A stretch of 64,000 nucleotides of DNA. Source: Nitrospirota bacterium. GTDB taxonomy: Bacteria > Nitrospirota > Thermodesulfovibrionia > Thermodesulfovibrionales > Dissulfurispiraceae. Of this stretch, positions 1 to 64,000 are shown piece by piece (within the stretch, counting starts at the first letter, position 1; every line of letters begins with the position of its first letter). Under the pieces are notes generated by a model that saw nothing but the letters and a program-made list of their open reading frames with translations, did no database searches and was not told where the DNA came from. The stretch lies in contig JBFMHE010000007.1 in assembly GCA_040752355.1 (NCBI GenBank), positions 62,001 through 126,000 on the forward strand. Reading direction: 5' to 3'. Made by a program: the position numbers and the translations under genes.

Positions 1-490
1 GGACCTTTTCCCATACGGCGATCGCTGCGTCGAGCTTGCCCTCGCGGTACTTCACCAGTCCGTTCTTGGTGAGGATCCGTGCACAGGTCCTGATCCTGCC
101 CTTCAGGTAGTCCATGCCGAAAGAAAGCTCTCCCGCAAAACCGGCGGTATGAAAGTCGCCCTTCAGGAGCGCCGCATAGAGCGCGCCTGCCGCCTGATAG
201 CGCTGGGTGGCGAAGACAGCATCCGCCTCTTTCCGCGTCTGCTCGACGGCCCTGATATAAGCGCTCCGCAGGGGAGCGTTTTCGGGGTGCTCCTTATAGG
301 CGCCGTGGAGCAGCTCCAGGGCCTTCTGGTGGTTGGCGGAGGAGATCGAGCGCTGGGCAAGCGCAACGGTCTTCTGCACATCAGGCGGGTCGTCTGCAGC
401 CGGCCCCTTGCGCATGGCGGAGCAGGAGAGCATCGACAGCGATACTGCCACGCCGAGCACGGCAGCAGCCCGGGACCGACGCCTAGTCAT
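1..490 (-). CDS. TPR-like lipoprotein, 3' end outside window
   Basis: The reading frame is open from the ATG at 490 to the window edge (about 163 residues), so the C-terminus is missing. The N-terminus is basic, then hydrophobic, and ends in a lipobox (LSMLSC), so it should be a lipoprotein. What follows is helical and alanine-rich, with text typical of TPR helices (for example residues reading KALELLHGAYKEHPEN). The ATG overlaps the stop codon of the upstream HD-GYP gene by 8 bases, so the two are probably translationally coupled and work in the same envelope or signalling task. Its function is not recognisable from this fragment. Confidence 0.75.
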   Translation of the reverse strand, partial: MTRRRSRAAAVLGVAVSLSMLSCSAMRKGPAADDPPDVQKTVALAQRSISSANHQKALELLHGAYKEHPENAPLRSAYIRAVEQTRKEADAVFATQRYQAAGALYAALLKGDFHTAGFAGELSFGMDYLKGRIRTCARILTKNGLVKYREGKLDAAIAVWEKV

Positions 491-1847
491 ACAGCCCCCT
501 GACAGCCAAGGGCTGCTCGAAGGGCGCCTCTATGGCATCAATTACACGCAGAAAGATCCTGACGAGCTCGGGATCGAACTGCTTGCCTGCCTGGAGGGCG
601 ATCTCCTCGACGGCATACTCCTTCGAGAAGCGGTTCCGGTAGGGCCTGGTGGAGGTCATGGCATCGAAGGCGTCGGCGACGGCTATGAGCGCGGCGGAAC
701 GGGGAATCTCCTTTCCTCTGAGCCGGTCGGGATATCCCGAGCCGCTGTACCACTCGTGATGGTGCCTGACCGCGGGTATATACTTGTGAAGCGACGGCGC
801 CCTGCTCAGGATATCGACCCCGTCCTCGGGATGGCGCAGCATCTCGCGGTACTCTTCTTCACTGTGCTCGCCCTTCTTGAGGAGGATATCGTCGGGAGTT
901 TTCAGCTTTCCGATATCGTGGAGGAGCGCGGCGATCTCGAGGTCTTCGAGCTCCTCCTGCTGCAGCCCGAGAGCGGCCCCCATCTTCACGGCGAGCCTCG
1001 CGACCCGCGTCGAATGCCCGTGCGTATAGGGATCGCGGGCATCGATCGCCGCTGCGAGCACCTTTATGGTCGACACGTACGCTTCTTCGAGGTCCTCCGC
1101 ATACGCGCCGAGCCGCGCCTTCTGCTCGGTAATGAGCGCCGCCATCTCGTTGAAATTCTCGGTGAGCCTGCCGAGCTCATCCTGTGAGTACACCCTGAGC
1201 GGTTTTGCCCCTGCGCCCGTTTTAAGCTCCTCTACGCCGGAGGCGAGCTCCTTGATAGGCCGGGTAATGAACGACGAAAGAAAGAAGATGCCGATCACGC
1301 CGAGCAGCAGCGCCGCAGCCAGGCCCGCCGCAATCTTTTGATGCACATCCGCCCGCGTCTGGCGAAGGGCGGACTTATCGATACAGGTGACAACGGCGCC
1401 GATCTGCTTCCCGTTGAAGGCAACGGGGGTGACGACATCGAGGAGACTTTCGGACGAGCCGCTCACCCCGTAGACCAGCGTCCCGTCCCCCTCTCTCCTC
1501 ATAACCGGCCCGCGGTTCGGCGCTGTGTAAACCTGTCCCCGCTTCTCGAGGGAGCTGTGGGCGACGATCCGCTGGTCCCGTCCGACCACAGCCACGTACG
1601 CGATATCGGGATTCGTCATCTTCACTCTCGAAACAATATGATCGACACCGAGCAGGTCCCGGGAAAGCATGCTGTAGGCGGCGAGCGCCGCGGTGCTCCT
1701 GTTCAGGGATACCGCTCTTTTGAGGAGCTCGTTTTCTATGTGCCGGTTCATACGCTGTACCGTGATGAACGAAAAGACCAGCGTCGTAAGCGCCAGCAGC
1801 GTTACAATCAGCAGCGAGAACTTGAACCGTATGTTTCCTGCGACCAT
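483..1847 (-). CDS. membrane HD-GYP cyclic-di-GMP phosphodiesterase with HAMP
   Basis: The 454-residue protein has a transmembrane segment at about 9-28, a periplasmic sensor region to about 173, a second membrane segment at about 174-194, and a HAMP linker beginning ITRPIKEL. A C-terminal HD-GYP domain follows. The metal-site signatures are present: HSTRVA, LLHDIGKLK, HPEDG, then HHEW and GSGYP with the downstream ADAFDAMTS block. HD-GYP enzymes hydrolyse cyclic-di-GMP, here presumably under control of a periplasmic signal. The usual DGxGYP reads SGSGYP, a mild variant. It overlaps the downstream lipoprotein gene by 8 bases. Confidence 0.9.
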   Translation of the reverse strand: MVAGNIRFKFSLLIVTLLALTTLVFSFITVQRMNRHIENELLKRAVSLNRSTAALAAYSMLSRDLLGVDHIVSRVKMTNPDIAYVAVVGRDQRIVAHSSLEKRGQVYTAPNRGPVMRREGDGTLVYGVSGSSESLLDVVTPVAFNGKQIGAVVTCIDKSALRQTRADVHQKIAAGLAAALLLGVIGIFFLSSFITRPIKELASGVEELKTGAGAKPLRVYSQDELGRLTENFNEMAALITEQKARLGAYAEDLEEAYVSTIKVLAAAIDARDPYTHGHSTRVARLAVKMGAALGLQQEELEDLEIAALLHDIGKLKTPDDILLKKGEHSEEEYREMLRHPEDGVDILSRAPSLHKYIPAVRHHHEWYSGSGYPDRLRGKEIPRSAALIAVADAFDAMTSTRPYRNRFSKEYAVEEIALQAGKQFDPELVRIFLRVIDAIEAPFEQPLAVRGLYD

Positions 1848-2020
1848 GGTCCCCTTGCACCCCCTTCAGAAATAAGCGGTGCCGATCAACTTCAAACACA
1901 ATAGTGTACCATGTTCCTCCGGTAAAGAGGAGGGGCAAATTACCCGTTGAGAGGAAAATGACAGGGGGGGAGATACGCGGGCGGAGGCGCCCGGCACGGC
2001 CCCGGGCAAGCGGGTGCGCG

Positions 2021-2563
2021 TCAGCGCTGCTTTGTCCCGAACACGAGGGTCCAGTACGTCCTGAGGCTGCTGCTCCTTGCCGAGGCGGCTCCCGCCTCTC
2101 TGAATTCGGGGCTCATGATATTCCTGCAGTGGCGCTCGCTCTCGAGCCACATGCGGACCGTCTCTTCCGGGGTCTTCGGCCCCTGCCCGACGTTTTCGCC
2201 GACAGCCGACCACCGATAGCCGAGTTGGGCGACCCGGTCGCCGGCAGACCTGCCGTCCGGCCCCTTGTGCCCGAGAAAGCCGTGCTTCGCCATGCTGCGC
2301 GAGTGCTCGAGAGCCGCACGGGCGAGCCTCTCGTCCCACCGGAGCGGCGGCGCCGGCCGGTACTGCACAGCCCCGCACTTCCGCCCCTTGCTTCGGGCGT
2401 CGTTGACCAACTCCACGACGCGCTGTTCAACGGCATCAGGCCTCGGCAGGGTCTTTACTCCACCTCCTGTGGCATCGCCCCCGACAGTGCCGCAGCCAGG
2501 GACCAAGGCGAGCATCATGACCACCCAGAAAGCGGGAATAAGGGTACGCACGCCACCGGACAT
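2021..2563 (-). CDS. CAP/SCP-domain (YkwD-like) lipoprotein
   Basis: I chose the ATG at 2563 because AAGGAGGAGG precedes it; an upstream in-frame start at 2599 lacks this. The 180-residue product has an N-terminal hydrophobic stretch ending in LVPGC, a slightly atypical lipobox. The CAP (SCP/PR1) fold follows, with VELVNDARSKGRKCG, a helix around LARAALEHSRSMAKHGFLGH, GENVGQG, and a C-terminal block with HCRNIMSPEFREAG and YWTLVFG. Bacterial CAP proteins are secreted and are linked to envelope or extracellular roles, but their biochemical activity is not settled. It is a single gene, divergent from the dehydrogenase gene on the other strand. Confidence 0.85.
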   Translation of the reverse strand: MSGGVRTLIPAFWVVMMLALVPGCGTVGGDATGGGVKTLPRPDAVEQRVVELVNDARSKGRKCGAVQYRPAPPLRWDERLARAALEHSRSMAKHGFLGHKGPDGRSAGDRVAQLGYRWSAVGENVGQGPKTPEETVRMWLESERHCRNIMSPEFREAGAASARSSSLRTYWTLVFGTKQR

Positions 2564-2610
2564 ATGCACCTCCTCCTTCTGCAGTCCTCGCTCCTTCATA
2601 TTGTAAAGGA

Positions 2611-2627
2611 TTTCAGCTCAGCTGAAA
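2611..2627. promoter_or_regulatory. 17-bp perfect palindrome, candidate operator
   Basis: TTTCAGCT-C-AGCTGAAA forms two perfect 8-base arms around one central base. It lies between the divergent CAP-lipoprotein and dehydrogenase genes and overlaps the -35 element proposed for the dehydrogenase, which suggests a repressor site. No regulator gene is adjacent. Confidence 0.5.
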
Positions 2628-2650
2628 AGTGCTGACCGATATGATAAAAT
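2622..2650 (+). promoter_or_regulatory. candidate sigma-70 promoter of dehydrogenase gene
   Basis: CTGAAA and TAAAAT are separated by 17 bases, about 33 bases upstream of the chosen start codon at 2683. The -35 element lies inside the right arm of the palindrome at 2611-2627. Confidence 0.45.
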
Positions 2651-2682
2651 TTGTTCAACAAACCGCACACCCGGAGAGGACA

Positions 2683-3792
2683 ATGACCGCACCTGCTGCA
2701 AGAGCTGCAGCCACGAGAGAGTGGGGGCACTATAAGACCATCGAGCTCTTCTTTCCTGTTTCGGATTTCCGCGCCTATGTTGTCGTCGATAATGTCGCAC
2801 TCGGCCCGGCTATCGGGGGCGTGAGGGTCGCCCCTGATGTGACCCTCGACGAGGTAAAACGCCTCGCCAGGACCATGACCCTGAAGAACTCCATTGCCGG
2901 CCTCCCCCACGGAGGCGCGAAAGCGGGCATTATAATGGACCCCCGGAGCCCCCGGAAGGAGCACTGCTTCAGAATCTTCGCCCGGGCCATCGAGGATCTG
3001 CGCGAATATATTCCCGGCCCCGACCTGGGGAGCAACGAGGCGTGCATGGCATGGATCCATGACGAGACCGGAAGGGCATCGGGGCTTCCCGAGGAGATCG
3101 GCGGTCTCCCCCTCGACCGGCTCGGCGCCACGGGGTTCGGCCTCGCCGCCTGCGCGGAGGTAGCCTGTATCCACCTCAGGATGAATCTCAACGGCGCGAA
3201 GGTCGCTATAGAGGGCTTCGGCAGCGTGGGCAGGATGGCGGCACGGTTCCTTTCCGAGCGGGGGGCCGTCATTGTCGCTGTCAGCGATACCAAAGGAACG
3301 GTAGCCGATCCCTTCGGTATCGACATCACGAGGCTCATGGAGGTCAAGGACGCGACCGGGAGCGTCGTCAGCTACAAGCCCGCTGCGGTCAAAGAAGTGA
3401 ATGCGCTGTTTGCGGAACAGTGCGACATCCTCATCCCCGCAGCCCGGCCCGATGTGATCAACAGCAGCAATGTCGACCTTATCAAGGCGAAGCTGATCCT
3501 GCAGGGTGCCAATATCCCGGCGACGAGGGAGGCGGAAGATATCCTCCATAAGCGCGGGACTCTCTCGGTACCCGACTTCATCGCCAATGCAGGCGGCGTC
3601 ATCATGGCAGCCATGGAATATGCAGGGAAGACGGAGCAGGAGGCCTTCGCCGCCATCGCGGAACGCATAAAAAAGAATACCCGGCTCATCCTCGAAAGGG
3701 CCTCGCGCGAGAATGTCCCTCCCCGCGATGCGGCAGAGGCCATTGCAGGAGAACGGGTGCGGACAGCCATGGCCTACCGCAGGATCTCATAG
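2683..3792 (+). CDS. Glu/Leu/Phe/Val-type NAD(P)-dependent amino acid dehydrogenase
   Basis: The product (369 residues from the ATG at 2683, which has GGAGAGG just upstream; 2629 and 2641 are weaker in-frame starts) matches the GDH/LeuDH superfamily. It oxidatively deaminates an amino acid to a 2-oxo acid, or runs in reverse. It shows the substrate domain with GPAIGGVR and the catalytic-lysine motif LPHGGAKAGI, then a Rossmann domain with GFGSVGRMAARFL, and NAGGVIMAAMEY near the C-terminus. The sequence GATGFGL replaces the ATGRGV common in glutamate dehydrogenases, so I do not commit to glutamate as substrate. It is monocistronic and converges on the histidine-kinase operon with an 11-base gap. 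Confidence 0.88.
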   Translation: MTAPAARAAATREWGHYKTIELFFPVSDFRAYVVVDNVALGPAIGGVRVAPDVTLDEVKRLARTMTLKNSIAGLPHGGAKAGIIMDPRSPRKEHCFRIFARAIEDLREYIPGPDLGSNEACMAWIHDETGRASGLPEEIGGLPLDRLGATGFGLAACAEVACIHLRMNLNGAKVAIEGFGSVGRMAARFLSERGAVIVAVSDTKGTVADPFGIDITRLMEVKDATGSVVSYKPAAVKEVNALFAEQCDILIPAARPDVINSSNVDLIKAKLILQGANIPATREAEDILHKRGTLSVPDFIANAGGVIMAAMEYAGKTEQEAFAAIAERIKKNTRLILERASRENVPPRDAAEAIAGERVRTAMAYRRIS

Positions 3793-3803
3793 AGGGGCGG
3801 CGC

Positions 3804-6068
3804 TCATGCGCCGTGAAGCATGCTCTTGATCGTGCGCATGAGCAGTTTCGTATCCAGGGGCTTCGGCATGAAGTGCAGCCCTTCTTCGCATATGCCGCGA
3901 GACGTGAGCATATCCTGCGGGTAACCGCTTACGAAGATCGCCTTGACCGCAGGATTAATCGCCCTGAGGCGCTCGTAGGCCTCTTTCCCGCTCTGCCGGG
4001 GCATGACGATATCGAAGATGACCATAACGATGCGTCCCCCCTGCTCCTCGTATTTCCTGACGGCATCCACGCCGTTCGCTGCCGTCATGACGGTGTAGCC
4101 GCATCCCTCGAGCGTCTCCTTCAGGAATTCCCGTACGGTTTCGTCGTCTTCGGCGACGAGAATGGTCTCGTCTCCCCTGACGTCCGTCTCGTCTCCCGCT
4201 GCCTCGACAGCGCACCCCGCTCCCTCACCGTCGCCCTCTGTCGCGGGCAGGCTTATTCTGAAGGTGGTCCCCCTTCCCTTCTCGCTGCTGATGGCGACCG
4301 CTCCGCCGTGCTGGTTGACGATACCGTACACCATGGCGAGCCCGAGACCGGTCCCCTTATCCTTTCCTTTCGTGGTGAAGAAGGGCTCGAAAACGTGCGG
4401 CAGATCCGCCCGGTCTATGCCGACGCCGGTATCGCTTATTGAAAGCACCATATACCGGCCGGTACGCACCCCGTGCTTCATCGCGAAATCGTCATCGATC
4501 GTTTCCGCTGCGGTCGCTATCGCCAGGACGCCTCCGGTGGGCATCGCGTCACGCGCATTGGTGATCAGGTTCATCAGCACCTGCTCGATCTGGTGGGGGT
4601 CGGCAAAGACGGGGAACTCCTCTTCCGAGTAGGAAATGGCAAGCTCGATGTCCTCGCCGATAAGGCTCTTGAAAAGGCCGGCAATCTCTTTTATTACCTG
4701 GTTGAGACTGATGACAGCGGGCTTCATGATCTGTTTGCGGCTGAAGGCCAGGAGGCTCGAGGTGAGCCGCTGCGCCCGCTCCGAAGCGTTCAGCACATGC
4801 CGGACATACCGGCCCGTCTTTTCATCACTGTTCCCGAGCATCCCGCTCAGGAGGGAAGCGTACCCGGTGATCGCTGTCAGGAGGTTGTTGAAGTCGTGGG
4901 CGATGCCCCCGGCGAGGAGGCCGAGCGACTCCATCTTCTGCGACTGCACCAGCTGCTCCTCGAGCCGCTTGCTGTCGGAGACGTCCCGATTGCTGACGCT
5001 CCTGCCCAAAAAGACGCCGTCCGCATAGATCGGGGCACAGACGTGCGAGAGCCACTTCACCTGTCCGTCCTTGGTTATGATGCGGAACTCGATCTCCTCA
5101 TGCTCCGCTGCATGGAAGTCGTCCATATGCGCCCGGTAAACACCCCCGTCGTCGGGATGAACGATGTCGCAGAGGAGCGCGGGGTTGCCGATGAACTCCT
5201 CCTGGGTGTAGCCGGTAATGCGCTCGCAGGATGGGGACATGTAGACGATCTCCCGGTTCCCCTTGATCCAGTACTCCCAGTCGGTCGAGAATTCGGAGAG
5301 GGTCCTGAACTTCCATTCGCTCTCCGCGATCTTTCTCTGTGTCTTATGAATACTGCCCGAAAACCTGAGGATGCCGACCACCCCTGCAACGAGCAGGAGC
5401 AGGTGCGTAACGAGGACCGTCTTGCGCGTCCGTGCAAGCCCCTCGTAGTACGGCTGCATCGGCACCGCGATGCTCATCCCCCCGCGGATATCGCCGACCT
5501 TGTATCCCTGGTACCCGTGGCACTTCAGACAGCCCTCGACCGTCAGGTAGGGCCTCATGATCCTCATGTAGGGATGGTCGTTGATCGTGGTGATCTCGCT
5601 CACCTCATCCCTGCCCTGCTCGAACGCGGTAATCCCCTTCTGCTCCCACGCATCGGCCATGTTTTCGGGGTTGAGGGGACTTTTGCTGACCGTCCGGTTT
5701 ATCGCCGGATGGGGCGACTGCTTCAGCAGGAGATCATACGCCTGCGTGGTCATCCGGAAGGGGTTGATCAAGGTGAGCCTGGCGCCGCTCGTAGTAACGA
5801 TATCCCTGCTGACGTCGGCAATATAGGGGTTGGGCCGGTTTATATCACTGACCGGGGCATAGATACCGCCGAGCATGGTGTTCCACCGGCGGTAGGCAAT
5901 ATTATGTTCAAAAATCGTCCGCGCCTCGACACGAGCCCTTTCTATCGCCTCTTCCCTTATCTGGTAGATGTTCCACACGGCAGACACGGCCACCAGTGCT
6001 GTCCATACGCCGATAAGGCAGAGAGAGTATTTCTGGGGAAGTCCGGTCAGACTGTTTTTGAAATTCAT
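3804..6068 (-). CDS. hybrid histidine kinase with CxxCH-containing DUF3365-type sensor
   Basis: This 754-residue protein has a membrane anchor (about 17-36), a periplasmic region to about 215 and a second membrane segment (about 217-236). The periplasmic part looks like the Tll0287/DUF3365 sensor and contains CLKCH at 180-184, a covalent c-type haem motif, followed by GDIRGGMSIAVPM. The cytoplasm holds a PAS domain (ITGYTQEEF), HisKA with the phospho-acceptor in GGIAHDFNNLL, an HATPase (GTGLGLAMVYG) and a receiver domain (VIFDIVMP). It is the last gene of the PhnD-kinase operon, 4 bases after the preceding kinase. No output regulator is visible nearby. Confidence 0.9.
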   Translation of the reverse strand: MNFKNSLTGLPQKYSLCLIGVWTALVAVSAVWNIYQIREEAIERARVEARTIFEHNIAYRRWNTMLGGIYAPVSDINRPNPYIADVSRDIVTTSGARLTLINPFRMTTQAYDLLLKQSPHPAINRTVSKSPLNPENMADAWEQKGITAFEQGRDEVSEITTINDHPYMRIMRPYLTVEGCLKCHGYQGYKVGDIRGGMSIAVPMQPYYEGLARTRKTVLVTHLLLLVAGVVGILRFSGSIHKTQRKIAESEWKFRTLSEFSTDWEYWIKGNREIVYMSPSCERITGYTQEEFIGNPALLCDIVHPDDGGVYRAHMDDFHAAEHEEIEFRIITKDGQVKWLSHVCAPIYADGVFLGRSVSNRDVSDSKRLEEQLVQSQKMESLGLLAGGIAHDFNNLLTAITGYASLLSGMLGNSDEKTGRYVRHVLNASERAQRLTSSLLAFSRKQIMKPAVISLNQVIKEIAGLFKSLIGEDIELAISYSEEEFPVFADPHQIEQVLMNLITNARDAMPTGGVLAIATAAETIDDDFAMKHGVRTGRYMVLSISDTGVGIDRADLPHVFEPFFTTKGKDKGTGLGLAMVYGIVNQHGGAVAISSEKGRGTTFRISLPATEGDGEGAGCAVEAAGDETDVRGDETILVAEDDETVREFLKETLEGCGYTVMTAANGVDAVRKYEEQGGRIVMVIFDIVMPRQSGKEAYERLRAINPAVKAIFVSGYPQDMLTSRGICEEGLHFMPKPLDTKLLMRTIKSMLHGA

Positions 6069-6072
6069 GTCC

Positions 6073-8370
6073 CTAGCCGGCCCGCCCGAGTATGCTCCTG
6101 ACCTTTTTCATCATCGGCCCGATCTCGAAAGGCTTTGAAATGAACTCCAGTCCCCCCTCGTAGACTCCTCTCGACGTGAGGATGTCCTGGGTATAGCCGC
6201 TCATGAAGAGCACTTTGACCGCCGGGTCGCTCGCTCTCATATGGTCGAAGACCTCTTTTCCGTTCCGGCCCGGCATAACGACATCGAGGATGACCATATC
6301 GATGCGATCCTTCTGCTCGTCATAAAGCCTGATCGCTTCGACGCCGTCCGCTGCGCATAGGACGCTATAGCCGAATCCCTGGAGGACGTCTTTAAAAAAT
6401 TCACGCACCGCTTCTTCGTCTTCGGCTATCAGGATCGTCTCGGTGCCCCTGAGATCGGCTTCGGGCTCCGTCTTCTTCGCCACCGCGCTCCCCCTGCCGC
6501 CCTCCCCTTCGTATACGGGGAGATACACCTTGAAGGTCGTCCCCCATCCCTCTTCACTGTACACGCCGACAAAGCCGCCGTGCTGCTGCACGATCCCGTA
6601 TACCATGGAAAGGCCGAGCCCGGTCCCCTTGTCTTTTTCCTTGGTAGTGAAGAAAGGCTCAAAGACATAGGGGATATCTTCCTTCCGGATACCCTTCCCC
6701 GTGTCGGTCACCGAAAGCACCACGTAATTCCCGGGCTTTACCCCGTGCATGCCTGCCACGGCGCCGCCGATGAACCCCGGGGCGGAAAGTTCGATAACGA
6801 GCTTTCCGCCGCCGGGCATGGCATCGCGGGCATTGGTGGCGAGATTCATCACCACCTGCTCGATCTGGTGGGGGTCGGCAAAGACGGGAGCGGTCTCCGG
6901 GCAGTTCAATATGAGCTCGACATCCTCGCCCAGTATTCGCTTCAGCAGGCCGGAGAGGTTCTGCAGCACGCCATCGAGGGCCACGACCGAAGGCTTCATG
7001 ATCTGTTTGCGGCTGAAGGCCAGAAGGCTCGAGGTGAGCCGCTGCGCCCGCTCCGAGGCGCCGAGCACATGCTGAATATAGTGCCGTGTCTTCTCATCTC
7101 CCGCAGCAGGCGTCTGCTGCAGCATGGAGGCATAGCCGATGATCGCCGTCAGGAGGTTGTTGAAGTCGTGGGCGATGCCCCCGGCGAGGAGGCCGAGCGA
7201 CTCCATCTTCTGCGACTGCGCCAGCTGCTCCTCGAGCCGCTTCCTGTCGGAGATGTCCCTGTTGCTGACGCGCCTGCCCAGGAAGCGGTCGTCAGCATAG
7301 ATCGGGCCGCAGACATGCGACAGCCACTTCACCTGCCCGTCCTTCGTTATGATGCGGAACTCCATTTCTTCGTGCAGCGGTCCGGCAAAACTGTTCATAT
7401 GCGCTTCACACATTACCCGGTCTTCCGGATGGACGATATCGCAGAGGAGGCGGTCATTCCGCATGAACTCCTCCTGGGTGTAGCCGGTAATGCGCTCGCA
7501 GGACGCGGACATGAAGATGATCTCCTTGTTCTCGCCGATCCAGTACTCCCAGTCGTAGGCGAACTCCGAGAGAGTCCTGAATTTCCACTCGCTCTCGGCG
7601 ATTTCCTTCTGCTGCTTCTGCATGCGTTCATAGCCGTCGCGGAGCGCCTCGCTCATGGAGTTGAAGTGCTGCGCCAGCTCGCCGAACTCGGTCTTGTCCT
7701 GATAGGGTATGGTATGTCCCAGGTTGCCGGCCGTGATCATCCTTGTCGCGTTCACCAGCTCTCCCACGGGGCGCGTCACCTGCCTGATGAGATACCAGGA
7801 AACCGCCAGGGCAAAGGCCAGCGCGAGCAGGAGGGTGGCGAAGAGGATGACCCTCGCCTCATTGATCCGCACCAGCGCATTGCTCGTCATGGTATTGAGC
7901 CGCTGGTTTGCCGTGACCGTCATCCCGTACGCCGTGCCGATCAGCCGGTTGCCGATCGCCGCGGCATCCTGCTTGAGCTGCTCTATGTACTGCGTATCGG
8001 CTGCCGACGTGATGTAGTAGCTCAGCGTCCGCTTGTACTCGACTACCGCCTGCTGCAGCTCGGAGATGCGCAGGGCCACCTCGGCCTTGTGGTGGCAGGA
8101 GTTGCATCTGTTCACCGCTGCGTCAAGGGTAGACACATTCTGAACCGTGGCATCGAGATGCCGCCCCAGAGGGGTCTGATACGTATACAGGTCCGCCTGA
8201 ACGGTCTGGATGTAGATCACCAGGTTCTGCCTGAGGTGCTCCACCTGGTAGAGCTCGACCAGGCGGTTGAGGGTATTGGTCGTGTTCGTTATATAGAACA
8301 GCGCCGCCGCCGCGCCTGCGGAGAAGAGAACGAACACGCCGAGGAGCGACAGAATGATCCTTTTTTTCAT
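6073..8370 (-). CDS. hybrid histidine kinase with CxxCH periplasmic helical sensor
   Basis: The 765-residue protein has TM1 (about 5-27), a helical periplasmic domain carrying CNSCH at 89-93 (a possible c-type haem site), TM2 (about 175-195) and a HAMP linker. PAS, HisKA (GGIAHDFNNLL), HATPase (GTGLGLSMVYG) and a receiver (VILDVVMPG) follow. From the PAS domain onward it is a close paralogue of the next gene, while the sensor halves are unrelated. The ATG overlaps the PhnD-like gene stop by 4 bases (ATGA), so the binding protein and this kinase are probably co-translated and may form one sensing unit. Confidence 0.9.
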   Translation of the reverse strand: MKKRIILSLLGVFVLFSAGAAAALFYITNTTNTLNRLVELYQVEHLRQNLVIYIQTVQADLYTYQTPLGRHLDATVQNVSTLDAAVNRCNSCHHKAEVALRISELQQAVVEYKRTLSYYITSAADTQYIEQLKQDAAAIGNRLIGTAYGMTVTANQRLNTMTSNALVRINEARVILFATLLLALAFALAVSWYLIRQVTRPVGELVNATRMITAGNLGHTIPYQDKTEFGELAQHFNSMSEALRDGYERMQKQQKEIAESEWKFRTLSEFAYDWEYWIGENKEIIFMSASCERITGYTQEEFMRNDRLLCDIVHPEDRVMCEAHMNSFAGPLHEEMEFRIITKDGQVKWLSHVCGPIYADDRFLGRRVSNRDISDRKRLEEQLAQSQKMESLGLLAGGIAHDFNNLLTAIIGYASMLQQTPAAGDEKTRHYIQHVLGASERAQRLTSSLLAFSRKQIMKPSVVALDGVLQNLSGLLKRILGEDVELILNCPETAPVFADPHQIEQVVMNLATNARDAMPGGGKLVIELSAPGFIGGAVAGMHGVKPGNYVVLSVTDTGKGIRKEDIPYVFEPFFTTKEKDKGTGLGLSMVYGIVQQHGGFVGVYSEEGWGTTFKVYLPVYEGEGGRGSAVAKKTEPEADLRGTETILIAEDEEAVREFFKDVLQGFGYSVLCAADGVEAIRLYDEQKDRIDMVILDVVMPGRNGKEVFDHMRASDPAVKVLFMSGYTQDILTSRGVYEGGLEFISKPFEIGPMMKKVRSILGRAG

Positions 8371-9245
8371 TTGTTGAGGTACTGATAGTTCTTCATATCG
8401 ATACCCGCCTTCTCCGCAATATCGAAGACCGGTTTATAGTCTTCCCGTGCAGCGGGAACAAACCGCAGGGCGCTGAACTGGGCAAGCACGGCCCTGCCCT
8501 CGGGATCCTCGTTCATGCCGAGGAGCGCCTCCCTGAGCAGCCTCTTGGTCTCGGCATCCATATCCTTCCGCACGCAGAGGCCGTTCGACGGGACCGCCGG
8601 CGACGTGGCCACTATGCGCAAATCCCTCGTTATTCTCGGGTCGCTGCGCGCCAGCATGTCGAAGATGGAGTGTTTGGCGCAGCCGACATCGGCCTTCCGG
8701 TCGAGCACCGCGTAAATGGCCGCATCATGGCTCCCCGCAAAGTAGTGCCTCCTGAAGTAGCTATTGATATCGGCAATGCCGTGCTGCCGCAAAAAGGCGA
8801 TCGGGTAGACATAGCCAGCGGTAGTCGCCCTCTCCACAAAGACGATGGTCCTGCCCCGCATATTGTCGACGGTCTTTATGCCGCTGTCCTTTCGGACGAA
8901 AATATAGCCGCGGTAGGTCGCCGGGCCATCGAGGTTCGCCGGGCGGGCCAGCGGCTCAACGCCGAGCTTCTGGATGGCCAGGGCGCCGGTAAAGCTCCCG
9001 AAGAAAGCACCGTCCATCCGTTCGGAGGTAAACCGGTCGATAATATTACCGTACCGGGACAGCATGGTGAACTTCACCTTTATTCCTGTTTTTTTCTCGA
9101 GGTACTCACCGAGAGGGGTGAACCGCTCGACTTGCTTGAAGACATTCTGTTCAGGGATAAGACCGATGGTAAGCGTTTTTGCATGGGAGAGACCTGGAAG
9201 CGCCGAGAGAATGAGCGCCAGGATTACAGCTGTTATCATATGCAT
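8367..9245 (-). CDS. PhnD/PtxB-like periplasmic binding protein
   Basis: I take the ATG at 9245 (GAGG 5 bases upstream) rather than the in-frame GTG at 9251. A signal peptide ending in SHA precedes a type-2 periplasmic-binding fold of the phosphate/phosphite/phosphonate family: LTIGLIPEQN, FTPLGEYLEKKTG, a central RGRTIVFVERATTAGY, and VGCAKHSIFDML. No ABC permease or ATPase follows; two histidine kinases do. I therefore infer that it presents a ligand to the kinase sensor rather than feeding a transporter. The ligand cannot be read from the sequence. Confidence 0.85.
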   Translation of the reverse strand: MHMITAVILALILSALPGLSHAKTLTIGLIPEQNVFKQVERFTPLGEYLEKKTGIKVKFTMLSRYGNIIDRFTSERMDGAFFGSFTGALAIQKLGVEPLARPANLDGPATYRGYIFVRKDSGIKTVDNMRGRTIVFVERATTAGYVYPIAFLRQHGIADINSYFRRHYFAGSHDAAIYAVLDRKADVGCAKHSIFDMLARSDPRITRDLRIVATSPAVPSNGLCVRKDMDAETKRLLREALLGMNEDPEGRAVLAQFSALRFVPAAREDYKPVFDIAEKAGIDMKNYQYLNK

Positions 9246-9320
9246 AGACACCTCGCCGGGAAACTTTGCAAGAATCGTGCCGCATTGCGCCCCTGCTGCC
9301 GGTCACAAGACCTGCACATA

Positions 9321-9350
9321 ACTATACTTGTTATTTGTCCTTCAGTTCAA
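9321..9350 (-). promoter_or_regulatory. candidate sigma-70 promoter of PhnD-kinase operon
   Basis: On the minus strand TTGAAC and TATAGT are separated by 18 bases, about 75 bases upstream of the PhnD-like start codon. The region is much more AT-rich than its surroundings. Confidence 0.5.
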
Positions 9351-9611
9351 GGGCAATTCAAGGGTTCAGCCCTTTTCATCTATTATCGTCCGTTTTCTTT
9401 ATATTTTTATATAGAGCCTTGTCGCGGCTAAGGGGTATGCCGGCTCCTGCGCAGAAGGCGAAGAAGGTTGCGCAGCGCTCCTCACCGCATCGGCGGTCTC
9501 CCTTGCGAGGATTTTCGTCTATTTATTCAATGATAAAAGAGATGATCGCCTCGAAGGGGGCCTGCTGCCTTTATGGAGGCCCTCGCAGGGAAGCGGGTCT
9601 TCAGGAATGGT
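9351..9611. other. intergenic stretch without a gene
   Basis: Together with the promoter region this makes about 360 bases between the PhnD-like gene and the end of scpA. I see a small stem (AAGGG-TTCAG-CCCTT near 9359) and an AT-rich block at about 9390-9415. There is no scpB, no tRNA and no convincing small ORF with a ribosome-binding site. Confidence 0.5.
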
Positions 9612-10655
9612 TCACTCAGGACGTTCAGATTCTACGCCGCCGCTGCTATCGTCGTGCTCCGCGTGCTCCTGGCCATCGGCATCCTCCGGGGGAGATTCTT
9701 CCGGGAGGGACTCATCCCTATCATCAGGAGCATAGCTGCCCTCGGGAGGGGTCTCGCCATCCCAACCGCTGTCCTGCACCGGCGCTTCCGCGTGCACCGC
9801 GACCGGCACTGACCCCACCGCCTCCTCAGCGGACTCCCCCGCACTCCGGGCCACAGCTTCGTGCTGGACAGACTCCTGTGCGTCATATGCCTCTCCGGCC
9901 TGTTCCGCTTCCGCAGGCGACACGGACGGCTCATCGGTCTGCTGCATGATCCAGATCGTGCCGAAGTCCCGGTCCTGGTATCCTCTCACCAGCTTGAGCC
10001 GCAAAAGCTCGAGCAGGGCGAGGAAGGTGACGATGATCTGGACCTTGGTCCTGTCCTCCGCGAAGAGCTCGTCGAAACGGATCGTCTGCTCCGTCTCCAT
10101 CCGCTCCAGGATCAGGGCGATCTTGTCCTTGACCGTCAGGGTCTCCTTCGTGATCCTGATCGCCTCGGGAGGGGCCTTCTTGATGATCTTCTGGAGCGCG
10201 CCGAGGAGGTCGAAGATATTCAGATCGAAGAGATAGAGCTCCTCCTCGTTCTTGAGCTCCTTCTCGTCCAGGGGGGGGCGGGAAAAGACATTCGTCCAGA
10301 CCTCCTCGCGCTCCCGCAGAGGGCCCGAGGCCTCTTTGAAGGCCTGGTACTCGAGGAGCTTCTGCACGAGCCCGGCCCGCGGGTCCTCCTGGTCGTCAGG
10401 GGCGATGGTCTCGTCCGGCGGCAGCAGCATGCGGGACTTGATATAGATGAGCGTCGCCGCCATCACGAGGAACTCGGAGGCGATCTCGAGGTTCAGCTCC
10501 TTCATTATTTCGAGGTATTCGAGGTACTGGCCCGTGATCTGGGAGATGGGGATATCGTAAATGTCGATCTTGTTCTGCTTGATGAGATGGAGAAGGAGAT
10601 CGAGAGGGCCTTCGAATACAGGGACCTTTACACTATATGCGTTCGTTGCGTCCAT
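9612..10655 (-). CDS. scpA: segregation and condensation protein A with acidic tail
   Basis: Residues 1 to about 235 are a clear ScpA (kleisin): VPVFEGPLDLLLHLI at the N-terminus, YLVMAATLIYIKS-type helices, and a C-terminal winged-helix part with LALLELLRLKLV. ScpA bridges SMC heads during chromosome segregation, normally together with ScpB. The last ~110 residues are an acidic, low-complexity tail rich in E, D, A, S and P, which makes the protein about 100 residues longer than usual. No scpB follows. No good Shine-Dalgarno precedes either the ATG at 10655 or the GTG at 10664, because a repeat abuts the start. Confidence 0.88.
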   Translation of the reverse strand: MDATNAYSVKVPVFEGPLDLLLHLIKQNKIDIYDIPISQITGQYLEYLEIMKELNLEIASEFLVMAATLIYIKSRMLLPPDETIAPDDQEDPRAGLVQKLLEYQAFKEASGPLREREEVWTNVFSRPPLDEKELKNEEELYLFDLNIFDLLGALQKIIKKAPPEAIRITKETLTVKDKIALILERMETEQTIRFDELFAEDRTKVQIIVTFLALLELLRLKLVRGYQDRDFGTIWIMQQTDEPSVSPAEAEQAGEAYDAQESVQHEAVARSAGESAEEAVGSVPVAVHAEAPVQDSGWDGETPPEGSYAPDDRDESLPEESPPEDADGQEHAEHDDSSGGVESERPE

Positions 10656-10664
10656 CGTGTTCAC

Positions 10665-10795
10665 AGCGTTATAGCGTTTATTGCGCTATAGCGCACGACA
10701 GCTTCCTTCCTCTGACGCTATAACGCCGTACGCACAACGCCATAAAGAGCCTCTTTCGCCATAACGCTGTACGCTCAACGCTATACCGCTTATGG
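10665..10795. repeat. degenerate heptamer repeats (ACGCTAT family), inverted arms
   Basis: The gap between hisG and scpA is built from degenerate 7-base units such as ACGCTAT, AACGCCG, ACGCTGT and ACGCTCA. Two right-hand blocks lie at about 10714-10745 and 10760-10795, and the left part (about 10665-10695) carries the inverse (ATAGCGT-like). The repeat runs into the stop end of hisG and the start of scpA. Confidence 0.6.
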
Positions 10796-11674
10796 TATCA
10801 CCTTGTTCAGGGGGTATTCGACGATACCCGAGGCGCCGGCGCTCTTCAGCTTCGGGATGAGGTCCCGGACGGTCTTCTCGGCAATCACCACATCGATGGC
10901 ATACCACCCCTGATCCGAGAGCGAGGAGACCGTGGGAGAATGCATGGCGGAGAGGAGGCTCAGCACTTTCTTGAAAGAATGCTCGGGCACGTTCATCTTG
11001 AGCCCCACCTTCTCCTCTGCAGCGAGCGCTCCCCTCAGGAGCAGCGCGATGTTCTCCATCTTCTGCCGCTTCCATTTGTCCTGCCAGGCCCTTTTATGCG
11101 CGATAAAGCGCGTGGTGGACTCGACCATCGTCTCGACAATGCGGAGGTTATTCGCGCGCAGGGAGGTCCCGGTCTCGGTCAGCTCCACGATCGCATCCGC
11201 CAGGTGCGGCGGCTTCACCTCGGTCGCGCCCCAGGAGAAATCGACCTCCGCCTTGATGCCCTTCCCCCTGAGATACCGTTTGGTATAGCCGACCAGCTCG
11301 GTGGCGACACGCTTGCCCTGCAGGTCCTTTATCGTCTTTATCTTCGAATCAGCGGGCACGGCGATCACCCACCGTACCGGTCTGAATCCCTCTTTGGCGT
11401 ACCGCAGCTCCGCGACCTCGACGACATCGGCGTTCTGCTCGAGGATCCAGTCCTTGCCGGTCAGGCCGCAGTCGAGATGCCCGTCCTCGACATACCGCGC
11501 CATCTCCTGGGCCCTGATGAGCATGGAACCGATTTCAGGGTCATCGAAGACAGGATAGTAGGAGCGAGAGGATACGCTGATATGGTATCCCGCTTTCCTG
11601 AAGAGCTTCAGGGTAGACTCCTGCAGGCTGCCCTTGGGCAGGCCGAGCTTGAGCACCTTATCCGTGTTATTCAT
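10790..11674 (-). CDS. hisG: ATP phosphoribosyltransferase, long form
   Basis: HisG condenses ATP with PRPP in the first step of histidine synthesis. The start is the ATG at 11674 (GAGGGG 9 bases upstream); an upstream start at 11701 is less likely. Of 294 residues, the N-terminal catalytic part shows [26 protein letters not shown] and [11 protein letters not shown], and the PRPP-region block [15 protein letters not shown]. The last ~80 residues fit the ACT-like HisG_C regulatory domain, so this is the self-contained long form that needs no HisZ and is normally inhibited by histidine. No other his gene is in the window. Confidence 0.95.
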
Positions 11675-11772
11675 GATCGGTTTCCCCTCGCTTCGCTGCA
11701 CTGGAATAATCGCATCCGCTACGAAGCTCCTATTTTAAAGGTTTGTAAAATAGCGTGTCAAATCCGGAAAAA

Positions 11773-11895
11773 CAAATCCCGAGCTCCAAATTCCAAATCT
11801 CAAATGAATTCCGACTGCTGAAATTCCAAACCTGTTCTGGATCGTTCGAACGTTGAATCTTGTCCGGGACTTGGTGTTTGGAGCTTGGAATTTGT
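11773..11895. repeat. degenerate heptamer repeats (TTCCAAA family), inverted arms
   Basis: The left arm (about 11782-11812) reads as 7-base units CTCCAAA, TTCCAAA, TCTCAAA. The right arm (about 11864-11895) carries the inverse of ATTCCAA, GCTCCAA, ACACCAA. The two arms could fold back on each other. The element fills the gap between divergent hisG and murB. Confidence 0.6.
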
Positions 11896-11925
11896 CTTCA
11901 TTTTCTGTGGTCAATAACTCCCGGA

Positions 11926-11934
11926 TGCTATAAT
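11926..11934 (+). promoter_or_regulatory. extended -10 (TGCTATAAT) next to murB start
   Basis: A perfect TATAAT with an upstream TG dinucleotide ends 8 bases before the GTG start of murB. The -35 region is poor, as is common with extended -10 promoters. Transcription would begin at or within a few bases of the start codon. Confidence 0.5.
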
Positions 11935-11942
11935 ATGGTGTC

Positions 11943-13028
11943 GTGACCGGAAAAGACCTCACAATCAAAGAGCAGTATCCCCTCGGCGGGTTGACGACCT
12001 TCGGCATCGGCGGTCCGGCGCGGTATTTTGCGGTCGTTACCAGCGAGGAAGAGGCGCGGGAGGCGCTCGCTTTTGCGAGACACAAGGGCATCGAGACCTT
12101 TGTCCTCGGCGGCGGCAGCAATATTCTCATCAGCGACCAGGGCTTTCCCGGGCTCGTGATACTGAACGGCATAAAGGGATTTACGAGCAGGCCGGCAGCC
12201 GGAGAGGATGATGAGGTGCTGGTTACCGCAGGCGCCGGCGAGGACTGGGATGGGTTCACGCGGCGCTGTATCGAGAGCAATCTGCAGGGCATCGAGTGCC
12301 TTTCGGGAGTGCCGGGAACCGTCGGCGCTGCCCCGGTGCAGAACATCGGGGCCTATGGCCAGAGCGCCGACAGCGTCGTCGAACAGGTGCGGGCTCTCGA
12401 GGTCGCTGCCGGAAGGGCTGTTATCTTTACCAACCAGGAGTGCTCTTTCGGCTACCGGAAGAGCCTCTTCAATTCTATCGCTGCCGGACGCTACCTGATC
12501 GTGGAGGCGACGTTCAAGCTGAAACAGAACGGCGCCCCTTCGGTTACCTACCATGACCTGAAGGCCGCCCTCTCCGGCCTGCCCGACCCTACCCTCCAGC
12601 AGGTGCGCGAGGCGGTGTTGAAAATAAGGGAGGGCAAGGGGCTGCTCGCCCTCGACGGCTATGAGCGTTTCAAGAGCGCGGGCTCCTTCTTCAAAAACCC
12701 GGTGGTCTCGGCAGAGCATTTCACCGGGGTGGAAGAGGCGGTCCGGAAAGCGGGAGGCTGCGCCAACTGGTCCTGGCCGCAGAGGTCGGGAGAGGTCAAG
12801 GTCTCTGCCGCATGCCTGATTCAGAGCGCGGGCTTTGTACGGGGCTTCAGAAAAGGGAACGTCGGCATCTCCCCGCGCCATACTCTTGCGGTAATTAATT
12901 ACGGCGACGCAACCGCTGGGGAGGTGGCCGCCTTCGCCCGGCAGGTGCAGGAAGCGGTGCTCCGGCAGTTCGGCGTCGTCCTCAAACCGGAGGTCCAGTT
13001 CGTGGGCTTCACCCCTGATCTGCTCTGA
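11943..13028 (+). CDS. murB: UDP-N-acetylenolpyruvoylglucosamine reductase
   Basis: MurB reduces the enolpyruvyl group to make UDP-MurNAc, in the cytoplasm, using FAD and NADPH. The protein (361 residues, GTG start) is the E. coli-like type: TTFGIGGPARYF (FAD), a central block with LSGVPGTVGAAPVQNIGAYGQ-like text, CSFGYRKSLF, GSFFKNPVVS carrying the catalytic serine region, and LKPEVQFVG with the C-terminal catalytic glutamate. It stands alone, outside any dcw cluster. The start codon lies 8 bases from a TATAAT box and has no Shine-Dalgarno, so the mRNA is probably leaderless. Confidence 0.95.
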   Translation: MTGKDLTIKEQYPLGGLTTFGIGGPARYFAVVTSEEEAREALAFARHKGIETFVLGGGSNILISDQGFPGLVILNGIKGFTSRPAAGEDDEVLVTAGAGEDWDGFTRRCIESNLQGIECLSGVPGTVGAAPVQNIGAYGQSADSVVEQVRALEVAAGRAVIFTNQECSFGYRKSLFNSIAAGRYLIVEATFKLKQNGAPSVTYHDLKAALSGLPDPTLQQVREAVLKIREGKGLLALDGYERFKSAGSFFKNPVVSAEHFTGVEEAVRKAGGCANWSWPQRSGEVKVSAACLIQSAGFVRGFRKGNVGISPRHTLAVINYGDATAGEVAAFARQVQEAVLRQFGVVLKPEVQFVGFTPDLL

Positions 13029-13273
13029 CGATTACCCGCCTGCAGCAAGCAGTTTCACATGGACGACATGTCGCAATCTATGTTATTCTGAGATGATATA
13101 CCACAAACAAACCACGCTGGAGAGGCGGATTCATATGAGGCTGGCAACGGTTATAAAGGTCATAGGTGCGCCTTGCTCTTTTCACTCCCTCGTTGTATGC
13201 GTCGGACATTCGTTCCCTCCGTGCCGTTCCCTTCTGTTTGCGAACGAACATTTACCCCATTAAGGAGGCATGT

Positions 13274-14140
13274 ATGTATAAAATCCTGGAAAAACAGGTT
13301 CTGAGCGATGTCACCAAGCTCATGGTGATCGAGGCCCCTCATGTAGCGCAGAAGGCGAAGGCAGGCCAGTTCATCATCGTCCGCATCGACGAAAACGGCG
13401 AGCGGATCCCCCTGACCATCGCGGACTTCGACCGCAAGGCCGGCACCATTACCATCATCTTTCAGGAGGTGGGCAAGTCCACCCTGCAGCTCGGCGCCAT
13501 GAAGGCCGGCGATTCTGTCTCGACCTTTGTCGGCCCTCTCGGCCATCCCACCGAGATCGAGAACTTCGGGACCGTCGTCTGCATGGGCGGCGGCGTGGGT
13601 ATCGCCCCGATCTATCCCATTGCCCGGGCACTGAAGGAGGGAGGGAACAAGGTCATCTCGATCATCGGCGCCCGCACCAAAGACCTGCTCTTCTGGGAGG
13701 ACAAGATGAAGGCGGTTTCCGACGAGCTCCATATCTGCACCGATGACGGCTCCCATGGCCGCAAGGCGCTGGTCACCGAGCCGCTCAAGGAGGTCCTCGA
13801 AGATAAAAGCCGTGCCGTGGCAAAGGTCTGGGCCATCGGTCCGGCCGTTATGATGAAATTCGTCTCGCAGACTACCAAGCCCTTCGGCGTGCCGACCATC
13901 GTCAGCCTCAACACCATCATGATCGACGGCACCGGCATGTGCGGCGGCTGCCGCGTGCTCCTCGAAGACGGCGCGCAGTTCGTCTGCGTCGACGGTCCCG
14001 AGTTCGACGGCCACAAGGTGGACTGGGGCAATCTCCTTTCGCGGCTCTCCTTCTATAAGGAAGAGGAGAAGGCCGCAGTCGACCACTACAAGAATCATAT
14101 CTGCAATCTCGATAAAGCAGTTGCTGAGGGAGGGAAATAA
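13274..14140 (+). CDS. nfnA: ferredoxin-NADP+ oxidoreductase subunit alpha (NfnA/SudB-like)
   Basis: AAGGAGG sits 5 bases before the ATG at 13274, fixing the start (288 residues). The fold is the ferredoxin-NADP+ reductase type: an FAD-binding barrel (ERIPLTIADFD), an NAD(P)-binding part (CMGGGVGIAPIYPIARAL), and a C-terminal 2Fe-2S cysteine set (MCGGCRVLL ... FVCVDGPEFDGH). Together with the next gene it forms an NfnAB-type enzyme, which couples ferredoxin and NADH to NADP+ by flavin-based bifurcation, or the related SudAB/GltD-partner pair. The stop codon is immediately followed by the partner's ATG. An upstream in-frame extension lacks a ribosome-binding site. Confidence 0.88.
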   Translation: MYKILEKQVLSDVTKLMVIEAPHVAQKAKAGQFIIVRIDENGERIPLTIADFDRKAGTITIIFQEVGKSTLQLGAMKAGDSVSTFVGPLGHPTEIENFGTVVCMGGGVGIAPIYPIARALKEGGNKVISIIGARTKDLLFWEDKMKAVSDELHICTDDGSHGRKALVTEPLKEVLEDKSRAVAKVWAIGPAVMMKFVSQTTKPFGVPTIVSLNTIMIDGTGMCGGCRVLLEDGAQFVCVDGPEFDGHKVDWGNLLSRLSFYKEEEKAAVDHYKNHICNLDKAVAEGGK

Positions 14141-15589
14141 ATGGCTGAGCTCGATACCAAACAGAGAATGAAAATTCCGAGGCAGCCCATGTTGCACCAG
14201 GACGAACACGTGCGCAGGGCCAACTTCGATGAGGTCGCCCTGGGCTATACCGAAGAGACCGCCAAGAAGGAGGCGGAGCGCTGCCTGCAGTGCAAAAAGC
14301 CGCTCTGTTCCGAAGGCTGTCCCGTCGGCGTCCTCATTCCCCAGTTCATAAAGGCGCTTCGCGAAGGCGATATGCCGAAGGCGGTCGAGGCGATGAAGGT
14401 AAAGAACAACCTCCCCGCGATCTGCGGCAGGGTCTGCCCCCAGGAGAGCCAGTGCGAAGGGAAGTGCATCCTCGGCAAGAAGGGCGAGCCCGTTGCCATC
14501 GGCCGGCTCGAGCGGTTCGTCGGAGACTATGAGCTGGCGCATCGCACCTGCCCGCTGAACGCCGCCCCCCCTACCGGCAAGAAAGTGGCGGTCGTCGGCA
14601 CCGGCCCTGCCGGACTCACCTGCGCCGTCGATGTGGCGCGGGAGGGACATACCGTGACCATGTTCGAATCGCTCCATGGCCCGGGCGGCGTGCTGATCTA
14701 CGGCATTCCCGAATTCCGGCTGCCGAAGAGCGTTGTCCACGGCGAGATCGACTATGCGGCAAAGTGTCTGGGCATCGAGATCCGGAGCGACCACGTCATC
14801 GGCCGCACCATCACCCTCGATGAGCTGCTCGCGGAATACGATGCGGTGTTCCTCGGCACCGGCGCAGGGCTGCCGTCGTTCATGCGTATCCCCGGCATCA
14901 ACCTGAACGGCGTCATGTCGGCCAACGAGTTCCTCACCCGCGTCAACCTGATGAAAGGCTACCTCTTCCCGAACTACGATACGCCGGTAAAGGCAGGAAG
15001 GAAGGTCGCCGTGATCGGCGCAGGAAACGTCGCCATGGACGCCGCCCGCTGCAGCGCCCGCATACAGCACCTGCACGCACAACAGAACGGCACGCAGCCG
15101 GGCGAGGTGCATATCGTGTACCGCCGGTCGAAGGAAGAGATCCCCGCCCGTGCAGAGGAAGTGCACCATGCGATGGAAGAAGGCATCATCTTCGACCTCC
15201 TCACCAACCCGATCGAGATCATGGGCGACAGCACCGGCAAGGTCGTCGGCATGCGCTGCATCAGGATGGAGCTGGGCGAGCCCGACGCCTCGGGCAGGAG
15301 GAAGCCCGTTCCGATCGCCGGATCGGAGTTCGAGATGGAAGTGGATACGGTCATCATGGCGCTCGGCACCAACCCGAACCCGATCGTCTTCGTCGATGCA
15401 GAGGGGCTCGAGCGGACAAAGTACGGCACGGCGGTTGCGGATAACGATACGGGGAGGACGAAGAAGCAGCGCGTCTGGGCAGGCGGCGATGTCGTCACCG
15501 GCGCCGCCACCGTCATCAGCGCCATGGGCGCCGGCAAACGGGCTGCAGCGGATATCAACAAATTCCTCAAGGGTGAAGCGGCCTGGTAA
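14141..15589 (+). CDS. nfnB: NfnB/GltD-like NADPH-linked FAD, [4Fe-4S] subunit
   Basis: The 482-residue protein has N-terminal iron-sulfur cysteines (CLQCKKPLCSEGCP; CGRVCPQESQCEGKC), an FAD-binding GTGPAGLTCAVD, a second dinucleotide site VIGAGNVAMDAAR, and a C-terminal GGDVVTGAATVISAMG. This is the glutamate-synthase small-subunit family to which NfnB belongs. Its partner is the adjoining alpha subunit, and no glutamate synthase large subunit is near, so transhydrogenation between ferredoxin, NADH and NADPH is the likely job. Its ATG follows the upstream stop without a gap, with GAGGGAGG inside the upstream gene. A strong terminator follows. Confidence 0.88.
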   Translation: MAELDTKQRMKIPRQPMLHQDEHVRRANFDEVALGYTEETAKKEAERCLQCKKPLCSEGCPVGVLIPQFIKALREGDMPKAVEAMKVKNNLPAICGRVCPQESQCEGKCILGKKGEPVAIGRLERFVGDYELAHRTCPLNAAPPTGKKVAVVGTGPAGLTCAVDVAREGHTVTMFESLHGPGGVLIYGIPEFRLPKSVVHGEIDYAAKCLGIEIRSDHVIGRTITLDELLAEYDAVFLGTGAGLPSFMRIPGINLNGVMSANEFLTRVNLMKGYLFPNYDTPVKAGRKVAVIGAGNVAMDAARCSARIQHLHAQQNGTQPGEVHIVYRRSKEEIPARAEEVHHAMEEGIIFDLLTNPIEIMGDSTGKVVGMRCIRMELGEPDASGRRKPVPIAGSEFEMEVDTVIMALGTNPNPIVFVDAEGLERTKYGTAVADNDTGRTKKQRVWAGGDVVTGAATVISAMGAGKRAAADINKFLKGEAAW

Positions 15590-15618
15590 GAAACAGCTTG
15601 CGCTACTCGTAGCGAAGG

Positions 15619-15654
15619 AAGGCCGCCACTGCACCGTGGCGGCCTTTCATTTTT
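15619..15654 (+). terminator. rho-independent terminator after nfnAB
   Basis: An 11-base perfect stem (AAGGCCGCCAC / GTGGCGGCCTT) with a 6-base loop is followed by TCATTTTT, 30 bases after the nfnB stop. Confidence 0.85.
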
Positions 15655-15719
15655 GCGGCGAACCTGTACGTAATCGTCGGCCGCCTCTTATCGCGCTGCA
15701 GGAAACCTCCCTAGCGCGA

Positions 15720-15941
15720 TCATCTTCCATAGCGCTGAACGACATCTTTCAGTTTCCCCGACGACTCCTTCAACCCCCGCACCCTCTCCATCTCTTCCAT
15801 ATCCTTTCGCCACTTGCACCAGCTCGCGTGCCCCTCGAGGCGTCCGCCGATTTCGTCCTCGGTTTTTTTGCAATACACACAGACCTGCCTGCCCTCAACA
15901 GTCTCCTTGAGGTATTCATTATGCTCTTCATGTCCGGCCAT
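15720..15941 (-). CDS. small Cys/His (zinc-ribbon-like) protein, 73 aa
   Basis: AAAGGAG lies 6 bases before the ATG at 15941, which supports a real gene. The highly charged 73-residue product carries VCVYCKKTEDEIGG and, further on, HASWCKWR. These four possible ligands (C, C, H, C) are spaced as in a small zinc-binding module. I do not recognise a named family. It lies between two convergent terminators, so it is its own transcription unit. Confidence 0.65.
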   Translation of the reverse strand: MAGHEEHNEYLKETVEGRQVCVYCKKTEDEIGGRLEGHASWCKWRKDMEEMERVRGLKESSGKLKDVVQRYGR

Positions 15942-16062
15942 GACAGTCTCCTTTTCTATCTTCCCGCATAACTCGATTCTTTTACAAATGATACCACGTA
16001 TCCATGTCTAATCCCACCGGGCCTAATCCCACAAGCCTGCACTCGGGGTAATCTGCCGCAAG

Positions 16063-16101
16063 CAAAAAAAGGCCCCGGCCCCTGTACAAGGGGCGGGGCG
16101 A
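16063..16101 (-). terminator. rho-independent terminator after nuoG
   Basis: On the minus strand a near-perfect 10-11 base GC stem (GCCCCGCCCC / GGGGCCGGGGC, loop TTGTACA) is followed by a run of seven T. It lies about 60 bases after the stop of the NuoG-like gene. Confidence 0.85.
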
Positions 16102-16157
16102 GAGTTTATGGCAACGGTCAGGATGCCCTAGGTGATGCCGATGCTACACTACTGCCG

Positions 16158-18206
16158 CTATGCTGCTGCCGGAGCGACTGGCGAGGTCGCTGCGGGTGAG
16201 ACCTTTGCTTCCTTGAGCCAGAGGAGCCTCGAACCGTTGATTACCGCGGCGTTGATCGACTCGATCAGCTCTCCCGGGTCGGCGTCGAATCCCTCTCTCC
16301 TGGCAAAGGGACTGAGCTCTACCTTGATCTTGGCAGCGCTCACGAGCTTTTTGGTATCGCTCTCCTTCGCTTCCTTCAGCTTGCTCCCCATCACTTTCGC
16401 GAGGGCTGCGAAAATATCACGATGCGTCTTCGCCTCTCCCGCGGGAGAGACGGCCGCGGCCACATACTTCAACCTGCCCGCATAATCGACCATGGTCCCT
16501 TCGGCTTCGAGCAGCGCTGCGGCGGGAAGGACAACGTCAGCCTGTTTCGCGAGGTCGGTCATATGGGAAGCCTGGACTACGAGGAAATCCCCTTTCGCCT
16601 TTTTCACCAGGGGAACCTCGCCGACGGCATAGAGGAATCCGTTTCCTCCGGACGCCATCTCCTTACAGGATTTCCCTTCCGGCGCCAGACCCATCATCAG
16701 TACGCCTTTTGCATTGCTCTCGACCGGGATCGATACGGCCGTGCCTTTTATCAGGCTTATGTTTGCCGCAGCAGGATAGAGCGCGGGCGAGGTGAGCACT
16801 ACAGGGTTCTTTGCATCGGCGACCATGGCCGCCGCCGCTTCCACTGCTTCGCTCACCGCTGCCTTGGCAACGGCCTCTCCCAGCTTTTTGTCACTCGAGA
16901 GGCCTTTGGCGAGCAGCGCCTTGGCGAGCGACATGAGCGCCGCAGCCTCATCCTCCACCAGGCTCACTGCGGCGACAGAGGCTATCGAAGGCTCTGCTGC
17001 AGTAATGGTGATCAGCTTCGCCCCTCCCTGCACTCTCCTGCGGATTACCGCATCGAGGGCGGGCAGCACCCGCGTATACTGGCTGGGATTAAGGCCCACG
17101 AGCACGAAAAGATCAGCGGTATCCATATCGGCGCTCCCGGAGAGCAACGTTGCTGCATCGCCGTAGAGGCTTACCGTCGTATCCACATTCCTGGTCTTGA
17201 CGACCTCCGCCGCGAACTGCTTGAGCGTGAGCGCGTCCTCGTTGAGCAGGCCGCCTGTCGCGACGAACCCGGCGTTCTTGCCCGCCTTCTTCAGCTCGGC
17301 GGCGACAAGGTCGAGGGCGTCCTTCCAGGTCGTCTCGACCAGGGCGCCGCCCACGCGCTTCATCGGCGACGTCACCCTGCTGTCCGCCGCTATGCAATCG
17401 AAGCCGAACCGGCCGTATGCGCAGATGAACCGCTCGGAGGAACCGTCGGCAGCTCCGGACTTAACCTTGGCGACCGAGCCCTCCTTCGTGCTGACGGTGA
17501 TATCGCAGCCGTTGCCGCAGAGGAGGCAGACCGAGCTCACCTTCTCGTACTCCCATTCCCTGCCTTTGCGCGTCCGGTCGGCCTCGAGCAGGGCGTTGAC
17601 CGGGCAGGCGTCGACACAGCTGCCGCAGAAGGTGCAGCCCGACTCCTGGAGCGGCTTGTCGTTGGCCGTCGCCACTTTCGAGCCCACTCCCCTTCCCATG
17701 AACTCGAGCACATTCGTCCCCTGGTTCTTGCAGACCCGGACGCATCTGCCGCAGAGCACGCAGTAGTCGGGATCGCGCTTGATGAAGGGGTTCGCCTCGT
17801 CAACGGCAAAGCCGAACTTCTTCCTGGTGAAGCTCGATTCCTTTATCCCGAAATCGTAGGCATACTGCTGGAGCGTGCAGACGCCCGCCTTGGTGCAGGT
17901 CATGCAGTCGAGCGGGTGCATCGAGAGGATGAGATCGACGACGAACTTCCTTATCTCCTGCACCTTCTCCGTATTCGTATTGACCGACATGCCCTCTTTG
18001 ACCTTCGTGGTGCAGGCGATCATGGGGGCCTTCATGCCCTCGACCTCGACGAGGCACATGCGGCAGGCGCCGATGCCTTTCATCCCCTTGAGGTAGCAGA
18101 GATTGGGGATATTGATGCCGCCCCGTGCTGCGGCATCAATGAGATTTGAGCCCTCGGGGGCCGTTACCCTCTTTCCATCTATCGTAACCGTTACCATGTT
18201 CGCCAT
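16158..18206 (-). CDS. nuoG: NuoG-like iron-sulfur / molybdopterin-fold subunit
   Basis: The 682-residue protein carries a full electron wire. A 2Fe-2S cluster (C37, C48, C51, C65) is followed by the His-Cys 4Fe-4S motif (H98, C102, C105, C111), two ferredoxin clusters (C150-C160 and C192-C202) and a further 4Fe-4S site (C228, C231, C235, C263). The rest is a shortened molybdopterin-oxidoreductase fold. I see no Cys or Sec at the catalytic position of formate dehydrogenases, so it is electron-carrying like NuoG rather than an FdhA. GGAGGAGAGG precedes the ATG. It is the last gene of the nuoE-nuoF-FeS-nuoG operon and probably receives or donates electrons for a ferredoxin-type partner. Confidence 0.85.
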   Translation of the reverse strand: MANMVTVTIDGKRVTAPEGSNLIDAAARGGINIPNLCYLKGMKGIGACRMCLVEVEGMKAPMIACTTKVKEGMSVNTNTEKVQEIRKFVVDLILSMHPLDCMTCTKAGVCTLQQYAYDFGIKESSFTRKKFGFAVDEANPFIKRDPDYCVLCGRCVRVCKNQGTNVLEFMGRGVGSKVATANDKPLQESGCTFCGSCVDACPVNALLEADRTRKGREWEYEKVSSVCLLCGNGCDITVSTKEGSVAKVKSGAADGSSERFICAYGRFGFDCIAADSRVTSPMKRVGGALVETTWKDALDLVAAELKKAGKNAGFVATGGLLNEDALTLKQFAAEVVKTRNVDTTVSLYGDAATLLSGSADMDTADLFVLVGLNPSQYTRVLPALDAVIRRRVQGGAKLITITAAEPSIASVAAVSLVEDEAAALMSLAKALLAKGLSSDKKLGEAVAKAAVSEAVEAAAAMVADAKNPVVLTSPALYPAAANISLIKGTAVSIPVESNAKGVLMMGLAPEGKSCKEMASGGNGFLYAVGEVPLVKKAKGDFLVVQASHMTDLAKQADVVLPAAALLEAEGTMVDYAGRLKYVAAAVSPAGEAKTHRDIFAALAKVMGSKLKEAKESDTKKLVSAAKIKVELSPFARREGFDADPGELIESINAAVINGSRLLWLKEAKVSPAATSPVAPAAA

Positions 18207-18246
18207 CTAACCTCTCCTCCTTAAATATGCTCGCTAACGCAGCGCC

Positions 18247-18834
18247 TTATACTGCTGCCGGCTCGCCCGCACCCACGGTGCCCTTGACGATCGCTCCTGT
18301 CGGGCATACCGTAATGCATTCGCCGCAGCGGGTGCACCGCTTCTGCCGTATCTCGTAGGCCGGATAATTGTTGAAATAGGGCTTCCTCTTCTCTCCGACG
18401 ATAGCGCTGTATTTACAGACCTCTTTGCAGGCATTGCACATGATGCAGTCGTCCGGGGCCACGCGGTACTCTACGAGGACCGAGCATTCTCCGGCGCTGC
18501 ACCGCCCCGCACCATGCTCCGCAAAGGCGCCTTTCTCCATCCACTCGAGGATGAACTTGGCCGTATCCTTGCCCTTCTTGCACATGGACGCCTCGGCCAT
18601 GTCGGCGGCGATCCGCTTGAGCGCGGCGAGGTCTTCCTCGGAGCCCCGGCCCTCGGCGATCTGCTGCAGCCGGATTCTCGCCTCGTAGCTTCCGAACGCG
18701 CAGGGAAAGCACCTGCCGCACATCGGCCCGGCGAGAAAGCCGGTGATGTAGGCGAGCGCCTTCTGCACGGCGCAACTCCTCGCTTCGGCCGCGTTTTTTA
18801 TATCCTCTACCTTCAGCTCTTTCTCTTCAGTCAT
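18247..18834 (-). CDS. NuoF-tail plus 2x[4Fe-4S] ferredoxin protein
   Basis: The 195-residue protein begins with the SLBB-distal iron-sulfur domain found at the C-terminus of NuoF (C39, C42, C45 and C85 in a CGRCFPC context). It then has two classical ferredoxin motifs (C130, C133, C136, C140 and C167, C170, C173, C177). It has no flavin or NADH domain. It duplicates the iron-sulfur end of the full NuoF encoded just upstream in the operon, and probably acts as an extra electron-transfer subunit. AAGGACGG precedes the ATG, 12 bases after the upstream stop. Confidence 0.8.
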   Translation of the reverse strand: MTEEKELKVEDIKNAAEARSCAVQKALAYITGFLAGPMCGRCFPCAFGSYEARIRLQQIAEGRGSEEDLAALKRIAADMAEASMCKKGKDTAKFILEWMEKGAFAEHGAGRCSAGECSVLVEYRVAPDDCIMCNACKEVCKYSAIVGEKRKPYFNNYPAYEIRQKRCTRCGECITVCPTGAIVKGTVGAGEPAAV

Positions 18835-18846
18835 AATACCGTCCTT

Positions 18847-21186
18847 CTAGTACATGTCTTCTGCCATGTAGACAATCTCGGGGAGCACGTAGGAGACCAG
18901 GTCCCGGTAGGTGATCATGCCGAGTATCCGGTCGCCGTCGACCACCGGCAGGTGCCGTCTCTTCTTGTTCGCGATGACCGATATGGCGGCGCTGATCTCT
19001 GTCGAGGCGTCGAAGGTGATGAGATCGCGGCTCATGACCTCCTCGATGGGCCGGTTGGCGAAGGACATATCCTTGCTGAAGTGGCGCACCACGTCTCTCT
19101 CGGTGAACATGCCGACGAGCCGGTTGGATTTATCGACCACCATTACGGCGCTCACGTTCCTGTCCTGCATGATCCTGATCGCGTCGGCAACCTTATGATC
19201 CTGCGTAATGGCGAATATCTCATAGGGCTTGGATGCTAAAATATCTCCCAGGGTCATCTTTGCTCTCCTCTCTATGATGTCTATGCTCTCGGGAGGTATC
19301 TTGAACTCCTCCTCGAGCTTCAGGTGGCGCTCCTTCCGGATCTTCACCGCGCCGATCGGGCACGCGTTGTAGCAGGCCTTGCACTTCGTGCAGTACGCGT
19401 GATCGATGAAGTACTTATCCCGCGTCTCCTTGACCGCATCGAAGGCGCAAGCCTCTTTGCAGAGCCCGCATCTGAAGCACTCGGCGAGATTAATGACGAA
19501 GACCCCCATGCCGCTGCAGACATTCGCCCTGCAGTAATTGTCATAGAGGTGCTCTTCGTACTCCTCGCGAAAATACTTGATGGTGCTCAACACTGGGTTG
19601 GGAGCGCTCTGGCCGAGGCCGCAGAGCGAACCTTCCTGTATGTGCTTGCCGAGATGAATCAACCGCTCGATATCGCCGTGCCGGCCCTCTCCCCTGGTAA
19701 GCCGTTCCATGATCTGGAGCATCTGGTAGGTGCCGATCCTGCAGGGCGGGCACTTGCCGCACGATTCCGAGTAGGTGAAGGAGAGGAAGTATTTCGCTAC
19801 ATCGACCATGCAGGTGTCCTCGTCCATGACCACCATGCCGCCCGAGCCCATCATCGAGCCCACTTTGGAGAGCGAGTCGAAATCGACCGGCAGATCGAGA
19901 TGACTCGCCGGGATGCAGCCGCCGGAGGGGCCGCCGGTCTGGACCGCCTTGAACGCCCTGCCCTCGAGAATCCCGCCGCCGATATCGAAGATGATCTCCC
20001 GCAGGGTCATGCCCATGGGGACCTCCACGAGACCGGTGTTCCTGACCTTGCCCGTAAGTGCGAAGACCTTCGTGCCCGGCGAGGTTGCCGTGCCGATGCT
20101 CCGGAACCAGTCCGCGCCCTTTTCGATGATAGGGGGAACGCAGGCATAGGTCTCTATATTGTTCAGGTTGCTCGGGTAGCCCCATACACCGCCTCCGGGC
20201 TCGGAGAGGCGCGGCGGACGCGGCCTCGGGAACCCCCGCTCGCCCTCGATCGAGGCGACGAGCGCCGTGGACTCGCCACAGACAAAGGCCCCTGCGCCCT
20301 CGCGCACATCGAGGTGGAAGCTGAAGCCCGTGCCGAGAATATTCTGCCCGAGGAGCCCCAGCTCCCCGGCTTGACGAATTGCGTGCTTGAGGTTCTTGAC
20401 TGCAAGGGGATACTCGTGCCGCACATAGACGAAGCCGTACTGCGCACCCATGGCATAGGCGCAGAGGAGCATGCCCTCGAAGAGGCTGTGGGGATCGCCT
20501 TCCATGATCGAGCGGTCCATGAACGCTCCCGGGTCCCCCTCGTCGCCGTTGGCGATGACGAACTTCACGCTGCCCGGCGCGCCCTTCGAGTGTTTCCATT
20601 TCTTACCGGCCGGGAAGCCTGCACCGCCTCTTCCCCTGAGGTTCGCCCTATCGACCTCTTCCAGCACCTCATCGGGGCTCATCCCGGAAAGCGCCTTTTC
20701 GAGGCCCTTGTAGCCGCCGACCGCGATATAGTGATAGATGTTCGTCGGGTCGATCTTGTCGTTGTTCCTGAGGGCGATGCGGACCTGTTTCTTGTAGAAC
20801 GGAAGGTCCATCATCTCCAGGGTGGGGTCGGATTGAATGTCCTCCCGGTAGAGCGCCTGCCGGAAGGGTATCCCGTGGAGGAAGGTATGGCTCAGGAGAC
20901 CCGAAGCATGCTCGGGCTTCACCCGCTGGTAGAAGATGTCCTGCGGCTCCGCCTTCATCACCGGGCCCTTCTGGCACATGCCCTGGCAGCCGGTCTTGAC
21001 GATCTCGATAGCAGCGCCCCGCGCCTTTGCCTCGTTTTCGAGGGCGCTGATCACTTTGTGCGAGCCGGAGGCGGTGCAGGCAGTCCCACAGCATACCCGC
21101 GCCCGCGCCCGATCCGGTAAGAACAGTTCAGAAGCAAGCCTCTCCCTAAGCTTTTTCAAATCACCGATACTCGTCAACCGTTCCAT
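18847..21186 (-). CDS. nuoF: NuoF-like NADH dehydrogenase subunit fused to two CBS domains
   Basis: Domain order over 779 residues: a thioredoxin-like 2Fe-2S domain (cysteines at about 33, 37, 67 and 71), then the NADH/FMN 51-kDa domain (GRGGAGFPAGKKW at 185-197, NGDEGDPGAF at 213-222). A 4Fe-4S site (C476, C479, C482, C522) and a two-cluster ferredoxin (C570-C580 and C599-C609) follow, and a tandem CBS pair occupies about 645-769. The first parts match HydB/HoxF/NuoF-type subunits that oxidise or reduce NAD(H) in the cytoplasm. The CBS pair is not part of the usual family and suggests allosteric control by adenine nucleotides. It follows nuoE by 12 bases. Confidence 0.88.
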   Translation of the reverse strand: MERLTSIGDLKKLRERLASELFLPDRARARVCCGTACTASGSHKVISALENEAKARGAAIEIVKTGCQGMCQKGPVMKAEPQDIFYQRVKPEHASGLLSHTFLHGIPFRQALYREDIQSDPTLEMMDLPFYKKQVRIALRNNDKIDPTNIYHYIAVGGYKGLEKALSGMSPDEVLEEVDRANLRGRGGAGFPAGKKWKHSKGAPGSVKFVIANGDEGDPGAFMDRSIMEGDPHSLFEGMLLCAYAMGAQYGFVYVRHEYPLAVKNLKHAIRQAGELGLLGQNILGTGFSFHLDVREGAGAFVCGESTALVASIEGERGFPRPRPPRLSEPGGGVWGYPSNLNNIETYACVPPIIEKGADWFRSIGTATSPGTKVFALTGKVRNTGLVEVPMGMTLREIIFDIGGGILEGRAFKAVQTGGPSGGCIPASHLDLPVDFDSLSKVGSMMGSGGMVVMDEDTCMVDVAKYFLSFTYSESCGKCPPCRIGTYQMLQIMERLTRGEGRHGDIERLIHLGKHIQEGSLCGLGQSAPNPVLSTIKYFREEYEEHLYDNYCRANVCSGMGVFVINLAECFRCGLCKEACAFDAVKETRDKYFIDHAYCTKCKACYNACPIGAVKIRKERHLKLEEEFKIPPESIDIIERRAKMTLGDILASKPYEIFAITQDHKVADAIRIMQDRNVSAVMVVDKSNRLVGMFTERDVVRHFSKDMSFANRPIEEVMSRDLITFDASTEISAAISVIANKKRRHLPVVDGDRILGMITYRDLVSYVLPEIVYMAEDMY

Positions 21187-21197
21187 CCCGACCCCGC

Positions 21198-21680
21198 TTA
21201 CTGCTTCACCCTGTTGATGATCTCATCCACTTTCTGGGAGCCTACCTCGCCGAGCACCTCTTCGTTCACGGTAACCACCGGGGCCAGCCCGCAGCATCCC
21301 ACGCATCCGACCGTCTCCAGGGTCATCGAGCGATCGGCTGTCGTTTCTCCCTCTTTTACCCCGAACTCTTCCTCGAGCGCCTTGAGGACCTTGGAGGCGC
21401 CTCGCACATGGCAGGCCGTGCCCACGCAGACACAGACGATATTCTTTCCCCTCGGCTTGAAATAGAAATGTTTATAGAACGATGCCGCGCTGTACACCTC
21501 GGCCAGAGGGATGTCCAGGTTCTTCGAAAGCTCCTTCAGCTTCTCTTCAGGGAGGTAGTTGTGCTCTTTCTGTATCTGCTGAAAGGCATGGATAAGCAAG
21601 CCCTTCTTCTTCTGGCCCGCGGTGAGGACGTCGCCTATGCCCCCGTAGTGTGCATCTATGTTGAGCTCCTGTGCCTTCAT
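21198..21680 (-). CDS. nuoE: NuoE-like [2Fe-2S] thioredoxin-fold subunit
   Basis: This 160-residue protein is the 24-kDa type subunit. It has N-terminal helices with HAFQQIQKEHNYLPEE, then the 2Fe-2S ligand pairs CVCVGTACHVRGA and CVGCCGLAPVV. It carries one electron from or to the flavin subunit. It is the first gene of the nuoE-nuoF-FeS-nuoG operon, with a good promoter about 80 bases upstream. The fold occurs again at the N-terminus of the next protein, so the complex has two 2Fe-2S thioredoxin domains. Confidence 0.9.
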   Translation of the reverse strand: MKAQELNIDAHYGGIGDVLTAGQKKKGLLIHAFQQIQKEHNYLPEEKLKELSKNLDIPLAEVYSAASFYKHFYFKPRGKNIVCVCVGTACHVRGASKVLKALEEEFGVKEGETTADRSMTLETVGCVGCCGLAPVVTVNEEVLGEVGSQKVDEIINRVKQ

Positions 21681-21760
21681 TCGTTCCTCCCGACTTCTCG
21701 TCTATGCTGCCCCTTTCGCTCCTAATGCCACGGCTCCGCTGTTAAAGGGGTTTAGGATAG

Positions 21761-21789
21761 AATTTACCATACCGGCGCAAAAGAATCAA
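21761..21789 (-). promoter_or_regulatory. candidate sigma-70 promoter of nuoE operon
   Basis: On the minus strand TTGATT and TAAATT are separated by exactly 17 bases in an AT-rich stretch, giving a leader of about 75 bases before nuoE. Confidence 0.6.
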
Positions 21790-21951
21790 CAAAACAATAG
21801 TCATATTAAGTTTTTTAATCAGATCGTTACGTTTAGTAACGCCTAGTTACCCACGCAGGTAACATAGAGAGGGGCCGGCCTCTCGCCGGCAAACGGCAGG
21901 CACAAGCAGTAACGGCAGCAGTTAGCGGAAAAAAGAATACGCCAAAATCAG
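21790..21951. other. intergenic region with short inverted repeats
   Basis: No gene is seen between the nuoE promoter and the cooS terminator. Two adjacent hairpin-like elements lie upstream of the promoter: CGTTAC-GTTT-AGTAACG near 21825-21841 and GTTAC-(8)-GTAAC near 21846-21863. A GCCGGC-CTCTC-GCCGGC stem lies near 21876-21892. The first two could be regulator sites for the nuoE promoter. Confidence 0.4.
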
Positions 21952-21989
21952 AAAAAAGGCCGCTGCGGCAGTCTCCCGCCGCAGCGGCT
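21952..21989 (-). terminator. rho-independent terminator after cooS
   Basis: On the minus strand an 11-base perfect stem (GCCGCTGCGGC / GCCGCAGCGGC) is followed by CTTTTTTC, about 30 bases downstream of the cooS stop. Confidence 0.9.
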
Positions 21990-22016
21990 CAATAAAGCAA
22001 GGGCTAAAACCCGGTG

Positions 22017-24014
22017 CTAAAGGCCCTGATGGCCTCTCGGCCTCTCCATCTCGCGGCGCGCCGCCATGTCGAGGAGCACCTTCTCGGTGCCGAACTTGCC
22101 CGGCTCGTACTTCTTCAGCTTGAGGCCCTCCCTCGCCGAATCGATGTACTTGAGGGTCAGGGCAAGGATCTTCTCCGGATCGGGCTCGAAGTGGAATGCG
22201 CCTCTGAACCGCTCCATCCAGACCTCGGTCATGATCCTGGTGACCTCCTTGCTCGCCGACGCTATGTTTTCACCGCCGAATATGACGGGTATGCCCGAAG
22301 CAACAGCGTAGCAGCCTATCGCAACAGCCTTCTCGGACATCCACTCGGGGGCGATGCCCACTGCAGGCATGCCGCCTATCTCGTCCGAGAGACCGCCCTC
22401 GGCAGCCATGGCGCTCGCGATGGTCAGGATTCTCGAGTTATCGACGCAGGCGCCGAGATTCAGTATCGGGGGCATTCCAGTCGCTTCGCAGACCTCCCTC
22501 AGGCCGGGGCCGGCGAGCTCATACGCCTGCTCGGGCGTCACCAGGCCCGCCATGCCGCAGGCATGAGAGCCGCAGCCGGTAGTGACGACCAGGACATCCT
22601 GCCTGATGAGCTCCTTGATCAGGTAGTTGTGGACAGCCGTTGCCGGGAACCTGGTGTTGTCGCACCCGACGACGCCGGCGATACCCCTGATCCTGCCCGC
22701 CATGATCGCGTCGTTCAGGGGCCGGAAGGACGCCCTCCACTTTCCGCCGAGCATGTACTCGATATACTCGTGGGAGAACCCGGTCACCATCGTGTACTTG
22801 TCCTTCTGGTCGCGCTTGCCGTAGGTCGTCCTGTTCGGGAAGTTATCGATCGCCGCCCTGATCACGTTCCGGGCATGCTCCATTGCCCTCGACTCATCGA
22901 CATAGGGCATGGCGACAGCGCCCTTTATGTGCGCCTTCGGCGATGTGGTAATGATCTTGGTGTGGAACTTCTCTGCCGCCTTGACGACCGACGGCATGAT
23001 GCACTGGACATCGACGGTCATGGCATCCACCAGGCCAGTGAAGATCGCCAGCTCCTGGTTCGTGAAGCCGCCCATGGTCGGGACGCCGTGCCTGACCAGG
23101 ATCTCGTTGGCGGTACAGCACATGCCGGCGAGATTGATTCCCTTCGCGCCCTTCGATTTCGCATACGCGATCATGTCGGGCTCGTTCACCGCCTCGGCCA
23201 TCTTCTCGGCGAGGGTCGGCTCATGGCCGTGGACCACGACATTGACCTTGTCCTCCTCGAAGACGCCGAAGCCCGCCTCTCCCCTGAGGGGCTGGGGAGT
23301 GCCGAAAAGGATATCGGTGATATCGGTAGCGATCATCGAGCCGATCCAGCCGTCGGCAAGGGCCGTCCTGAGGCCGTGCAGCAGGATGTGATCCGCATCG
23401 ATATCGACGCCGGTATGGGTGCGGTGCATCATCTCGACAATCTCCCTCTGGGCGCCGCGGGGGACGATGCCCCACTTTCTCCAGCGCTCCTGGGTCTTCT
23501 TCGGCGCCCTGCTGACGTAGCTCGCCTCGCCGCTCTGGCGGGTGAAGTCCTCGACGAACCGCTTCGCCACGTCCTTGGCGACATCGCTCACCGGCCTGCC
23601 CTCGAACTCGATGTCGAGATAGCCGGCTACTCTATAGAGCTTCCGTACGTCCTTGATCTGGTAATCCTTCGTATGGCCTTCGGCAACAGCCAGGAGGGTC
23701 ATCGCCATATCGAGGCCGTGGTCGGTGTGCGCCGCGGAACCCGCAGCGATCATACGGGCGACGTTCCGTGCGACGACGGTCGCGACCGTTGCGCCGCAGA
23801 CGCCGCAGACCTCTTCTTCGGCGTTCTTGCCCACGAGCCTGCAGGGCCCCATGCTGCAGAGCTTGCAGCAGGCGCCGCTGTTGCCGATGGGGCAGGGTTT
23901 CATTTTATCGGCCCTGTCGAAACAGGTCTCTATATTCTGCTCCTTGGCCCACTTCAGGATAGCAGCGGACTGGGGGTTGGCAGTGCTTGAGGTTTTTTCA
24001 CCTTTCTTCTCCAT
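22017..24014 (-). CDS. cooS: anaerobic Ni,Fe carbon-monoxide dehydrogenase catalytic subunit
   Basis: CooS interconverts CO and CO2 at the Ni-Fe-S C-cluster. The 665-residue protein shows the D/B-cluster cysteines (CFDRADKMKPCPIG, ACCKLCSMGPC) and the C-cluster ligand segments: VVVHGHEP (His), LAGMCCTANE, DVQCIMP, GVVGCDNTR, TTGCGSHACG and IGCYAVASGIP. AAGGAGG lies 8 bases before the ATG at 24014; the TTG two codons earlier is not needed. It is the last gene of the cooC-acsE-acsD-acsC-acsB-cooS operon and pairs with AcsB, so CO should tunnel to the A-cluster. Confidence 0.97.
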   Translation of the reverse strand: MEKKGEKTSSTANPQSAAILKWAKEQNIETCFDRADKMKPCPIGNSGACCKLCSMGPCRLVGKNAEEEVCGVCGATVATVVARNVARMIAAGSAAHTDHGLDMAMTLLAVAEGHTKDYQIKDVRKLYRVAGYLDIEFEGRPVSDVAKDVAKRFVEDFTRQSGEASYVSRAPKKTQERWRKWGIVPRGAQREIVEMMHRTHTGVDIDADHILLHGLRTALADGWIGSMIATDITDILFGTPQPLRGEAGFGVFEEDKVNVVVHGHEPTLAEKMAEAVNEPDMIAYAKSKGAKGINLAGMCCTANEILVRHGVPTMGGFTNQELAIFTGLVDAMTVDVQCIMPSVVKAAEKFHTKIITTSPKAHIKGAVAMPYVDESRAMEHARNVIRAAIDNFPNRTTYGKRDQKDKYTMVTGFSHEYIEYMLGGKWRASFRPLNDAIMAGRIRGIAGVVGCDNTRFPATAVHNYLIKELIRQDVLVVTTGCGSHACGMAGLVTPEQAYELAGPGLREVCEATGMPPILNLGACVDNSRILTIASAMAAEGGLSDEIGGMPAVGIAPEWMSEKAVAIGCYAVASGIPVIFGGENIASASKEVTRIMTEVWMERFRGAFHFEPDPEKILALTLKYIDSAREGLKLKKYEPGKFGTEKVLLDMAARREMERPRGHQGL

Positions 24015-24067
24015 TGTCAATTCCTCCTTGAATCTGGCTTAGCAGCTTTCTGTTAGTACCGCACACG

Positions 24068-26272
24068 CTATGCGATGATGGGATCCATCGACAATGCCGG
24101 ATGTCCCGCAGCGGAGAGATGCTCCAGAAGCTTCTCCGAATCCTCGCAGATCGTCTCGTCGGCGATCATATCGAGGAAGGTGGGGATACCGATCTCATCG
24201 CACTGCTTCTGGAAATCGTCCTTGATCCTCTCCTTGAGCGACTTGGGCATCCAGACGATTCTCTTGATGCCGCCGTCGCCGTAGAGGAATTTCCTGCTCG
24301 GGATGAAGTTCACGCCGATACCCATGAAGCCGGGGGTCTGGGCGCCGCCGCCGACAGTGCCGGCGAGAGTCGAGAACTTCATGCCGATAGGGGTCATCCC
24401 GGTAAATCCTCTGTTGACGATCATGACGCCGTTCGCCTCGGGGATGATCGCGACGATGCACTCGAAGCACCCGCAGGAGGTCATGGGGTTTTCCATGATC
24501 GTATAGAGGTTGAGGGTTTCTACAGCGCCGCCGGTCGCCTTCTTCAGGTACTCGTCAACGCCGGTGAAGCGTCCGAGCTTGGCATCGATCACGTCACCTT
24601 TCTGAATAGGCTGGTTGCCGCCGGTAGGATCGATTTCGAATGCGGCCTTGCCGTCAAGCCAGTTGTAGGCGCCGCAGAGCCCGAGCCGCTCGGGAGTGAT
24701 GACGCAGGCGTGGCTCGGGGCAAAGGACTGGCAGAGCAGGCAGGAGTAGTAGGTGTCCACCGCCTCGTCCGTAAGGCTTCCGAGTCTCTGGTCACGCTCC
24801 TTGTAGGCGGCCCGCGCCTCTTCGAGCTGCTTGTTGACATCGGCCTCGTTGATATACAGCTTGACCTGCACCTTGTCGACAATGGATCTGAAGCGATTGT
24901 GGGTCATAGTCGCCTGAATGAGGCCGAGGTGCTCGAGGGTGAAGCCTTCTTTCTTGGCATTGGTGCTGATTCGTACCCAGTTGATGTCGCGCTGACCCAT
25001 ATGCCACACGCCCTGGGCCTCGTTGATATTGGAGTGTACTTTTCTCTCGATAACGGATTCGAAGTCCTTCTGCATCTTGCGGCCCGCGACCTCGATGACC
25101 ATGCCGAGGGGCAGCTTGCCGCCTTTCTCGTAGAGCTCCTGCCAGCTGTCGCCGATGACGATAACCTTGTTATCCTCGGGGATATCCTCGAGCTCGACCA
25201 TCTTGACCCACTCGAAGGCGGGCGTCCGCTGGCCGCCGAACTCGATGAAGGTGTCCTCTTTCCTGATCCTCTCACCCTCGAAGGCCGGGCCGTAGGAGAC
25301 CGGGATCGGCGGCTTCTCGACGATGATCTTGAGGCCCCGCAGCTCGATGCCCCTCTGGACGATCTTCGAATGGTCGAGCTCTTTGTCGACTTCCTCATAA
25401 GTACAGACGCCCGTGGGATGGATAACGGGGACATCGGTGTCGGCGATCGCAGGGAATCCCATATTGATGGCGCCGGCGCCGGTGGTCCACTTGATGTCGT
25501 CCAACGGACCGAGGGCGATCGCGAACGCGAAGACCCTGTCCTTCTGGTACTTCAGGTGCTCTTTATAGTCACCGGGCTTCTTGCCGCCGAAGATGAGGGA
25601 GGCCCTGATCGCCCAGTCGAGGGCATACAGGGTATGAATCGTGTCGGGCCCCAGCGGAACGATACGCGCGTCCCATCCGAGCTCGACGCCCTTTCTCAGG
25701 AGCTGTTTCGTAACGCTGTCGCCGTTGGATTCTCCGGAAAGGAAGGTCAGGATGTTCTTTTCCTGGAGCTCCCTTACTATGGTTACCGCGATATCGTCGG
25801 TGGGAGCCGCCCCGAGGATGGCGGCGAATCCCGGCATCGAGCCGTCGACGAGCTGGATACCGAGGTTCCTCTGGATGGTATCGGAAATGAAACCGTTATA
25901 CACATACCCTGTTTCAGGGTCCTTGCAGGGCTCGAGCCCGTTGATATACCGCAGGGCGAGAATGATCTCCTCGGCGAACAGCGTAGCCATGCCGGAATCG
26001 AGGGCCTCGCCGAGATAAGGGGTCCACATCTTCTCTTCCGGCTCCGGGTGCTGCAGTTCCTTAGCAAAACCGAGGGCGGTCTTCATATCGCCCAGGGTCT
26101 TGACCGCGAATCCGGTCATTGCGTAAATCATGGGAAGGTGGAACGCGGTGTCGGGGAACTCGAACGCAAAATCGTTTCCCTTCTCCGCGATCGCCTTCTC
26201 GAGCATCTCCTCAGCCTGCGCAACAAGGGTGTTCGCGCCTCTGATGGCTGCTGTGGCAATGAGCTTTGACAT
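24068..26272 (-). CDS. acsB: acetyl-CoA synthase (CO-methylating), CODH/ACS complex
   Basis: AcsB joins CO, a methyl group from the corrinoid protein and CoA into acetyl-CoA at its Ni-Ni-Fe4S4 A-cluster. At 734 residues it has the length of the bacterial enzyme, including the N-terminal CODH-contacting domain that archaeal CdhC lacks. The A-cluster ligands are visible: CLLCQSFAPSHAC, LGLCGAYNW and the Cys-Gly-Cys in TSCGCFEC, followed by TLAGTVGGGAQTPGFMG. GGAGG precedes the ATG. It lies between acsC and cooS in the operon. Confidence 0.97.
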   Translation of the reverse strand: MSKLIATAAIRGANTLVAQAEEMLEKAIAEKGNDFAFEFPDTAFHLPMIYAMTGFAVKTLGDMKTALGFAKELQHPEPEEKMWTPYLGEALDSGMATLFAEEIILALRYINGLEPCKDPETGYVYNGFISDTIQRNLGIQLVDGSMPGFAAILGAAPTDDIAVTIVRELQEKNILTFLSGESNGDSVTKQLLRKGVELGWDARIVPLGPDTIHTLYALDWAIRASLIFGGKKPGDYKEHLKYQKDRVFAFAIALGPLDDIKWTTGAGAINMGFPAIADTDVPVIHPTGVCTYEEVDKELDHSKIVQRGIELRGLKIIVEKPPIPVSYGPAFEGERIRKEDTFIEFGGQRTPAFEWVKMVELEDIPEDNKVIVIGDSWQELYEKGGKLPLGMVIEVAGRKMQKDFESVIERKVHSNINEAQGVWHMGQRDINWVRISTNAKKEGFTLEHLGLIQATMTHNRFRSIVDKVQVKLYINEADVNKQLEEARAAYKERDQRLGSLTDEAVDTYYSCLLCQSFAPSHACVITPERLGLCGAYNWLDGKAAFEIDPTGGNQPIQKGDVIDAKLGRFTGVDEYLKKATGGAVETLNLYTIMENPMTSCGCFECIVAIIPEANGVMIVNRGFTGMTPIGMKFSTLAGTVGGGAQTPGFMGIGVNFIPSRKFLYGDGGIKRIVWMPKSLKERIKDDFQKQCDEIGIPTFLDMIADETICEDSEKLLEHLSAAGHPALSMDPIIA

Positions 26273-26342
26273 CCTGACCTCCTGGAGTCTAACCTTTCTT
26301 AGGTTTATTGAGTGTTACTAACATTTTAGTATAAATTACCCG

Positions 26343-27680
26343 CTACCGTGCTTTCAAGAAAGCAGGCAGCCCGTTCGCCTCTCTCGGCCCCACCGTCACC
26401 TTCCAGCCCGGGAGCTTCTCCTCTATCGCGCCGCTCAGGATCGCCACATACCCGGGGATGATCAGCTCCTTGTTCTTGATCTCGTTCTCGATGCCGCTCT
26501 CCTGGAGAAAGGCGGCGATCTTCGATGCGGTGAACTTGCCCGCAGCCCAGCCGGTGAGCACCGAGAGCCCCTCGCTGTCGAGGACCGCGAGCCTGCAGGG
26601 CACCTTGCTGTTCTCGATCTCGCCCGAGACGATGAAGTAGGTGAGGGAGAAGTTCGTCGTGATGAGCAGCGGCGACTCGGGGGAGGGCTCGCCGATCTTG
26701 TAGATCTTCTGCTCCACCTGCATCGGCACCTGCGGGTCGGTGTAGATGTTCTGCCGCAGGGTGAAGAGGGCGAGGTTCTTCCACCGCTCGATGCTGTTCA
26801 TGACGACGATGGAAGCGTACTTCGCCACGCCGAGCATGCCGAGGAGCAGCTCGAGCATGCGGTCGTCCCGCTGGGCGAAGGTGATCACCGGGTAGCCGAC
26901 GGACTTCACGTTCTTCTTCACCGCCGCTCTCCTGATGAACGTATTCTGCTCGAGGATCTCCTTAGCGGTCCGCGCGCCGCCGTCGATCACCATGTCCTCC
27001 ACGCCGAGGCCCTTGATCTTCTCGGTAAGGTCCGTGAGCTCACCGAGCCCCTTTGCGGCGACGCCGAGGGTGACCTTGTAATTCTTCGCCAGTCCTGCCA
27101 GCGCCTCTGCATTGGAAGCATTAGCGCCGTAGAGGATAGGCTTTTTGTCGCCGACGATCTTGAGCGCCGCTTCCGCAGCCGCCGCATTGCCCGTCCCGAG
27201 GATCAGGGAGACTCCCGGGGCCTTGGCGGCGATCGCCTTCACCGCGCCCTCGAACGTGCCGGCGTCGCTGGAGGCGTTGTTCACGAAGATCGCATCGACT
27301 CTCAGCCTCTGGCCGACGCGCTCGATCTCCGAGTTGAGCACCCCGTCGACGATCGTGCCGATCTCAGCCTCGGACATCGTGTCCTTCACCTCGACGGCAA
27401 AGGCGCAGGGGTTCACGAACTTCTTTTCGTGCCTGAAGAGGACCGTCTCCTCGCCCATCTTCATCGCCTTGTCGCCCGCGCCGAGCGTAATCGGCCGCAC
27501 GGGAGGAGCGGACGCCTCGCCGAGAATCCTCTTCGCCTCTTCGGAGACGTCGGGGCACGAATCCAGCGTCGCCTGCCGCTGGGCGAGCTTCATGGCAAAG
27601 GCGAGACAGGTCGGGTGCCCGCACTTCTTGCAGTTGGTTTTCGGAAGCAGCTTGAATATTTCAACGCCTGACAGAGCCAT
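26343..27680 (-). CDS. acsC: corrinoid iron-sulfur protein, large subunit
   Basis: The 445-residue protein starts with the 4Fe-4S motif CKKCGHPTCLAFAMK and a further cysteine in LDSCPDVSE. A TIM-barrel part and a C-terminal B12-binding part follow. With AcsD it carries the methyl group on cobalt between AcsE and AcsB, and the cluster reactivates oxidised cobalt. GGGAGG precedes the ATG. The order acsD-acsC-acsB is that of a bacterial acs operon. Confidence 0.95.
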   Translation of the reverse strand: MALSGVEIFKLLPKTNCKKCGHPTCLAFAMKLAQRQATLDSCPDVSEEAKRILGEASAPPVRPITLGAGDKAMKMGEETVLFRHEKKFVNPCAFAVEVKDTMSEAEIGTIVDGVLNSEIERVGQRLRVDAIFVNNASSDAGTFEGAVKAIAAKAPGVSLILGTGNAAAAEAALKIVGDKKPILYGANASNAEALAGLAKNYKVTLGVAAKGLGELTDLTEKIKGLGVEDMVIDGGARTAKEILEQNTFIRRAAVKKNVKSVGYPVITFAQRDDRMLELLLGMLGVAKYASIVVMNSIERWKNLALFTLRQNIYTDPQVPMQVEQKIYKIGEPSPESPLLITTNFSLTYFIVSGEIENSKVPCRLAVLDSEGLSVLTGWAAGKFTASKIAAFLQESGIENEIKNKELIIPGYVAILSGAIEEKLPGWKVTVGPREANGLPAFLKAR

Positions 27681-27695
27681 ATAGTCTTACCTCCC

Positions 27696-28634
27696 TTACA
27701 TTAATTCGTCGATGAATTTTTCGACGGCCTTGACCGCCTCGGGATGCCGCATGATGAGCAGCTCGGCGCCGGCCATCATCAGCGCGCCGGCGGTGGTGAC
27801 TTCCCAGGCGATGCTCCGCTCCTCGAGCGAGCCGCCTATCGGGAGGTCGGCCTCGGAGGCCTGGGCCTCTTTCACCTTCCACGCATAAAACCCTACGTCG
27901 GCGAGCATCGGCTGCTGCATGGTCACATCGTTCTGGGTGAGCGCCGCGAGCCTGATGCGCTCCATGACCGAGTAGGTGTATTCGAGGCCGTAGCCCAGCG
28001 CCGACGACATCGGGTCGGTGAGTATCTTCTCTTTATCGAACCCCATCTGGGTGATGAGGATGTTGAGCTGCTTGGAAAGGTTGATATCGAGCTCGGACAT
28101 GGCGATCAGTTTGTGGTCGTTCGCCATCGCCGCGGCAGCGATCGTCTTGTAGTTGGCCTCCTGGGCCTTGCCGATGACGCAGTTCTTTCCCTTCGCTGCC
28201 TCGGCGACGGCGACGAGCACCGCCGAATCCTTTTCGACGTGGTTGCTGCCGAGGATGATCAGGGGAACCTTGATCGCGGCGAGGACATCCTTGACGGTCT
28301 TTGCAGCGTCTTCCGGCGACCGGTTGTCGCGGTCGGGATGGGTGCCGACGAGCCTGAGGGTGATCGCCTTCGCTTTCAGCTCGTTCTGGCAGTACTGGGC
28401 CCACTTCACCGGGTCAGCCGATACGGCGGCGTACGGCTTCTTCACCATGTCGGGCCAGTCTTCGGGAGCTACATCCTGGACTTCATACGCAACGAGCGGC
28501 CTGTTGGGCACATTCCCTTCGAAGGCATGGAAGGGGAGCACATTCTCTCCGCCGATCCTGGCAGCGCCCTCGGTGCCGATGGTAACCTCATACACTTTTC
28601 CTGAGTACGTCTCTTTCGGTGCAGCAAAAGCCAT
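27696..28634 (-). CDS. acsD: corrinoid iron-sulfur protein, small subunit
   Basis: The 312-residue protein is the TIM-barrel small subunit of the corrinoid iron-sulfur protein, which forms a heterodimer with AcsC and helps hold the cobamide. Typical segments are PLVAYEVQDVAP near the start, LILGSNHVEKDSAVL in the barrel, and DPMSSALGYGLEYTYSVMERIR. It ends 15 bases before acsC begins and follows acsE by about 10 bases. Confidence 0.93.
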   Translation of the reverse strand: MAFAAPKETYSGKVYEVTIGTEGAARIGGENVLPFHAFEGNVPNRPLVAYEVQDVAPEDWPDMVKKPYAAVSADPVKWAQYCQNELKAKAITLRLVGTHPDRDNRSPEDAAKTVKDVLAAIKVPLIILGSNHVEKDSAVLVAVAEAAKGKNCVIGKAQEANYKTIAAAAMANDHKLIAMSELDINLSKQLNILITQMGFDKEKILTDPMSSALGYGLEYTYSVMERIRLAALTQNDVTMQQPMLADVGFYAWKVKEAQASEADLPIGGSLEERSIAWEVTTAGALMMAGAELLIMRHPEAVKAVEKFIDELM

Positions 28635-28643
28635 GGTAACCTC

Positions 28644-29426
28644 CTACATTTCGAGATAGGAATGTGCGTAAAGGGTGTTGCCCGTTATCACATCGATGGT
28701 TTTTACGGTCTCGACCACCTCATGCGGGTCGGCGATCGCCGCCGTCAATCCCTCGTACATGAGCAGCGCGAGATAGTATTTATTCAGAATGGGTCTGAGC
28801 GGCTTGGGACAGCCGTTCGATATATTGCTGAGGCCGACGACGGTCTTCATCGGAGGGTCATTGAGCTCCTGGAACATCTTGATCGCCTGAACGACCTTGA
28901 TGGCCTGGTCCTGCGTCGTGGCGATCTGGAGCACGAGGGGATCGAGGTAGAGGTCCTCGAGAGGAAGGCCGTACTCCATGGCGCGCGCCATGATCTCCGA
29001 AGCGATGGCGGCGCGCTCTTCGGCATCGGCGGGAAGGCCGCCTTTTCCTACGGTGAGGCCGATGACCTGGCAGCTGTACTTCGCGCCGAGCTCGAGGATG
29101 GGAAACCGCTCGGGGTCGTTGGAGGTGGAGTTGATGAGCGCCCGTCCCCATTCATTATTATGGACCTTGAGACCCGCCTCGATCGCCTTGAAGTTCGTCG
29201 TATCGAGGCAGATGGGCAGCGGCACCACCTCCTGGATGGTGGTCACCATCCACTGCATCAAATCTTCTCCCCCGTCTTCCGCAGGGCCGATATTCGCATC
29301 GATCATGCCCGCTCCCTGCTTCCACTGGTTCGTGGCTATCTCTTGAATAGGCCCTTTGTCCTTCTTCATCATAGCCTCCCGGACCCGCTTGGCTATAATG
29401 CTCAACTTCTCCCCGATTACCAGCAT
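28644..29426 (-). CDS. acsE: methyltetrahydrofolate:corrinoid iron-sulfur protein methyltransferase
   Basis: AcsE moves the methyl group from methyl-tetrahydropterin to the cobalt of AcsCD. I use the ATG at 29426 (AAAGGAG upstream), giving 260 residues, as is normal for this pterin-binding TIM barrel; a start at 29465 has no ribosome-binding site. Family segments include MIDANIGPA, LPICLDTTNF, ALINSTSNDPERFP and VGLSNISNGCPKPLRPILN. It is the first acs gene after cooC, with 184 AT-rich bases between, which may contain a second promoter. Confidence 0.95.
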   Translation of the reverse strand: MLVIGEKLSIIAKRVREAMMKKDKGPIQEIATNQWKQGAGMIDANIGPAEDGGEDLMQWMVTTIQEVVPLPICLDTTNFKAIEAGLKVHNNEWGRALINSTSNDPERFPILELGAKYSCQVIGLTVGKGGLPADAEERAAIASEIMARAMEYGLPLEDLYLDPLVLQIATTQDQAIKVVQAIKMFQELNDPPMKTVVGLSNISNGCPKPLRPILNKYYLALLMYEGLTAAIADPHEVVETVKTIDVITGNTLYAHSYLEM

Positions 29427-29456
29427 CTCTCTTCTCCTTTCCGTTGCAGAATATAG

Positions 29457-29470
29457 TTTGTTCAAACAAA
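29457..29470. promoter_or_regulatory. TTTGTT-CA-AACAAA palindrome upstream of acsE
   Basis: Two perfect 6-base arms flank two central bases in the very AT-rich gap between cooC and acsE, about 30 bases before the acsE start. It could be a regulator site. I found no convincing -35/-10 pair next to it. Confidence 0.35.
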
Positions 29471-29610
29471 ATCGTTGAATATTAACGAAAATATAAACGA
29501 TTAATGTATCACAAAACGAAACCGTATTGTCATGAGTTTATTTTATGCATCTATAAACGACATCCGGCATGCTCGGGGGCCTTCGCCGTATAAGGGCGCC
29601 CTTACGCTGC

Positions 29611-30378
29611 CTACGGTATCTGCAACGACTGGAGAATAGAATAGAGCGCTTGTACCGCCCTGGCATCCTCGGGGAGCTCGAAGACCGGCTTTCCCTCCAG
29701 GTCGTACTTGAAGATCATTTCATCCTGGGGGACCAGCCCCGCCACCACGACACCGGCCTTCTCGGCCATTTTCCTCAGCTCTTCGCCTTCGTATCCTATC
29801 ACCCGGTTTATGATCAGCACTCTTCTTTCTACCTCGAGCTGCAGCTCATCGACGAGCCTGTTGATCCGCTCCGCGGTCATGACGCCCTTTACCGTCGGGT
29901 CGCTGACGATGATCAGCAGATCGACCCTGTGCGTCGTCCTCCGGCTCAGATGCTCCATGCCCGCTTCGTTGTCGATGACCACATAGGGATATTTCTCGGA
30001 GAGCAGATCGGTGTATTTCCGGATGATGTTATTGGCGGCGCAGTAACAGCCGGGACCTTCCGGCCTCCCCATCACCATGAGATCAAAACCCTTCGCCTCG
30101 ATGATGGATTGCTGCACCTGGTAGTCGAAGAGCTGCTCCATCGACATGCCGCCCGGCCTGTCGCCGCCGCCCCTGACCGCCTGCAGGGACTCTTCTCTCA
30201 GGCTCCCGATGGTCGCATGCACGTCGAGTCCGAGGGCCTCATTCAGGCAGGCGTTGCTGTCTGCGTCCACGGCGAGGACAGGACCTCTCCTCCTGCTCAC
30301 CAGATATTTGACCACGAGCCCGGCGAGGCTCGTCTTTCCTGTTCCTCCCTTGCCTGCAAAGGCTATTGTGAAGGCCAC
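29611..30378 (-). CDS. cooC: CODH nickel-insertion accessory ATPase
   Basis: CooC is a MinD-family ATPase that loads nickel into CODH or ACS. I start it at the GTG at 30378, which follows an AGGAGG and puts the deviant Walker A motif FAGKGGTGKTS directly after the N-terminus as in the family; the longer frame to 30450 adds 24 unrelated residues. Other signatures are VLAVDADSNACLNEALG, the C-x-C-type metal region around GPGCYCAANN, and VIDNEAGMEHLSRR. It is the first gene upstream of the acs operon, on the same strand. Confidence 0.9.
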   Translation of the reverse strand: MAFTIAFAGKGGTGKTSLAGLVVKYLVSRRRGPVLAVDADSNACLNEALGLDVHATIGSLREESLQAVRGGGDRPGGMSMEQLFDYQVQQSIIEAKGFDLMVMGRPEGPGCYCAANNIIRKYTDLLSEKYPYVVIDNEAGMEHLSRRTTHRVDLLIIVSDPTVKGVMTAERINRLVDELQLEVERRVLIINRVIGYEGEELRKMAEKAGVVVAGLVPQDEMIFKYDLEGKPVFELPEDARAVQALYSILQSLQIP

Positions 30379-30537
30379 CTCTGAGCTCCTCCTGGAAAAT
30401 GCGCTCTCTACGGTTTTTACCGGCAGGATACAGTTATGCGTGCGACGCAACTACAGCGACAGCTATCTGTCTCTGCCTTCATTACTATGTTCAGCCTTTG
30501 ACTTTCAATGCAGCACGATCAAGCCGGAAGGGCTGCC

Positions 30538-31185
30538 CTACTCCATACGCTCCAGGATTCCGGGCAATTCGAACATACTTTCTATTATAAAATCAGAACC
30601 ACGTAAAAAGTCCAATGTTTTGTAACCGTAGGTAACACTCACGGTCCTGATCCCTGCCGCTTTCCCCGCCTCGATGTCGTAATTACTATCGCCGACCATG
30701 ACCGCATCACGAGCATTAATACCAAATCTATCAAGGACATAGAGAATAGGCAGCGGCGAGGGCTTCCGCTCCTCCGTCGTGTCGCTACCAACAATTATAT
30801 CAAGGTACTTAGCAAGTGCCAACTTTTCAAGAATCTTGACGGAGAGCGCCTCCCGCTTGTTCGAAATCACCGCTTTCCGGCAGCCCGTCAACTGTTCCAG
30901 GGTCTCCCGTACGCCGGGATAGACCGTCGTCTCGTCCACGAGATGCTCCGCATAGTACGCCAGAAAACGGTCAACAAGCGCATCACGACCGGCGTTAAGG
31001 TGTTCTTTAGCGATGACCTTCTCCATCAACCGGGTAACCCCTTCCCCGATGAGGCCGATGGTCTCCTTGACCGTGAGCGGTTGAACACCGTACGGCGCTA
31101 TGGCATGATTGACGGCATTGGCGATATCGCGGCTCGAGTCAACAAGAGTTCCGTCGAGATCGAAGATGATGAGCTCAATCGGCAT
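30538..31185 (-). CDS. gph: HAD-family phosphatase, phosphoglycolate-phosphatase-like
   Basis: The 215-residue protein begins IELIIFDLDGTLVDSS (nucleophile Asp of HAD motif I), has a helical cap, VISNKRE (motif II), the lysine region EERKPSPLP, and AVMVGDSNYDIEAGKAAG (motif III/IV). It is most like phosphoglycolate phosphatase; pyrophosphatase PpaX is an alternative in the same family. The start at 31185 places motif I at the N-terminus as usual; an in-frame extension to 31314 has no family similarity. It is monocistronic and divergent from the small membrane peptide. Confidence 0.85.
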   Translation of the reverse strand: MPIELIIFDLDGTLVDSSRDIANAVNHAIAPYGVQPLTVKETIGLIGEGVTRLMEKVIAKEHLNAGRDALVDRFLAYYAEHLVDETTVYPGVRETLEQLTGCRKAVISNKREALSVKILEKLALAKYLDIIVGSDTTEERKPSPLPILYVLDRFGINARDAVMVGDSNYDIEAGKAAGIRTVSVTYGYKTLDFLRGSDFIIESMFELPGILERME

Positions 31186-31267
31186 CCTTATACTGTAATA
31201 AAAAGGAGCGGCAAAGCTCAATCGCCACGGTCTCCCGCCGCGCTCTCCCGATAAAGGCGCAAGGGGC

Positions 31268-31296
31268 TTGAGTAAATGACTCTGGAAATGTAATAT
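31268..31296 (+). promoter_or_regulatory. candidate promoter of 44-aa membrane peptide
   Basis: TTGAGT and TAATAT are separated by exactly 17 bases. The -10 box ends 9 bases before the ATG at 31306, so the start codon would be at about +4. Confidence 0.55.
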
Positions 31297-31305
31297 AGGG
31301 GAACT

Positions 31306-31440
31306 ATGCTCCACAAGGACTATGGAACCTTCGGGCTCGTCTCGGTCTCACGGAAGAAAGCCCAGAAGATCGCCAGGATCGTCATCGCAGCGCTCGTCTC
31401 TGTTGCCGCAGCGTTTCTTCTCTTCCTCTATGCACAGTAA
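31306..31440 (+). CDS. 44-residue single-pass membrane peptide
   Basis: This short frame encodes a basic, polar N-terminal half (HKDYGTFGLVSVSRKKAQK) and a C-terminal hydrophobic helix of about 20 residues ending at the C-terminus (IVIAALVSVAAAFLLFLYAQ). That is the layout of a tail-anchored small membrane protein. AGGGGA lies a few bases before the ATG, and a -35/-10 pair sits directly upstream. It precedes trmFO by 126 bases on the same strand. No family is recognised. Confidence 0.6.
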   Translation: MLHKDYGTFGLVSVSRKKAQKIARIVIAALVSVAAAFLLFLYAQ

Positions 31441-31566
31441 CGCAGGCGCGCACGCTCGCTCGCGATATCGCCTTCTCCCCGATCCGCACGCTCCCGGAGC
31501 GCCCTCCGGCGAGAGCCCGCGCGCTGCCGCCACGGCGGAGCGAGGGCATACCGTTCGACAACCGTC

Positions 31567-32910
31567 ATGGCGGAACTCATCATCATAGGCGGCGGACTCG
31601 CCGGAAGTGAAGCAGCGTGGCAGGCCGCAAGACAGGGTGCGGAGGTCGTGCTCTTCGAGATGCGCCCCCTTCACATGACCGAGGCGCACCGGACACCGCT
31701 CCTCGGCGAATTGGTCTGCTCGAATTCGCTCCGCTCGCAGGAGCTCGCCACCGGTCCCGGGCTGCTGAAAAAAGAGCTCGAAATCGCCGGCTCCCTGGTC
31801 ATGAACGCTGCACGGGCGGCTGCGGTCTCCGCCGGCTCGGCGCTCGCCGTCGACAGGACGCTCTTCGCCGAATTCATTACGAAGTCCCTGGAGCGGCATC
31901 CGCGCATCACCGTCGTCAGAGAGGAAGTGAAGGAGATACCCGGCTCCCTCGCGGTCCTCGCCACCGGGCCGCTCACCTCGGGAGCGATGGCCGAGGCGTT
32001 GCGGTCGCTCGTGGGCGGAGAGTATCTCTACTTCTACGACGCCGTGGCCCCCATCATCGACGCCGGGAGCATCGATTACGGAAAGGCCTACCGGGCCTCG
32101 CGCTACGGCAAGGGGGGCGATGATTACGTCAATTGCCCGATGACCAGGGAGGAGTACGAGCGCTTCTACGATGCCCTGCGTGAAGCCGACACCGTACACT
32201 GCCGCGCCTTCGAGGACATCAAGGTCTTCGAGGGCTGCATGCCGGTCGAGGTGATGGCCGAACGGGGAAGGGACACCCTCAGGTTCGGTCCGCTCAAGCC
32301 GGTAGGGCTTCCCGACCCGCAGACCGGGAAGATCCCCTATGCCGTGGTGCAGCTGAGGCCCGAGAATAGAGAGAAGACGGCGTACAACATGGTGGGGTTC
32401 CAGACACGGTTGAAGTGGCCCGAGCAGAAGAAGGTCTTCAGGCTGATCCCGGGCATGGAGCAGGCGGAATTCCTGAGGTTCGGGAGCATGCACCGCAACA
32501 CGTTCATCAACGCTCCCCTGCATCTCGACAACGACCTTACCTTCAAAGGCAGAGACACGCTCTACGGGGCAGGACAGATCACCGGGGTAGAAGGCTATAT
32601 CGAATCGACCGCCATGGGCCTTCTTGCAGGCGTGCATGCGGCGCGGAGGCTCCGGGGCAAGCCGGCGCTGCTGCCGCCGCGGGCCTCGGCACACGGGAGT
32701 CTCGTTGCCCACCTCACCGGGTCCGATCCCCGTCTCTTCCAGCCGAGCAATATCAATTTCGGGCTCCTCCCTGCCGGCGACGGGACGATCCTCGGAATAC
32801 GCGATAAAAAAATGCGGCGCGCCGCGATGGCCGACGTTGCATTACGGGAGTGGTCCGCGTATAGTTATACCATGGGACTCAATGGAGAGCCCCGGGCTCC
32901 CGATAAGTAA
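31567..32910 (+). CDS. trmFO: methylenetetrahydrofolate-tRNA-(uracil-5-)-methyltransferase
   Basis: TrmFO makes m5U54 in tRNA using folate and FADH2. The 447-residue protein shows the FAD-binding start IIIGGGLAGSEAAWQAARQG, then MRPLHMTEAHRT, LVCSNSLRS, YYFYDAVAPI-type text around YLYFYDAVAPII, FEGCMPVEVMAERG, and the C-terminal GQITGVEGYIESTAMGLLAG. It begins the run trmFO-xerC-hslV-hslU, an order also found in Firmicutes and other bacteria. Folate use agrees with the acs genes nearby. Confidence 0.95.
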   Translation: MAELIIIGGGLAGSEAAWQAARQGAEVVLFEMRPLHMTEAHRTPLLGELVCSNSLRSQELATGPGLLKKELEIAGSLVMNAARAAAVSAGSALAVDRTLFAEFITKSLERHPRITVVREEVKEIPGSLAVLATGPLTSGAMAEALRSLVGGEYLYFYDAVAPIIDAGSIDYGKAYRASRYGKGGDDYVNCPMTREEYERFYDALREADTVHCRAFEDIKVFEGCMPVEVMAERGRDTLRFGPLKPVGLPDPQTGKIPYAVVQLRPENREKTAYNMVGFQTRLKWPEQKKVFRLIPGMEQAEFLRFGSMHRNTFINAPLHLDNDLTFKGRDTLYGAGQITGVEGYIESTAMGLLAGVHAARRLRGKPALLPPRASAHGSLVAHLTGSDPRLFQPSNINFGLLPAGDGTILGIRDKKMRRAAMADVALREWSAYSYTMGLNGEPRAPDK

Positions 32911-32958
32911 TAGACTGCAGCCGGCCGGCACGGCGGCAGCAGGAGACGAGACCGCGTA

Positions 32959-33954
32959 ATGGAAAAGAAGAGACGAAAAGACAGGATGCCCGCCCGGACC
33001 CGGGGCGGGGTTTCCGAGAGGGTGATGGAGCAATACGTTAAAAAGTTCCTTACCCATCTCGATGTCGAACGGGGCGTGTCGCCGCATACGCTCCGGGCGT
33101 ATAAGCGGGATCTGCGCGACTTTGCCGCGTACTGCCCGGCAGACCCCGAGCGCATCGATATGATCGATATCCGGGGTTTTGTTGCGGAACAGATCATGAG
33201 GGGCAAGGGAAAATCGACGGTGGCGCGCAAGCTGGCGACGCTGCGGTCGTTCTTCACCTATCTCTATCAGGAAGGCTATGTCGCGGTCAATCATGCCAGG
33301 CTGGTGCCGACGCCCAGAGCGCCGAAGCGCCTCCCCAACTTCCTCTCCGTTGACGACGCCTTCGAGCTCGTCCAGACGCCCGAGGGAATGGGGCTCATCC
33401 CGGTCAGGGACCGGGCGATTCTCGAGCTGCTCTATTCGAGCGGTCTCCGGATAAGCGAAGCAGCGGGTCTCGCCATCGACGATGTGAATTTACGGGAGGG
33501 TCTCGTAAAAGCCCGGGGAAAGGGTAAAAAAGAGCGGATCGTGCCGATCGGCGAAAAAGCGCGCGATGCCTTGAAGTCGTACCTGATCGAGCGTATGCTC
33601 TTCAGAAAGAAGAGGGCACTTCCCGCCGACGACAACGCCTTCTTCCTGAACCGGAACGGCGAGCGGCTGACCGACCGCCAGATGCGGCGCATCGTCGTCA
33701 AGTATGCCCGGCTCATCGGCATCAACGGCCAGATCGGCCCGCATACCCTTCGCCACACCTTTGCGACCCATCTGCTGGTGGGCGGCGCTGACCTGAGGTC
33801 CATCCAGGAGCTCCTCGGCCACTCGTCGCTCTCGACCACGCAAAAATATACGCATCTCGATATCGGGCACCTGATCGATGTCTACGACAAGGCGCACCCC
33901 CTCGCCGACAGAGAGGGGCCTAAGGCTCCGCCGCCGAAGACAAAAAATCCGTAG
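32959..33954 (+). CDS. xerC: tyrosine recombinase XerC/XerD-like
   Basis: The 331-residue enzyme has the SAM-like N-terminal domain (KKFLTHLDVERGVSPHTLRAY) and the catalytic residues of a tyrosine recombinase: R in YSSGLRISE, the lysine region KGKKERIVPIG, HTLRHTFATHLL, LLGHSSLSTTQKYTHL with the nucleophilic Tyr. It resolves chromosome dimers at dif. The position before hslVU is the usual one for xerC/codV and argues against a mobile-element integrase. The C-terminus has a proline/lysine-rich tail. Confidence 0.9.
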   Translation: MEKKRRKDRMPARTRGGVSERVMEQYVKKFLTHLDVERGVSPHTLRAYKRDLRDFAAYCPADPERIDMIDIRGFVAEQIMRGKGKSTVARKLATLRSFFTYLYQEGYVAVNHARLVPTPRAPKRLPNFLSVDDAFELVQTPEGMGLIPVRDRAILELLYSSGLRISEAAGLAIDDVNLREGLVKARGKGKKERIVPIGEKARDALKSYLIERMLFRKKRALPADDNAFFLNRNGERLTDRQMRRIVVKYARLIGINGQIGPHTLRHTFATHLLVGGADLRSIQELLGHSSLSTTQKYTHLDIGHLIDVYDKAHPLADREGPKAPPPKTKNP

Positions 33955-34026
33955 GGACTTGGATTTTGGGTCTGCTGTTGGTTTAGAATTGAGAGAGCAG
34001 CGTTTCGCACTGGAGGAATTAACGAT

Positions 34027-34560
34027 ATGTTTCACGGCACGACCATTCTCTGCGTCAGGCGCAACGGCAGCGTTGCGATTGCGAGCGATGGGCAGGTCAC
34101 GATGGGGAGCACGGTAGTGAAGCACAATGCCAAGAAGATCAGGACGATGTATAATGACAAAGTCCTTGCAGGCTTTGCCGGGGCGACGGCGGACGCCTTT
34201 ACGCTCTTCGAGAAGTTCGAGTCGAAACTCGAGGCGTACCGCGGGAACCTCACCCGCGCGGCGGTCGAGCTCGCCAAGGAGTGGCGTACCGACCGCATAT
34301 TGCGGAGACTCGAGGCGCTGCTGCTCGTCGCCGATGCGGAGCACACGTTCATCCTCTCGGGAACGGGCGATGTCATCGAGCCCGAAGGCGGGGTCGCCGC
34401 CATAGGCTCCGGCGGGCCCTATGCGCAGGCATCGGCCCGGGCGCTCTACGAGAACACCGGCCTTCCCGCCGTAGAGATCGTCAAGAAGGCTATGGAGATA
34501 GCTTCCGATATCTGCATTTACACGAACAAGACCGTAACGATAGAGGAGTTACATGGATAA
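34027..34560 (+). CDS. hslV: HslV peptidase subunit of HslUV protease
   Basis: HslV is the proteolytic threonine-hydrolase ring driven by HslU. GGAGG lies upstream of the ATG. The product starts [16 protein letters not shown]; processing after Gly4 would expose the catalytic Thr5, as in many non-enterobacterial HslVs. [30 protein letters not shown] and [14 protein letters not shown] follow. At 177 residues the length is normal. The end overlaps hslU by 8 bases. Confidence 0.96.
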
Positions 34561-35893
34561 GTTCACCCCGAAAAAGATCGTCGCCGAGCTCGACCGGTTC
34601 ATTATCGGGCAGGACAGGGCCAAGCGGGCCGTCGCCGTTGCCCTGAGAAACCGGTGGCGGCGGCAGCAGCTGCCCGAAGACCTGAGGGACGAAGTCCTGC
34701 CGAAGAATATCATCATGATCGGACCGACGGGCGTCGGCAAGACCGAGATCGCCCGCAGGCTCGCCCGGCTCGCGAACGCCCCCTTCCTCAAGATCGAGGC
34801 ATCGAAGTTCACCGAAGTCGGCTATGTGGGCCGCGATGTAGAGTCCATGATCAGGGACCTCATGGAGATCAGCCTGAACATGGTGAAGACGGAGCATATG
34901 GAGAAAGTACAGGAGAGGGCGAAAGTGCTTGCCGAAGACCGGGTGCTCGACCTCCTGCTCCCTGCGCCGAAATTCGCCCGGGTCACGACCCCCGACGACC
35001 AGGAGCGCGAGGCCTACAGCGATACGCGCGAGCGGCTGCGCGCACAGCTGCGGGAAGGAAAGCTCGACTCCCGGCATGTCGAGGTCGAAGTGAAAGAAAA
35101 GATGATGCCCTTCGGCGTCGTCTCGAACGTCGGCATGGAAGAGCTCGAGATCAATCTCAAGGAGATGCTCGGCAATTTCCTGCCCGAGAAGGCGAAAAGA
35201 AAAAAGGTCAAGGTCTCCGAAGCGCTGGCCATGCTCACCCAGGAAGAGGCGGGCAAGCTCATCGACATGGAGAGGGTGACCAGGGAGGCGCGCGAGCGGG
35301 TCGAGCAGGCGGGGATCGTCTTCATCGACGAGATCGACAAGATCGCGAGCAAGGGGAGCGCCCACGGTCCCGACGTCTCCCGCGAGGGAGTGCAGCGGGA
35401 CCTGCTGCCTGTTGTCGAGGGCTCGACCGTCAATACCAAGCACGGCCCGGTCCGGACGGACCATGTCCTCTTCATTGCTGCCGGCGCGTTCCATATCGCC
35501 AAGCCCTCCGATCTCATACCGGAGCTCCAGGGAAGGTTCCCCATACGGGTCGAGCTCGAATCGCTCGGCAAGGATGATTTCGTAAGGATCCTCACCGAGC
35601 CCTACAACGCGCTCATCAAGCAGTACGTTGCCCTGCTCGAGACCGAAGGCCTCACCCTCGCCTTCAGCGAGGATGCGATCGACGAGATCGCGACGATCGC
35701 GGTAACGGTCAACGAGAAGACGGAAAATATCGGGGCACGGAGGCTCCACACCGTGCTCGAGCGGCTCCTCGAGGAGATTTCGTTCAATGCGCCCGATATG
35801 GGCAGGCAGACGCTGGCCATAGACCGGCCATACGTGAGACAGCGGCTGTCGGATGTCGTCAAGAATGAGGATCTCAGCAGGTATATCTTATAA
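34553..35893 (+). CDS. hslU: HslU ATPase subunit of HslUV protease
   Basis: HslU is the AAA+ unfoldase. The 446-residue protein shows [20 protein letters not shown], Walker [16 protein letters not shown], the pore-loop region [12 protein letters not shown], the inserted I-domain (about 110-230), Walker [25 protein letters not shown], and [20 protein letters not shown] in the sensor-2 region. It is translationally coupled to hslV through an 8-base overlap. Confidence 0.97.
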
Positions 35894-36692
35894 ACCGGAA
35901 GACCGGGACACGGGGACGCGGGGACGCGGGGAGTGTACTGCTTTCTGCCTCTTCTCATCCCCGTCTCTCCGTCTCTCCGTATCCTCCCTACTTCTTGCCC
36001 TGACCCTCGCCTCGTGCTCTTCCGTCCGCCATGTCGCTCCGCCGGAAAGTGCTACGTTCACCCCTGTTGAGCAGGCCGAGAGCCAGGAACGCCCTTCGGG
36101 CTTTCAGGAGCTCAAAGGGACGCGGCGGGAGTGTGTCGCCTCGTGGTACGGCCCCGAGTTCCACGGCAGGCCCACCTCGTCGGGGGAGCGCTTCAACATG
36201 CATGCGCTGACCTGCGCTCATAAGGAATTCCCCTTCGGGACAAAACTGAAAGTCATCAACACGAAAAATAAAAAAGAGGTGGAGTGCGTCGTCAATGACC
36301 GGGGCCCCTTCATCGCCGGACGGGAGCTGGACCTCTCCTATGCCGCAGCCAAAAAGATAGACCTGATCGGAGCGGGAATCCAGACCGTTATTATCGAGCC
36401 CCTCGGAAGAGACCTGCGCTATGCGAAATATATCCGCTACGGCGTAATGGATACGACGCTTACCCTCCAGGTCGGCTCCTTCAAGGAGGCGGTGAATGCA
36501 AAACGCCTGAAGATGGCCCTGGATATGAAGCATAAAAGCGTCTATATCATGGAGGCCGACATCGGCGGCACAAAATACTTCAGGGTAAGGATCGGCAAGT
36601 TCACCAGCAGGGATGACGCCGTCGCTCTCGGCAAGGCTCTTGCCGACGAGGGGTATACTATCCTGGTGACGAAGTTCGAGCAGCAGCTGTAA
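35853..36692 (+). CDS. rlpA: RlpA-like lipoprotein with SPOR domain
   Basis: The mature part has the double-psi beta-barrel of RlpA lytic transglycosylases ([47 protein letters not shown]) and a C-terminal SPOR domain ([18 protein letters not shown]). It therefore acts on septal peptidoglycan. A lipobox LASC places the acylated Cys at residue 55, giving an abnormally long leader. Only in-frame starts at 35853 or 35865, inside hslU and without Shine-Dalgarno, are available. The leader codons run straight through an octamer repeat (35903-35985), so the original start was probably replaced. Confidence 0.75.
35903..35985. repeat. degenerate octamer repeats (CGGGGACG / CCGTCTCT)
   Basis: The left block at 35903-35934 is four 8-base units (CCGGGACA, CGGGGACG twice, CGGGGAGT). 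The right block at about 35957-35984 repeats CCGTCTCT twice and then CCGTATCC, roughly the inverse. It lies between hslU and the conserved part of rlpA and is translated as part of the rlpA leader. Confidence 0.65.
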
Positions 36693-36723
36693 TAAGAGAT
36701 CATTGCTGAGCAAGGGAGCGGAA

Positions 36724-37602
36724 ATGGAGAAACTGGTCGAAAAGGCGCAGATACTGATCGAATCGCTGCCGTATATACGGAACTTCTACGGAAAGACCTT
36801 TGTCATAAAATACGGGGGCGCGGCGCAGGTCGAAGAGGCGCTCAAGGATTCCTTTGCCCAGGATGTGGTCCTCCTGAACTTCATCGGCATCAAGCCGATC
36901 ATCATCCACGGCGGCGGACCGCGGATCAGCCAGACCATGAAGAAGATGGGCAAGGAGCCGGCCTTTGTCCAGGGGCAGCGGGTAACGGACAAGGAGACCA
37001 TGGACATCGTCGAGATGGTCCTGGGCGGCCTCATCAACAAGGAGATCGTCGCCCTCATCAATAACCACGGCGGCAAGGCGGTGGGTCTCAGCGGCAAGGA
37101 CGGGGGCCTCATCAGGGCGAGGAAAAAGCTGCTCAGGAAGACGGCCGGGACCGGCGGGGAAGAGGTGATCGATATAGGGCTGGTCGGCGAAGTAGAAGCC
37201 GTTGCTCCCGATATCATCGACGCCGTCGAGCAGGGGGGATTCATCCCCGTCATTTCGCCGATAGGCGTCGGCAGCAAGGGGGAGGCCTATAACATCAATG
37301 CGGATTACGTCGCCTCCGCTATCGCCGCAGCGCTGAAGGCGGAGAAGTTCATTCTCCTCACCGATGTTCCCGGCATCAACGACAAGAAGGGCGACATCAT
37401 CTCGACGGTCCACAAAAAAGAGGTGAAGAAGCTCATCGACAACGGCACGATTACCGGAGGAATGCTCCCGAAAGTGCAGGCCTGCACGCGCGCTATCGAT
37501 GCCGGGGTGCGGAAGACCCACATCGTCGACGGGCGGGTCCCCCACTGCCTTCTCCTCGAGATATTCACGAAAGAGGGGATAGGAACCGAGATCGTAGGGT
37601 AG
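36724..37602 (+). CDS. argB: acetylglutamate kinase
   Basis: ArgB phosphorylates N-acetylglutamate in arginine synthesis. I use the ATG at 36724 (GGGAGCGGA upstream), giving 292 residues. It shows [10 protein letters not shown] (family KYGGxAM), [22 protein letters not shown], a central [27 protein letters not shown] and [14 protein letters not shown]. An N-terminal helix ([17 protein letters not shown]) is the kind associated with arginine-inhibited hexameric enzymes. No other arg gene is adjacent. Confidence 0.95.
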
Positions 37603-37625
37603 GCGCACGGCGCGGGAGCCGTCCG

Positions 37626-39245
37626 CTACTCGAAGACGACCCTGTTCTTGCCCTCCCGCTTCGCCCGGTAGAGCCGATCGTCGGCGGCGACCAGCAGATC
37701 GTCGGGCGAGGTGCCGTCCTGGGGAAAGGTCGCGACACCGAAGCTCGCCGTCAGAGAGGCCCTCTTCTTCTTCGGGAGCTCGATCGCCTGCTGCTCGATC
37801 CTGCTCCGCAGCCGCTCAGCGGCGTAGGACGCGATACCGCTCGCCGACTCCGGCATGATGACGATGAACTCCTCGCCTCCGTACCGCCCTGCGATATCGG
37901 CCCTCCTGACATTGTCCGTGATCATCTGCGCGATGGCCCTGAGCACGGCATCGCCGGCCGGGTGTCCGTACGTATCGTTCAATCGCTTGAAATCGTCGAG
38001 ATCGAGTATCACCACCGAGAAGCTCTTGTCGAGCCGTTTGCTCCGCTCGATCTCCTTGACCAGGAACTCGTGGATGAAGCGCCGGTTGTAAAGCCCGGTC
38101 AGGGGGTCCGTGGTCGAGAGCCTGATGTCTTCGGTGATGTCCCTGATAATGAGCTGTATCCTCCCGCGCTCCGCCTTCCCGTCGGTCTTTATGAAGAACC
38201 CCGAAAGCTCGTAGATCTGGCTGTCCTTCCTGAAGCGCACATCCTCCACGGTGCCCGACCTGCGGAGCCCTGAGCAGATCTTCTCCCAGGTCTTCACCGG
38301 TATGAGGCGGGTGACCGGCCTGTCGATGAGCTTTCTGCCGAACCTCGCCAGCACCATCTCGTTCACCCATGCCACCAGGTGCTCCTTGCGCGCGTCGCTC
38401 ACCTCGATCATCATCTCGGGGAGGAGGTTCAGCACGTCCTTTGCATGGCGCAGCTTCCGTTCGAGGAATTCGCTGTAGTCCCCCTCCAGATTCCGGAGCA
38501 CGTCCTTGATGGTGATAATCCCGAGGGCACGGCCTTCTTCGTCGTTGACGACCACCCTCCTGATATCACGGTCGTTCATCGCCGCGACGACATCGACGAG
38601 GGTCGTCGCCGGGTCGACGGCGATGACCGGCTTCGACATATAGCCGCTCACTTTCCTGGCAAGCGGGACCCTCCTGGCCGCCAGCTTGATGATGTCCTTC
38701 TCGGTGATAATGCCGACGGCCCTGCCGCTCTTTACCAGGGGGACGGAGCTGATCTTGTGCTTCACTATGATCTTCAGAACATCGTTGAGCGCTGCATCGG
38801 GAGGCGCGCTGATGAGAGGCTGCAGCCGGTCGAGGAGGTGTCGGACCCTGATCGCGGCCCGGTAGAAATCGTTTTCGAGATGCCGGAGCATGTCTTTCTG
38901 GGTGATCACGCCGAGAAAGTCGTTCTCCTCGTCGAGGACGATCATTCTCCTGATGTTGTTGTCGATCATCAGGTTCAGGGCGTAGCCGATCGTACGGTCG
39001 CTCTTCGTCGTGATGAGATGCTTCCGCGCATGCTGCTCGGCAGTCTCGTCGAGGTCGACGCCGTTGAAGAGGAGCTCGACGATATCGCGCTCGGTGAGAA
39101 TGCCGAGGGGCTTCCTCCCGGCGAGAACGACCACGACCCCCTTGTCATTCTTGTTCATCAGCTCGATGAGAGTCCTCAGGGAGGCGTTCCGCCTGACGGA
39201 GAGATCCTTTTTCTCGACGATGGAGCCAAGCAGCAGGCTGATCAT
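37626..39245 (-). CDS. diguanylate cyclase with four CBS domains and PAS
   Basis: The start is taken at 39245 (GAGGG upstream, 539 residues); an ATG at 39281 is in frame and possible. The N-terminal ~270 residues contain four CBS motifs (GILTERDIVELL, GVITQKDMLRHL, GIITEKDIIKLA, GIITIKDVLRNL). A PAS-like region and a C-terminal GGDEF domain follow with the active motif GGEEF. The RRAD sequence five residues before it is an intact inhibitory I-site. It should make cyclic-di-GMP in the cytoplasm, tuned by nucleotides bound to CBS and by product feedback. It has no membrane segment. Confidence 0.9.
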   Translation of the reverse strand: MISLLLGSIVEKKDLSVRRNASLRTLIELMNKNDKGVVVVLAGRKPLGILTERDIVELLFNGVDLDETAEQHARKHLITTKSDRTIGYALNLMIDNNIRRMIVLDEENDFLGVITQKDMLRHLENDFYRAAIRVRHLLDRLQPLISAPPDAALNDVLKIIVKHKISSVPLVKSGRAVGIITEKDIIKLAARRVPLARKVSGYMSKPVIAVDPATTLVDVVAAMNDRDIRRVVVNDEEGRALGIITIKDVLRNLEGDYSEFLERKLRHAKDVLNLLPEMMIEVSDARKEHLVAWVNEMVLARFGRKLIDRPVTRLIPVKTWEKICSGLRRSGTVEDVRFRKDSQIYELSGFFIKTDGKAERGRIQLIIRDITEDIRLSTTDPLTGLYNRRFIHEFLVKEIERSKRLDKSFSVVILDLDDFKRLNDTYGHPAGDAVLRAIAQMITDNVRRADIAGRYGGEEFIVIMPESASGIASYAAERLRSRIEQQAIELPKKKRASLTASFGVATFPQDGTSPDDLLVAADDRLYRAKREGKNRVVFE

Positions 39246-39302
39246 GTATGAGCCCTCTTCGGTGAGGTCGCGGCGCGGCATCGCTGCCCGTCCGTGCGGC
39301 CT

Positions 39303-39308
39303 ATTATA
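39303..39308 (-). promoter_or_regulatory. -10 box (TGCTATAAT) overlapping nfo stop codon
   Basis: On the minus strand an extended -10 TGC-TATAAT lies at the end of nfo; the TAA stop codon of nfo is part of the TATAAT. It would start transcription about 50 bases before the chosen start of the CBS/GGDEF gene. The -35 is weak. Confidence 0.45.
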
Positions 39309-40158
39309 GCAGAAAGCCTTTCACGATACCCAAATTCCTGCGGTCGTCCTCCTCGTCTTTCCTGGGTGTTTCGAGGATGAGGGGAATCCCTGCGAAGGCC
39401 GGGTGGTTGACGAACGTCCGCAGCCCCTCCCTGCCGATCGCGCCGTCGCCGATGTGCTCGTGCCGGTCGACGCGGGCGTTGAGCCCCCTCTTGGAGTCGT
39501 TGAGATGAATGAGCTGCAGTGCGCCGTGCCCCGGATGCCGGGATACCTCTTCGGCAAGGGCCGCAACACCGTCCGCACGCGTGAGGTCATATCCTGCGGC
39601 AAAGGCATGGCAGGTATCGATGCAGATACCGCCGATGAGACCGCTGCCGGCGCCGTTCACGATCTCGGCGAGCTCCTCCATCGAGGAGGAGATATCCCCG
39701 CGCTCCCCGGCGGTATTCTCCAGGAGCAGCCGGGACCTCCAGCTCCCTCTCCGCGCAACCTCTTTCAACGACGCAATCGCCCGCTTGCGGGCATTATCCG
39801 GCTCGTCCTGCGATGCGCTGCCGGTATGGAGGACCACGTACTCGGCGCCGAGCGCATCGGCGAGGTCCATCTCCTGCGCCAGGAGCGCCATCGACTTGTC
39901 GAGGACATCGCTGCTCACTGCAGCGAGATTGATCAGGTAGGAAGTATGGACATAGACGGGACGGATGTCATATGCCTTTCTCAGTTTTCTGAACTGCCGG
40001 ACAGACTCTTCAGAGAGCGCACCGGCGTGCCACTGCCGCGGATTATGGGAGAATATCTGCATGGTGGTGCAGCCGAGCTCTTTCGCACGCTCCACCGAGA
40101 GATGGACGCCGCCTGCTATGGAGGTATGGACGCCGAGGCGCCTGCGGGTAGCCGCCAT
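39304..40158 (-). CDS. nfo: endonuclease IV (AP endonuclease)
   Basis: Nfo cleaves DNA at abasic sites using a trinuclear zinc centre. The ATG at 40158 follows AGAGG and gives 284 residues; the frame is open to 40191. The TIM-barrel motifs are GVHTSIAGG, VHTSYLINLA, YVVLHTGSA, LLLENTAGE, CIDTCHAFAAGYDL, LIHLNDSK, RHEHIGDGAIG and LILETPR, which include all the usual zinc ligands (His, Glu, Asp). Confidence 0.95.
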   Translation of the reverse strand: MAATRRRLGVHTSIAGGVHLSVERAKELGCTTMQIFSHNPRQWHAGALSEESVRQFRKLRKAYDIRPVYVHTSYLINLAAVSSDVLDKSMALLAQEMDLADALGAEYVVLHTGSASQDEPDNARKRAIASLKEVARRGSWRSRLLLENTAGERGDISSSMEELAEIVNGAGSGLIGGICIDTCHAFAAGYDLTRADGVAALAEEVSRHPGHGALQLIHLNDSKRGLNARVDRHEHIGDGAIGREGLRTFVNHPAFAGIPLILETPRKDEEDDRRNLGIVKGFLL

Positions 40159-40321
40159 AAATTCCTCTTTTATACGAGGGTCAGCATTCAAGAATTATGA
40201 TTGCTCCCTTCATTATAGCAAGCTTAATGCGGCTCATGCGGAGAGATCATCTCTGATTCAGACCTTTACTCTCTCCCCGGATACCCGTTCCTCTCAGGAA
40301 AGCCGAGCTCCGTTAAGAAGC

Positions 40322-40350
40322 TTGACAGCATAGCATATGTCATATATCAT
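40322..40350 (+). promoter_or_regulatory. promoter of vapBC locus
   Basis: A perfect TTGACA and TATCAT are separated by exactly 17 bases, 23 bases before the antitoxin ATG. Confidence 0.7.
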
Positions 40351-40358
40351 ATATATGC
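40333..40358. promoter_or_regulatory. candidate antitoxin operator
   Basis: A 26-base AT-rich segment begins GCATAT and ends ATATGC, with two TCATATA copies inside. It covers the -10 box, the expected place for autorepression by the ribbon-helix-helix antitoxin. Confidence 0.45.
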
Positions 40359-40373
40359 ACGGAGGGGTAGGTC

Positions 40374-40604
40374 ATGAAGAGGACGACCATATTCGCTGAA
40401 GATGATTTACTGAGAGAGATCAAGGAAATCTCAAAAGACGAGGACCGGAGTGTGGCTGAGGTAATACGGGAGGCCATGGTCGTTTACGTCGCGCAGAAGC
40501 GGCGCAAGGCAAGAAAACTCTCGTTCATCGGTATCGGCGACAGCGGCAGGAGAAGCGTTTCGGAAAGGCACGAGGAGCTCCTCTGGAAAAAGGATTCAGA
40601 ATAG
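40374..40604 (+). CDS. vapB: ribbon-helix-helix antitoxin (VapB/CopG-like)
   Basis: The 76-residue protein has an N-terminal ribbon-helix-helix fold (MKRTTIFAEDDLLREIKEIS, then a helix VAEVIREAMVVYVAQ) for operator DNA and dimerisation. A basic, then charged C-terminal tail would wrap the toxin. GGAGGGG precedes the ATG. The gene overlaps the PIN toxin by a few bases. Autoregulation through the operator at 40333-40358 is likely. Confidence 0.85.
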   Translation: MKRTTIFAEDDLLREIKEISKDEDRSVAEVIREAMVVYVAQKRRKARKLSFIGIGDSGRRSVSERHEELLWKKDSE

Positions 40605-41017
40605 ATTCCGTCCTTCTCGATACAGGCGTCGTCTACGCCCTTGCAGACAGAAAAGACTCCTGGCACAAGCAGTCCGCAGCCTTCATAAGCGGGTTCAAGG
40701 GCAGGATCATCGTCCCGTCCTCCGTAATCCCCGAGGCATGTCATCTCCTGAATACCTATCTGGGCCGGATGGCTGAAAATGAATTCATCAGCTCCCTTAT
40801 AAATAAAGCAATCACCATCGAACACTTCACCGCTCGCGATCTTGTGCGGGGTCTTGAAATCATGATGCAGTACAACGATCTCAATCTCGGCTTCACGGAC
40901 GCCTCGATCATCGCCATATCGGAAAGGCTGAAAATACGAAAGATCCTGACTACGGACAGAAGGCATTTCTCGGCAGTGAGGCCGGAGCACTGGGATTCTT
41001 TCATCTTATTGCCGTAA
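40601..41017 (+). CDS. vapC: PIN-domain toxin (VapC-like), non-standard start
   Basis: The frame encodes a complete PIN ribonuclease domain with the acidic residues in place: DTGVVYALAD (first Asp), VIPEACH (Glu), FTDASIIAI (Asp) and ILTTDRRHF (Asp). No ATG, GTG or TTG exists in frame before the conserved first strand. The most plausible start is the ATA at 40601, which has GGA at a suitable distance and overlaps the antitoxin stop; a CTG at 40586 is an alternative. From ATA the product is 138 residues. The internal ATG at 40769 would remove half the active site. VapC toxins cleave tRNA or rRNA. Confidence 0.75.
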   Translation: MDSVLLDTGVVYALADRKDSWHKQSAAFISGFKGRIIVPSSVIPEACHLLNTYLGRMAENEFISSLINKAITIEHFTARDLVRGLEIMMQYNDLNLGFTDASIIAISERLKIRKILTTDRRHFSAVRPEHWDSFILLP

Positions 41018-41051
41018 AGAGCGGCTCTCGAGTAACCACGCCCTGCTTTCC

Positions 41052-41081
41052 TTGACACCCCAATATCTTTAGTGGTAACTT
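41052..41081 (+). promoter_or_regulatory. ileS promoter, probably leaderless
   Basis: A perfect TTGACA and TAACTT are 18 bases apart, and the -10 ends 7 bases before the ileS ATG. No Shine-Dalgarno is present, so the transcript should begin at the start codon. Confidence 0.6.
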
Positions 41082-41088
41082 GTAGTTT

Positions 41089-43893
41089 ATGCCGATCGAG
41101 TATAAAGATACCCTTAATCTACCACAGACCGACTTCCCGATGCGGGCGAACCTCAGCCAGAGAGAGCCCGAGATACTCGGGTTCTGGGCGGAGAAGCGCG
41201 TCTACCAGAAGCTCCAGGAGAAGAACAGGAATAACAAGAGCTATATACTGCATGACGGGCCGCCCTATGCCAACGGGAACATCCATATCGGCCATGCCCT
41301 GAACAAGATACTGAAAGACATCATCGTCAAATACAAGTCCATGCAGGGCTTGTATGCCCCCTATGTCCCGGGCTGGGACTGCCACGGCCTCCCGATCGAG
41401 CTGCAGGTCGACAAGATGCTCGGCGAGGAGAAGAAACGCGGCCCGGTCCTCGAGGGTGATAAGGTCGATGTGCTCCGCAAGCGGCAGCTCTGCAGGGAGT
41501 ACGCCGACAAGTATGTGCACATCCAGCGGGAAGAGTTCAAACGCCTCGGCGTCTTCGGCGACTGGGACCGGCCTTATCTCACCATGTCGTACGGCTACGA
41601 GGCTTCGATCGTACGGGAATTTTTCCGCTTTGTGAAGAACGGTTCGGTCTATAAGGGGAAGAAGCCGGTCCATTGGTGTCCCTCCTGTGTCACGGCACTT
41701 GCCGAGGCCGAGGTGGAGTACGCGGAGAAAGAGTCGCCGTCGATCTTCGTCCGCTTCCGGGTCCTCGACGAGGATGCGGCGTCGTTCCTTCCCCAGCTGA
41801 AGGGAAGGGATACCTACATCGTCATCTGGACGACCACGCCCTGGACGCTCCCGGCGAACCTCGCCCTTGCGGTGCATCCCGACCTCGTCTATGTCGCGGT
41901 AGAGGACGGCAACGAGGCGCACCTCGTCGCCGAGGACAACCTTGCGCAGTTGAAAGAGCGGCAGGTGGTCAAGGGCGAGGTGACCGTCAGAGTGACGGGA
42001 AGCGCGCTGGAAGGCATGCGGGCGCGCCATCCCTTTGTCGACAGGGAGTCGAAGGTCATCCTCGGCGACTTCGTTACGGTCGGCGAAGGCAGCGGCATCG
42101 TACATATCGCTCCGGGCCATGGTGAAGACGACTATAACGCGGGGCTGCGGTACGGCCTCGACATCTACGCGCCGGTGGACGACAGGGGCAGGTTCACCAA
42201 AGCGGTCCCGCAGTTCGAGGGCCAGTTCGTCTTCAAGGCCAATGACGCCATCATCGAGACCCTGAAGGAGCGGCACGCCCTCCTCGGCGTCCAGACGATA
42301 CGCCACTCCTATCCGCACTGCTGGCGCTGCAAGAAGCCGGTCATCTTCAGGGCCACGGCGCAGTGGTTCATCTCCATGGAGCACGGCGATTTGAGGGGCA
42401 GGAGCCTCAAGGAAATAGAGCGTGTCTCATGGATACCCGCCTGGGGAAGGGAGCGGATCTACGGCATGGTCTCGAACAGGCCCGACTGGTGCGTTTCGCG
42501 GCAGCGGGCGTGGGGCGTCCCGATCACGCTCATCACCTGCGACGACTGCGGCGCTTTTGTGAATGACGAAAAGCTCTTCGATGCCATCGTAGCGCTGACC
42601 GAGCAGCAGGGCGCCGACGCCTGGTTCAGGCTGGACCCCGCGGAACTGCTGGGCAAGGATTATACCTGTCCCGGATGCAGCGGCAGGTCCTTTAAAAAGG
42701 AGATGGACATCCTCGATGTCTGGTTCGACTCCGGGGTGAGCCATGCTGCGGTGCTGGAGCGGGATGACCGCCTCTCGTGGCCGGCCGACCTCTATCTCGA
42801 GGGGAGCGATCAGCACCGGGGCTGGTTCCAGAGCTCGCTGCTCGCCAGTGTCGGCACCCGGGGGAGGGCGCCCTACAACACCGTCCTGACCCACGGCTTC
42901 ACCGTCGACGGACAGGGAAAGAAGATGTCCAAGTCGCTCGGGAATGTCATCGCGCCCCAGGAGATCATCAAGGCAAACGGCGCCGAGATCGTCCGCCTCT
43001 GGGTCTCTGCAGAGGATTACCGCGACGACGTGCGCCTCTCGAAGGAGATCATCACCCGGCTGACCGAAGCGTACCGGAAGATCAGGAACACCGCCCGGTA
43101 CCTCCTCGGCAACATCTACGACTATGACGGGAAGGACTACAGCGGGAGTCTCCTCGAGATCGACCGCTGGGCGATGAGCAGGCTGCAGGGCCTGACCAGG
43201 AGGGTATCGGCCGCCTATGAAGAGTTCGACTTCCACGAGGCGTTCCACTCTCTCTACAACTTCTGCGTTGTGGACATGAGCTCCTTCTATCTCGACATCC
43301 TCAAAGACCGGCTCTACACCTTCAGAAAGGATTCCGCCGAGCGCCGGGCCGCGCAGTGGGTCCTCTACCGGATGGTGACCGATATGACGAAGCTCATGGC
43401 GCCCATACTCTCCTTTACCGCGGAAGAGATCTGGGGATACCTTCCGAGCAGAGACGCGGAGAGCGTCTTCCTGTCGCCGTTTCCGTCCGCCGAGAAGCAG
43501 TTCCTCGACGAACGGCTCGAGGAGCGCTGGGAAAAGCTCATCGCCATGCGGGATGAGGCGAACAAGGCCCTCGAGATAAAGAGGAAAGAGAAGGTCATCG
43601 GCAACTCCCTCGAGGCAAAGCTGGTCCTTTATCTTTCCGATGAGGACCTGCGGTTCTTGGAGGGATACCGTGACTTCCTTCCCGCCCTCTTCATCGTTTC
43701 CGAGGCGGAGCTGAAGCCCGCTGCGGAAAGGACCCCTGATGCCTACCAGAGCACAGAAATGACGGGTCTCGCCATCACGGTTGCACGCGCTGCGGGTGAG
43801 AAGTGCGAGCGGTGCTGGAACTGGAGCACCAAGGTGGGCGCCTTCAAGGACCACCCGGAGATCTGCGACCGGTGCCACCGCGCCCTCTCATGA
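41089..43893 (+). CDS. ileS: isoleucyl-tRNA synthetase
   Basis: IleS charges tRNA-Ile. The 934-residue class I enzyme has the HIGH motif in GNIHIGHALNK, the CP1 editing domain (TTTPWTLPANLA), the KMSKS motif (GKKMSKSLGN), and a C-terminal zinc-finger (CERCWNWSTKVG and CDRCHRAL), which is the bacterial type 1 form. The ATG of lspA overlaps its stop codon, giving the common ileS-lspA pair. Expression is probably from the leaderless promoter directly upstream. Confidence 0.97.
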   Translation: MPIEYKDTLNLPQTDFPMRANLSQREPEILGFWAEKRVYQKLQEKNRNNKSYILHDGPPYANGNIHIGHALNKILKDIIVKYKSMQGLYAPYVPGWDCHGLPIELQVDKMLGEEKKRGPVLEGDKVDVLRKRQLCREYADKYVHIQREEFKRLGVFGDWDRPYLTMSYGYEASIVREFFRFVKNGSVYKGKKPVHWCPSCVTALAEAEVEYAEKESPSIFVRFRVLDEDAASFLPQLKGRDTYIVIWTTTPWTLPANLALAVHPDLVYVAVEDGNEAHLVAEDNLAQLKERQVVKGEVTVRVTGSALEGMRARHPFVDRESKVILGDFVTVGEGSGIVHIAPGHGEDDYNAGLRYGLDIYAPVDDRGRFTKAVPQFEGQFVFKANDAIIETLKERHALLGVQTIRHSYPHCWRCKKPVIFRATAQWFISMEHGDLRGRSLKEIERVSWIPAWGRERIYGMVSNRPDWCVSRQRAWGVPITLITCDDCGAFVNDEKLFDAIVALTEQQGADAWFRLDPAELLGKDYTCPGCSGRSFKKEMDILDVWFDSGVSHAAVLERDDRLSWPADLYLEGSDQHRGWFQSSLLASVGTRGRAPYNTVLTHGFTVDGQGKKMSKSLGNVIAPQEIIKANGAEIVRLWVSAEDYRDDVRLSKEIITRLTEAYRKIRNTARYLLGNIYDYDGKDYSGSLLEIDRWAMSRLQGLTRRVSAAYEEFDFHEAFHSLYNFCVVDMSSFYLDILKDRLYTFRKDSAERRAAQWVLYRMVTDMTKLMAPILSFTAEEIWGYLPSRDAESVFLSPFPSAEKQFLDERLEERWEKLIAMRDEANKALEIKRKEKVIGNSLEAKLVLYLSDEDLRFLEGYRDFLPALFIVSEAELKPAAERTPDAYQSTEMTGLAITVARAAGEKCERCWNWSTKVGAFKDHPEICDRCHRALS

Positions 43894-44351
43894 AGCGCCG
43901 CGGCCTCCTGCCCTTCCTCGCCGTCGCCCTTGCGGTGGCGGCTCTCGACCAGATAACCAAGCAGCTCATCGTGACGCATCTCGGCCCCTTCGAGGTGATA
44001 GAGGTGACTTCCTTCTTCACTATCGTCTACGTCGAGAATACCGGCTCTGCCTTCGGCATGTTCAGGAGCCTGGGCAACGCCTTTTTCATCGCCGCGGCGG
44101 TCCTCGCCATCCTCTTCATCGGGTGGCTCATGGTCAAGGACAGCGACCACCGGCTGATCCTCTCCCTGGTGCTCGGCGGAGCTGCCGGGAACCTCATCGA
44201 CAGGATACGGTACGGCCATGTCGTCGACTTCCTCGACTTCCATATCGGCGGCGTCCACTGGCCTGCATTCAATGTAGCCGACTCAGCGCTCACCATCGGC
44301 GTTACCCTCCTCATCATCACGATGCTCTTCCCGCCCTCCCGGAAACGCTAG
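43890..44351 (+). CDS. lspA: lipoprotein signal peptidase (signal peptidase II)
   Basis: LspA is an inner-membrane aspartyl protease that removes lipoprotein signal peptides. The 153-residue protein has four hydrophobic segments and the conserved blocks LDQITKQL, ENTGSAFG, GAAGNLIDRIRYGHVVDFLDF (first catalytic Asp) and FNVADSALTIG (second catalytic Asp). The ATG at 43890 overlaps the ileS stop (ATGA). Its substrates in this window include the CAP, TPR-like and RlpA lipoproteins. Confidence 0.95.
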   Translation: MKRRGLLPFLAVALAVAALDQITKQLIVTHLGPFEVIEVTSFFTIVYVENTGSAFGMFRSLGNAFFIAAAVLAILFIGWLMVKDSDHRLILSLVLGGAAGNLIDRIRYGHVVDFLDFHIGGVHWPAFNVADSALTIGVTLLIITMLFPPSRKR

Positions 44352-44446
44352 GGTGTGTACGACTTAGTAAAGGTTCTCCTGCCCCTGCCGATAATAGAGG
44401 TGATCTGAAAGGTGCAGTTCGGGGGAATCGGACGGTGGGCGACCGC

Positions 44447-44475
44447 TTTACAAAAAGCTCCGAAGCAGGTAAAAT
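44447..44475 (+). promoter_or_regulatory. promoter of first TPR gene, probably leaderless
   Basis: TTTACA and TAAAAT are separated by exactly 17 bases. The -10 overlaps an ATG at 44474 and ends 7 bases before the next in-frame ATG at 44483, so transcription should begin at or next to that codon. Confidence 0.55.
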
Positions 44476-44482
44476 GCATGCG

Positions 44483-44926
44483 ATGCATGATCAGAAGGCA
44501 GAGGCTCTTTTCACCAAAGGGCTGAACGAGCTGCACCAGGGGCACACCCTTGCCGCCCTCGCCTCCTTTGAACGGGCGCTCCAGATCGAAGACAATCCCG
44601 ACTACTACTCCTACCTCGCCTATTGTGTCGCGAAGGAGCGGGGCCAGATACGGAAGGCGATCTCCCTCTGCGAAGAGGCGATACAGAAGAGCCCGCACAA
44701 CCCGGTCCACTATCTCAATCTCGGACGGGTCTACCTCCATGCCCAGAACAAGGAGTACGCGGTCGTCATCTTCCGCGAGGGACTGAAGTACGAGAAGAGC
44801 CAGGAGATCATCGACGAGCTGAACCGGCTGCACACGAGAAAACCGCCGGTCCTCCCCTTCCTGCCCCGCGACAATCCGTTCAACAAGTACCTCGGTATCG
44901 TCCTCAGGATTCTCCGTATCCGGTAG
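44483..44926 (+). CDS. TPR protein, first of a tandem pair
   Basis: The 147-residue soluble protein has about three TPR units (ALFTKGLNELHQGHTLAALASFERAL; AYCVAKERGQIRKAISLCEEAI; HYLNLGRVYLHAQNKEYAVVIF) and a conserved basic tail ending in FNKYLGIVLRILRIR-type text. No signal peptide or enzyme domain is present. The start at 44483 fits the leaderless promoter; 44474 adds three residues. Its paralogue follows 119 bases downstream. TPRs mediate protein binding, and the partner is unknown. Confidence 0.75.
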   Translation: MHDQKAEALFTKGLNELHQGHTLAALASFERALQIEDNPDYYSYLAYCVAKERGQIRKAISLCEEAIQKSPHNPVHYLNLGRVYLHAQNKEYAVVIFREGLKYEKSQEIIDELNRLHTRKPPVLPFLPRDNPFNKYLGIVLRILRIR

Positions 44927-44951
44927 CCGCCTGCCGCCGGGTAATTTTTCC

Positions 44952-44980
44952 TTGATTTGCCCCGAATCATGTGCTATAAA
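44952..44980 (+). promoter_or_regulatory. promoter of second TPR gene
   Basis: TTGATT and TATAAA are separated by exactly 17 bases, with TG one base upstream of the -10 (extended -10). The start codon is 65 bases downstream. Confidence 0.55.
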
Positions 44981-45045
44981 GACTATAACGTCACCTGGAC
45001 AGGGGATAGGGGGACTCCGTCATACTGTACCGGTCTTATGCCACC

Positions 45046-45504
45046 ATGCAGCCGCCGGCGCTGACCATAGGAGAAGCTGAAAAACTCTTTGTTAAGGGGC
45101 AGAGCGCCTTGCAGAGGGGGCGCACCCTTCCTGCCCTCGCCTGTTTCGAAAAGGCTCTGGAACTTACCGATACCCCTCTTTATCGCTCCTACCTCGCCTA
45201 CTGCATAGCAAAGGAGCGGGGACAGCTTAAAAAAGCGGTTTCCCTCTGTGAGGAAGCGATAGAGAGCGAGCCGCGAAATCCGGTGCATTACCTCAATCTC
45301 GGCCGTATCTACCTCCATGCGAAGAAGAAGGAAGAAGCGGTCTCCATTTTCAGAGAGGGGCTCAAGCACGAGATGCACGAAGAGATTATCGATGAGCTGC
45401 AGCGGCTCGTCTCGAGAAAGCCGCCGGTCTTCCCCTTCCTCAAACGAGAGAACCCCATCAACAAGTACATCGGCCTCGTCCTCAGCACGCTCCGCCTGAG
45501 ATAG
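45046..45504 (+). CDS. TPR protein, second of a tandem pair
   Basis: The 152-residue protein aligns along its whole length with the upstream TPR gene. Shared blocks include SYLAYC-AKERGQ, SLCEEAIE, NPVHYLNLGR-YLHA, IFREGLK, EEIIDEL and RKPPVFPFL. It is a tandem duplicate kept under its own promoter. It has three TPR units and no signal peptide. The stop codon is the first base of a heptamer repeat array. Confidence 0.75.
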   Translation: MQPPALTIGEAEKLFVKGQSALQRGRTLPALACFEKALELTDTPLYRSYLAYCIAKERGQLKKAVSLCEEAIESEPRNPVHYLNLGRIYLHAKKKEEAVSIFREGLKHEMHEEIIDELQRLVSRKPPVFPFLKRENPINKYIGLVLSTLRLR

Positions 45505-45594
45505 CTATCAGCTATCAGCTATCAGCCATCAGCATTCAGCTCTCAGCTCTCAGCTTGTCTCCCACTTCCCACTTCTTACTTCCCACTTATCCCC
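45504..45594. repeat. 13 contiguous degenerate heptamers
   Basis: Thirteen 7-base units run without a break in phase: GCTATCA three times, GCCATCA, GCATTCA, GCTCTCA twice, GCTTGTC, then TCCCACT, TCCCACT, TCTTACT, TCCCACT, TATCCCC. The unit changes family in mid-array without losing the 7-base phase. It fills the gap between the second TPR gene and the pdhA promoter. Confidence 0.8.
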
Positions 45595-45600
45595 CCTCGA

Positions 45601-45629
45601 TTGACTGCGTTCCGCTGCCGTGATATGCT
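45601..45629 (+). promoter_or_regulatory. pdhA promoter, probably leaderless
   Basis: TTGACT and TATGCT are separated by exactly 17 bases, and the -10 ends 6 bases before the pdhA ATG. No Shine-Dalgarno is present. Confidence 0.6.
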
Positions 45630-45635
45630 TGAGTC

Positions 45636-46691
45636 ATGCCTGAAAAGACAATAGAATCAATTAATATCAAACGAATCGAGATCCTCGATCAGGCGGGTGA
45701 GACGGACGAGGCGCTCATGCCCTCCCTCGCCGAAGCCGATATCAGGTGCCTCTATGAACTGCTCGTCCTTTCGCGCGCCTTTGACCAGCGCGCCCTGAGC
45801 CTCCAGCGGGAAGGGCGGCTGGGCACCTATGCCTCCATCCTGGGGCAGGAGGCCTCGCAGGTCGGCAGCGCTTATGCGCTGGAACAGCAGGACTGGGTAT
45901 TCCCCTCTTTCAGAGAGACGGGAGTGCATATAGCGCGGGGCTATCCTGCCGAGCTCCTCTTCGCCTACTGGGCAGGCGATGAGCGGGGCATGCAGGCGCC
46001 CGAGGGCCTCAACATCTTCCCCATATCCATTGCCGTGGGCACGCACATACCGCATGCCGTGGGTGCTGCGATGGCGATAAAGTACCGCGGCGAGAAGACC
46101 GCGGTGGCAGCCTACTTCGGCGACGGCGCCACCTCGAAGGGGGACTTTCACGAGGGATTCAACATGGCCGGCGTGTACCGGCTCCCGGTCGTCTTCATCT
46201 GCCAGAACAACCAATGGGCGATCTCGATCCCCCGCGAGCGCCAGAGCGCTGCCAGGACGCTCGCACAAAAGGCGTTTGCCTATGGGTTCGAAGGCATCCA
46301 GGTCGACGGCAACGACATCTTCGCCGTCTATAAGGTGACCCGTGACGCCCTCCGGAAGGCGCGCGACGGAGGCGGCCCCACCTTCATCGAATGCCACACC
46401 TATCGTATGGCCCACCATACCACGGCCGATGATTCGACACGCTACCGCCACGACCGGGAGGTCGAGCTATGGAAGCCGAGAGACCCCCTTGCGCGGCTCC
46501 AGTCGTTCATGGAGAAGAAAGGCCTCTGGACCGAACAGTACCGGGCGGAAGCAGAGGCCCGCGCAAGGACGATCATTGATGACGCCGTAAAGAAGGCCGA
46601 GGCGATGCCGAGGCCCGATCCCGGCGATATGTTCACCTATACATACGCAGCCCCCTCCAGCCGCCAGAGGCGGCAGCAGGGAGCGCTCTGA
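45636..46691 (+). CDS. pdhA: pyruvate (2-oxo acid) dehydrogenase E1 alpha
   Basis: The 351-residue subunit has the thiamine-diphosphate motif beginning GDGATSKGDFHEGFNMAGV and ending at QNNQWAIS, and the phosphorylation-loop region YRMAHHTTADD. With E1 beta it decarboxylates a 2-oxo acid and passes the acyl group to lipoyl-E2. Pyruvate is the likely substrate, but branched-chain or acetoin dehydrogenases are close relatives. It starts the pdhA-pdhB-pdhC operon, overlapping nothing, with pdhB beginning 1 base after its stop. Confidence 0.88.
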   Translation: MPEKTIESINIKRIEILDQAGETDEALMPSLAEADIRCLYELLVLSRAFDQRALSLQREGRLGTYASILGQEASQVGSAYALEQQDWVFPSFRETGVHIARGYPAELLFAYWAGDERGMQAPEGLNIFPISIAVGTHIPHAVGAAMAIKYRGEKTAVAAYFGDGATSKGDFHEGFNMAGVYRLPVVFICQNNQWAISIPRERQSAARTLAQKAFAYGFEGIQVDGNDIFAVYKVTRDALRKARDGGGPTFIECHTYRMAHHTTADDSTRYRHDREVELWKPRDPLARLQSFMEKKGLWTEQYRAEAEARARTIIDDAVKKAEAMPRPDPGDMFTYTYAAPSSRQRRQQGAL

Positions 46692-46692
46692 T

Positions 46693-47655
46693 ATGCCGGC
46701 GCTGAACATGGTCCAGGCGATCAACCTCGCGCTCAGAGAGGAGATGCGGCGCGACAGGTCGGTTGTCGTCCTGGGAGAAGATGTCGGCAAAGACGGCGGC
46801 GTCTTCCGCATCACTGACGGCCTGCTCCCGGAGTTCGGCGAAGAGCGGGTGATCGATACCCCGCTTTCGGAATCGGGGATCGTGGGCGCTGCCATCGGCA
46901 TGGCGGTCAACGGCATGCGTCCCGTGGCGGAGATACAATTCATGGGGTTCATCTACCCTGCCATCGACCAGATATTCTCTCACGCGGCGCGGATCAGGTC
47001 CCGCTCGAGGGGGAGGTTCTCCTGCCCCCTCGTGGTGCGGACGCCCTACGGCATCGGCATACGGTCCCCGGAGCTCCACTCCGAGAGCTCGGAGGCGCTC
47101 TTCTGTCACATGCCCGGTATAAAGGTGGTGGTGCCTTCGACGCCGTACAACGCGAAGGGGCTGCTGGCAGCGGCTGTCCGCGATCCCGATCCGGTGATCT
47201 TTCTCGAATCGACGAGGCTCTACCGGCTCATCCGCGAGGAGGTCCCCGAGGGAGCGTATACGCTCCCCCTCGGCAAAGCCAGGATCGTGCGGGAAGGGAA
47301 GGAAGTAACGGTCATCTCCTGGGGCAGCATGCTTCACAAGACGCTCCAGGCAGTCGATGGCCTCGATGCCGAGGTCATCGACCTGATGACCCTGAACCCT
47401 TTCGATGAGGAAACGATCACGGGATCGGTCAAGAAAACCGGCCGCGTGGTGATCGTCCATGAGGCGCCCAAGACCGGCGGCTTCGGCGCCGAGCTCTCGG
47501 CAACCATAGCCGAGGATGCGATGCTCTTCCTGAAGGGGCCGGTCCTGCGCGTCACCGGGCCGGATGCGGTGATCCCGCTGCCCAAGCTCGAAGAGCGGTA
47601 TGCGCCCTCCCCCGAACGGATACGCAAAGCGCTCGAAGAAATAATGCGCTACTGA
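46693..47655 (+). CDS. pdhB: pyruvate (2-oxo acid) dehydrogenase E1 beta
   Basis: The 320-residue transketolase-type subunit shows MVQAINLALREEMRRD, VLGEDVGKDGGVFRIT, GIRSPELHSESSEALFCH (the conserved beta His region), PSTPYNAKGLL and a C-terminal domain with ISWGSM. It forms the alpha2beta2 E1 with the upstream gene and follows it with essentially no gap. Confidence 0.9.
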   Translation: MPALNMVQAINLALREEMRRDRSVVVLGEDVGKDGGVFRITDGLLPEFGEERVIDTPLSESGIVGAAIGMAVNGMRPVAEIQFMGFIYPAIDQIFSHAARIRSRSRGRFSCPLVVRTPYGIGIRSPELHSESSEALFCHMPGIKVVVPSTPYNAKGLLAAAVRDPDPVIFLESTRLYRLIREEVPEGAYTLPLGKARIVREGKEVTVISWGSMLHKTLQAVDGLDAEVIDLMTLNPFDEETITGSVKKTGRVVIVHEAPKTGGFGAELSATIAEDAMLFLKGPVLRVTGPDAVIPLPKLEERYAPSPERIRKALEEIMRY

Positions 47656-47744
47656 GACAAAAATTCCGGACCCCGGCATCCGGGCTCCAAGCGCCTTGGA
47701 AATGGTGATGTGGAGTTTAGAACGAAACGAAGAGGAGCGACAGT

Positions 47745-48935
47745 ATGCCATTCACGTTTGTCCTGCCCGATCTCGGAGAGGGCATCACCGAAGGAGAGGT
47801 CCGGAAGTGGCTCGTCAAGGAGGGCGATGCGGTCGAGGAGCACCAGAATATCCTCGAGGTCGAGACCGACAAGGCGATCGTAGAGGTCCCTTCTCCCCGG
47901 CGGGGCAGGATACTGAGCCTCTCGAAGCGCGAGGGCGAGGTCGCGAAGGTCGGAGAGGCCCTGGTCCTCATTGCCGGGGAAGGGGAAGAGCCCGAGAAGA
48001 AGCCCGAACGACCCGAGCGAGAGGAACGGACGAAGTCCGTCTCTGTCGTCGGCGTTCTCCCCGAAGCCGAGCCCGAACGAGAGATACGGGCCGCACCGGC
48101 TGTCCGCGCCCTGGCGAAGGAGCTCGGGGTGGAGCTCGAGGGCGTCAGGGGATCGGGGCCGGACGGCAGCATTAAGGAAGCGGACGTGAGGACCGCCGCC
48201 CGGAGAGCGAAAAAGGCGGAGGACCTCTACGGCCCCTCCGAGCGGGTCCCGCTGCGGGGCATGCGCAGGACGATCGCCAAGAACCTCGTCACCTCCCAGA
48301 GAATGACCGCCTTTGTGACGGGCATGGACGAAGCGGACATCACCGAGCTCTGGACCCTTCGCGAGCGGGAAAAGAGACCGCTCCAGAAGAAAGGGATACA
48401 CCTCACCTTCATGCCCTTTTTCATCAAGGCGGTGCAGCACGCGCTGGTTGAGCATCCTTATCTGAACGCCTCGGTGGACGAGGAGCGTGAAGAGATCGTC
48501 ATGAAAAAGTACTGGAACATCGCGGTCGCTGTCGATACGCCCGACGGCCTGATGGTGCCGGTGATCCGGAATGCGGAGAAGAAGACGATCCTGGAGCTCG
48601 CCGCCGAGATCCAGAGCCTCAGCAGCAAGGCGCGGGAGCGGAAGATCGCGCTCGAAGAGATGAAGGGGAGCACCTTCACCATCACCAATTACGGACACTT
48701 CGGCGGCACCTTCGCGACGCCTATCATCAACTATCCCGATGTGGCGATCCTCGGCGCCGGCAGGATCAGCGAAAAGCCCTGGGTAAAGGACGGACAGATC
48801 GTGATACGGAGGATACTCCCCCTCTCGCTCACCTTCGACCACCGGGTCACCGACGGGGTCGACGCTGCGCAGTTTCTCACCACGGTGATCGGCTATCTCG
48901 AAGACCCTGCGCTGCTGTTCATAGAGAGTTCATAG
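47745..48935 (+). CDS. pdhC: dihydrolipoamide acyltransferase (E2)
   Basis: The 396-residue protein has one lipoyl domain (lysine in VETDKAIVEVPSP), a flexible charged linker, a peripheral-subunit-binding domain (APAVRALAKELGVELEGVRGSG, within 120-145), and a catalytic core ending FDHRVTDGVDAAQFL, where His and Asp are the active-site residues. It transfers the acyl group to CoA. No lipoamide dehydrogenase (E3) gene follows, so E3 must be encoded elsewhere. GAGGAGCG precedes the ATG. Confidence 0.92.
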   Translation: MPFTFVLPDLGEGITEGEVRKWLVKEGDAVEEHQNILEVETDKAIVEVPSPRRGRILSLSKREGEVAKVGEALVLIAGEGEEPEKKPERPEREERTKSVSVVGVLPEAEPEREIRAAPAVRALAKELGVELEGVRGSGPDGSIKEADVRTAARRAKKAEDLYGPSERVPLRGMRRTIAKNLVTSQRMTAFVTGMDEADITELWTLREREKRPLQKKGIHLTFMPFFIKAVQHALVEHPYLNASVDEEREEIVMKKYWNIAVAVDTPDGLMVPVIRNAEKKTILELAAEIQSLSSKARERKIALEEMKGSTFTITNYGHFGGTFATPIINYPDVAILGAGRISEKPWVKDGQIVIRRILPLSLTFDHRVTDGVDAAQFLTTVIGYLEDPALLFIESS

Positions 48936-48956
48936 GGAGAGCTCAGAGGAGCGCGC

Positions 48957-50294
48957 ATGCATTCTCTCGATCCCCTTTTTGAGCCCCGGTCCATAGCCCT
49001 GATCGGCGCCGCCCATACCGAAGAGAAGCTGGGCGGCATCATCCTGAAAAACCTCCTCAGGTTCAGGGGAACGGTCTTTCCGGTGAACCCCCGGTATGGT
49101 GAAATGATGGGGATGAAGACCGTTCGTTCCGTTGCGGAGCTCCCCGATGCGCCGCTCGATGCGGCGATCATCATCAGGCCCGCAGAGGAGGTGCCGGGAA
49201 TCCTGAAGGAACTGGCGGGCAGAGCGAAGAGCGCGATCATCGTCAGCTCGGGCTTTGCAGAGGTCGGCGAGACCGCGCTGCAGGACAAGGTGCAGCGCAT
49301 CGGCAGAGAGGCGGGAATACGCCTGCTCGGGCCGAACTGCATGGGCATCTTCAATCCCCGCCACCGCCTCGACACCTTCTTCATCTCCTACGAGAAGCTC
49401 AAGAGGCCGAAAAGAGGAAACGTGGCGGTGCTTTCGCAGAGCGGCGCTATCATGAGCTGCCTCTTCGACTCAGTACGGGCGGCCAACACCGGCATATCGA
49501 AGGCGATAGGCTTCGGCAATGCCGTCGACATCGATATCCCCGAGCTCTACGAGTACCTTTCGCATGATGCGGCAACGGAGATCGTCGTCTCCTACATCGA
49601 ATCCCTGGGCGACGGGCGGGGGTTCCTCGATGCCGCGCAGAGGCTCTCGAAGCGAAAGCCTCTCGTTATTCTCAAGTCCGGCAAAGGCGCGAGCGGCCAG
49701 GCCGCCGCCTATTCCCATACCGGACGGCTCGCGGGACGCTATGAGGTCTTCACCTCCCTCCTTCAGCAGTTCGGCATAAAGGAGGCGTACGACTTCGACG
49801 AGCTCATCGATGCCGCAAAAGCCCTGTCGTACCAGCGCCCCGCGAGAGGAAACCGCGTCTGCATCGTGACGAACGGCGGCGGCTCGGGCGTGCTCGCTGC
49901 CGACGAGTGCATGCGGCAGGGGCTCGAGGTGGCGAGGGTCTCGGAGAGTACCCTGAAGCGGCTGCGAGAGCGCTTCCCGCCCTTTTACGGGATGAATAAC
50001 CCCATCGACCTCTCCGCCCAGGTAAAAGACGAGGACTATACGACCGCGCTCGGCGAAGTGCAGGGGGAATACGACGGGTTCATCATCATAGCCCTCACCG
50101 GCGTCGCGGGAATCACCCCGCGCCTGGCGGAAAGAATCAAAGAGTTCAAGGCAGGAACGGACAAGCCGCTCGTCGCCTACACGGCGAACGAGACATCGAG
50201 GGCGTTGAACCGGTCCCTCGAACGCTCCGGGATACCGGTCTACCCGTCGCCGGAGCGGGCGGTGCGGGGGTTGAAGGCCCTGCTGGGAGCATAG
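48957..50294 (+). CDS. acyl-CoA synthetase (ADP-forming) alpha subunit
   Basis: The 445-residue protein has the CoA-binding Rossmann domain (PRSIALIGAAHTEEKLGG) and succinyl-CoA-ligase-type flavodoxin domains. It contains SGAIMS near GNVAVLSQ and the phospho-histidine loop in AAYSHTGRLAG. This is the alpha half of archaeal-type ADP-forming acetate-CoA ligases, which turn acyl-CoA, ADP and phosphate into acid, CoA and ATP. The ATP-grasp beta half is not fused and not in the window. Its place 22 bases after the E2 gene suggests pyruvate to acetyl-CoA to acetate with substrate-level ATP. Confidence 0.85.
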   Translation: MHSLDPLFEPRSIALIGAAHTEEKLGGIILKNLLRFRGTVFPVNPRYGEMMGMKTVRSVAELPDAPLDAAIIIRPAEEVPGILKELAGRAKSAIIVSSGFAEVGETALQDKVQRIGREAGIRLLGPNCMGIFNPRHRLDTFFISYEKLKRPKRGNVAVLSQSGAIMSCLFDSVRAANTGISKAIGFGNAVDIDIPELYEYLSHDAATEIVVSYIESLGDGRGFLDAAQRLSKRKPLVILKSGKGASGQAAAYSHTGRLAGRYEVFTSLLQQFGIKEAYDFDELIDAAKALSYQRPARGNRVCIVTNGGGSGVLAADECMRQGLEVARVSESTLKRLRERFPPFYGMNNPIDLSAQVKDEDYTTALGEVQGEYDGFIIIALTGVAGITPRLAERIKEFKAGTDKPLVAYTANETSRALNRSLERSGIPVYPSPERAVRGLKALLGA

Positions 50295-50350
50295 ATACTG
50301 CAGTACGAATATAACCCTCGTCGCAAAAGCGGAACAGTGAGGTGATCCGT

Positions 50351-50968
50351 ATGGCCGAATTAGGAAGAATAGAGAGACCTGCCGTCGAAGCGTATACCGG
50401 CAAGAGAAAGCTGTACTGCGTCCCCAACGTCCTTCCCTTCAAGGACGCGCCCGACGAGTATAAAGGCCTCGTCGAAAAGTACTGGAATGAAGTCGCCGAA
50501 CACATCGATAGGCTCGAAGCTGCGGGCAAGGTGAACAAGATATTCTTCGAAGGGATCATTGCGGAGGGCGAGGAAGCCTTCGAGGCCCTCGCTTCCATCA
50601 ACGAGCAGGCGCTGACCATCGTTAAAAAGAAGGTCGGGGAAGGCGCCGCACTCCTGCCTCTCGAGAGAGAAGAGATATTCGCCCCCTTCATCGATTGGGC
50701 GAACTGCCTCAACATCGTGCGGACGCAGGAGGTCTTCGACAAGCTCTTCGCGTTCTACAAGGAGGCGGCGGAGAGGCGGATACAGGCTATCCAGCAGGTG
50801 ATAGAAGACAACATCGCCGGCAGCGAAGCGGGCCTGCTCATCATCCGCGATGACGACCGCATGAAGCTCCAGTTCAACAAGGAATTGGAAGTGTTCCTCG
50901 TTACGCCGCCGGCATATGACGACATCATCACGTGGGTCAGGGAGAGGATGCAGGAGGGACAGGCGTAA
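50351..50968 (+). CDS. conserved-looking protein of unknown function
   Basis: GAGGTG lies 6 bases before the ATG at 50351 (205 residues). The protein is soluble, acidic and mostly helical (EYKGLVEKYWNEVAEHIDRLE; AAERRIQAIQQVIEDN). A more strand-like centre-to-end portion reads EAGLLIIRDDDRMKLQF and VFLVTPPAYDDI. I see no signal peptide, cysteine cluster or enzyme motif and do not recognise a family. It follows the acyl-CoA synthetase by 56 bases and may be in the pdh operon. Confidence 0.75.
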   Translation: MAELGRIERPAVEAYTGKRKLYCVPNVLPFKDAPDEYKGLVEKYWNEVAEHIDRLEAAGKVNKIFFEGIIAEGEEAFEALASINEQALTIVKKKVGEGAALLPLEREEIFAPFIDWANCLNIVRTQEVFDKLFAFYKEAAERRIQAIQQVIEDNIAGSEAGLLIIRDDDRMKLQFNKELEVFLVTPPAYDDIITWVRERMQEGQA

Positions 50969-50972
50969 CCGG

Positions 50973-51128
50973 TCATCGTGCGCTGTCCCCCGTCGCAACC
51001 ACATCGAAGGCATTCATCTTCGAAAGGGTCCGCTTGCCCGACAGCCTCAGCATGACGACAAGCGCCGCGTAGGCAAGCGACCCTACGAGCGCCACCCTGA
51101 CCAGTCCTGTCCAGGTATCGAAGAGCAC
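50973..51128 (-). pseudogene. truncated DUF421 (YetF-like) membrane protein gene
   Basis: From the GTG at 51128 (GAGGAGG just upstream) the frame encodes a membrane segment and the start of the DUF421 signature (LRLSGKRTLSKMNAFDVV). It stops after 51 residues, where the family normally continues for 100 residues or more. The remainder is absent: the neighbouring gene ends 4 bases away. It looks like the 5' stub left by a deletion. A good promoter is still present upstream. Confidence 0.7.
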
Positions 51129-51170
51129 GCCCCCTCCTCTCGCCCCCCTTGCCAATCACCGCATAGCATA

Positions 51171-51199
51171 ATTGTAGGATACGCCGACCCGATATGCAA
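51171..51199 (-). promoter_or_regulatory. intact promoter of the truncated DUF421 gene
   Basis: On the minus strand TTGCAT and TACAAT are separated by exactly 17 bases, about 43 bases upstream of the GTG start. Confidence 0.5.
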
Positions 51200-51266
51200 C
51201 GCTCCCCGGGAAGACCGTTACCGCACGCGCTCAAGGAGCGTCGAGGAACGCCCCTCGCCCGGCGCC

Positions 51267-51296
51267 TTGACATAATGACTACAAGTTAAGTAGAAT
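51267..51296 (+). promoter_or_regulatory. promoter of second toxin-antitoxin pair
   Basis: A perfect TTGACA and TAGAAT are separated by 18 bases, about 31 bases before the antitoxin ATG. Confidence 0.65.
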
Positions 51297-51327
51297 GTAG
51301 CCTCAAAACAAATAAGGAGCGGCTGCG

Positions 51328-51588
51328 ATGGAATCGGTGGGGATACGAGAACTGAAGGCGAAACTGAGCGGGTATATCGAGAGAGCGCGCAATGGCGAAC
51401 GGATCGTTGTCACCGATCACGGCGAGGAGGTGGCGATGATCGTTCCGCTCTCGAAAGAGCGGAGGGCGATCACCGCGCTGGTGGCGGCGGGCAGGATACG
51501 GTGGACAGGAGGGAAGCCCGAGGGCGTCGCAGGGATCGCGCTCAAGGGGAAGCCCCTCTCGGAGACCATCCTGGAGGAGCGGCGGTGA
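51328..51588 (+). CDS. Phd/YefM-type antitoxin
   Basis: The 86-residue protein has the Phd/YefM N-terminal fold (VGIRELKAKLSGYIERARNGE, then RIVVTDHGEEVAMIVPL) and a variable C-terminal tail that would cover the toxin. AAGGAG lies 8 bases before the ATG. It overlaps the PIN gene by 4 bases (GTGA), the standard arrangement for translational coupling of a toxin-antitoxin operon. Confidence 0.85.
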   Translation: MESVGIRELKAKLSGYIERARNGERIVVTDHGEEVAMIVPLSKERRAITALVAAGRIRWTGGKPEGVAGIALKGKPLSETILEERR

Positions 51589-52010
51589 TCCTCTATCTCG
51601 GCACGAGCAGTCTCGTAAAGCTCTATGCGCAGGAGCCCTACTCCGATCTGGTGAGGGAGTGGGTCAGGGAGGCAGAGATCGTCGCGACCTGCCGCGTCGC
51701 CTACACTGAAATCATATCCGCTCTCGACATACGGTTCACCAGCAAGGACCTCACGAAGAGCGATTACGACCTCCTCGTCAAGGGGATCTCCCGCGACTGG
51801 AGCAGGCTCGCCGTTGTCGATTTCGACGAGCTCGAGGCGGGCCGGCTGGTCAAGAAGTATGGGCTGCGGCGTTTCGACGCGATTCATCTGTCGGCCGCGA
51901 AAATCATCAAAAAGGCGCAGGCCGGCCCCTCGCTCTCCTTCTCTTCAGCTGACGAAAGGCTCTGCGGGGCTGCTGCCGCGGAAGGGCTGAGAGTCCTGTA
52001 TTTCGATTAA
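51585..52010 (+). CDS. PIN-domain toxin with first catalytic Asp replaced by Gly
   Basis: The GTG at 51585 overlaps the antitoxin stop and gives 141 residues. The first strand reads ILYLGTSSLVKLY, where the family has YLDTSSLVKLY: the metal-binding Asp is Gly (GGC at 51600-51602, one transition from GAC). The other acidic residues are present (AYTEIISAL, RRFDAIHLSAA, FSSADERL). PIN toxins cleave RNA with a Mg-binding acidic cluster whose first Asp is normally essential, so this copy is probably inactive although the frame is intact. Confidence 0.85.
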   Translation: MILYLGTSSLVKLYAQEPYSDLVREWVREAEIVATCRVAYTEIISALDIRFTSKDLTKSDYDLLVKGISRDWSRLAVVDFDELEAGRLVKKYGLRRFDAIHLSAAKIIKKAQAGPSLSFSSADERLCGAAAAEGLRVLYFD

Positions 52011-52154
52011 TCCCTCTCCGTTCAGGACCCTGCTGCGTGCCCGCGGCATACGGGGAGAAGACAGGGAGGGCACGCCGGGCAGCTGCCGAACCGGGGCAGC
52101 CCCCGCTACGCAAGAGGGCGCCTCCGCGCAGCGGATGCCTCAAGGAGGAACCAT

Positions 52155-53366
52155 ATGTCGGATTTTTATCAAACAGGCGTAGTCGCCACCTTTCATAGGC
52201 TCGGCAGGCCCAACCTGGAGAAGATCGAGGCGGAGCTTTCATGGTATGCCTCGGCCCGCCCCCTCGCCCTCGTGCTCCCCTCCCTCTACAGCGAGCTCCA
52301 GGGAGAGGCGCTCAAGGGAATCGTGCGGGAGCTCCGGGAGGTCGGCTACGTCAAGGAGATTGTCGTAACGCTCGGCCCCGCCTCCCGCGAGGAGTTCGAG
52401 CACGCGAAACGCTTTTTCTCGGTCCTGCCGCAGAAGACCAGCATCGTATGGAACGCAGGCCCGCGCCTCAGCGAGATCTATCAGGCGATAAAGGAGGCCG
52501 ACCTGCACATCGGCGAGCCGGGCAAGGGGAGGTCTGCCTGGATGGCCTACGGGTACATTCTATCGCGGCAGGAGTTCTATGCCATTGCCCTGCACGACTG
52601 CGACATTCTCACCTACAGCCGCGACCTGCTGGCGCGGCTCTCCTATCCCGTGGTCAATCCCAATCTCGGTTACGACTTCTGCAAGGGCTTCTACAGCAGG
52701 GTCACCGACCGCCTGCACGGCAGGATGACGAGGCTCCTCGTTACCCCGCTCATACGGTCGATCCAGCGCATTCTCGGCGGCTACCACCCCCTCCTCGCCT
52801 TCTTCGACAGCTTCCGCTATCCCCTCGCCGGAGAGTTTTCGATGGATATCGATATGGCGCGGGTCAACAAGATACCCGGGGATTGGGGACTCGAAGTAGG
52901 GGTGCTCGCCGAGGTCTACCGGAACACCTCGCTGCGAAGGGTCTGCCAGGTCGACATAGCGGAAAACTACGAGCACAAGCATCAGGCGCTCTCTCCCGAC
53001 GATGCCTCGAAGGGGCTCCACAAGATGGCGGTGGACATATGCAAATCGATCTTCCGGACCCTGGCCTCGGAGGGGATCGTCTTTTCGAGCGGGTTCTTCA
53101 AGACGCTGGTCGCAGCCTATGTGCGGACCGCCCAGGATATGCTCAAGCGGTACGAGGATGATGCTGCGATCAACGGTCTCTTCTTCGACCGGCACGAAGA
53201 GAGCCTCGCCATGGAGACCTTCACCAACGGCATCCGGAAAGCGGCGGAGATCATTACCGAGGACCCTCTCGGCGTGCCGCTGATCTCGAGCTGGGACAGG
53301 GTGACCTCGGCAATCCCCGATATTCTCCCGCGGATCCGGACGGCAGTCGAAGAAGACAACGCTTAA
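52155..53366 (+). CDS. GpgS-like glycosyltransferase (GT81-type)
   Basis: AAGGAGG lies before the ATG. The 403-residue cytoplasmic protein has a GT-A fold with the metal-binding motif HDCDILTYS, FCKGFYSR, PLAGEFSMD, GDWGLEVGVLAEVYRN and VDIAENYEHKHQ. The order and wording match glucosyl-3-phosphoglycerate synthases, which make the precursor of the compatible solute glucosylglycerate from an NDP-glucose and 3-phosphoglycerate. The phosphatase (GpgP) is not adjacent. It opens the compatible-solute and envelope gene run. Donor specificity is not readable from sequence. Confidence 0.75.
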   Translation: MSDFYQTGVVATFHRLGRPNLEKIEAELSWYASARPLALVLPSLYSELQGEALKGIVRELREVGYVKEIVVTLGPASREEFEHAKRFFSVLPQKTSIVWNAGPRLSEIYQAIKEADLHIGEPGKGRSAWMAYGYILSRQEFYAIALHDCDILTYSRDLLARLSYPVVNPNLGYDFCKGFYSRVTDRLHGRMTRLLVTPLIRSIQRILGGYHPLLAFFDSFRYPLAGEFSMDIDMARVNKIPGDWGLEVGVLAEVYRNTSLRRVCQVDIAENYEHKHQALSPDDASKGLHKMAVDICKSIFRTLASEGIVFSSGFFKTLVAAYVRTAQDMLKRYEDDAAINGLFFDRHEESLAMETFTNGIRKAAEIITEDPLGVPLISSWDRVTSAIPDILPRIRTAVEEDNA

Positions 53367-53391
53367 CCTGCAGGAGAAGCAAGAACGACCC

Positions 53392-53856
53392 ATGATCGAT
53401 TTCGGTGCGCTCAAACGATGGGGTTTCATCCTGGCGGCCCTCGTGATCGTGATCGCCGCCGGCAATGCCGCCGCCCTCTGCGTTACGGGACAGACGAAGA
53501 TGCGCGAAGGGCCGGGCAATCACTACAAGGCAAGGTGGGATATATACGCGTTCACGCCGGTGGTGCGCGTCGGGACATCGCTGTCAGGGGAGTGGTATGC
53601 GGTGCGCGACAGCGACGGCGATGTGGGGTGGGTCCGGAAGCGGCTGCTGACGTCCCGGTACCGCTGCGCGGTTGTCACAGCTGACGAGGTGAATGTGCGC
53701 ACCGGTCCCGGTACGCGCTATCCCCTCAGCGCTGCGGGAAAGGCGATGAAGTACTATTCCTACCGGGTCGTGCAGCAGAAAAAGCAGTGGGGCAAGCTCT
53801 CGGACGAGTGGGGAAACCGGGGATGGGTTCACCGGGATTATCTCTGGATACAATGA
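53392..53856 (+). CDS. exported protein with two bacterial SH3 domains
   Basis: The 154-residue protein has a signal peptide (hydrophobic at about 10-28) and two SH3b repeats (CVTGQTKMREGPGNHYKARW and a second with VNVRTGPGTRYPL and GWVHRDYLWIQ). SH3b domains bind peptidoglycan or peptides in the periplasm; no catalytic domain is attached. It lies 25 bases after the glycosyltransferase gene and 30 bases before the coiled-coil gene, so it is likely in one operon. Confidence 0.8.
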   Translation: MIDFGALKRWGFILAALVIVIAAGNAAALCVTGQTKMREGPGNHYKARWDIYAFTPVVRVGTSLSGEWYAVRDSDGDVGWVRKRLLTSRYRCAVVTADEVNVRTGPGTRYPLSAAGKAMKYYSYRVVQQKKQWGKLSDEWGNRGWVHRDYLWIQ

Positions 53857-53886
53857 GAAGGAGTTCATGACGAGGAGGAAGCGGTT

Positions 53887-54549
53887 ATGAGGATCGCTGC
53901 AGCGGTGCTGGCAGTCATGAGTGCGATTGCGGCAGCAGTATGGTACGGCATTCCGGTGGTGATCGAGAGGGAGACGGCGGATCTGCGGCAGCGGCTGGAG
54001 CGCATCGAGGCCTTTATCAGAAATGAGGAGGAAGCGCGCAAAGCCGCTGTGCTGCCCCCTGATGCGGACGCGCAGAAAATCCTCAAGGCGGTCAACGCCC
54101 TCGCCGCACGGACCTCTTCCCTTGAGCGTTCCGTGACCGCACAGGCGGCCGCTGCCGAGGAGACCCTCCAGAAGCAGCGCGAGGCCAGGGAGACAGCGCT
54201 CAAGCAGCAGGCCGAAGCTCTCGAGAGCCTGAAAAAAGAGACCGCGGGTGCCCTGCAGCGGATATCGTTCGAGGCGAAGCTGGCGGCGGTAAGGGGGCAT
54301 ATTGCAAAGGCGCGGACGGACCTGCTGTCGAAGAACGTCACGACGGCCAGGAACGAGATGGAGCTCATCGACGCCGCCCTGGAGCGGATGAAGACCGCTG
54401 CCTCAGGAGAAAGGAAAAAGAGCATCGAGGAACTGCAGGCGACGCTCAGAAAGGCGCGGGAGGAAGCCGATGCCAACCTGTCCGCTGCGTTGAGCAGAAT
54501 CGATCTGCTCTGGCATGAGACGAGCAGGATGCTGATGAGCAGCCTCTAG
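53887..54549 (+). CDS. membrane-anchored coiled-coil protein
   Basis: The 220-residue protein has an N-terminal membrane segment or signal anchor (about 3-20) followed by long heptad-type helices rich in Ala, Glu, Lys and Arg (ERIEAFIRNEEEARK; LKQQAEALESLKKETAG). No enzyme motif is present. GAGGAGGAAGCG precedes the ATG. Placed between an SH3 protein and an M23 peptidase, it may be a scaffold or activator of the EnvC or coiled-coil type; this is inference. Confidence 0.7.
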   Translation: MRIAAAVLAVMSAIAAAVWYGIPVVIERETADLRQRLERIEAFIRNEEEARKAAVLPPDADAQKILKAVNALAARTSSLERSVTAQAAAAEETLQKQREARETALKQQAEALESLKKETAGALQRISFEAKLAAVRGHIAKARTDLLSKNVTTARNEMELIDAALERMKTAASGERKKSIEELQATLRKAREEADANLSAALSRIDLLWHETSRMLMSSL

Positions 54550-54598
54550 AGTATTCATGTGTGGTGCACAAAACCGCTGAGGAGGAACGGGGAGAGCA

Positions 54599-55852
54599 AT
54601 GAGAAGAGCGGGTGCAAAGGCCGTCCTTGTCGCAGCCATCCTGCTGATGCTGCTGGGCGCCATTGATATGGTGGAGATGCCGGAGAGAGAAAGGGGTGAG
54701 GAAGGGGCCTACCGTGAGATAAGCGGCACCGTCGAGCGCGGCGAGACGCTCTTCACCATCTTCATGCGCAGCAAGCTGGATAGGGGGGAGCTTTTCAGGC
54801 TGCGCGAGGCCTCTGCCTCGGTTCACCGGCTGCGGGAGCTCTACCCGGGCCAGCCCTACAAGATCGTTGTCGACGACGACAACCAGGTGCATGCCTTTAT
54901 GTACTGGATCGACGATGACCACCTCTTGGACATCAGGCGGAGCGAGTCCGGCTTCAGCGCCGAAAAAAAAGCGATCGCGTACGAGCGGCGGGTCCTCCAG
55001 AGAGGGGCGTCGATCACAAACAATCTCATCTCCTCTCTCGGCGAGACCAGGGAGGATGAGCTCCTCGCGCTCAGGATCTCGGATATCTTCGCCTGGGATA
55101 TCGACTTCTCGACCGACCTCCAGCCCGGCGATTCCCTCAAGATCGTCGTGGAAGGGCTCTACCGTGAGGGAATATTCAGGAAGTACGGCGACATCCTCGC
55201 CGCAGAGATGGCGAATGCGGGCACGGTCTACCGCGCCTACCGGTTTGAACGGAACGGCGCTGCCGACTACTACGATGCCGGGGGAAGACCCCTCAAGAGA
55301 GCGTTCTTGAAAGCTCCCCTCAGCTTCCGGCGCATCAGTTCGGGGTTCTCGCGCAGCAGGCTCCACCCCGTACTGAAGATCTACCGGCCCCATCACGGCA
55401 TCGATTATGCGGCGCCGGCAGGCGCCCCGGTCTCGGCGGTCGGCGACGGCACGATAGCCTTTGCCGGGCGCAAGGGACAGTATGGGAACCTCGTGATCGT
55501 GCGGCATCGCAACGGATTCGAGACCTGCTATGGGCATCTGTCCGGGATAGAGAAAGGGATACGGAAGGGCGTCCGGGTCGGGCAAGGGGCGGTGCTCGGC
55601 TATGTCGGCGCAACCGGTCTCGCGACAGGCCCCCATCTCCATTACGAAATACGGCGCGGCGGCAGGCCGGTCGATCCGTTGCGGGTGGACATGCCCCGGG
55701 GAGAAACCATTCCCCGCCATCGGGCACATGCGTTCAGCCGCTTCAGGGACAGCATGGAGAGGCGATTCGCATCGATTGCCGCCCCGCTGCCGCAGCCGGC
55801 GCAGGGACACGGGGGAGGCGACAGCCTCTTCGCGACCCGCAGCTCCCCTTGA
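54599..55852 (+). CDS. M23-family murein endopeptidase (MepM-like)
   Basis: The 417-residue protein has an N-terminal membrane anchor (about 7-22), an OapA/LysM-like region (GTVERGETLFTIFMRSKL), a linker domain, and the LytM/M23 zinc peptidase. The zinc ligands are in HHGIDY and HLHYE, with the second catalytic His in YGHLSG. It cuts peptidoglycan cross-links in the periplasm. It follows the coiled-coil gene by 49 bases, an arrangement that recalls activator plus hydrolase. Confidence 0.85.
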   Translation: MRRAGAKAVLVAAILLMLLGAIDMVEMPERERGEEGAYREISGTVERGETLFTIFMRSKLDRGELFRLREASASVHRLRELYPGQPYKIVVDDDNQVHAFMYWIDDDHLLDIRRSESGFSAEKKAIAYERRVLQRGASITNNLISSLGETREDELLALRISDIFAWDIDFSTDLQPGDSLKIVVEGLYREGIFRKYGDILAAEMANAGTVYRAYRFERNGAADYYDAGGRPLKRAFLKAPLSFRRISSGFSRSRLHPVLKIYRPHHGIDYAAPAGAPVSAVGDGTIAFAGRKGQYGNLVIVRHRNGFETCYGHLSGIEKGIRKGVRVGQGAVLGYVGATGLATGPHLHYEIRRGGRPVDPLRVDMPRGETIPRHRAHAFSRFRDSMERRFASIAAPLPQPAQGHGGGDSLFATRSSP

Positions 55853-55895
55853 TGCCTGCCGTCGGGAGCAGGGCAGCACGAAGAAGGAGGGATCA

Positions 55896-56552
55896 ATGGA
55901 GACGACAGCGCCGTTCGAGTTCAAGCAGTACGTGAGCATTCTCAAGTCCACCGGGAGGAAAGCCGGTACGCTCAGGGAGTTGAGAGAGGCGATTGCCGCA
56001 GTAAGCAGCAAGTCGCTCTTCCATCATACCTGCCAGTATTTCGTGAAAGGCCATGCCCTCGAGTATACCAACGACTTCGCCCACTGGGCGGGCGAGAGCC
56101 TCGAAGAGCGGGCGCTGGCCGAGCAGCTCTCGAATATCGACTCCTATGCCTTCACGCATATCGACGACCTCAGGGCTGCGCTGCTCTCGGTGATCGACGA
56201 CTACCTGCTGCGCTTCCCCGAGCCCCGTGCAGCGATGGCCGGTGATGCGTTCCACTTCAACGAGACCGTCTCGTTCGTCTTTTCCGCAGGGATCAGGGTG
56301 CAGAACCTCGCGGAGTTCCTCATCGCCCTGCGCTACCTCGATCCCAGCGCGCTCTATTACCACTTCCACGAGGCGCGGGTCCGCCTCGGCAGCGACGACC
56401 TCTCGGCATGGGTCGAGGCCGCTCTCGGCAGGGAAGGGCTCGCGCAGAAGATCCGGGCCATCGACCCCTTCATGCACAGCATCGAGGGCATCAGGGAGCT
56501 CCTCGTCGAAGCGGTGGAGGAAGAGGTCCGCAGGGGCATGGAGGTGCTGTGA
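55896..56552 (+). CDS. DUF5752-like protein upstream of TreT
   Basis: AAGGAGG precedes the ATG at 55896 by 7 bases; the frame is open far upstream but without a start signal. The 218-residue soluble protein is mostly helical with many His and Glu (SLFHHTCQYFVKGHALEYTNDFAHWAG). I recognise it, without certainty, as the DUF5752 family seen next to trehalose genes. Its stop overlaps the treT ATG by one base, so it is made together with TreT. Its biochemical role is unknown; a regulatory or chaperone partner of the glycosyltransferase is one possibility. Confidence 0.7.
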   Translation: METTAPFEFKQYVSILKSTGRKAGTLRELREAIAAVSSKSLFHHTCQYFVKGHALEYTNDFAHWAGESLEERALAEQLSNIDSYAFTHIDDLRAALLSVIDDYLLRFPEPRAAMAGDAFHFNETVSFVFSAGIRVQNLAEFLIALRYLDPSALYYHFHEARVRLGSDDLSAWVEAALGREGLAQKIRAIDPFMHSIEGIRELLVEAVEEEVRRGMEVL

Positions 56553-57766
56553 TGCTGCTCGACCGGTACTCCGGAATTGCCCCCAAGGGCGATCTGCTGC
56601 TCCTCCGGAAGCTCGGGGAGCGCCTTCAGGGAAAGACCTTTCTGCATGTGAACTCCACCCGGAGCGGCGGCGGCGTGGCCGAGATCCTGCAGCGCATGAT
56701 CCCCCTCATCCTCGATCTCGGCATTACGGCCCGCTGGGAGGTGATCGAGGGAGACGACCGCTTCTTCGATATCACCAAGAAGATGCATAACGCCCTGCAG
56801 GGCAACCCGGAGCGTTTTACCGAGGCTATGTGGTCGCACCATTACGAGGTGAACCGGCATAATGCGGAGCATCTCGACCTCGGGGCCGATGCGGTGCTGA
56901 TCCACGATCCCCAGCCTGCGCCGCTGATCGAGTTCAGAAAGGGCGGCCGGTGGTTCTGGCGCTGCCACATCGATGTATCGAACCCCCTGAAAGAGGTGCG
57001 GGACGCCCTTCAGCGCTACTGCGCGCGCTACGACGCAGCGGTCTTCTCGGTCGCGCGGTTCGCCCAGGCGCTGCCGATCAGCGAGTTCATCATAGCCCCG
57101 TCCATCGACCCCCTGAGCGACAAGAACAGGGAGATGGACGACAGCGAGATACGCGCGGTCCTCGAACGGCTCGGGATCCCCGCGGACCGGCCGATGATCC
57201 TGCAGGTCTCCCGCTTCGACCGGTTCAAGGACCCGATCGGCGTGATTCAGGCCTACCGCATGGTGAAGAGGTACAACGACTGCATCCTCGTCCTCGCCGG
57301 CAGCCCCGCCACGGACGACCCCGAAGGAGCGGCGGTGCTCGACGAAGTCACGGCGTACGCCTCTGACGACCGCGACATCTACGTGCTGCTCCTGCCCCCC
57401 TTCAGCGACCTCGATATCAACGCGCTGCAGCGCAGCGCCACCGTGATCTTCCAGAAGTCGCTCAAGGAAGGGTTCGGCCTGACGGTCTCGGAAGCGATGT
57501 GGAAGGGGAAGCCGGTCATCGGCGGCGCGGTGGGCGGCATTCCGCTCCAGATCGTCCACGGCGTCACCGGGTTCCTCGTCCACTCCGCAGAAGGGGCGGC
57601 GTTCAGAGCACGGCAGTTCCTCAATAACCCCGGCATGGTGAAACGGATGGGGGAGAAGGGAAAGGACTATGTACGGAAGAACTTCCTTATTACGAGACAG
57701 CTGAGGGACTATTTATCGGTATGGTACCGGGAGGAAAACGGCCGGAAAGAAGTGATGGAGCTCTGA
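56552..57766 (+). CDS. treT: trehalose synthase TreT-like (GT4)
   Basis: The 404-residue GT-B enzyme shows the TreT text FLHVNSTRSGGGVAEILQRM, RWEVIEGDDRFFDITKKMHN, and the GT4 nucleotide-sugar site KEGFGLTVSEAMWKGKPVI with GGIPLQI. TreT makes trehalose directly and reversibly from an NDP-glucose and glucose, without a phosphate intermediate. It is coupled to the DUF5752-like gene by a one-base overlap and precedes the sensor-GT20 fusion by 1 base. Confidence 0.85.
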   Translation: MLLDRYSGIAPKGDLLLLRKLGERLQGKTFLHVNSTRSGGGVAEILQRMIPLILDLGITARWEVIEGDDRFFDITKKMHNALQGNPERFTEAMWSHHYEVNRHNAEHLDLGADAVLIHDPQPAPLIEFRKGGRWFWRCHIDVSNPLKEVRDALQRYCARYDAAVFSVARFAQALPISEFIIAPSIDPLSDKNREMDDSEIRAVLERLGIPADRPMILQVSRFDRFKDPIGVIQAYRMVKRYNDCILVLAGSPATDDPEGAAVLDEVTAYASDDRDIYVLLLPPFSDLDINALQRSATVIFQKSLKEGFGLTVSEAMWKGKPVIGGAVGGIPLQIVHGVTGFLVHSAEGAAFRARQFLNNPGMVKRMGEKGKDYVRKNFLITRQLRDYLSVWYREENGRKEVMEL

Positions 57767-57767
57767 T

Positions 57768-60023
57768 ATGAAGATATCCATTCGCCTTATCGTCTCTCTT
57801 GTGGTGGTGAGCGCTCTCGTCGCCGTGGCCTTTTCATTCTACCAGGCGAACGAGGAGAAGCACCGCCTCATCACCGAGCTGGAGCGGAGGACTATCGTCC
57901 TTGCCGACAGCCTGGAGGAGTCGGTGGTAAGCCTGATGCAGTCGGCGTCCACCGCGCGGCTGAACCGCCTGGTGGTACGGTTCGGCAATCGCGAGCGGCT
58001 CAAGGGGGTCGCCCTGTTCGACCGGCAGGGCGCTGTCGTCGCATCGACGCCGGAGCTCAGACCGCAGATCCCGCATCCCTTTCCCGCAGCGGTGCGGTCC
58101 ATCGCCGGCAGCCAGCCCGTCAGCAGCTTCATGGATATCGACGGGAAGAATGTCTATGTCTACACCGTCCCGCTTCCGGCGGAAGAAAAGGTCAGCGGGA
58201 CCCTCGCGTTGTTCCACGACGCGTCCTATATCGATGTACGGCTCAGGGAAATATGGCACTACAATTTTCTCCGCTTCCTGATCCTCACCGCCCTGATCGT
58301 CTTTATCACGCTCGTCGTGGTGCGGTGGAGCATCACCGGTCCGATCGCGCAGATTGCGGAATGGATGAAGGAGCTGCGGACAGGAAAAGGCAGGGTCGAG
58401 CACTCCTCGATACTGCCGAGGGGGGATGTCCTCGCTCCCCTCGTCTCCGAGGTCACCCATCTCGCAAAGAGCCTCGCGGTCGCGCGCGCAAAGGCGGAGG
58501 AGGAGGCCAGGAGGCGCGTGCAGATCGATTCGCTCTGGACCGCCCAGCGCCTGAAAGAGCATATGCGCATCGAGCTGAGCGGCAAGAAGCTGTTTCTCGT
58601 CTCGAACCGCGAGCCCTATATGCATGTAAAGGACGGAGGCCTGGTGCGGTGCATCGTTCCGGCAGGAGGGCTGGTGACCGCCCTCGATCCGGTGATGCGG
58701 ATATGCGACGGGCTCTGGGTCGCCCACGGCGGGGGCAATGCAGACCGCGAAACGGTCGGCGCGGGCGATACCCTGCGGGTGCCGCCCGAGAGCCCTTCGT
58801 ACACGCTCAAGAGGATATGGCTCTCGAAGGAGGAAGAGCAAGGGTACTATTACGGGTTCTCGAACGAGGGGATATGGCCGCTCTGCCACATCACGCATAC
58901 CCGTCCGACGTTCCGGCTGGAGGACTGGGTGTATTACCAGAAGGTGAACGAAAAGTTTTCCGAAGCCCTCCTCGCAGAGATAGCCGGCGAAGAGTCGCCC
59001 CTGATCCTGATCCAGGACTACCATCTCGCCCTCCTTCCGCTGCTCATCAAGGAGAGGCGGCCCGATGCGCGGGTGGCGCTCTTCTGGCATATACCGTGGC
59101 CGAACCCCGAAGCGTTCGGCATCTGCCCGTGGCAGCAGGAGATCCTCATGGGCATGCTCGGGGCGGATATCGTCGGCTTCCACATACAGTTCCATTGCAA
59201 CAATTTCCTTGATACGGTCGACCGGTTCCTCGAATCGAAAATCGATTGGGAACAGTTCTCCGTCACCCGCGGCGGCCATACGACCCAGGTGAAGCCCTTC
59301 CCCATAAGCGTCCGCTTCGACGGCGTTACCGAGAAGGCGGCCGCAGTGCAGGAAGCGCTCCCGCTCAAGGAGAGTCTTCTCAAGGAGATAGGAGTATCCG
59401 TACGGTACCTGGGCATGGGCGTGGACCGTATCGACTACACCAAGGGAATTCCCGAGCGGTTCAGGGCGATCGAGCGTTTTCTCGAAAAGCATCCCGAATT
59501 CATCGGCGCCTTCACCTTCGTGGAGCTCGGCGCTCCGAGCCGGACCCACATCAAGCGGTATCACGACCTGATAGCTGAGGTGGAGGAGACGGTGAACAGG
59601 ATCAACTGGCGTTTCGAGGTGAAAGGGTGGAAGCCTATCGTCCTCCTCAAGGCGCATCACAGCCACGAAGCGATCAGCCGGTTCTACCGCGTGGCCGACG
59701 TCTGCATGGTGACCTCCCTGCACGACGGCATGAATCTCGTCGCAAAAGAGTTCGTCGCCTCCCGCGATGACGGGGACGGCGTACTGATCCTCAGCCGGTT
59801 CGCCGGCGCATCGAGGGAGCTGACGGAGGCGCTTATCGTGAACCCCTACGACATCGAGGAGATGGCGGACGCCGTTTATCTCTCGCTCACCATGGAGCCG
59901 AAACAGAGAGCGGAGCGGATGTCCCGTATGCGCACGGTGGTGAGGGAAAACAATATTTACCGCTGGGCCGCGGACCTGATCACCGCCCTTGCGCGCCTCC
60001 GGCCATCGGGTGAGATGGAGTGA
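57768..60023 (+). CDS. otsA: membrane sensor fused to trehalose-6-phosphate synthase (GT20)
   Basis: Of 751 residues, the first ~270 are a signal-transduction front end. It has TM1 at about 7-25, a periplasmic domain of about 140 residues, TM2 at about 168-186, a HAMP-like linker ([13 protein letters not shown]), and a helical connector to about 265. Residues 274-745 are a complete GT20 domain: [55 protein letters not shown] and [13 protein letters not shown], which include the arginine, lysine and acidic residues used by OtsA. GT20 enzymes make trehalose-6-phosphate (or glucosylglycerol-phosphate) in the cytoplasm and are normally soluble. Here synthesis is presumably controlled by an extracytoplasmic signal. 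Confidence 0.88.
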
Positions 60024-60169
60024 AGGATAGGGGAAGAGGGGTCAGCATCTGCGTCGGCGGGAGCCCCGAAGCCGACTATTGCCTGAAGAGCCGGGATGAG
60101 GTGGCGCTCGTCCTTGAACGGCTCCTCGCGGTGGGGGGCGATCAGAACAGCGGGACGCCGCAGCGGTAA
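60020..60169 (+). pseudogene. otsB: remnant of trehalose-6-phosphate phosphatase (otsB 3' end)
   Basis: A 49-codon frame begins with a GTG overlapping the GT20 stop (GTGA). It encodes RGVSICVGGSPEADYCL and DEVALVLERLL, which look like the last strand and helix of an OtsB-type HAD phosphatase. All catalytic HAD motifs are missing, so an internal deletion has probably joined the start to the end. It could still be translated through coupling. The match is by eye to a short, weakly conserved region, so it is moderately secure. Confidence 0.55.
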
Positions 60170-60173
60170 CGCG

Positions 60174-61454
60174 ATGGGCGATATCACGTTGCGGAAGGAG
60201 CTGATGCAGCAGCTTGAAGCCATAGGACGGGCTGAGATTCTTATCGGTATTCCGAGCTATGACAATGCGCACACCATAGCGCATGTGGTGAAGGCGGTGC
60301 AGATCGGACTCGCCAAGTACTTCCCCGACAAGAAATCGGTAATCGTCAATTCCGACGGCGGATCGAAGGATGGCACCATGCAGGTCGTCCGTGATACGAC
60401 GATCGACGATCTGCAATCCATACTGCTCCGTCATCGCGTGGAGCCGGTCCTCAAGATCGCTACCCCCTATCACGGCATCCCCGGCAAAGGCAGCGCCTTC
60501 AGGACGATCTTCGAGATCGCAAAGGCGCTCGAAGTGGACGCCTGTGCCGTGGTCGACTCCGACCTGAGGAGCATCACGCCGGAGTGGGTCGAGCTCCTGA
60601 TCAAGCCGGTCGTGGAGGGAGGATTCGATTATGTCGCCCCGCTGTACCACCGCCACAAGTACGACGGCACCATCACGAACAGCATCGTCTATCCCCTCAC
60701 GAGGGCCCTCTACGGCAAACGCATACGCCAACCCATCGGGGGGGACTTCGGATTTTCGGGGAGGCTCGCCTCCTTTTATCTGATGCAGGAGGTGTGGGAG
60801 AGCGATGTGGCGCGGTACGGTATCGACATCTGGATGACCACGACCGCCATCGCCAACGGGTTCCGGGTCTGCCAGTCCTTCCTGGGCGCAAAGATACACG
60901 ACCCGAAAGACCCCGGCGCCGATTTGAGCGCCATGCTCTACCAGGTGGTCGGCTCTGCCTTCGACCTCATGGAGACCTACGCTCCTGTCTGGTCCCGGGT
61001 GACCGGCTCGGAGCCGGTGCCGACCTTCGGGTTCCAGTACACGGTGGGCCTCGAACCCGTTGCGGTCAATGTCGACCGGATGATCGACAAGTTCAGGCTC
61101 GGCGTGAAGGAGCTGGCGGGACTGTGGCAGGAGGCACTCCCGTCCGGGGTCGTGGAGGAGCTGAAGGAGCTCGAACAGAAGGGCAGGGAGGAGTTTTCTT
61201 TTTCCGACGGCCTCTGGTCAGAGATCGTCTGCCGCTTCGCCCTGGCCGTGCGCGAGAAAAGAGTCTACAAAGAGCATCTGCTCAGATCGATGACGCCGCT
61301 CTATATAGGCAGAACCGCTTCGTTCGTCCTCGAGACGGAGGAGAGCGGGGCCGCCGAAGTAGAGGAGAGGATCGAGCAGCTCTGCAGGACCTTCGAGGAG
61401 ATGAAGCCCCTGCTTATCGGGCAATGGGAGCACAAGGAAGGCCGCGAGGAGTGA
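60174..61454 (+). CDS. GT78-like glycosyltransferase (mannosyl/glucosylglycerate synthase-like)
   Basis: The 426-residue cytoplasmic GT-A enzyme has a GT2-like start (LIGIPSYDNAHTIAHVV), the metal motif VDSDLRSITPEW, then IRQPIGGDFGFSG, YGIDIWMTTTAIANG and AKIHDPKDPGADL. The last blocks parallel mannosylglycerate synthase of Rhodothermus (GT78) and glucosylglycerate synthases, which make glycosylglycerate in one step. With the GpgS-like enzyme at 52155 this gives two candidate routes to glucosylglycerate. The start at 60174 is 4 bases after the otsB remnant. Confidence 0.75.
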   Translation: MGDITLRKELMQQLEAIGRAEILIGIPSYDNAHTIAHVVKAVQIGLAKYFPDKKSVIVNSDGGSKDGTMQVVRDTTIDDLQSILLRHRVEPVLKIATPYHGIPGKGSAFRTIFEIAKALEVDACAVVDSDLRSITPEWVELLIKPVVEGGFDYVAPLYHRHKYDGTITNSIVYPLTRALYGKRIRQPIGGDFGFSGRLASFYLMQEVWESDVARYGIDIWMTTTAIANGFRVCQSFLGAKIHDPKDPGADLSAMLYQVVGSAFDLMETYAPVWSRVTGSEPVPTFGFQYTVGLEPVAVNVDRMIDKFRLGVKELAGLWQEALPSGVVEELKELEQKGREEFSFSDGLWSEIVCRFALAVREKRVYKEHLLRSMTPLYIGRTASFVLETEESGAAEVEERIEQLCRTFEEMKPLLIGQWEHKEGREE

Positions 61455-61509
61455 GATCGTATGATCATCCGGCCGACAATTGCAGATCGACTATTTTCAG
61501 GAGGGACAC

Positions 61510-62208
61510 ATGATACCTGGTGTTGAACGGTTCATAATAGAGCCGGCAGAGCGATTTCTCGAAAAGGTGGCGCTCTTCCTGCCGAACCTCTTCTCATCGC
61601 TGCTGATCCTGGCCGTCGGCGCCTGCGCAGCGTGGCTGACAAAGCATATCGTGCTGCGCATACTCCGCATGATGAAGCTCGCCGAGCTTTCGGAGCGTTC
61701 CGGAGTGGAGGGCCTGCTCCTCAAGGGGGGCATCCGTGAGCCCTTTGCCGCGGTGGCGGGCAGGCTCGCCGGCTGGCTGGTTTTCTCCATATTCATTCTG
61801 ATATCCCTGAGCACGCTCACGGTCCCGGCCGTAGAGCGGCTCCTCGAACGGATGCTCCTCTATCTTCCCAATCTTTTCGTTGCGCTCGCCATCGTGGTGA
61901 TCGGCGTGCTCCTCGCCAACTTCTTCGGCAGGGCGGCGCTCATCGCGTCGGTCAATGCCGGGCTGGCCATGGCGGGACTGATCGGCAAGACGGTAAAGCT
62001 CGCTGTCTTCCTCTTCACGCTTTCGGTCGCCCTCGAGCAGCTCGGGATCGGCAAGGAGACGGTCCTGCTCGCGTTCGGCATACTGTTCGGGGGCGTCGTC
62101 CTGGCGCTCGCCCTCGCCTTCGGCCTCGGCGGCCGGGAAGCCGCGCAGTCGTACATCGAGAAGAAACTTTTCTCCGAAGAGGAGAGAGATGATATTCACC
62201 ACCTCTAA
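61510..62208 (+). CDS. membrane protein with conserved TM-helix (MscS/CmpX-like) repeats
   Basis: GGAGGG precedes the ATG at 61510. The 232-residue protein has about four membrane helices arranged as two repeats (LPNLFSSLLILAVGACAAWL and LPNLFVALAIVVIGVLLANF) and the glycine-rich TM-helix segment FGILFGGVVLALALAFGLGG. This is the pore-type helix repeat found in CmpX and MscS-related proteins. It lacks the MscS beta domain. In this setting an osmotic or mechanical role is plausible but inferred. Confidence 0.75.
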   Translation: MIPGVERFIIEPAERFLEKVALFLPNLFSSLLILAVGACAAWLTKHIVLRILRMMKLAELSERSGVEGLLLKGGIREPFAAVAGRLAGWLVFSIFILISLSTLTVPAVERLLERMLLYLPNLFVALAIVVIGVLLANFFGRAALIASVNAGLAMAGLIGKTVKLAVFLFTLSVALEQLGIGKETVLLAFGILFGGVVLALALAFGLGGREAAQSYIEKKLFSEEERDDIHHL

Positions 62209-62226
62209 CTGCCCGGGGCCGGCCGG

Positions 62227-63981
62227 ATGAAACAGAAGCTCGACCGTCTGCTCCTGCTGCTCTCGAAGGTCAGGGCCGACGAGCAGACGGCGCTCATTAT
62301 CCTGTCGCTCGCCATCGGCATGCTCGCCGGGGTCGCCAATATCGTGTTCCGTACGGCTATGGAGTTTGTACACGAGACCGTCTTCATCGGCGGCTCGAAA
62401 CTACTCCGTATCGACGAGGGCGGGGGATATCGCGCCCTGCTGCCGCTGCTCCCCATGACCGGAGCGCTCCTGCTCATTCCCTTTTCGCTGCTCTTTCCCC
62501 GCGAGGTGAACGGGTACGGCTTCCCGAAGTTCATCGAGGCCGTGAACCTCCGCGGCGGCGTCATGAAAGCGAGGAGCATATTCCTGAAGACCGTCGGCCC
62601 CGCGCTGACCATCGGTTCGGGAGGCTCCGCGGGAGTCGAAGGACCTATCGCCATAATCGGCGGAACGATCGGGTCCGCAATCGGCCAGTTCTTCAGGCTC
62701 TCGGGAAACCGGATGAAGCTCCTCGTCGCCGCCGGTTCCGCAGGCGCCATCGCCGCCACCTTTAACGCCCCGATCGCGGGCATACTGTTCGCCATGGAGG
62801 TGGTGCTCCTCGGCAACTATGAGCTCTCGTCCTTCGCCGCCATCGTCATCTCGTCGGGCATAGCCACCTTTGTGTCGCGGGGATACTACGGCGCCACTCC
62901 CGCCTTCTCCGTGCCGCAGTACGACCTCGTCAGCGCTGCGGAGATACCGCTCTACCTCCTCCTCGGCATAATCATCGGGGTTATTGCGGTGGTGTATGTA
63001 AAGGTGTTTCACCGGGTGAGCGACGAATTCGCCTCCGCGAGGATGCCCCTGCAGCTGAAGCCCGTGCTGGGAGCCTTTATGGTAGGGAGCTTCGGCATAT
63101 TTTTCCCCCACATAATGGGCAACGGGTACGGGTATATCGAGGAGGCCCTCTCCGGGAATATCGTCCTCCCGGTCATCGCGCTGCTCGTCCTCCTCAAAAT
63201 CGTCGCGACAGCGGTGACGCTGGGGTCAGGGGGAGCCGGAGGGGTCTTCGCCCCTGCCCTGTTCATAGGCGCGATGACCGGGGGCAGCTTCGGGGCTGTC
63301 GTCCACCGGCTCTTCCCCGCACTGACGGCGTATCCGGGCGCCTACGCCACGGTCGGCATCGGCGCCTTCCTCGCCGCCGCGACGCACGCCCCGCTCACCG
63401 GGATATTTCTCCTCTTCGAAATGACGGGAAACTATAAGATCATAATTCCCCTGCTCTTCGCCTCCGTGGTGGGGACCGTCGTCGCCAAAAGGCTCTCTCC
63501 CGACTCCATCGATACCGTGGAGCTCAGCAGAAAGGGGATAGCCCTCCATTTCGGCATGGAGCGCTCGACGATGGGCAGGATAAAGGTGAGCGACATCATG
63601 AGGCGGGACGTTATACAGGTCAACGAGCATGCCCTTCTGAAAGACGTGATAGCGCTCATGGTCGACCATGAACGCTTCTATATTCCGGTTACCGATGATG
63701 CGGGCGACATGCGGGGGATCATCTCTATTCAGGATATCCGCCACGTACTGTTCGAAGAGACGGTGAAGGAGAGGGTCAGGGTCGATCAGATACTGACAGA
63801 GCACGTTATCACCTTGCTCCCCGACGATGACCTCAATACGGCAATGAGGAGGTTCTCCCTGAAGGATATAGACGAGATCCCGGTCGTCGCTGCCGGCGAT
63901 TCACGCCGGGTGGTCGCCATGGTAGGAAGGGGCGATGTCATCTCGGCGTACAACCGGGAGGTCCTTAAAGAAAAGGCGTAA
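62227..63981 (+). CDS. ClC-family chloride channel/transporter with CBS pair
   Basis: The 584-residue protein has the ClC selectivity-filter blocks GSGGSAGVEGPIAIIGG and GSGGAGGVFAPALFIGA, about ten to twelve hydrophobic helices, and two C-terminal CBS domains (DIMRRDVIQVNEHALLK; LPDDDLNTAMRRF). In the first block the usual GREGP is GVEGP. ClC proteins move chloride, with or without protons; CBS domains often bind ATP or AMP and gate the channel. It follows the TM-helix protein by 18 bases and ends 19 bases before the window edge. Confidence 0.9.
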   Translation: MKQKLDRLLLLLSKVRADEQTALIILSLAIGMLAGVANIVFRTAMEFVHETVFIGGSKLLRIDEGGGYRALLPLLPMTGALLLIPFSLLFPREVNGYGFPKFIEAVNLRGGVMKARSIFLKTVGPALTIGSGGSAGVEGPIAIIGGTIGSAIGQFFRLSGNRMKLLVAAGSAGAIAATFNAPIAGILFAMEVVLLGNYELSSFAAIVISSGIATFVSRGYYGATPAFSVPQYDLVSAAEIPLYLLLGIIIGVIAVVYVKVFHRVSDEFASARMPLQLKPVLGAFMVGSFGIFFPHIMGNGYGYIEEALSGNIVLPVIALLVLLKIVATAVTLGSGGAGGVFAPALFIGAMTGGSFGAVVHRLFPALTAYPGAYATVGIGAFLAAATHAPLTGIFLLFEMTGNYKIIIPLLFASVVGTVVAKRLSPDSIDTVELSRKGIALHFGMERSTMGRIKVSDIMRRDVIQVNEHALLKDVIALMVDHERFYIPVTDDAGDMRGIISIQDIRHVLFEETVKERVRVDQILTEHVITLLPDDDLNTAMRRFSLKDIDEIPVVAAGDSRRVVAMVGRGDVISAYNREVLKEKA

Positions 63982-64000
63982 GGGGAATATCCCGGCGCAT

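Follow-up and report, generated by a model that had tools for sequence, protein, structure and literature searches.

Kinases, cyclases, cyclic-di-GMP enzymes and chemotaxis are the known outputs of HAMP receptors, and HAMP-coupled adenylate cyclases and GGDEF proteins are one-component receptor enzymes. To our knowledge, the outputs of such HAMP-coupled receptors either produce second messengers or act by modifying proteins. The protein described here resembles these enzymes in having a periplasmic sensor, two transmembrane (TM) helices, HAMP and an enzyme in one chain, but its output would be a phosphorylated precursor of a bulk protectant. With the histidine kinase WalK (YycG) it shares the TM1-extracytoplasmic Cache-TM2-HAMP arrangement and its fold, but it has no histidine kinase, the output being a glycosyltransferase predicted to make a metabolite precursor. 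With the trehalose-6-phosphate synthase OtsA (E. coli 1gz5/1uqt, M. thermoresistibile 5jio) it has in common the whole GT20 domain, its fold, the catalytic residues and, in half of the loci, an OtsB partner. In contrast to this protein, OtsA is soluble, without the 270-residue membrane receptor in front, and has Trp40 in place of His320.

The gene lies in a 64,000-nucleotide stretch of a Nitrospirota genome (the window). Its frame is open and intact over 751 codons at 57768-60023(+), with the ATG one base past the TGA stop of the upstream TreT-like gene. The earlier note had read the product as a continuous two-TM sensor and HAMP-like linker joined to a complete GT20 domain, and this anatomy was confirmed by the open reading frame, the Pfam GT20 match, an AlphaFold2 model and the WalK fold. 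Its parts are as follows (all on the + strand):

57768..60023, +: receptor-fused GT20 protein, whole gene, 751 aa (61-77% identical to full-length relatives in five genomes of the same family or order)
57768..57851, +: TM1, residues 1-28, the helix extending into the periplasm to residue 58 (AlphaFold2 model, alignment)
57852..58256, +: periplasmic WalK-like single Cache (sCache) domain, residues 29-163 (fold match, Pfam matches of relatives, NCBIfam WalK)
58257..58328, +: TM2, residues 164-187 (AlphaFold2 model, fixed segment length)
58329..58535, +: divergent HAMP, with AS1 188-205, connector 206-222 and AS2 223-256 (two-helix model, Pfam HAMP in relatives, WalK alignment)
58536..58589, +: conserved linker helix, residues 257-274, ahead of the GT20 β1 strand and Arg281 loop (fixed length)
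58590..59999, +: GT20 (OtsA-like) catalytic domain, residues 275-744 (Pfam, OtsA alignment, fold match)

Other proteins joining HAMP or a two-TM sensor to GT20, a search for which the earlier note had proposed, were found: a scan of 84,980 bacterial genomes revealed at least 551 confirmed relatives, the best 80 of which supply the locus counts given below.

Residues 1-274 match no Pfam domain at ordinary thresholds, and a phmmer search of the N-terminus against the PDB gave no match. Pfam HAMP was not detected in the window protein, where a scan of the N-terminus at E values up to 10 returned only dCache (0.11-0.15). The Cache and HAMP domains were recognised only through fold comparison and through relatives. 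The AlphaFold2 model of residues 1-274, built from 48 relatives (mean pLDDT 86.5), comprises a helix at 2-58, a Cache fold, a helix at 153-205 covering TM2 and the first HAMP helix, a 17-residue connector, a helix at 223-256 and the linker helix at 259-271. Thus, two TM helices enclose an extracytoplasmic sensor in the model, in agreement with the fold matches, and two helices (188-205 and 223-256) with their connector follow directly after TM2. The closest solved fold is full-length WalK (9a5d; 271 residues aligned, Z 16.4), the alignment extending through residue 274, and the NCBIfam WalK model matches residues 4-249 (E 5.4e-7). The periplasmic domain has a Cache fold, as indicated by its match to the WalK extracellular domain (4ywz; Z 15.6, 134 residues, 2.3 Å) and by Pfam sCache_3_2 in 12 of the 48 relatives (best 1.3e-8). 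Pfam HAMP was found in eight of the same 48 (best E 3.6e-5) and Pro192 of this segment is nearly invariant in the alignment of relatives; because the scores of the relatives read singly all fall under the Pfam curated cut-off (best 23.8 versus 25 bits), the HAMP of this family is divergent. The nearest proteins outside the family in related genomes align in the sensor part only, and the two that were scanned are HAMP histidine kinases.

The neighbouring genes that bear on function are listed below:

52155..53366, +: second GpgS-like glycosyltransferase, upstream in the conserved block (NF040724, E 1.9e-106)
55893..56552, +: DUF5752 protein, fused to an MscS channel in several relatives (PF19027, E 1.9e-54)
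56552..57766, +: TreT-like GT4 of the trehalose synthase type (PF21269, E 1.7e-52; NF041139, 391 bits, under the cut-off of 775)
60174..61454, +: GpgS-like GT81-type glycosyltransferase (NF010496, E 3.7e-12)
61480..62208, +: MscS-type channel-like membrane protein (PF05552, E 2.7e-13; NF033912, E 3.3e-18)

The ATG of the TreT-like gene overlaps the stop of the gene before it, and relatives of the GT81-type product align from residue 27 of its longer open reading frame. In the lineage of the window the block runs GpgS-like, SH3, M23, (MscS), DUF5752, TreT, X, GT81-like and MscS, where the slot X holds a soluble OtsA-OtsB in five genomes (G017, G004, G022, G186 and G214), the receptor-GT20 gene with OtsB in G254, and the receptor-GT20 gene alone in the window. 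The soluble OtsA-OtsB proteins of related Nitrospirota (L128, L129, L130, L136 and L147) occupy this position, flanked by TreT and the GT81-type gene, and are 42-44% identical in the GT20 part, but they have a fused phosphatase instead of a receptor. The gene that comes after soluble OtsAB in relatives is 68-73% identical to the GT81-type gene of the window. Compared with the TreT next to soluble OtsAB in relatives, the window TreT has 74-77% identity, whereas its identity to the TreT that accompanies the receptor gene in L027, L029 and L139 is only 53-54%, even though the receptor proteins there are 71-73% identical to that of the window. On the simplest reading of this contrast in sequence identities, the receptor form would have displaced the soluble enzyme within an existing trehalose operon. 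On either side of the trehalose genes lies a GpgS-like glycosyltransferase gene, and these two differ from each other. The block is conserved among relatives, where the upstream gene is syntenic with 73-84% identity. This position of the pair suggests that a second solute, of the glucosylglycerate type, is co-made with trehalose.

We consider it fairly probable (roughly 0.6) that this protein is a trehalose-6-phosphate synthase acting as a one-component transmembrane receptor enzyme, its activity set by the WalK-like Cache domain through TM2, HAMP and linker, with an osmotic or envelope signal as the probable input. Its catalysis and regulation, signalling based on a dimer, and the sign and nature of the signal are what we infer from sequence and models. 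The Cache domain would receive the signal, probably osmotic or envelope stress, and pass it via TM2, the divergent HAMP and the rigid linker helix to the GT20 domain, where a shift of the HAMP could open or close the active site. This would be possible because the linker runs straight into the β1 strand and the Arg281 loop (Arg9 of OtsA), which belong to the mobile acceptor-binding part of GT20 enzymes, and control of this loop by HAMP is likewise something we infer. The corresponding region of OtsA is reported to shift by more than 10 Å on acceptor binding, and its N-domain has been called dynamic owing to movements of helix α1 (PMC3441724, PMC6879718). The GT20 domain would then make trehalose-6-phosphate, which OtsB would dephosphorylate to trehalose.

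As to the nature of the signal, an osmosensor is only one option, because the Cache fold often senses small ligands or the state of the envelope. A regulated trehalose-6-phosphate synthase that responds to a small periplasmic ligand or to envelope state, and not to osmolarity, is therefore a serious possibility, though one we hold at clearly less than even odds. The nearest folds point towards it, since after WalK the next solved ones are the sensor domains of KinD, DctB and CitA, and several structures of this set are ligand-bound. Against it stand the MscS genes of the operon and two kinds of fusion that point to osmotic physiology. DUF5752 is joined to an MscS channel domain in a protein encoded directly upstream of TreT (L029:4272-5654, where the channel domain is MS_channel_2nd, and likewise L027, L135, L139 and L140), and DUF5752 could be a trehalose- or osmo-related regulator. 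The second is an in-frame MscS-GT20 fusion of 722 aa with a complete GT20 domain (L145:5184-7349(-)), which is kept in five genomes, all from a single genus of the window's phylum (L148-L152), with 80-82% identity to the first. Like the window protein, this fusion couples GT20 to a membrane sensor that would respond to osmotic force, but a mechanosensitive-channel domain replaces Cache-HAMP, and on the GT20 tree it has a separate origin. Judged from gene content and fusions, MscS in the operon together with the separate MscS-GT20 protein appears to favour an osmotic signal. The non-osmotic alternative overlaps with the receptor-enzyme reading, in which the signal stays open.

The receptor-enzyme reading draws further on signs that the two halves are coupled. 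The distance from Trp257 to the end of the NRxP motif is 27 residues in all 78 sequences, Trp257 and Leu262 are invariant in the linker helix, and the segment of stalk and TM2 measures 35 residues in 76 of 76 relatives. The HAMP connector varies from 13 to 17 residues, and AS2 of the Nitrospira proteins is shorter by exactly seven residues, or one heptad. The dN/dS ratio was approximately 0.06-0.35 in every computable segment, sensor and HAMP included; thus, the sensor segments are under purifying selection. These features weigh against the idea that the N-terminal half serves only as a membrane anchor, placing the enzyme near MscS channels or other operon products with no signal transmitted. 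The divergence of the HAMP is compatible with an anchor, as are two Omnitrophota proteins (L090:5252-7111 and L095:4989-6776) in which the periplasmic Cache domain, and in one of the two a TM helix as well, has been lost. However, even these truncated members keep HAMP and linker along with GT20, and of the 74 aligned relatives, drawn from about ten phyla, more than 70 retain the Cache domain. Since a mere anchor would need neither a kept Cache domain nor a linker of fixed length, we regard this alternative as unlikely. L090 and L095 represent natural sensor-less controls. One other protein, L052, carries a deletion through TM2, perhaps an assembly error or a true deletion, and was left out of the analysis.

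The GT20 domain is complete, with PF00982 spanning residues 276-742 (E 9e-115; 384.5 bits versus a cut-off of 32.5; profile positions 4-472 of 473), and it is the sole GT20 in the 3.57 Mb genome when searched by family. The best solved match of the whole model is M. thermoresistibile OtsA with ADP and glucose-6-phosphate (5jio). Alignment with E. coli OtsA places all of R9, Y76, W85, D130, H132, H154, R262, K267, R300, D361 and E369 in the window protein, positions (in structure numbering) that are catalytic or substrate-binding in OtsA. The conserved residues of the domain are R281, Y361, W370, D417, H419, H441, R554, K559, R592, D653, N656 and E661, and the catalytic ones are invariant in 74 of 74 relatives, barring rare changes at Y361 and H419.

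A transmembrane-regulated GT20 enzyme could also have a product other than trehalose-6-phosphate, using another acceptor phosphate (compare glucosylglycerol-phosphate synthase and VldE). The position of OtsA Trp40, in the acceptor-side loop, is His320 in the window protein, and no member of the receptor clade has Trp there (of 74 relatives, 55 have His and the others Gln, Ser or Ala), whereas the soluble sister proteins retain Trp; with this replacement, the acceptor preference might differ. In addition, the window protein misses the NCBIfam OtsA equivalog cut-off (TIGR02400, 427.9 versus 564.85 bits) and OtsB is absent from its operon. However, the soluble sister L128 also misses TIGR02400 (456) yet passes NF011071, so that the operon slot is one exchanged with true OtsAB, and the GgpS model scores lower on the window protein than that for OtsA (302 versus 428 bits). 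The acceptor contacts listed for mycobacterial OtsA are Arg18, Tyr90, Asp144 and Arg324, which do not include the Trp40 position and whose equivalents are retained in the receptor family. The OtsB family (PF02358) is the commonest neighbour, occurring in 47 of the best 80 loci and mostly directly downstream; TreT-like GT4 proteins are found in 39 and DUF5752 in 32 of them. The window genome has one OtsB-type phosphatase (L137:2514-4253, G000:C4), located outside the operon, to go with its single GT20. Its OtsB domain is fused to a β-phosphoglucomutase-like HAD domain, and the gene adjoins one of the GH65 phosphorylase type. Trehalose as the pathway is supported by the neighbour genes, and we judge a different product to be improbable, more so than a mere anchor.

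Complete receptor-GT20 architecture is present in nearly all of the best 80 loci, which come from Nitrospirota, Acidobacteriota, Elusimicrobiota, Omnitrophota, Patescibacteria, Bacteroidota, Rokubacteria, Methylomirabilota, Gemmatimonadota and Edwardsbacteria; the figure of about ten phyla is approximate, because single metagenome contigs may carry a mistaken bin label. The earlier note had named a frameshift or assembly join near residue 260-275 as a danger to its reading, and such an artefact or chance fusion can be dismissed, the junction being collinear and at fixed spacing in the five other genomes of the family or order, in nearly all of the best 80 loci, in Nitrospira-like genomes, and in unrelated assemblies that include the isolate Niastella soli (L074) and the complete Elusimicrobiota genome CP096137 (L067). 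Within the phylum of the window, the whole protein was found in 55 of 246 sampled genomes, many of them from a Nitrospira-like family. The idea that the Nitrospira sensor is a different kind of domain was rejected, as these members have the same sensor layout as the window protein.

A GT20 tree of 81 rows unites all 51 receptor-fused rows in a single clade with a support of 100, which corresponds to a single change, while OtsA-OtsB fusions form another clade and MscS fusions a third. The root is unsure, since the tree was made by a quick method with few long outgroups, but the single origin is clear within it. Thus, the receptor-GT20 proteins are a widespread family of single origin and not a one-off, annotated elsewhere plainly as GT20 or OtsA. 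The earlier note knew of no compatible-solute glycosyltransferase driven by HAMP, and for trehalose-6-phosphate synthase the open-access literature agrees with it, as no HAMP-coupled form was found described there, an absence that is weak evidence. Open-access papers on DUF5752, the MscS fusion and Nitrospira trehalose likewise contained no description of such a protein, and the family is apparently undescribed. A paper on comammox Nitrospira speaks of plain OtsA/OtsB (PMC11014942).

More tentatively, and at a little under even odds, we propose that these proteins constitute a new receptor class, a receptor glycosyltransferase in which an extracellular signal, probably an osmotic one, would directly set the production of a compatible-solute precursor, with no kinase, second messenger or transcription in between. 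Such a class would be of ancient origin and occur in about ten phyla, and MscS-GT20 in related bacteria would be a second and independent solution of the same problem. The latter offers an independent comparison, in which two different membrane sensors are joined to one enzyme. If the receptor half controls GT20, post-translational control of trehalose synthesis would become testable in vitro with a single protein, and the range of HAMP outputs would be wider. A biosynthetic enzyme would then be under direct transmembrane signalling in about ten phyla, including the Nitrospira-like nitrifiers, and a stress protectant would be switched on directly by a signal from outside the cell.
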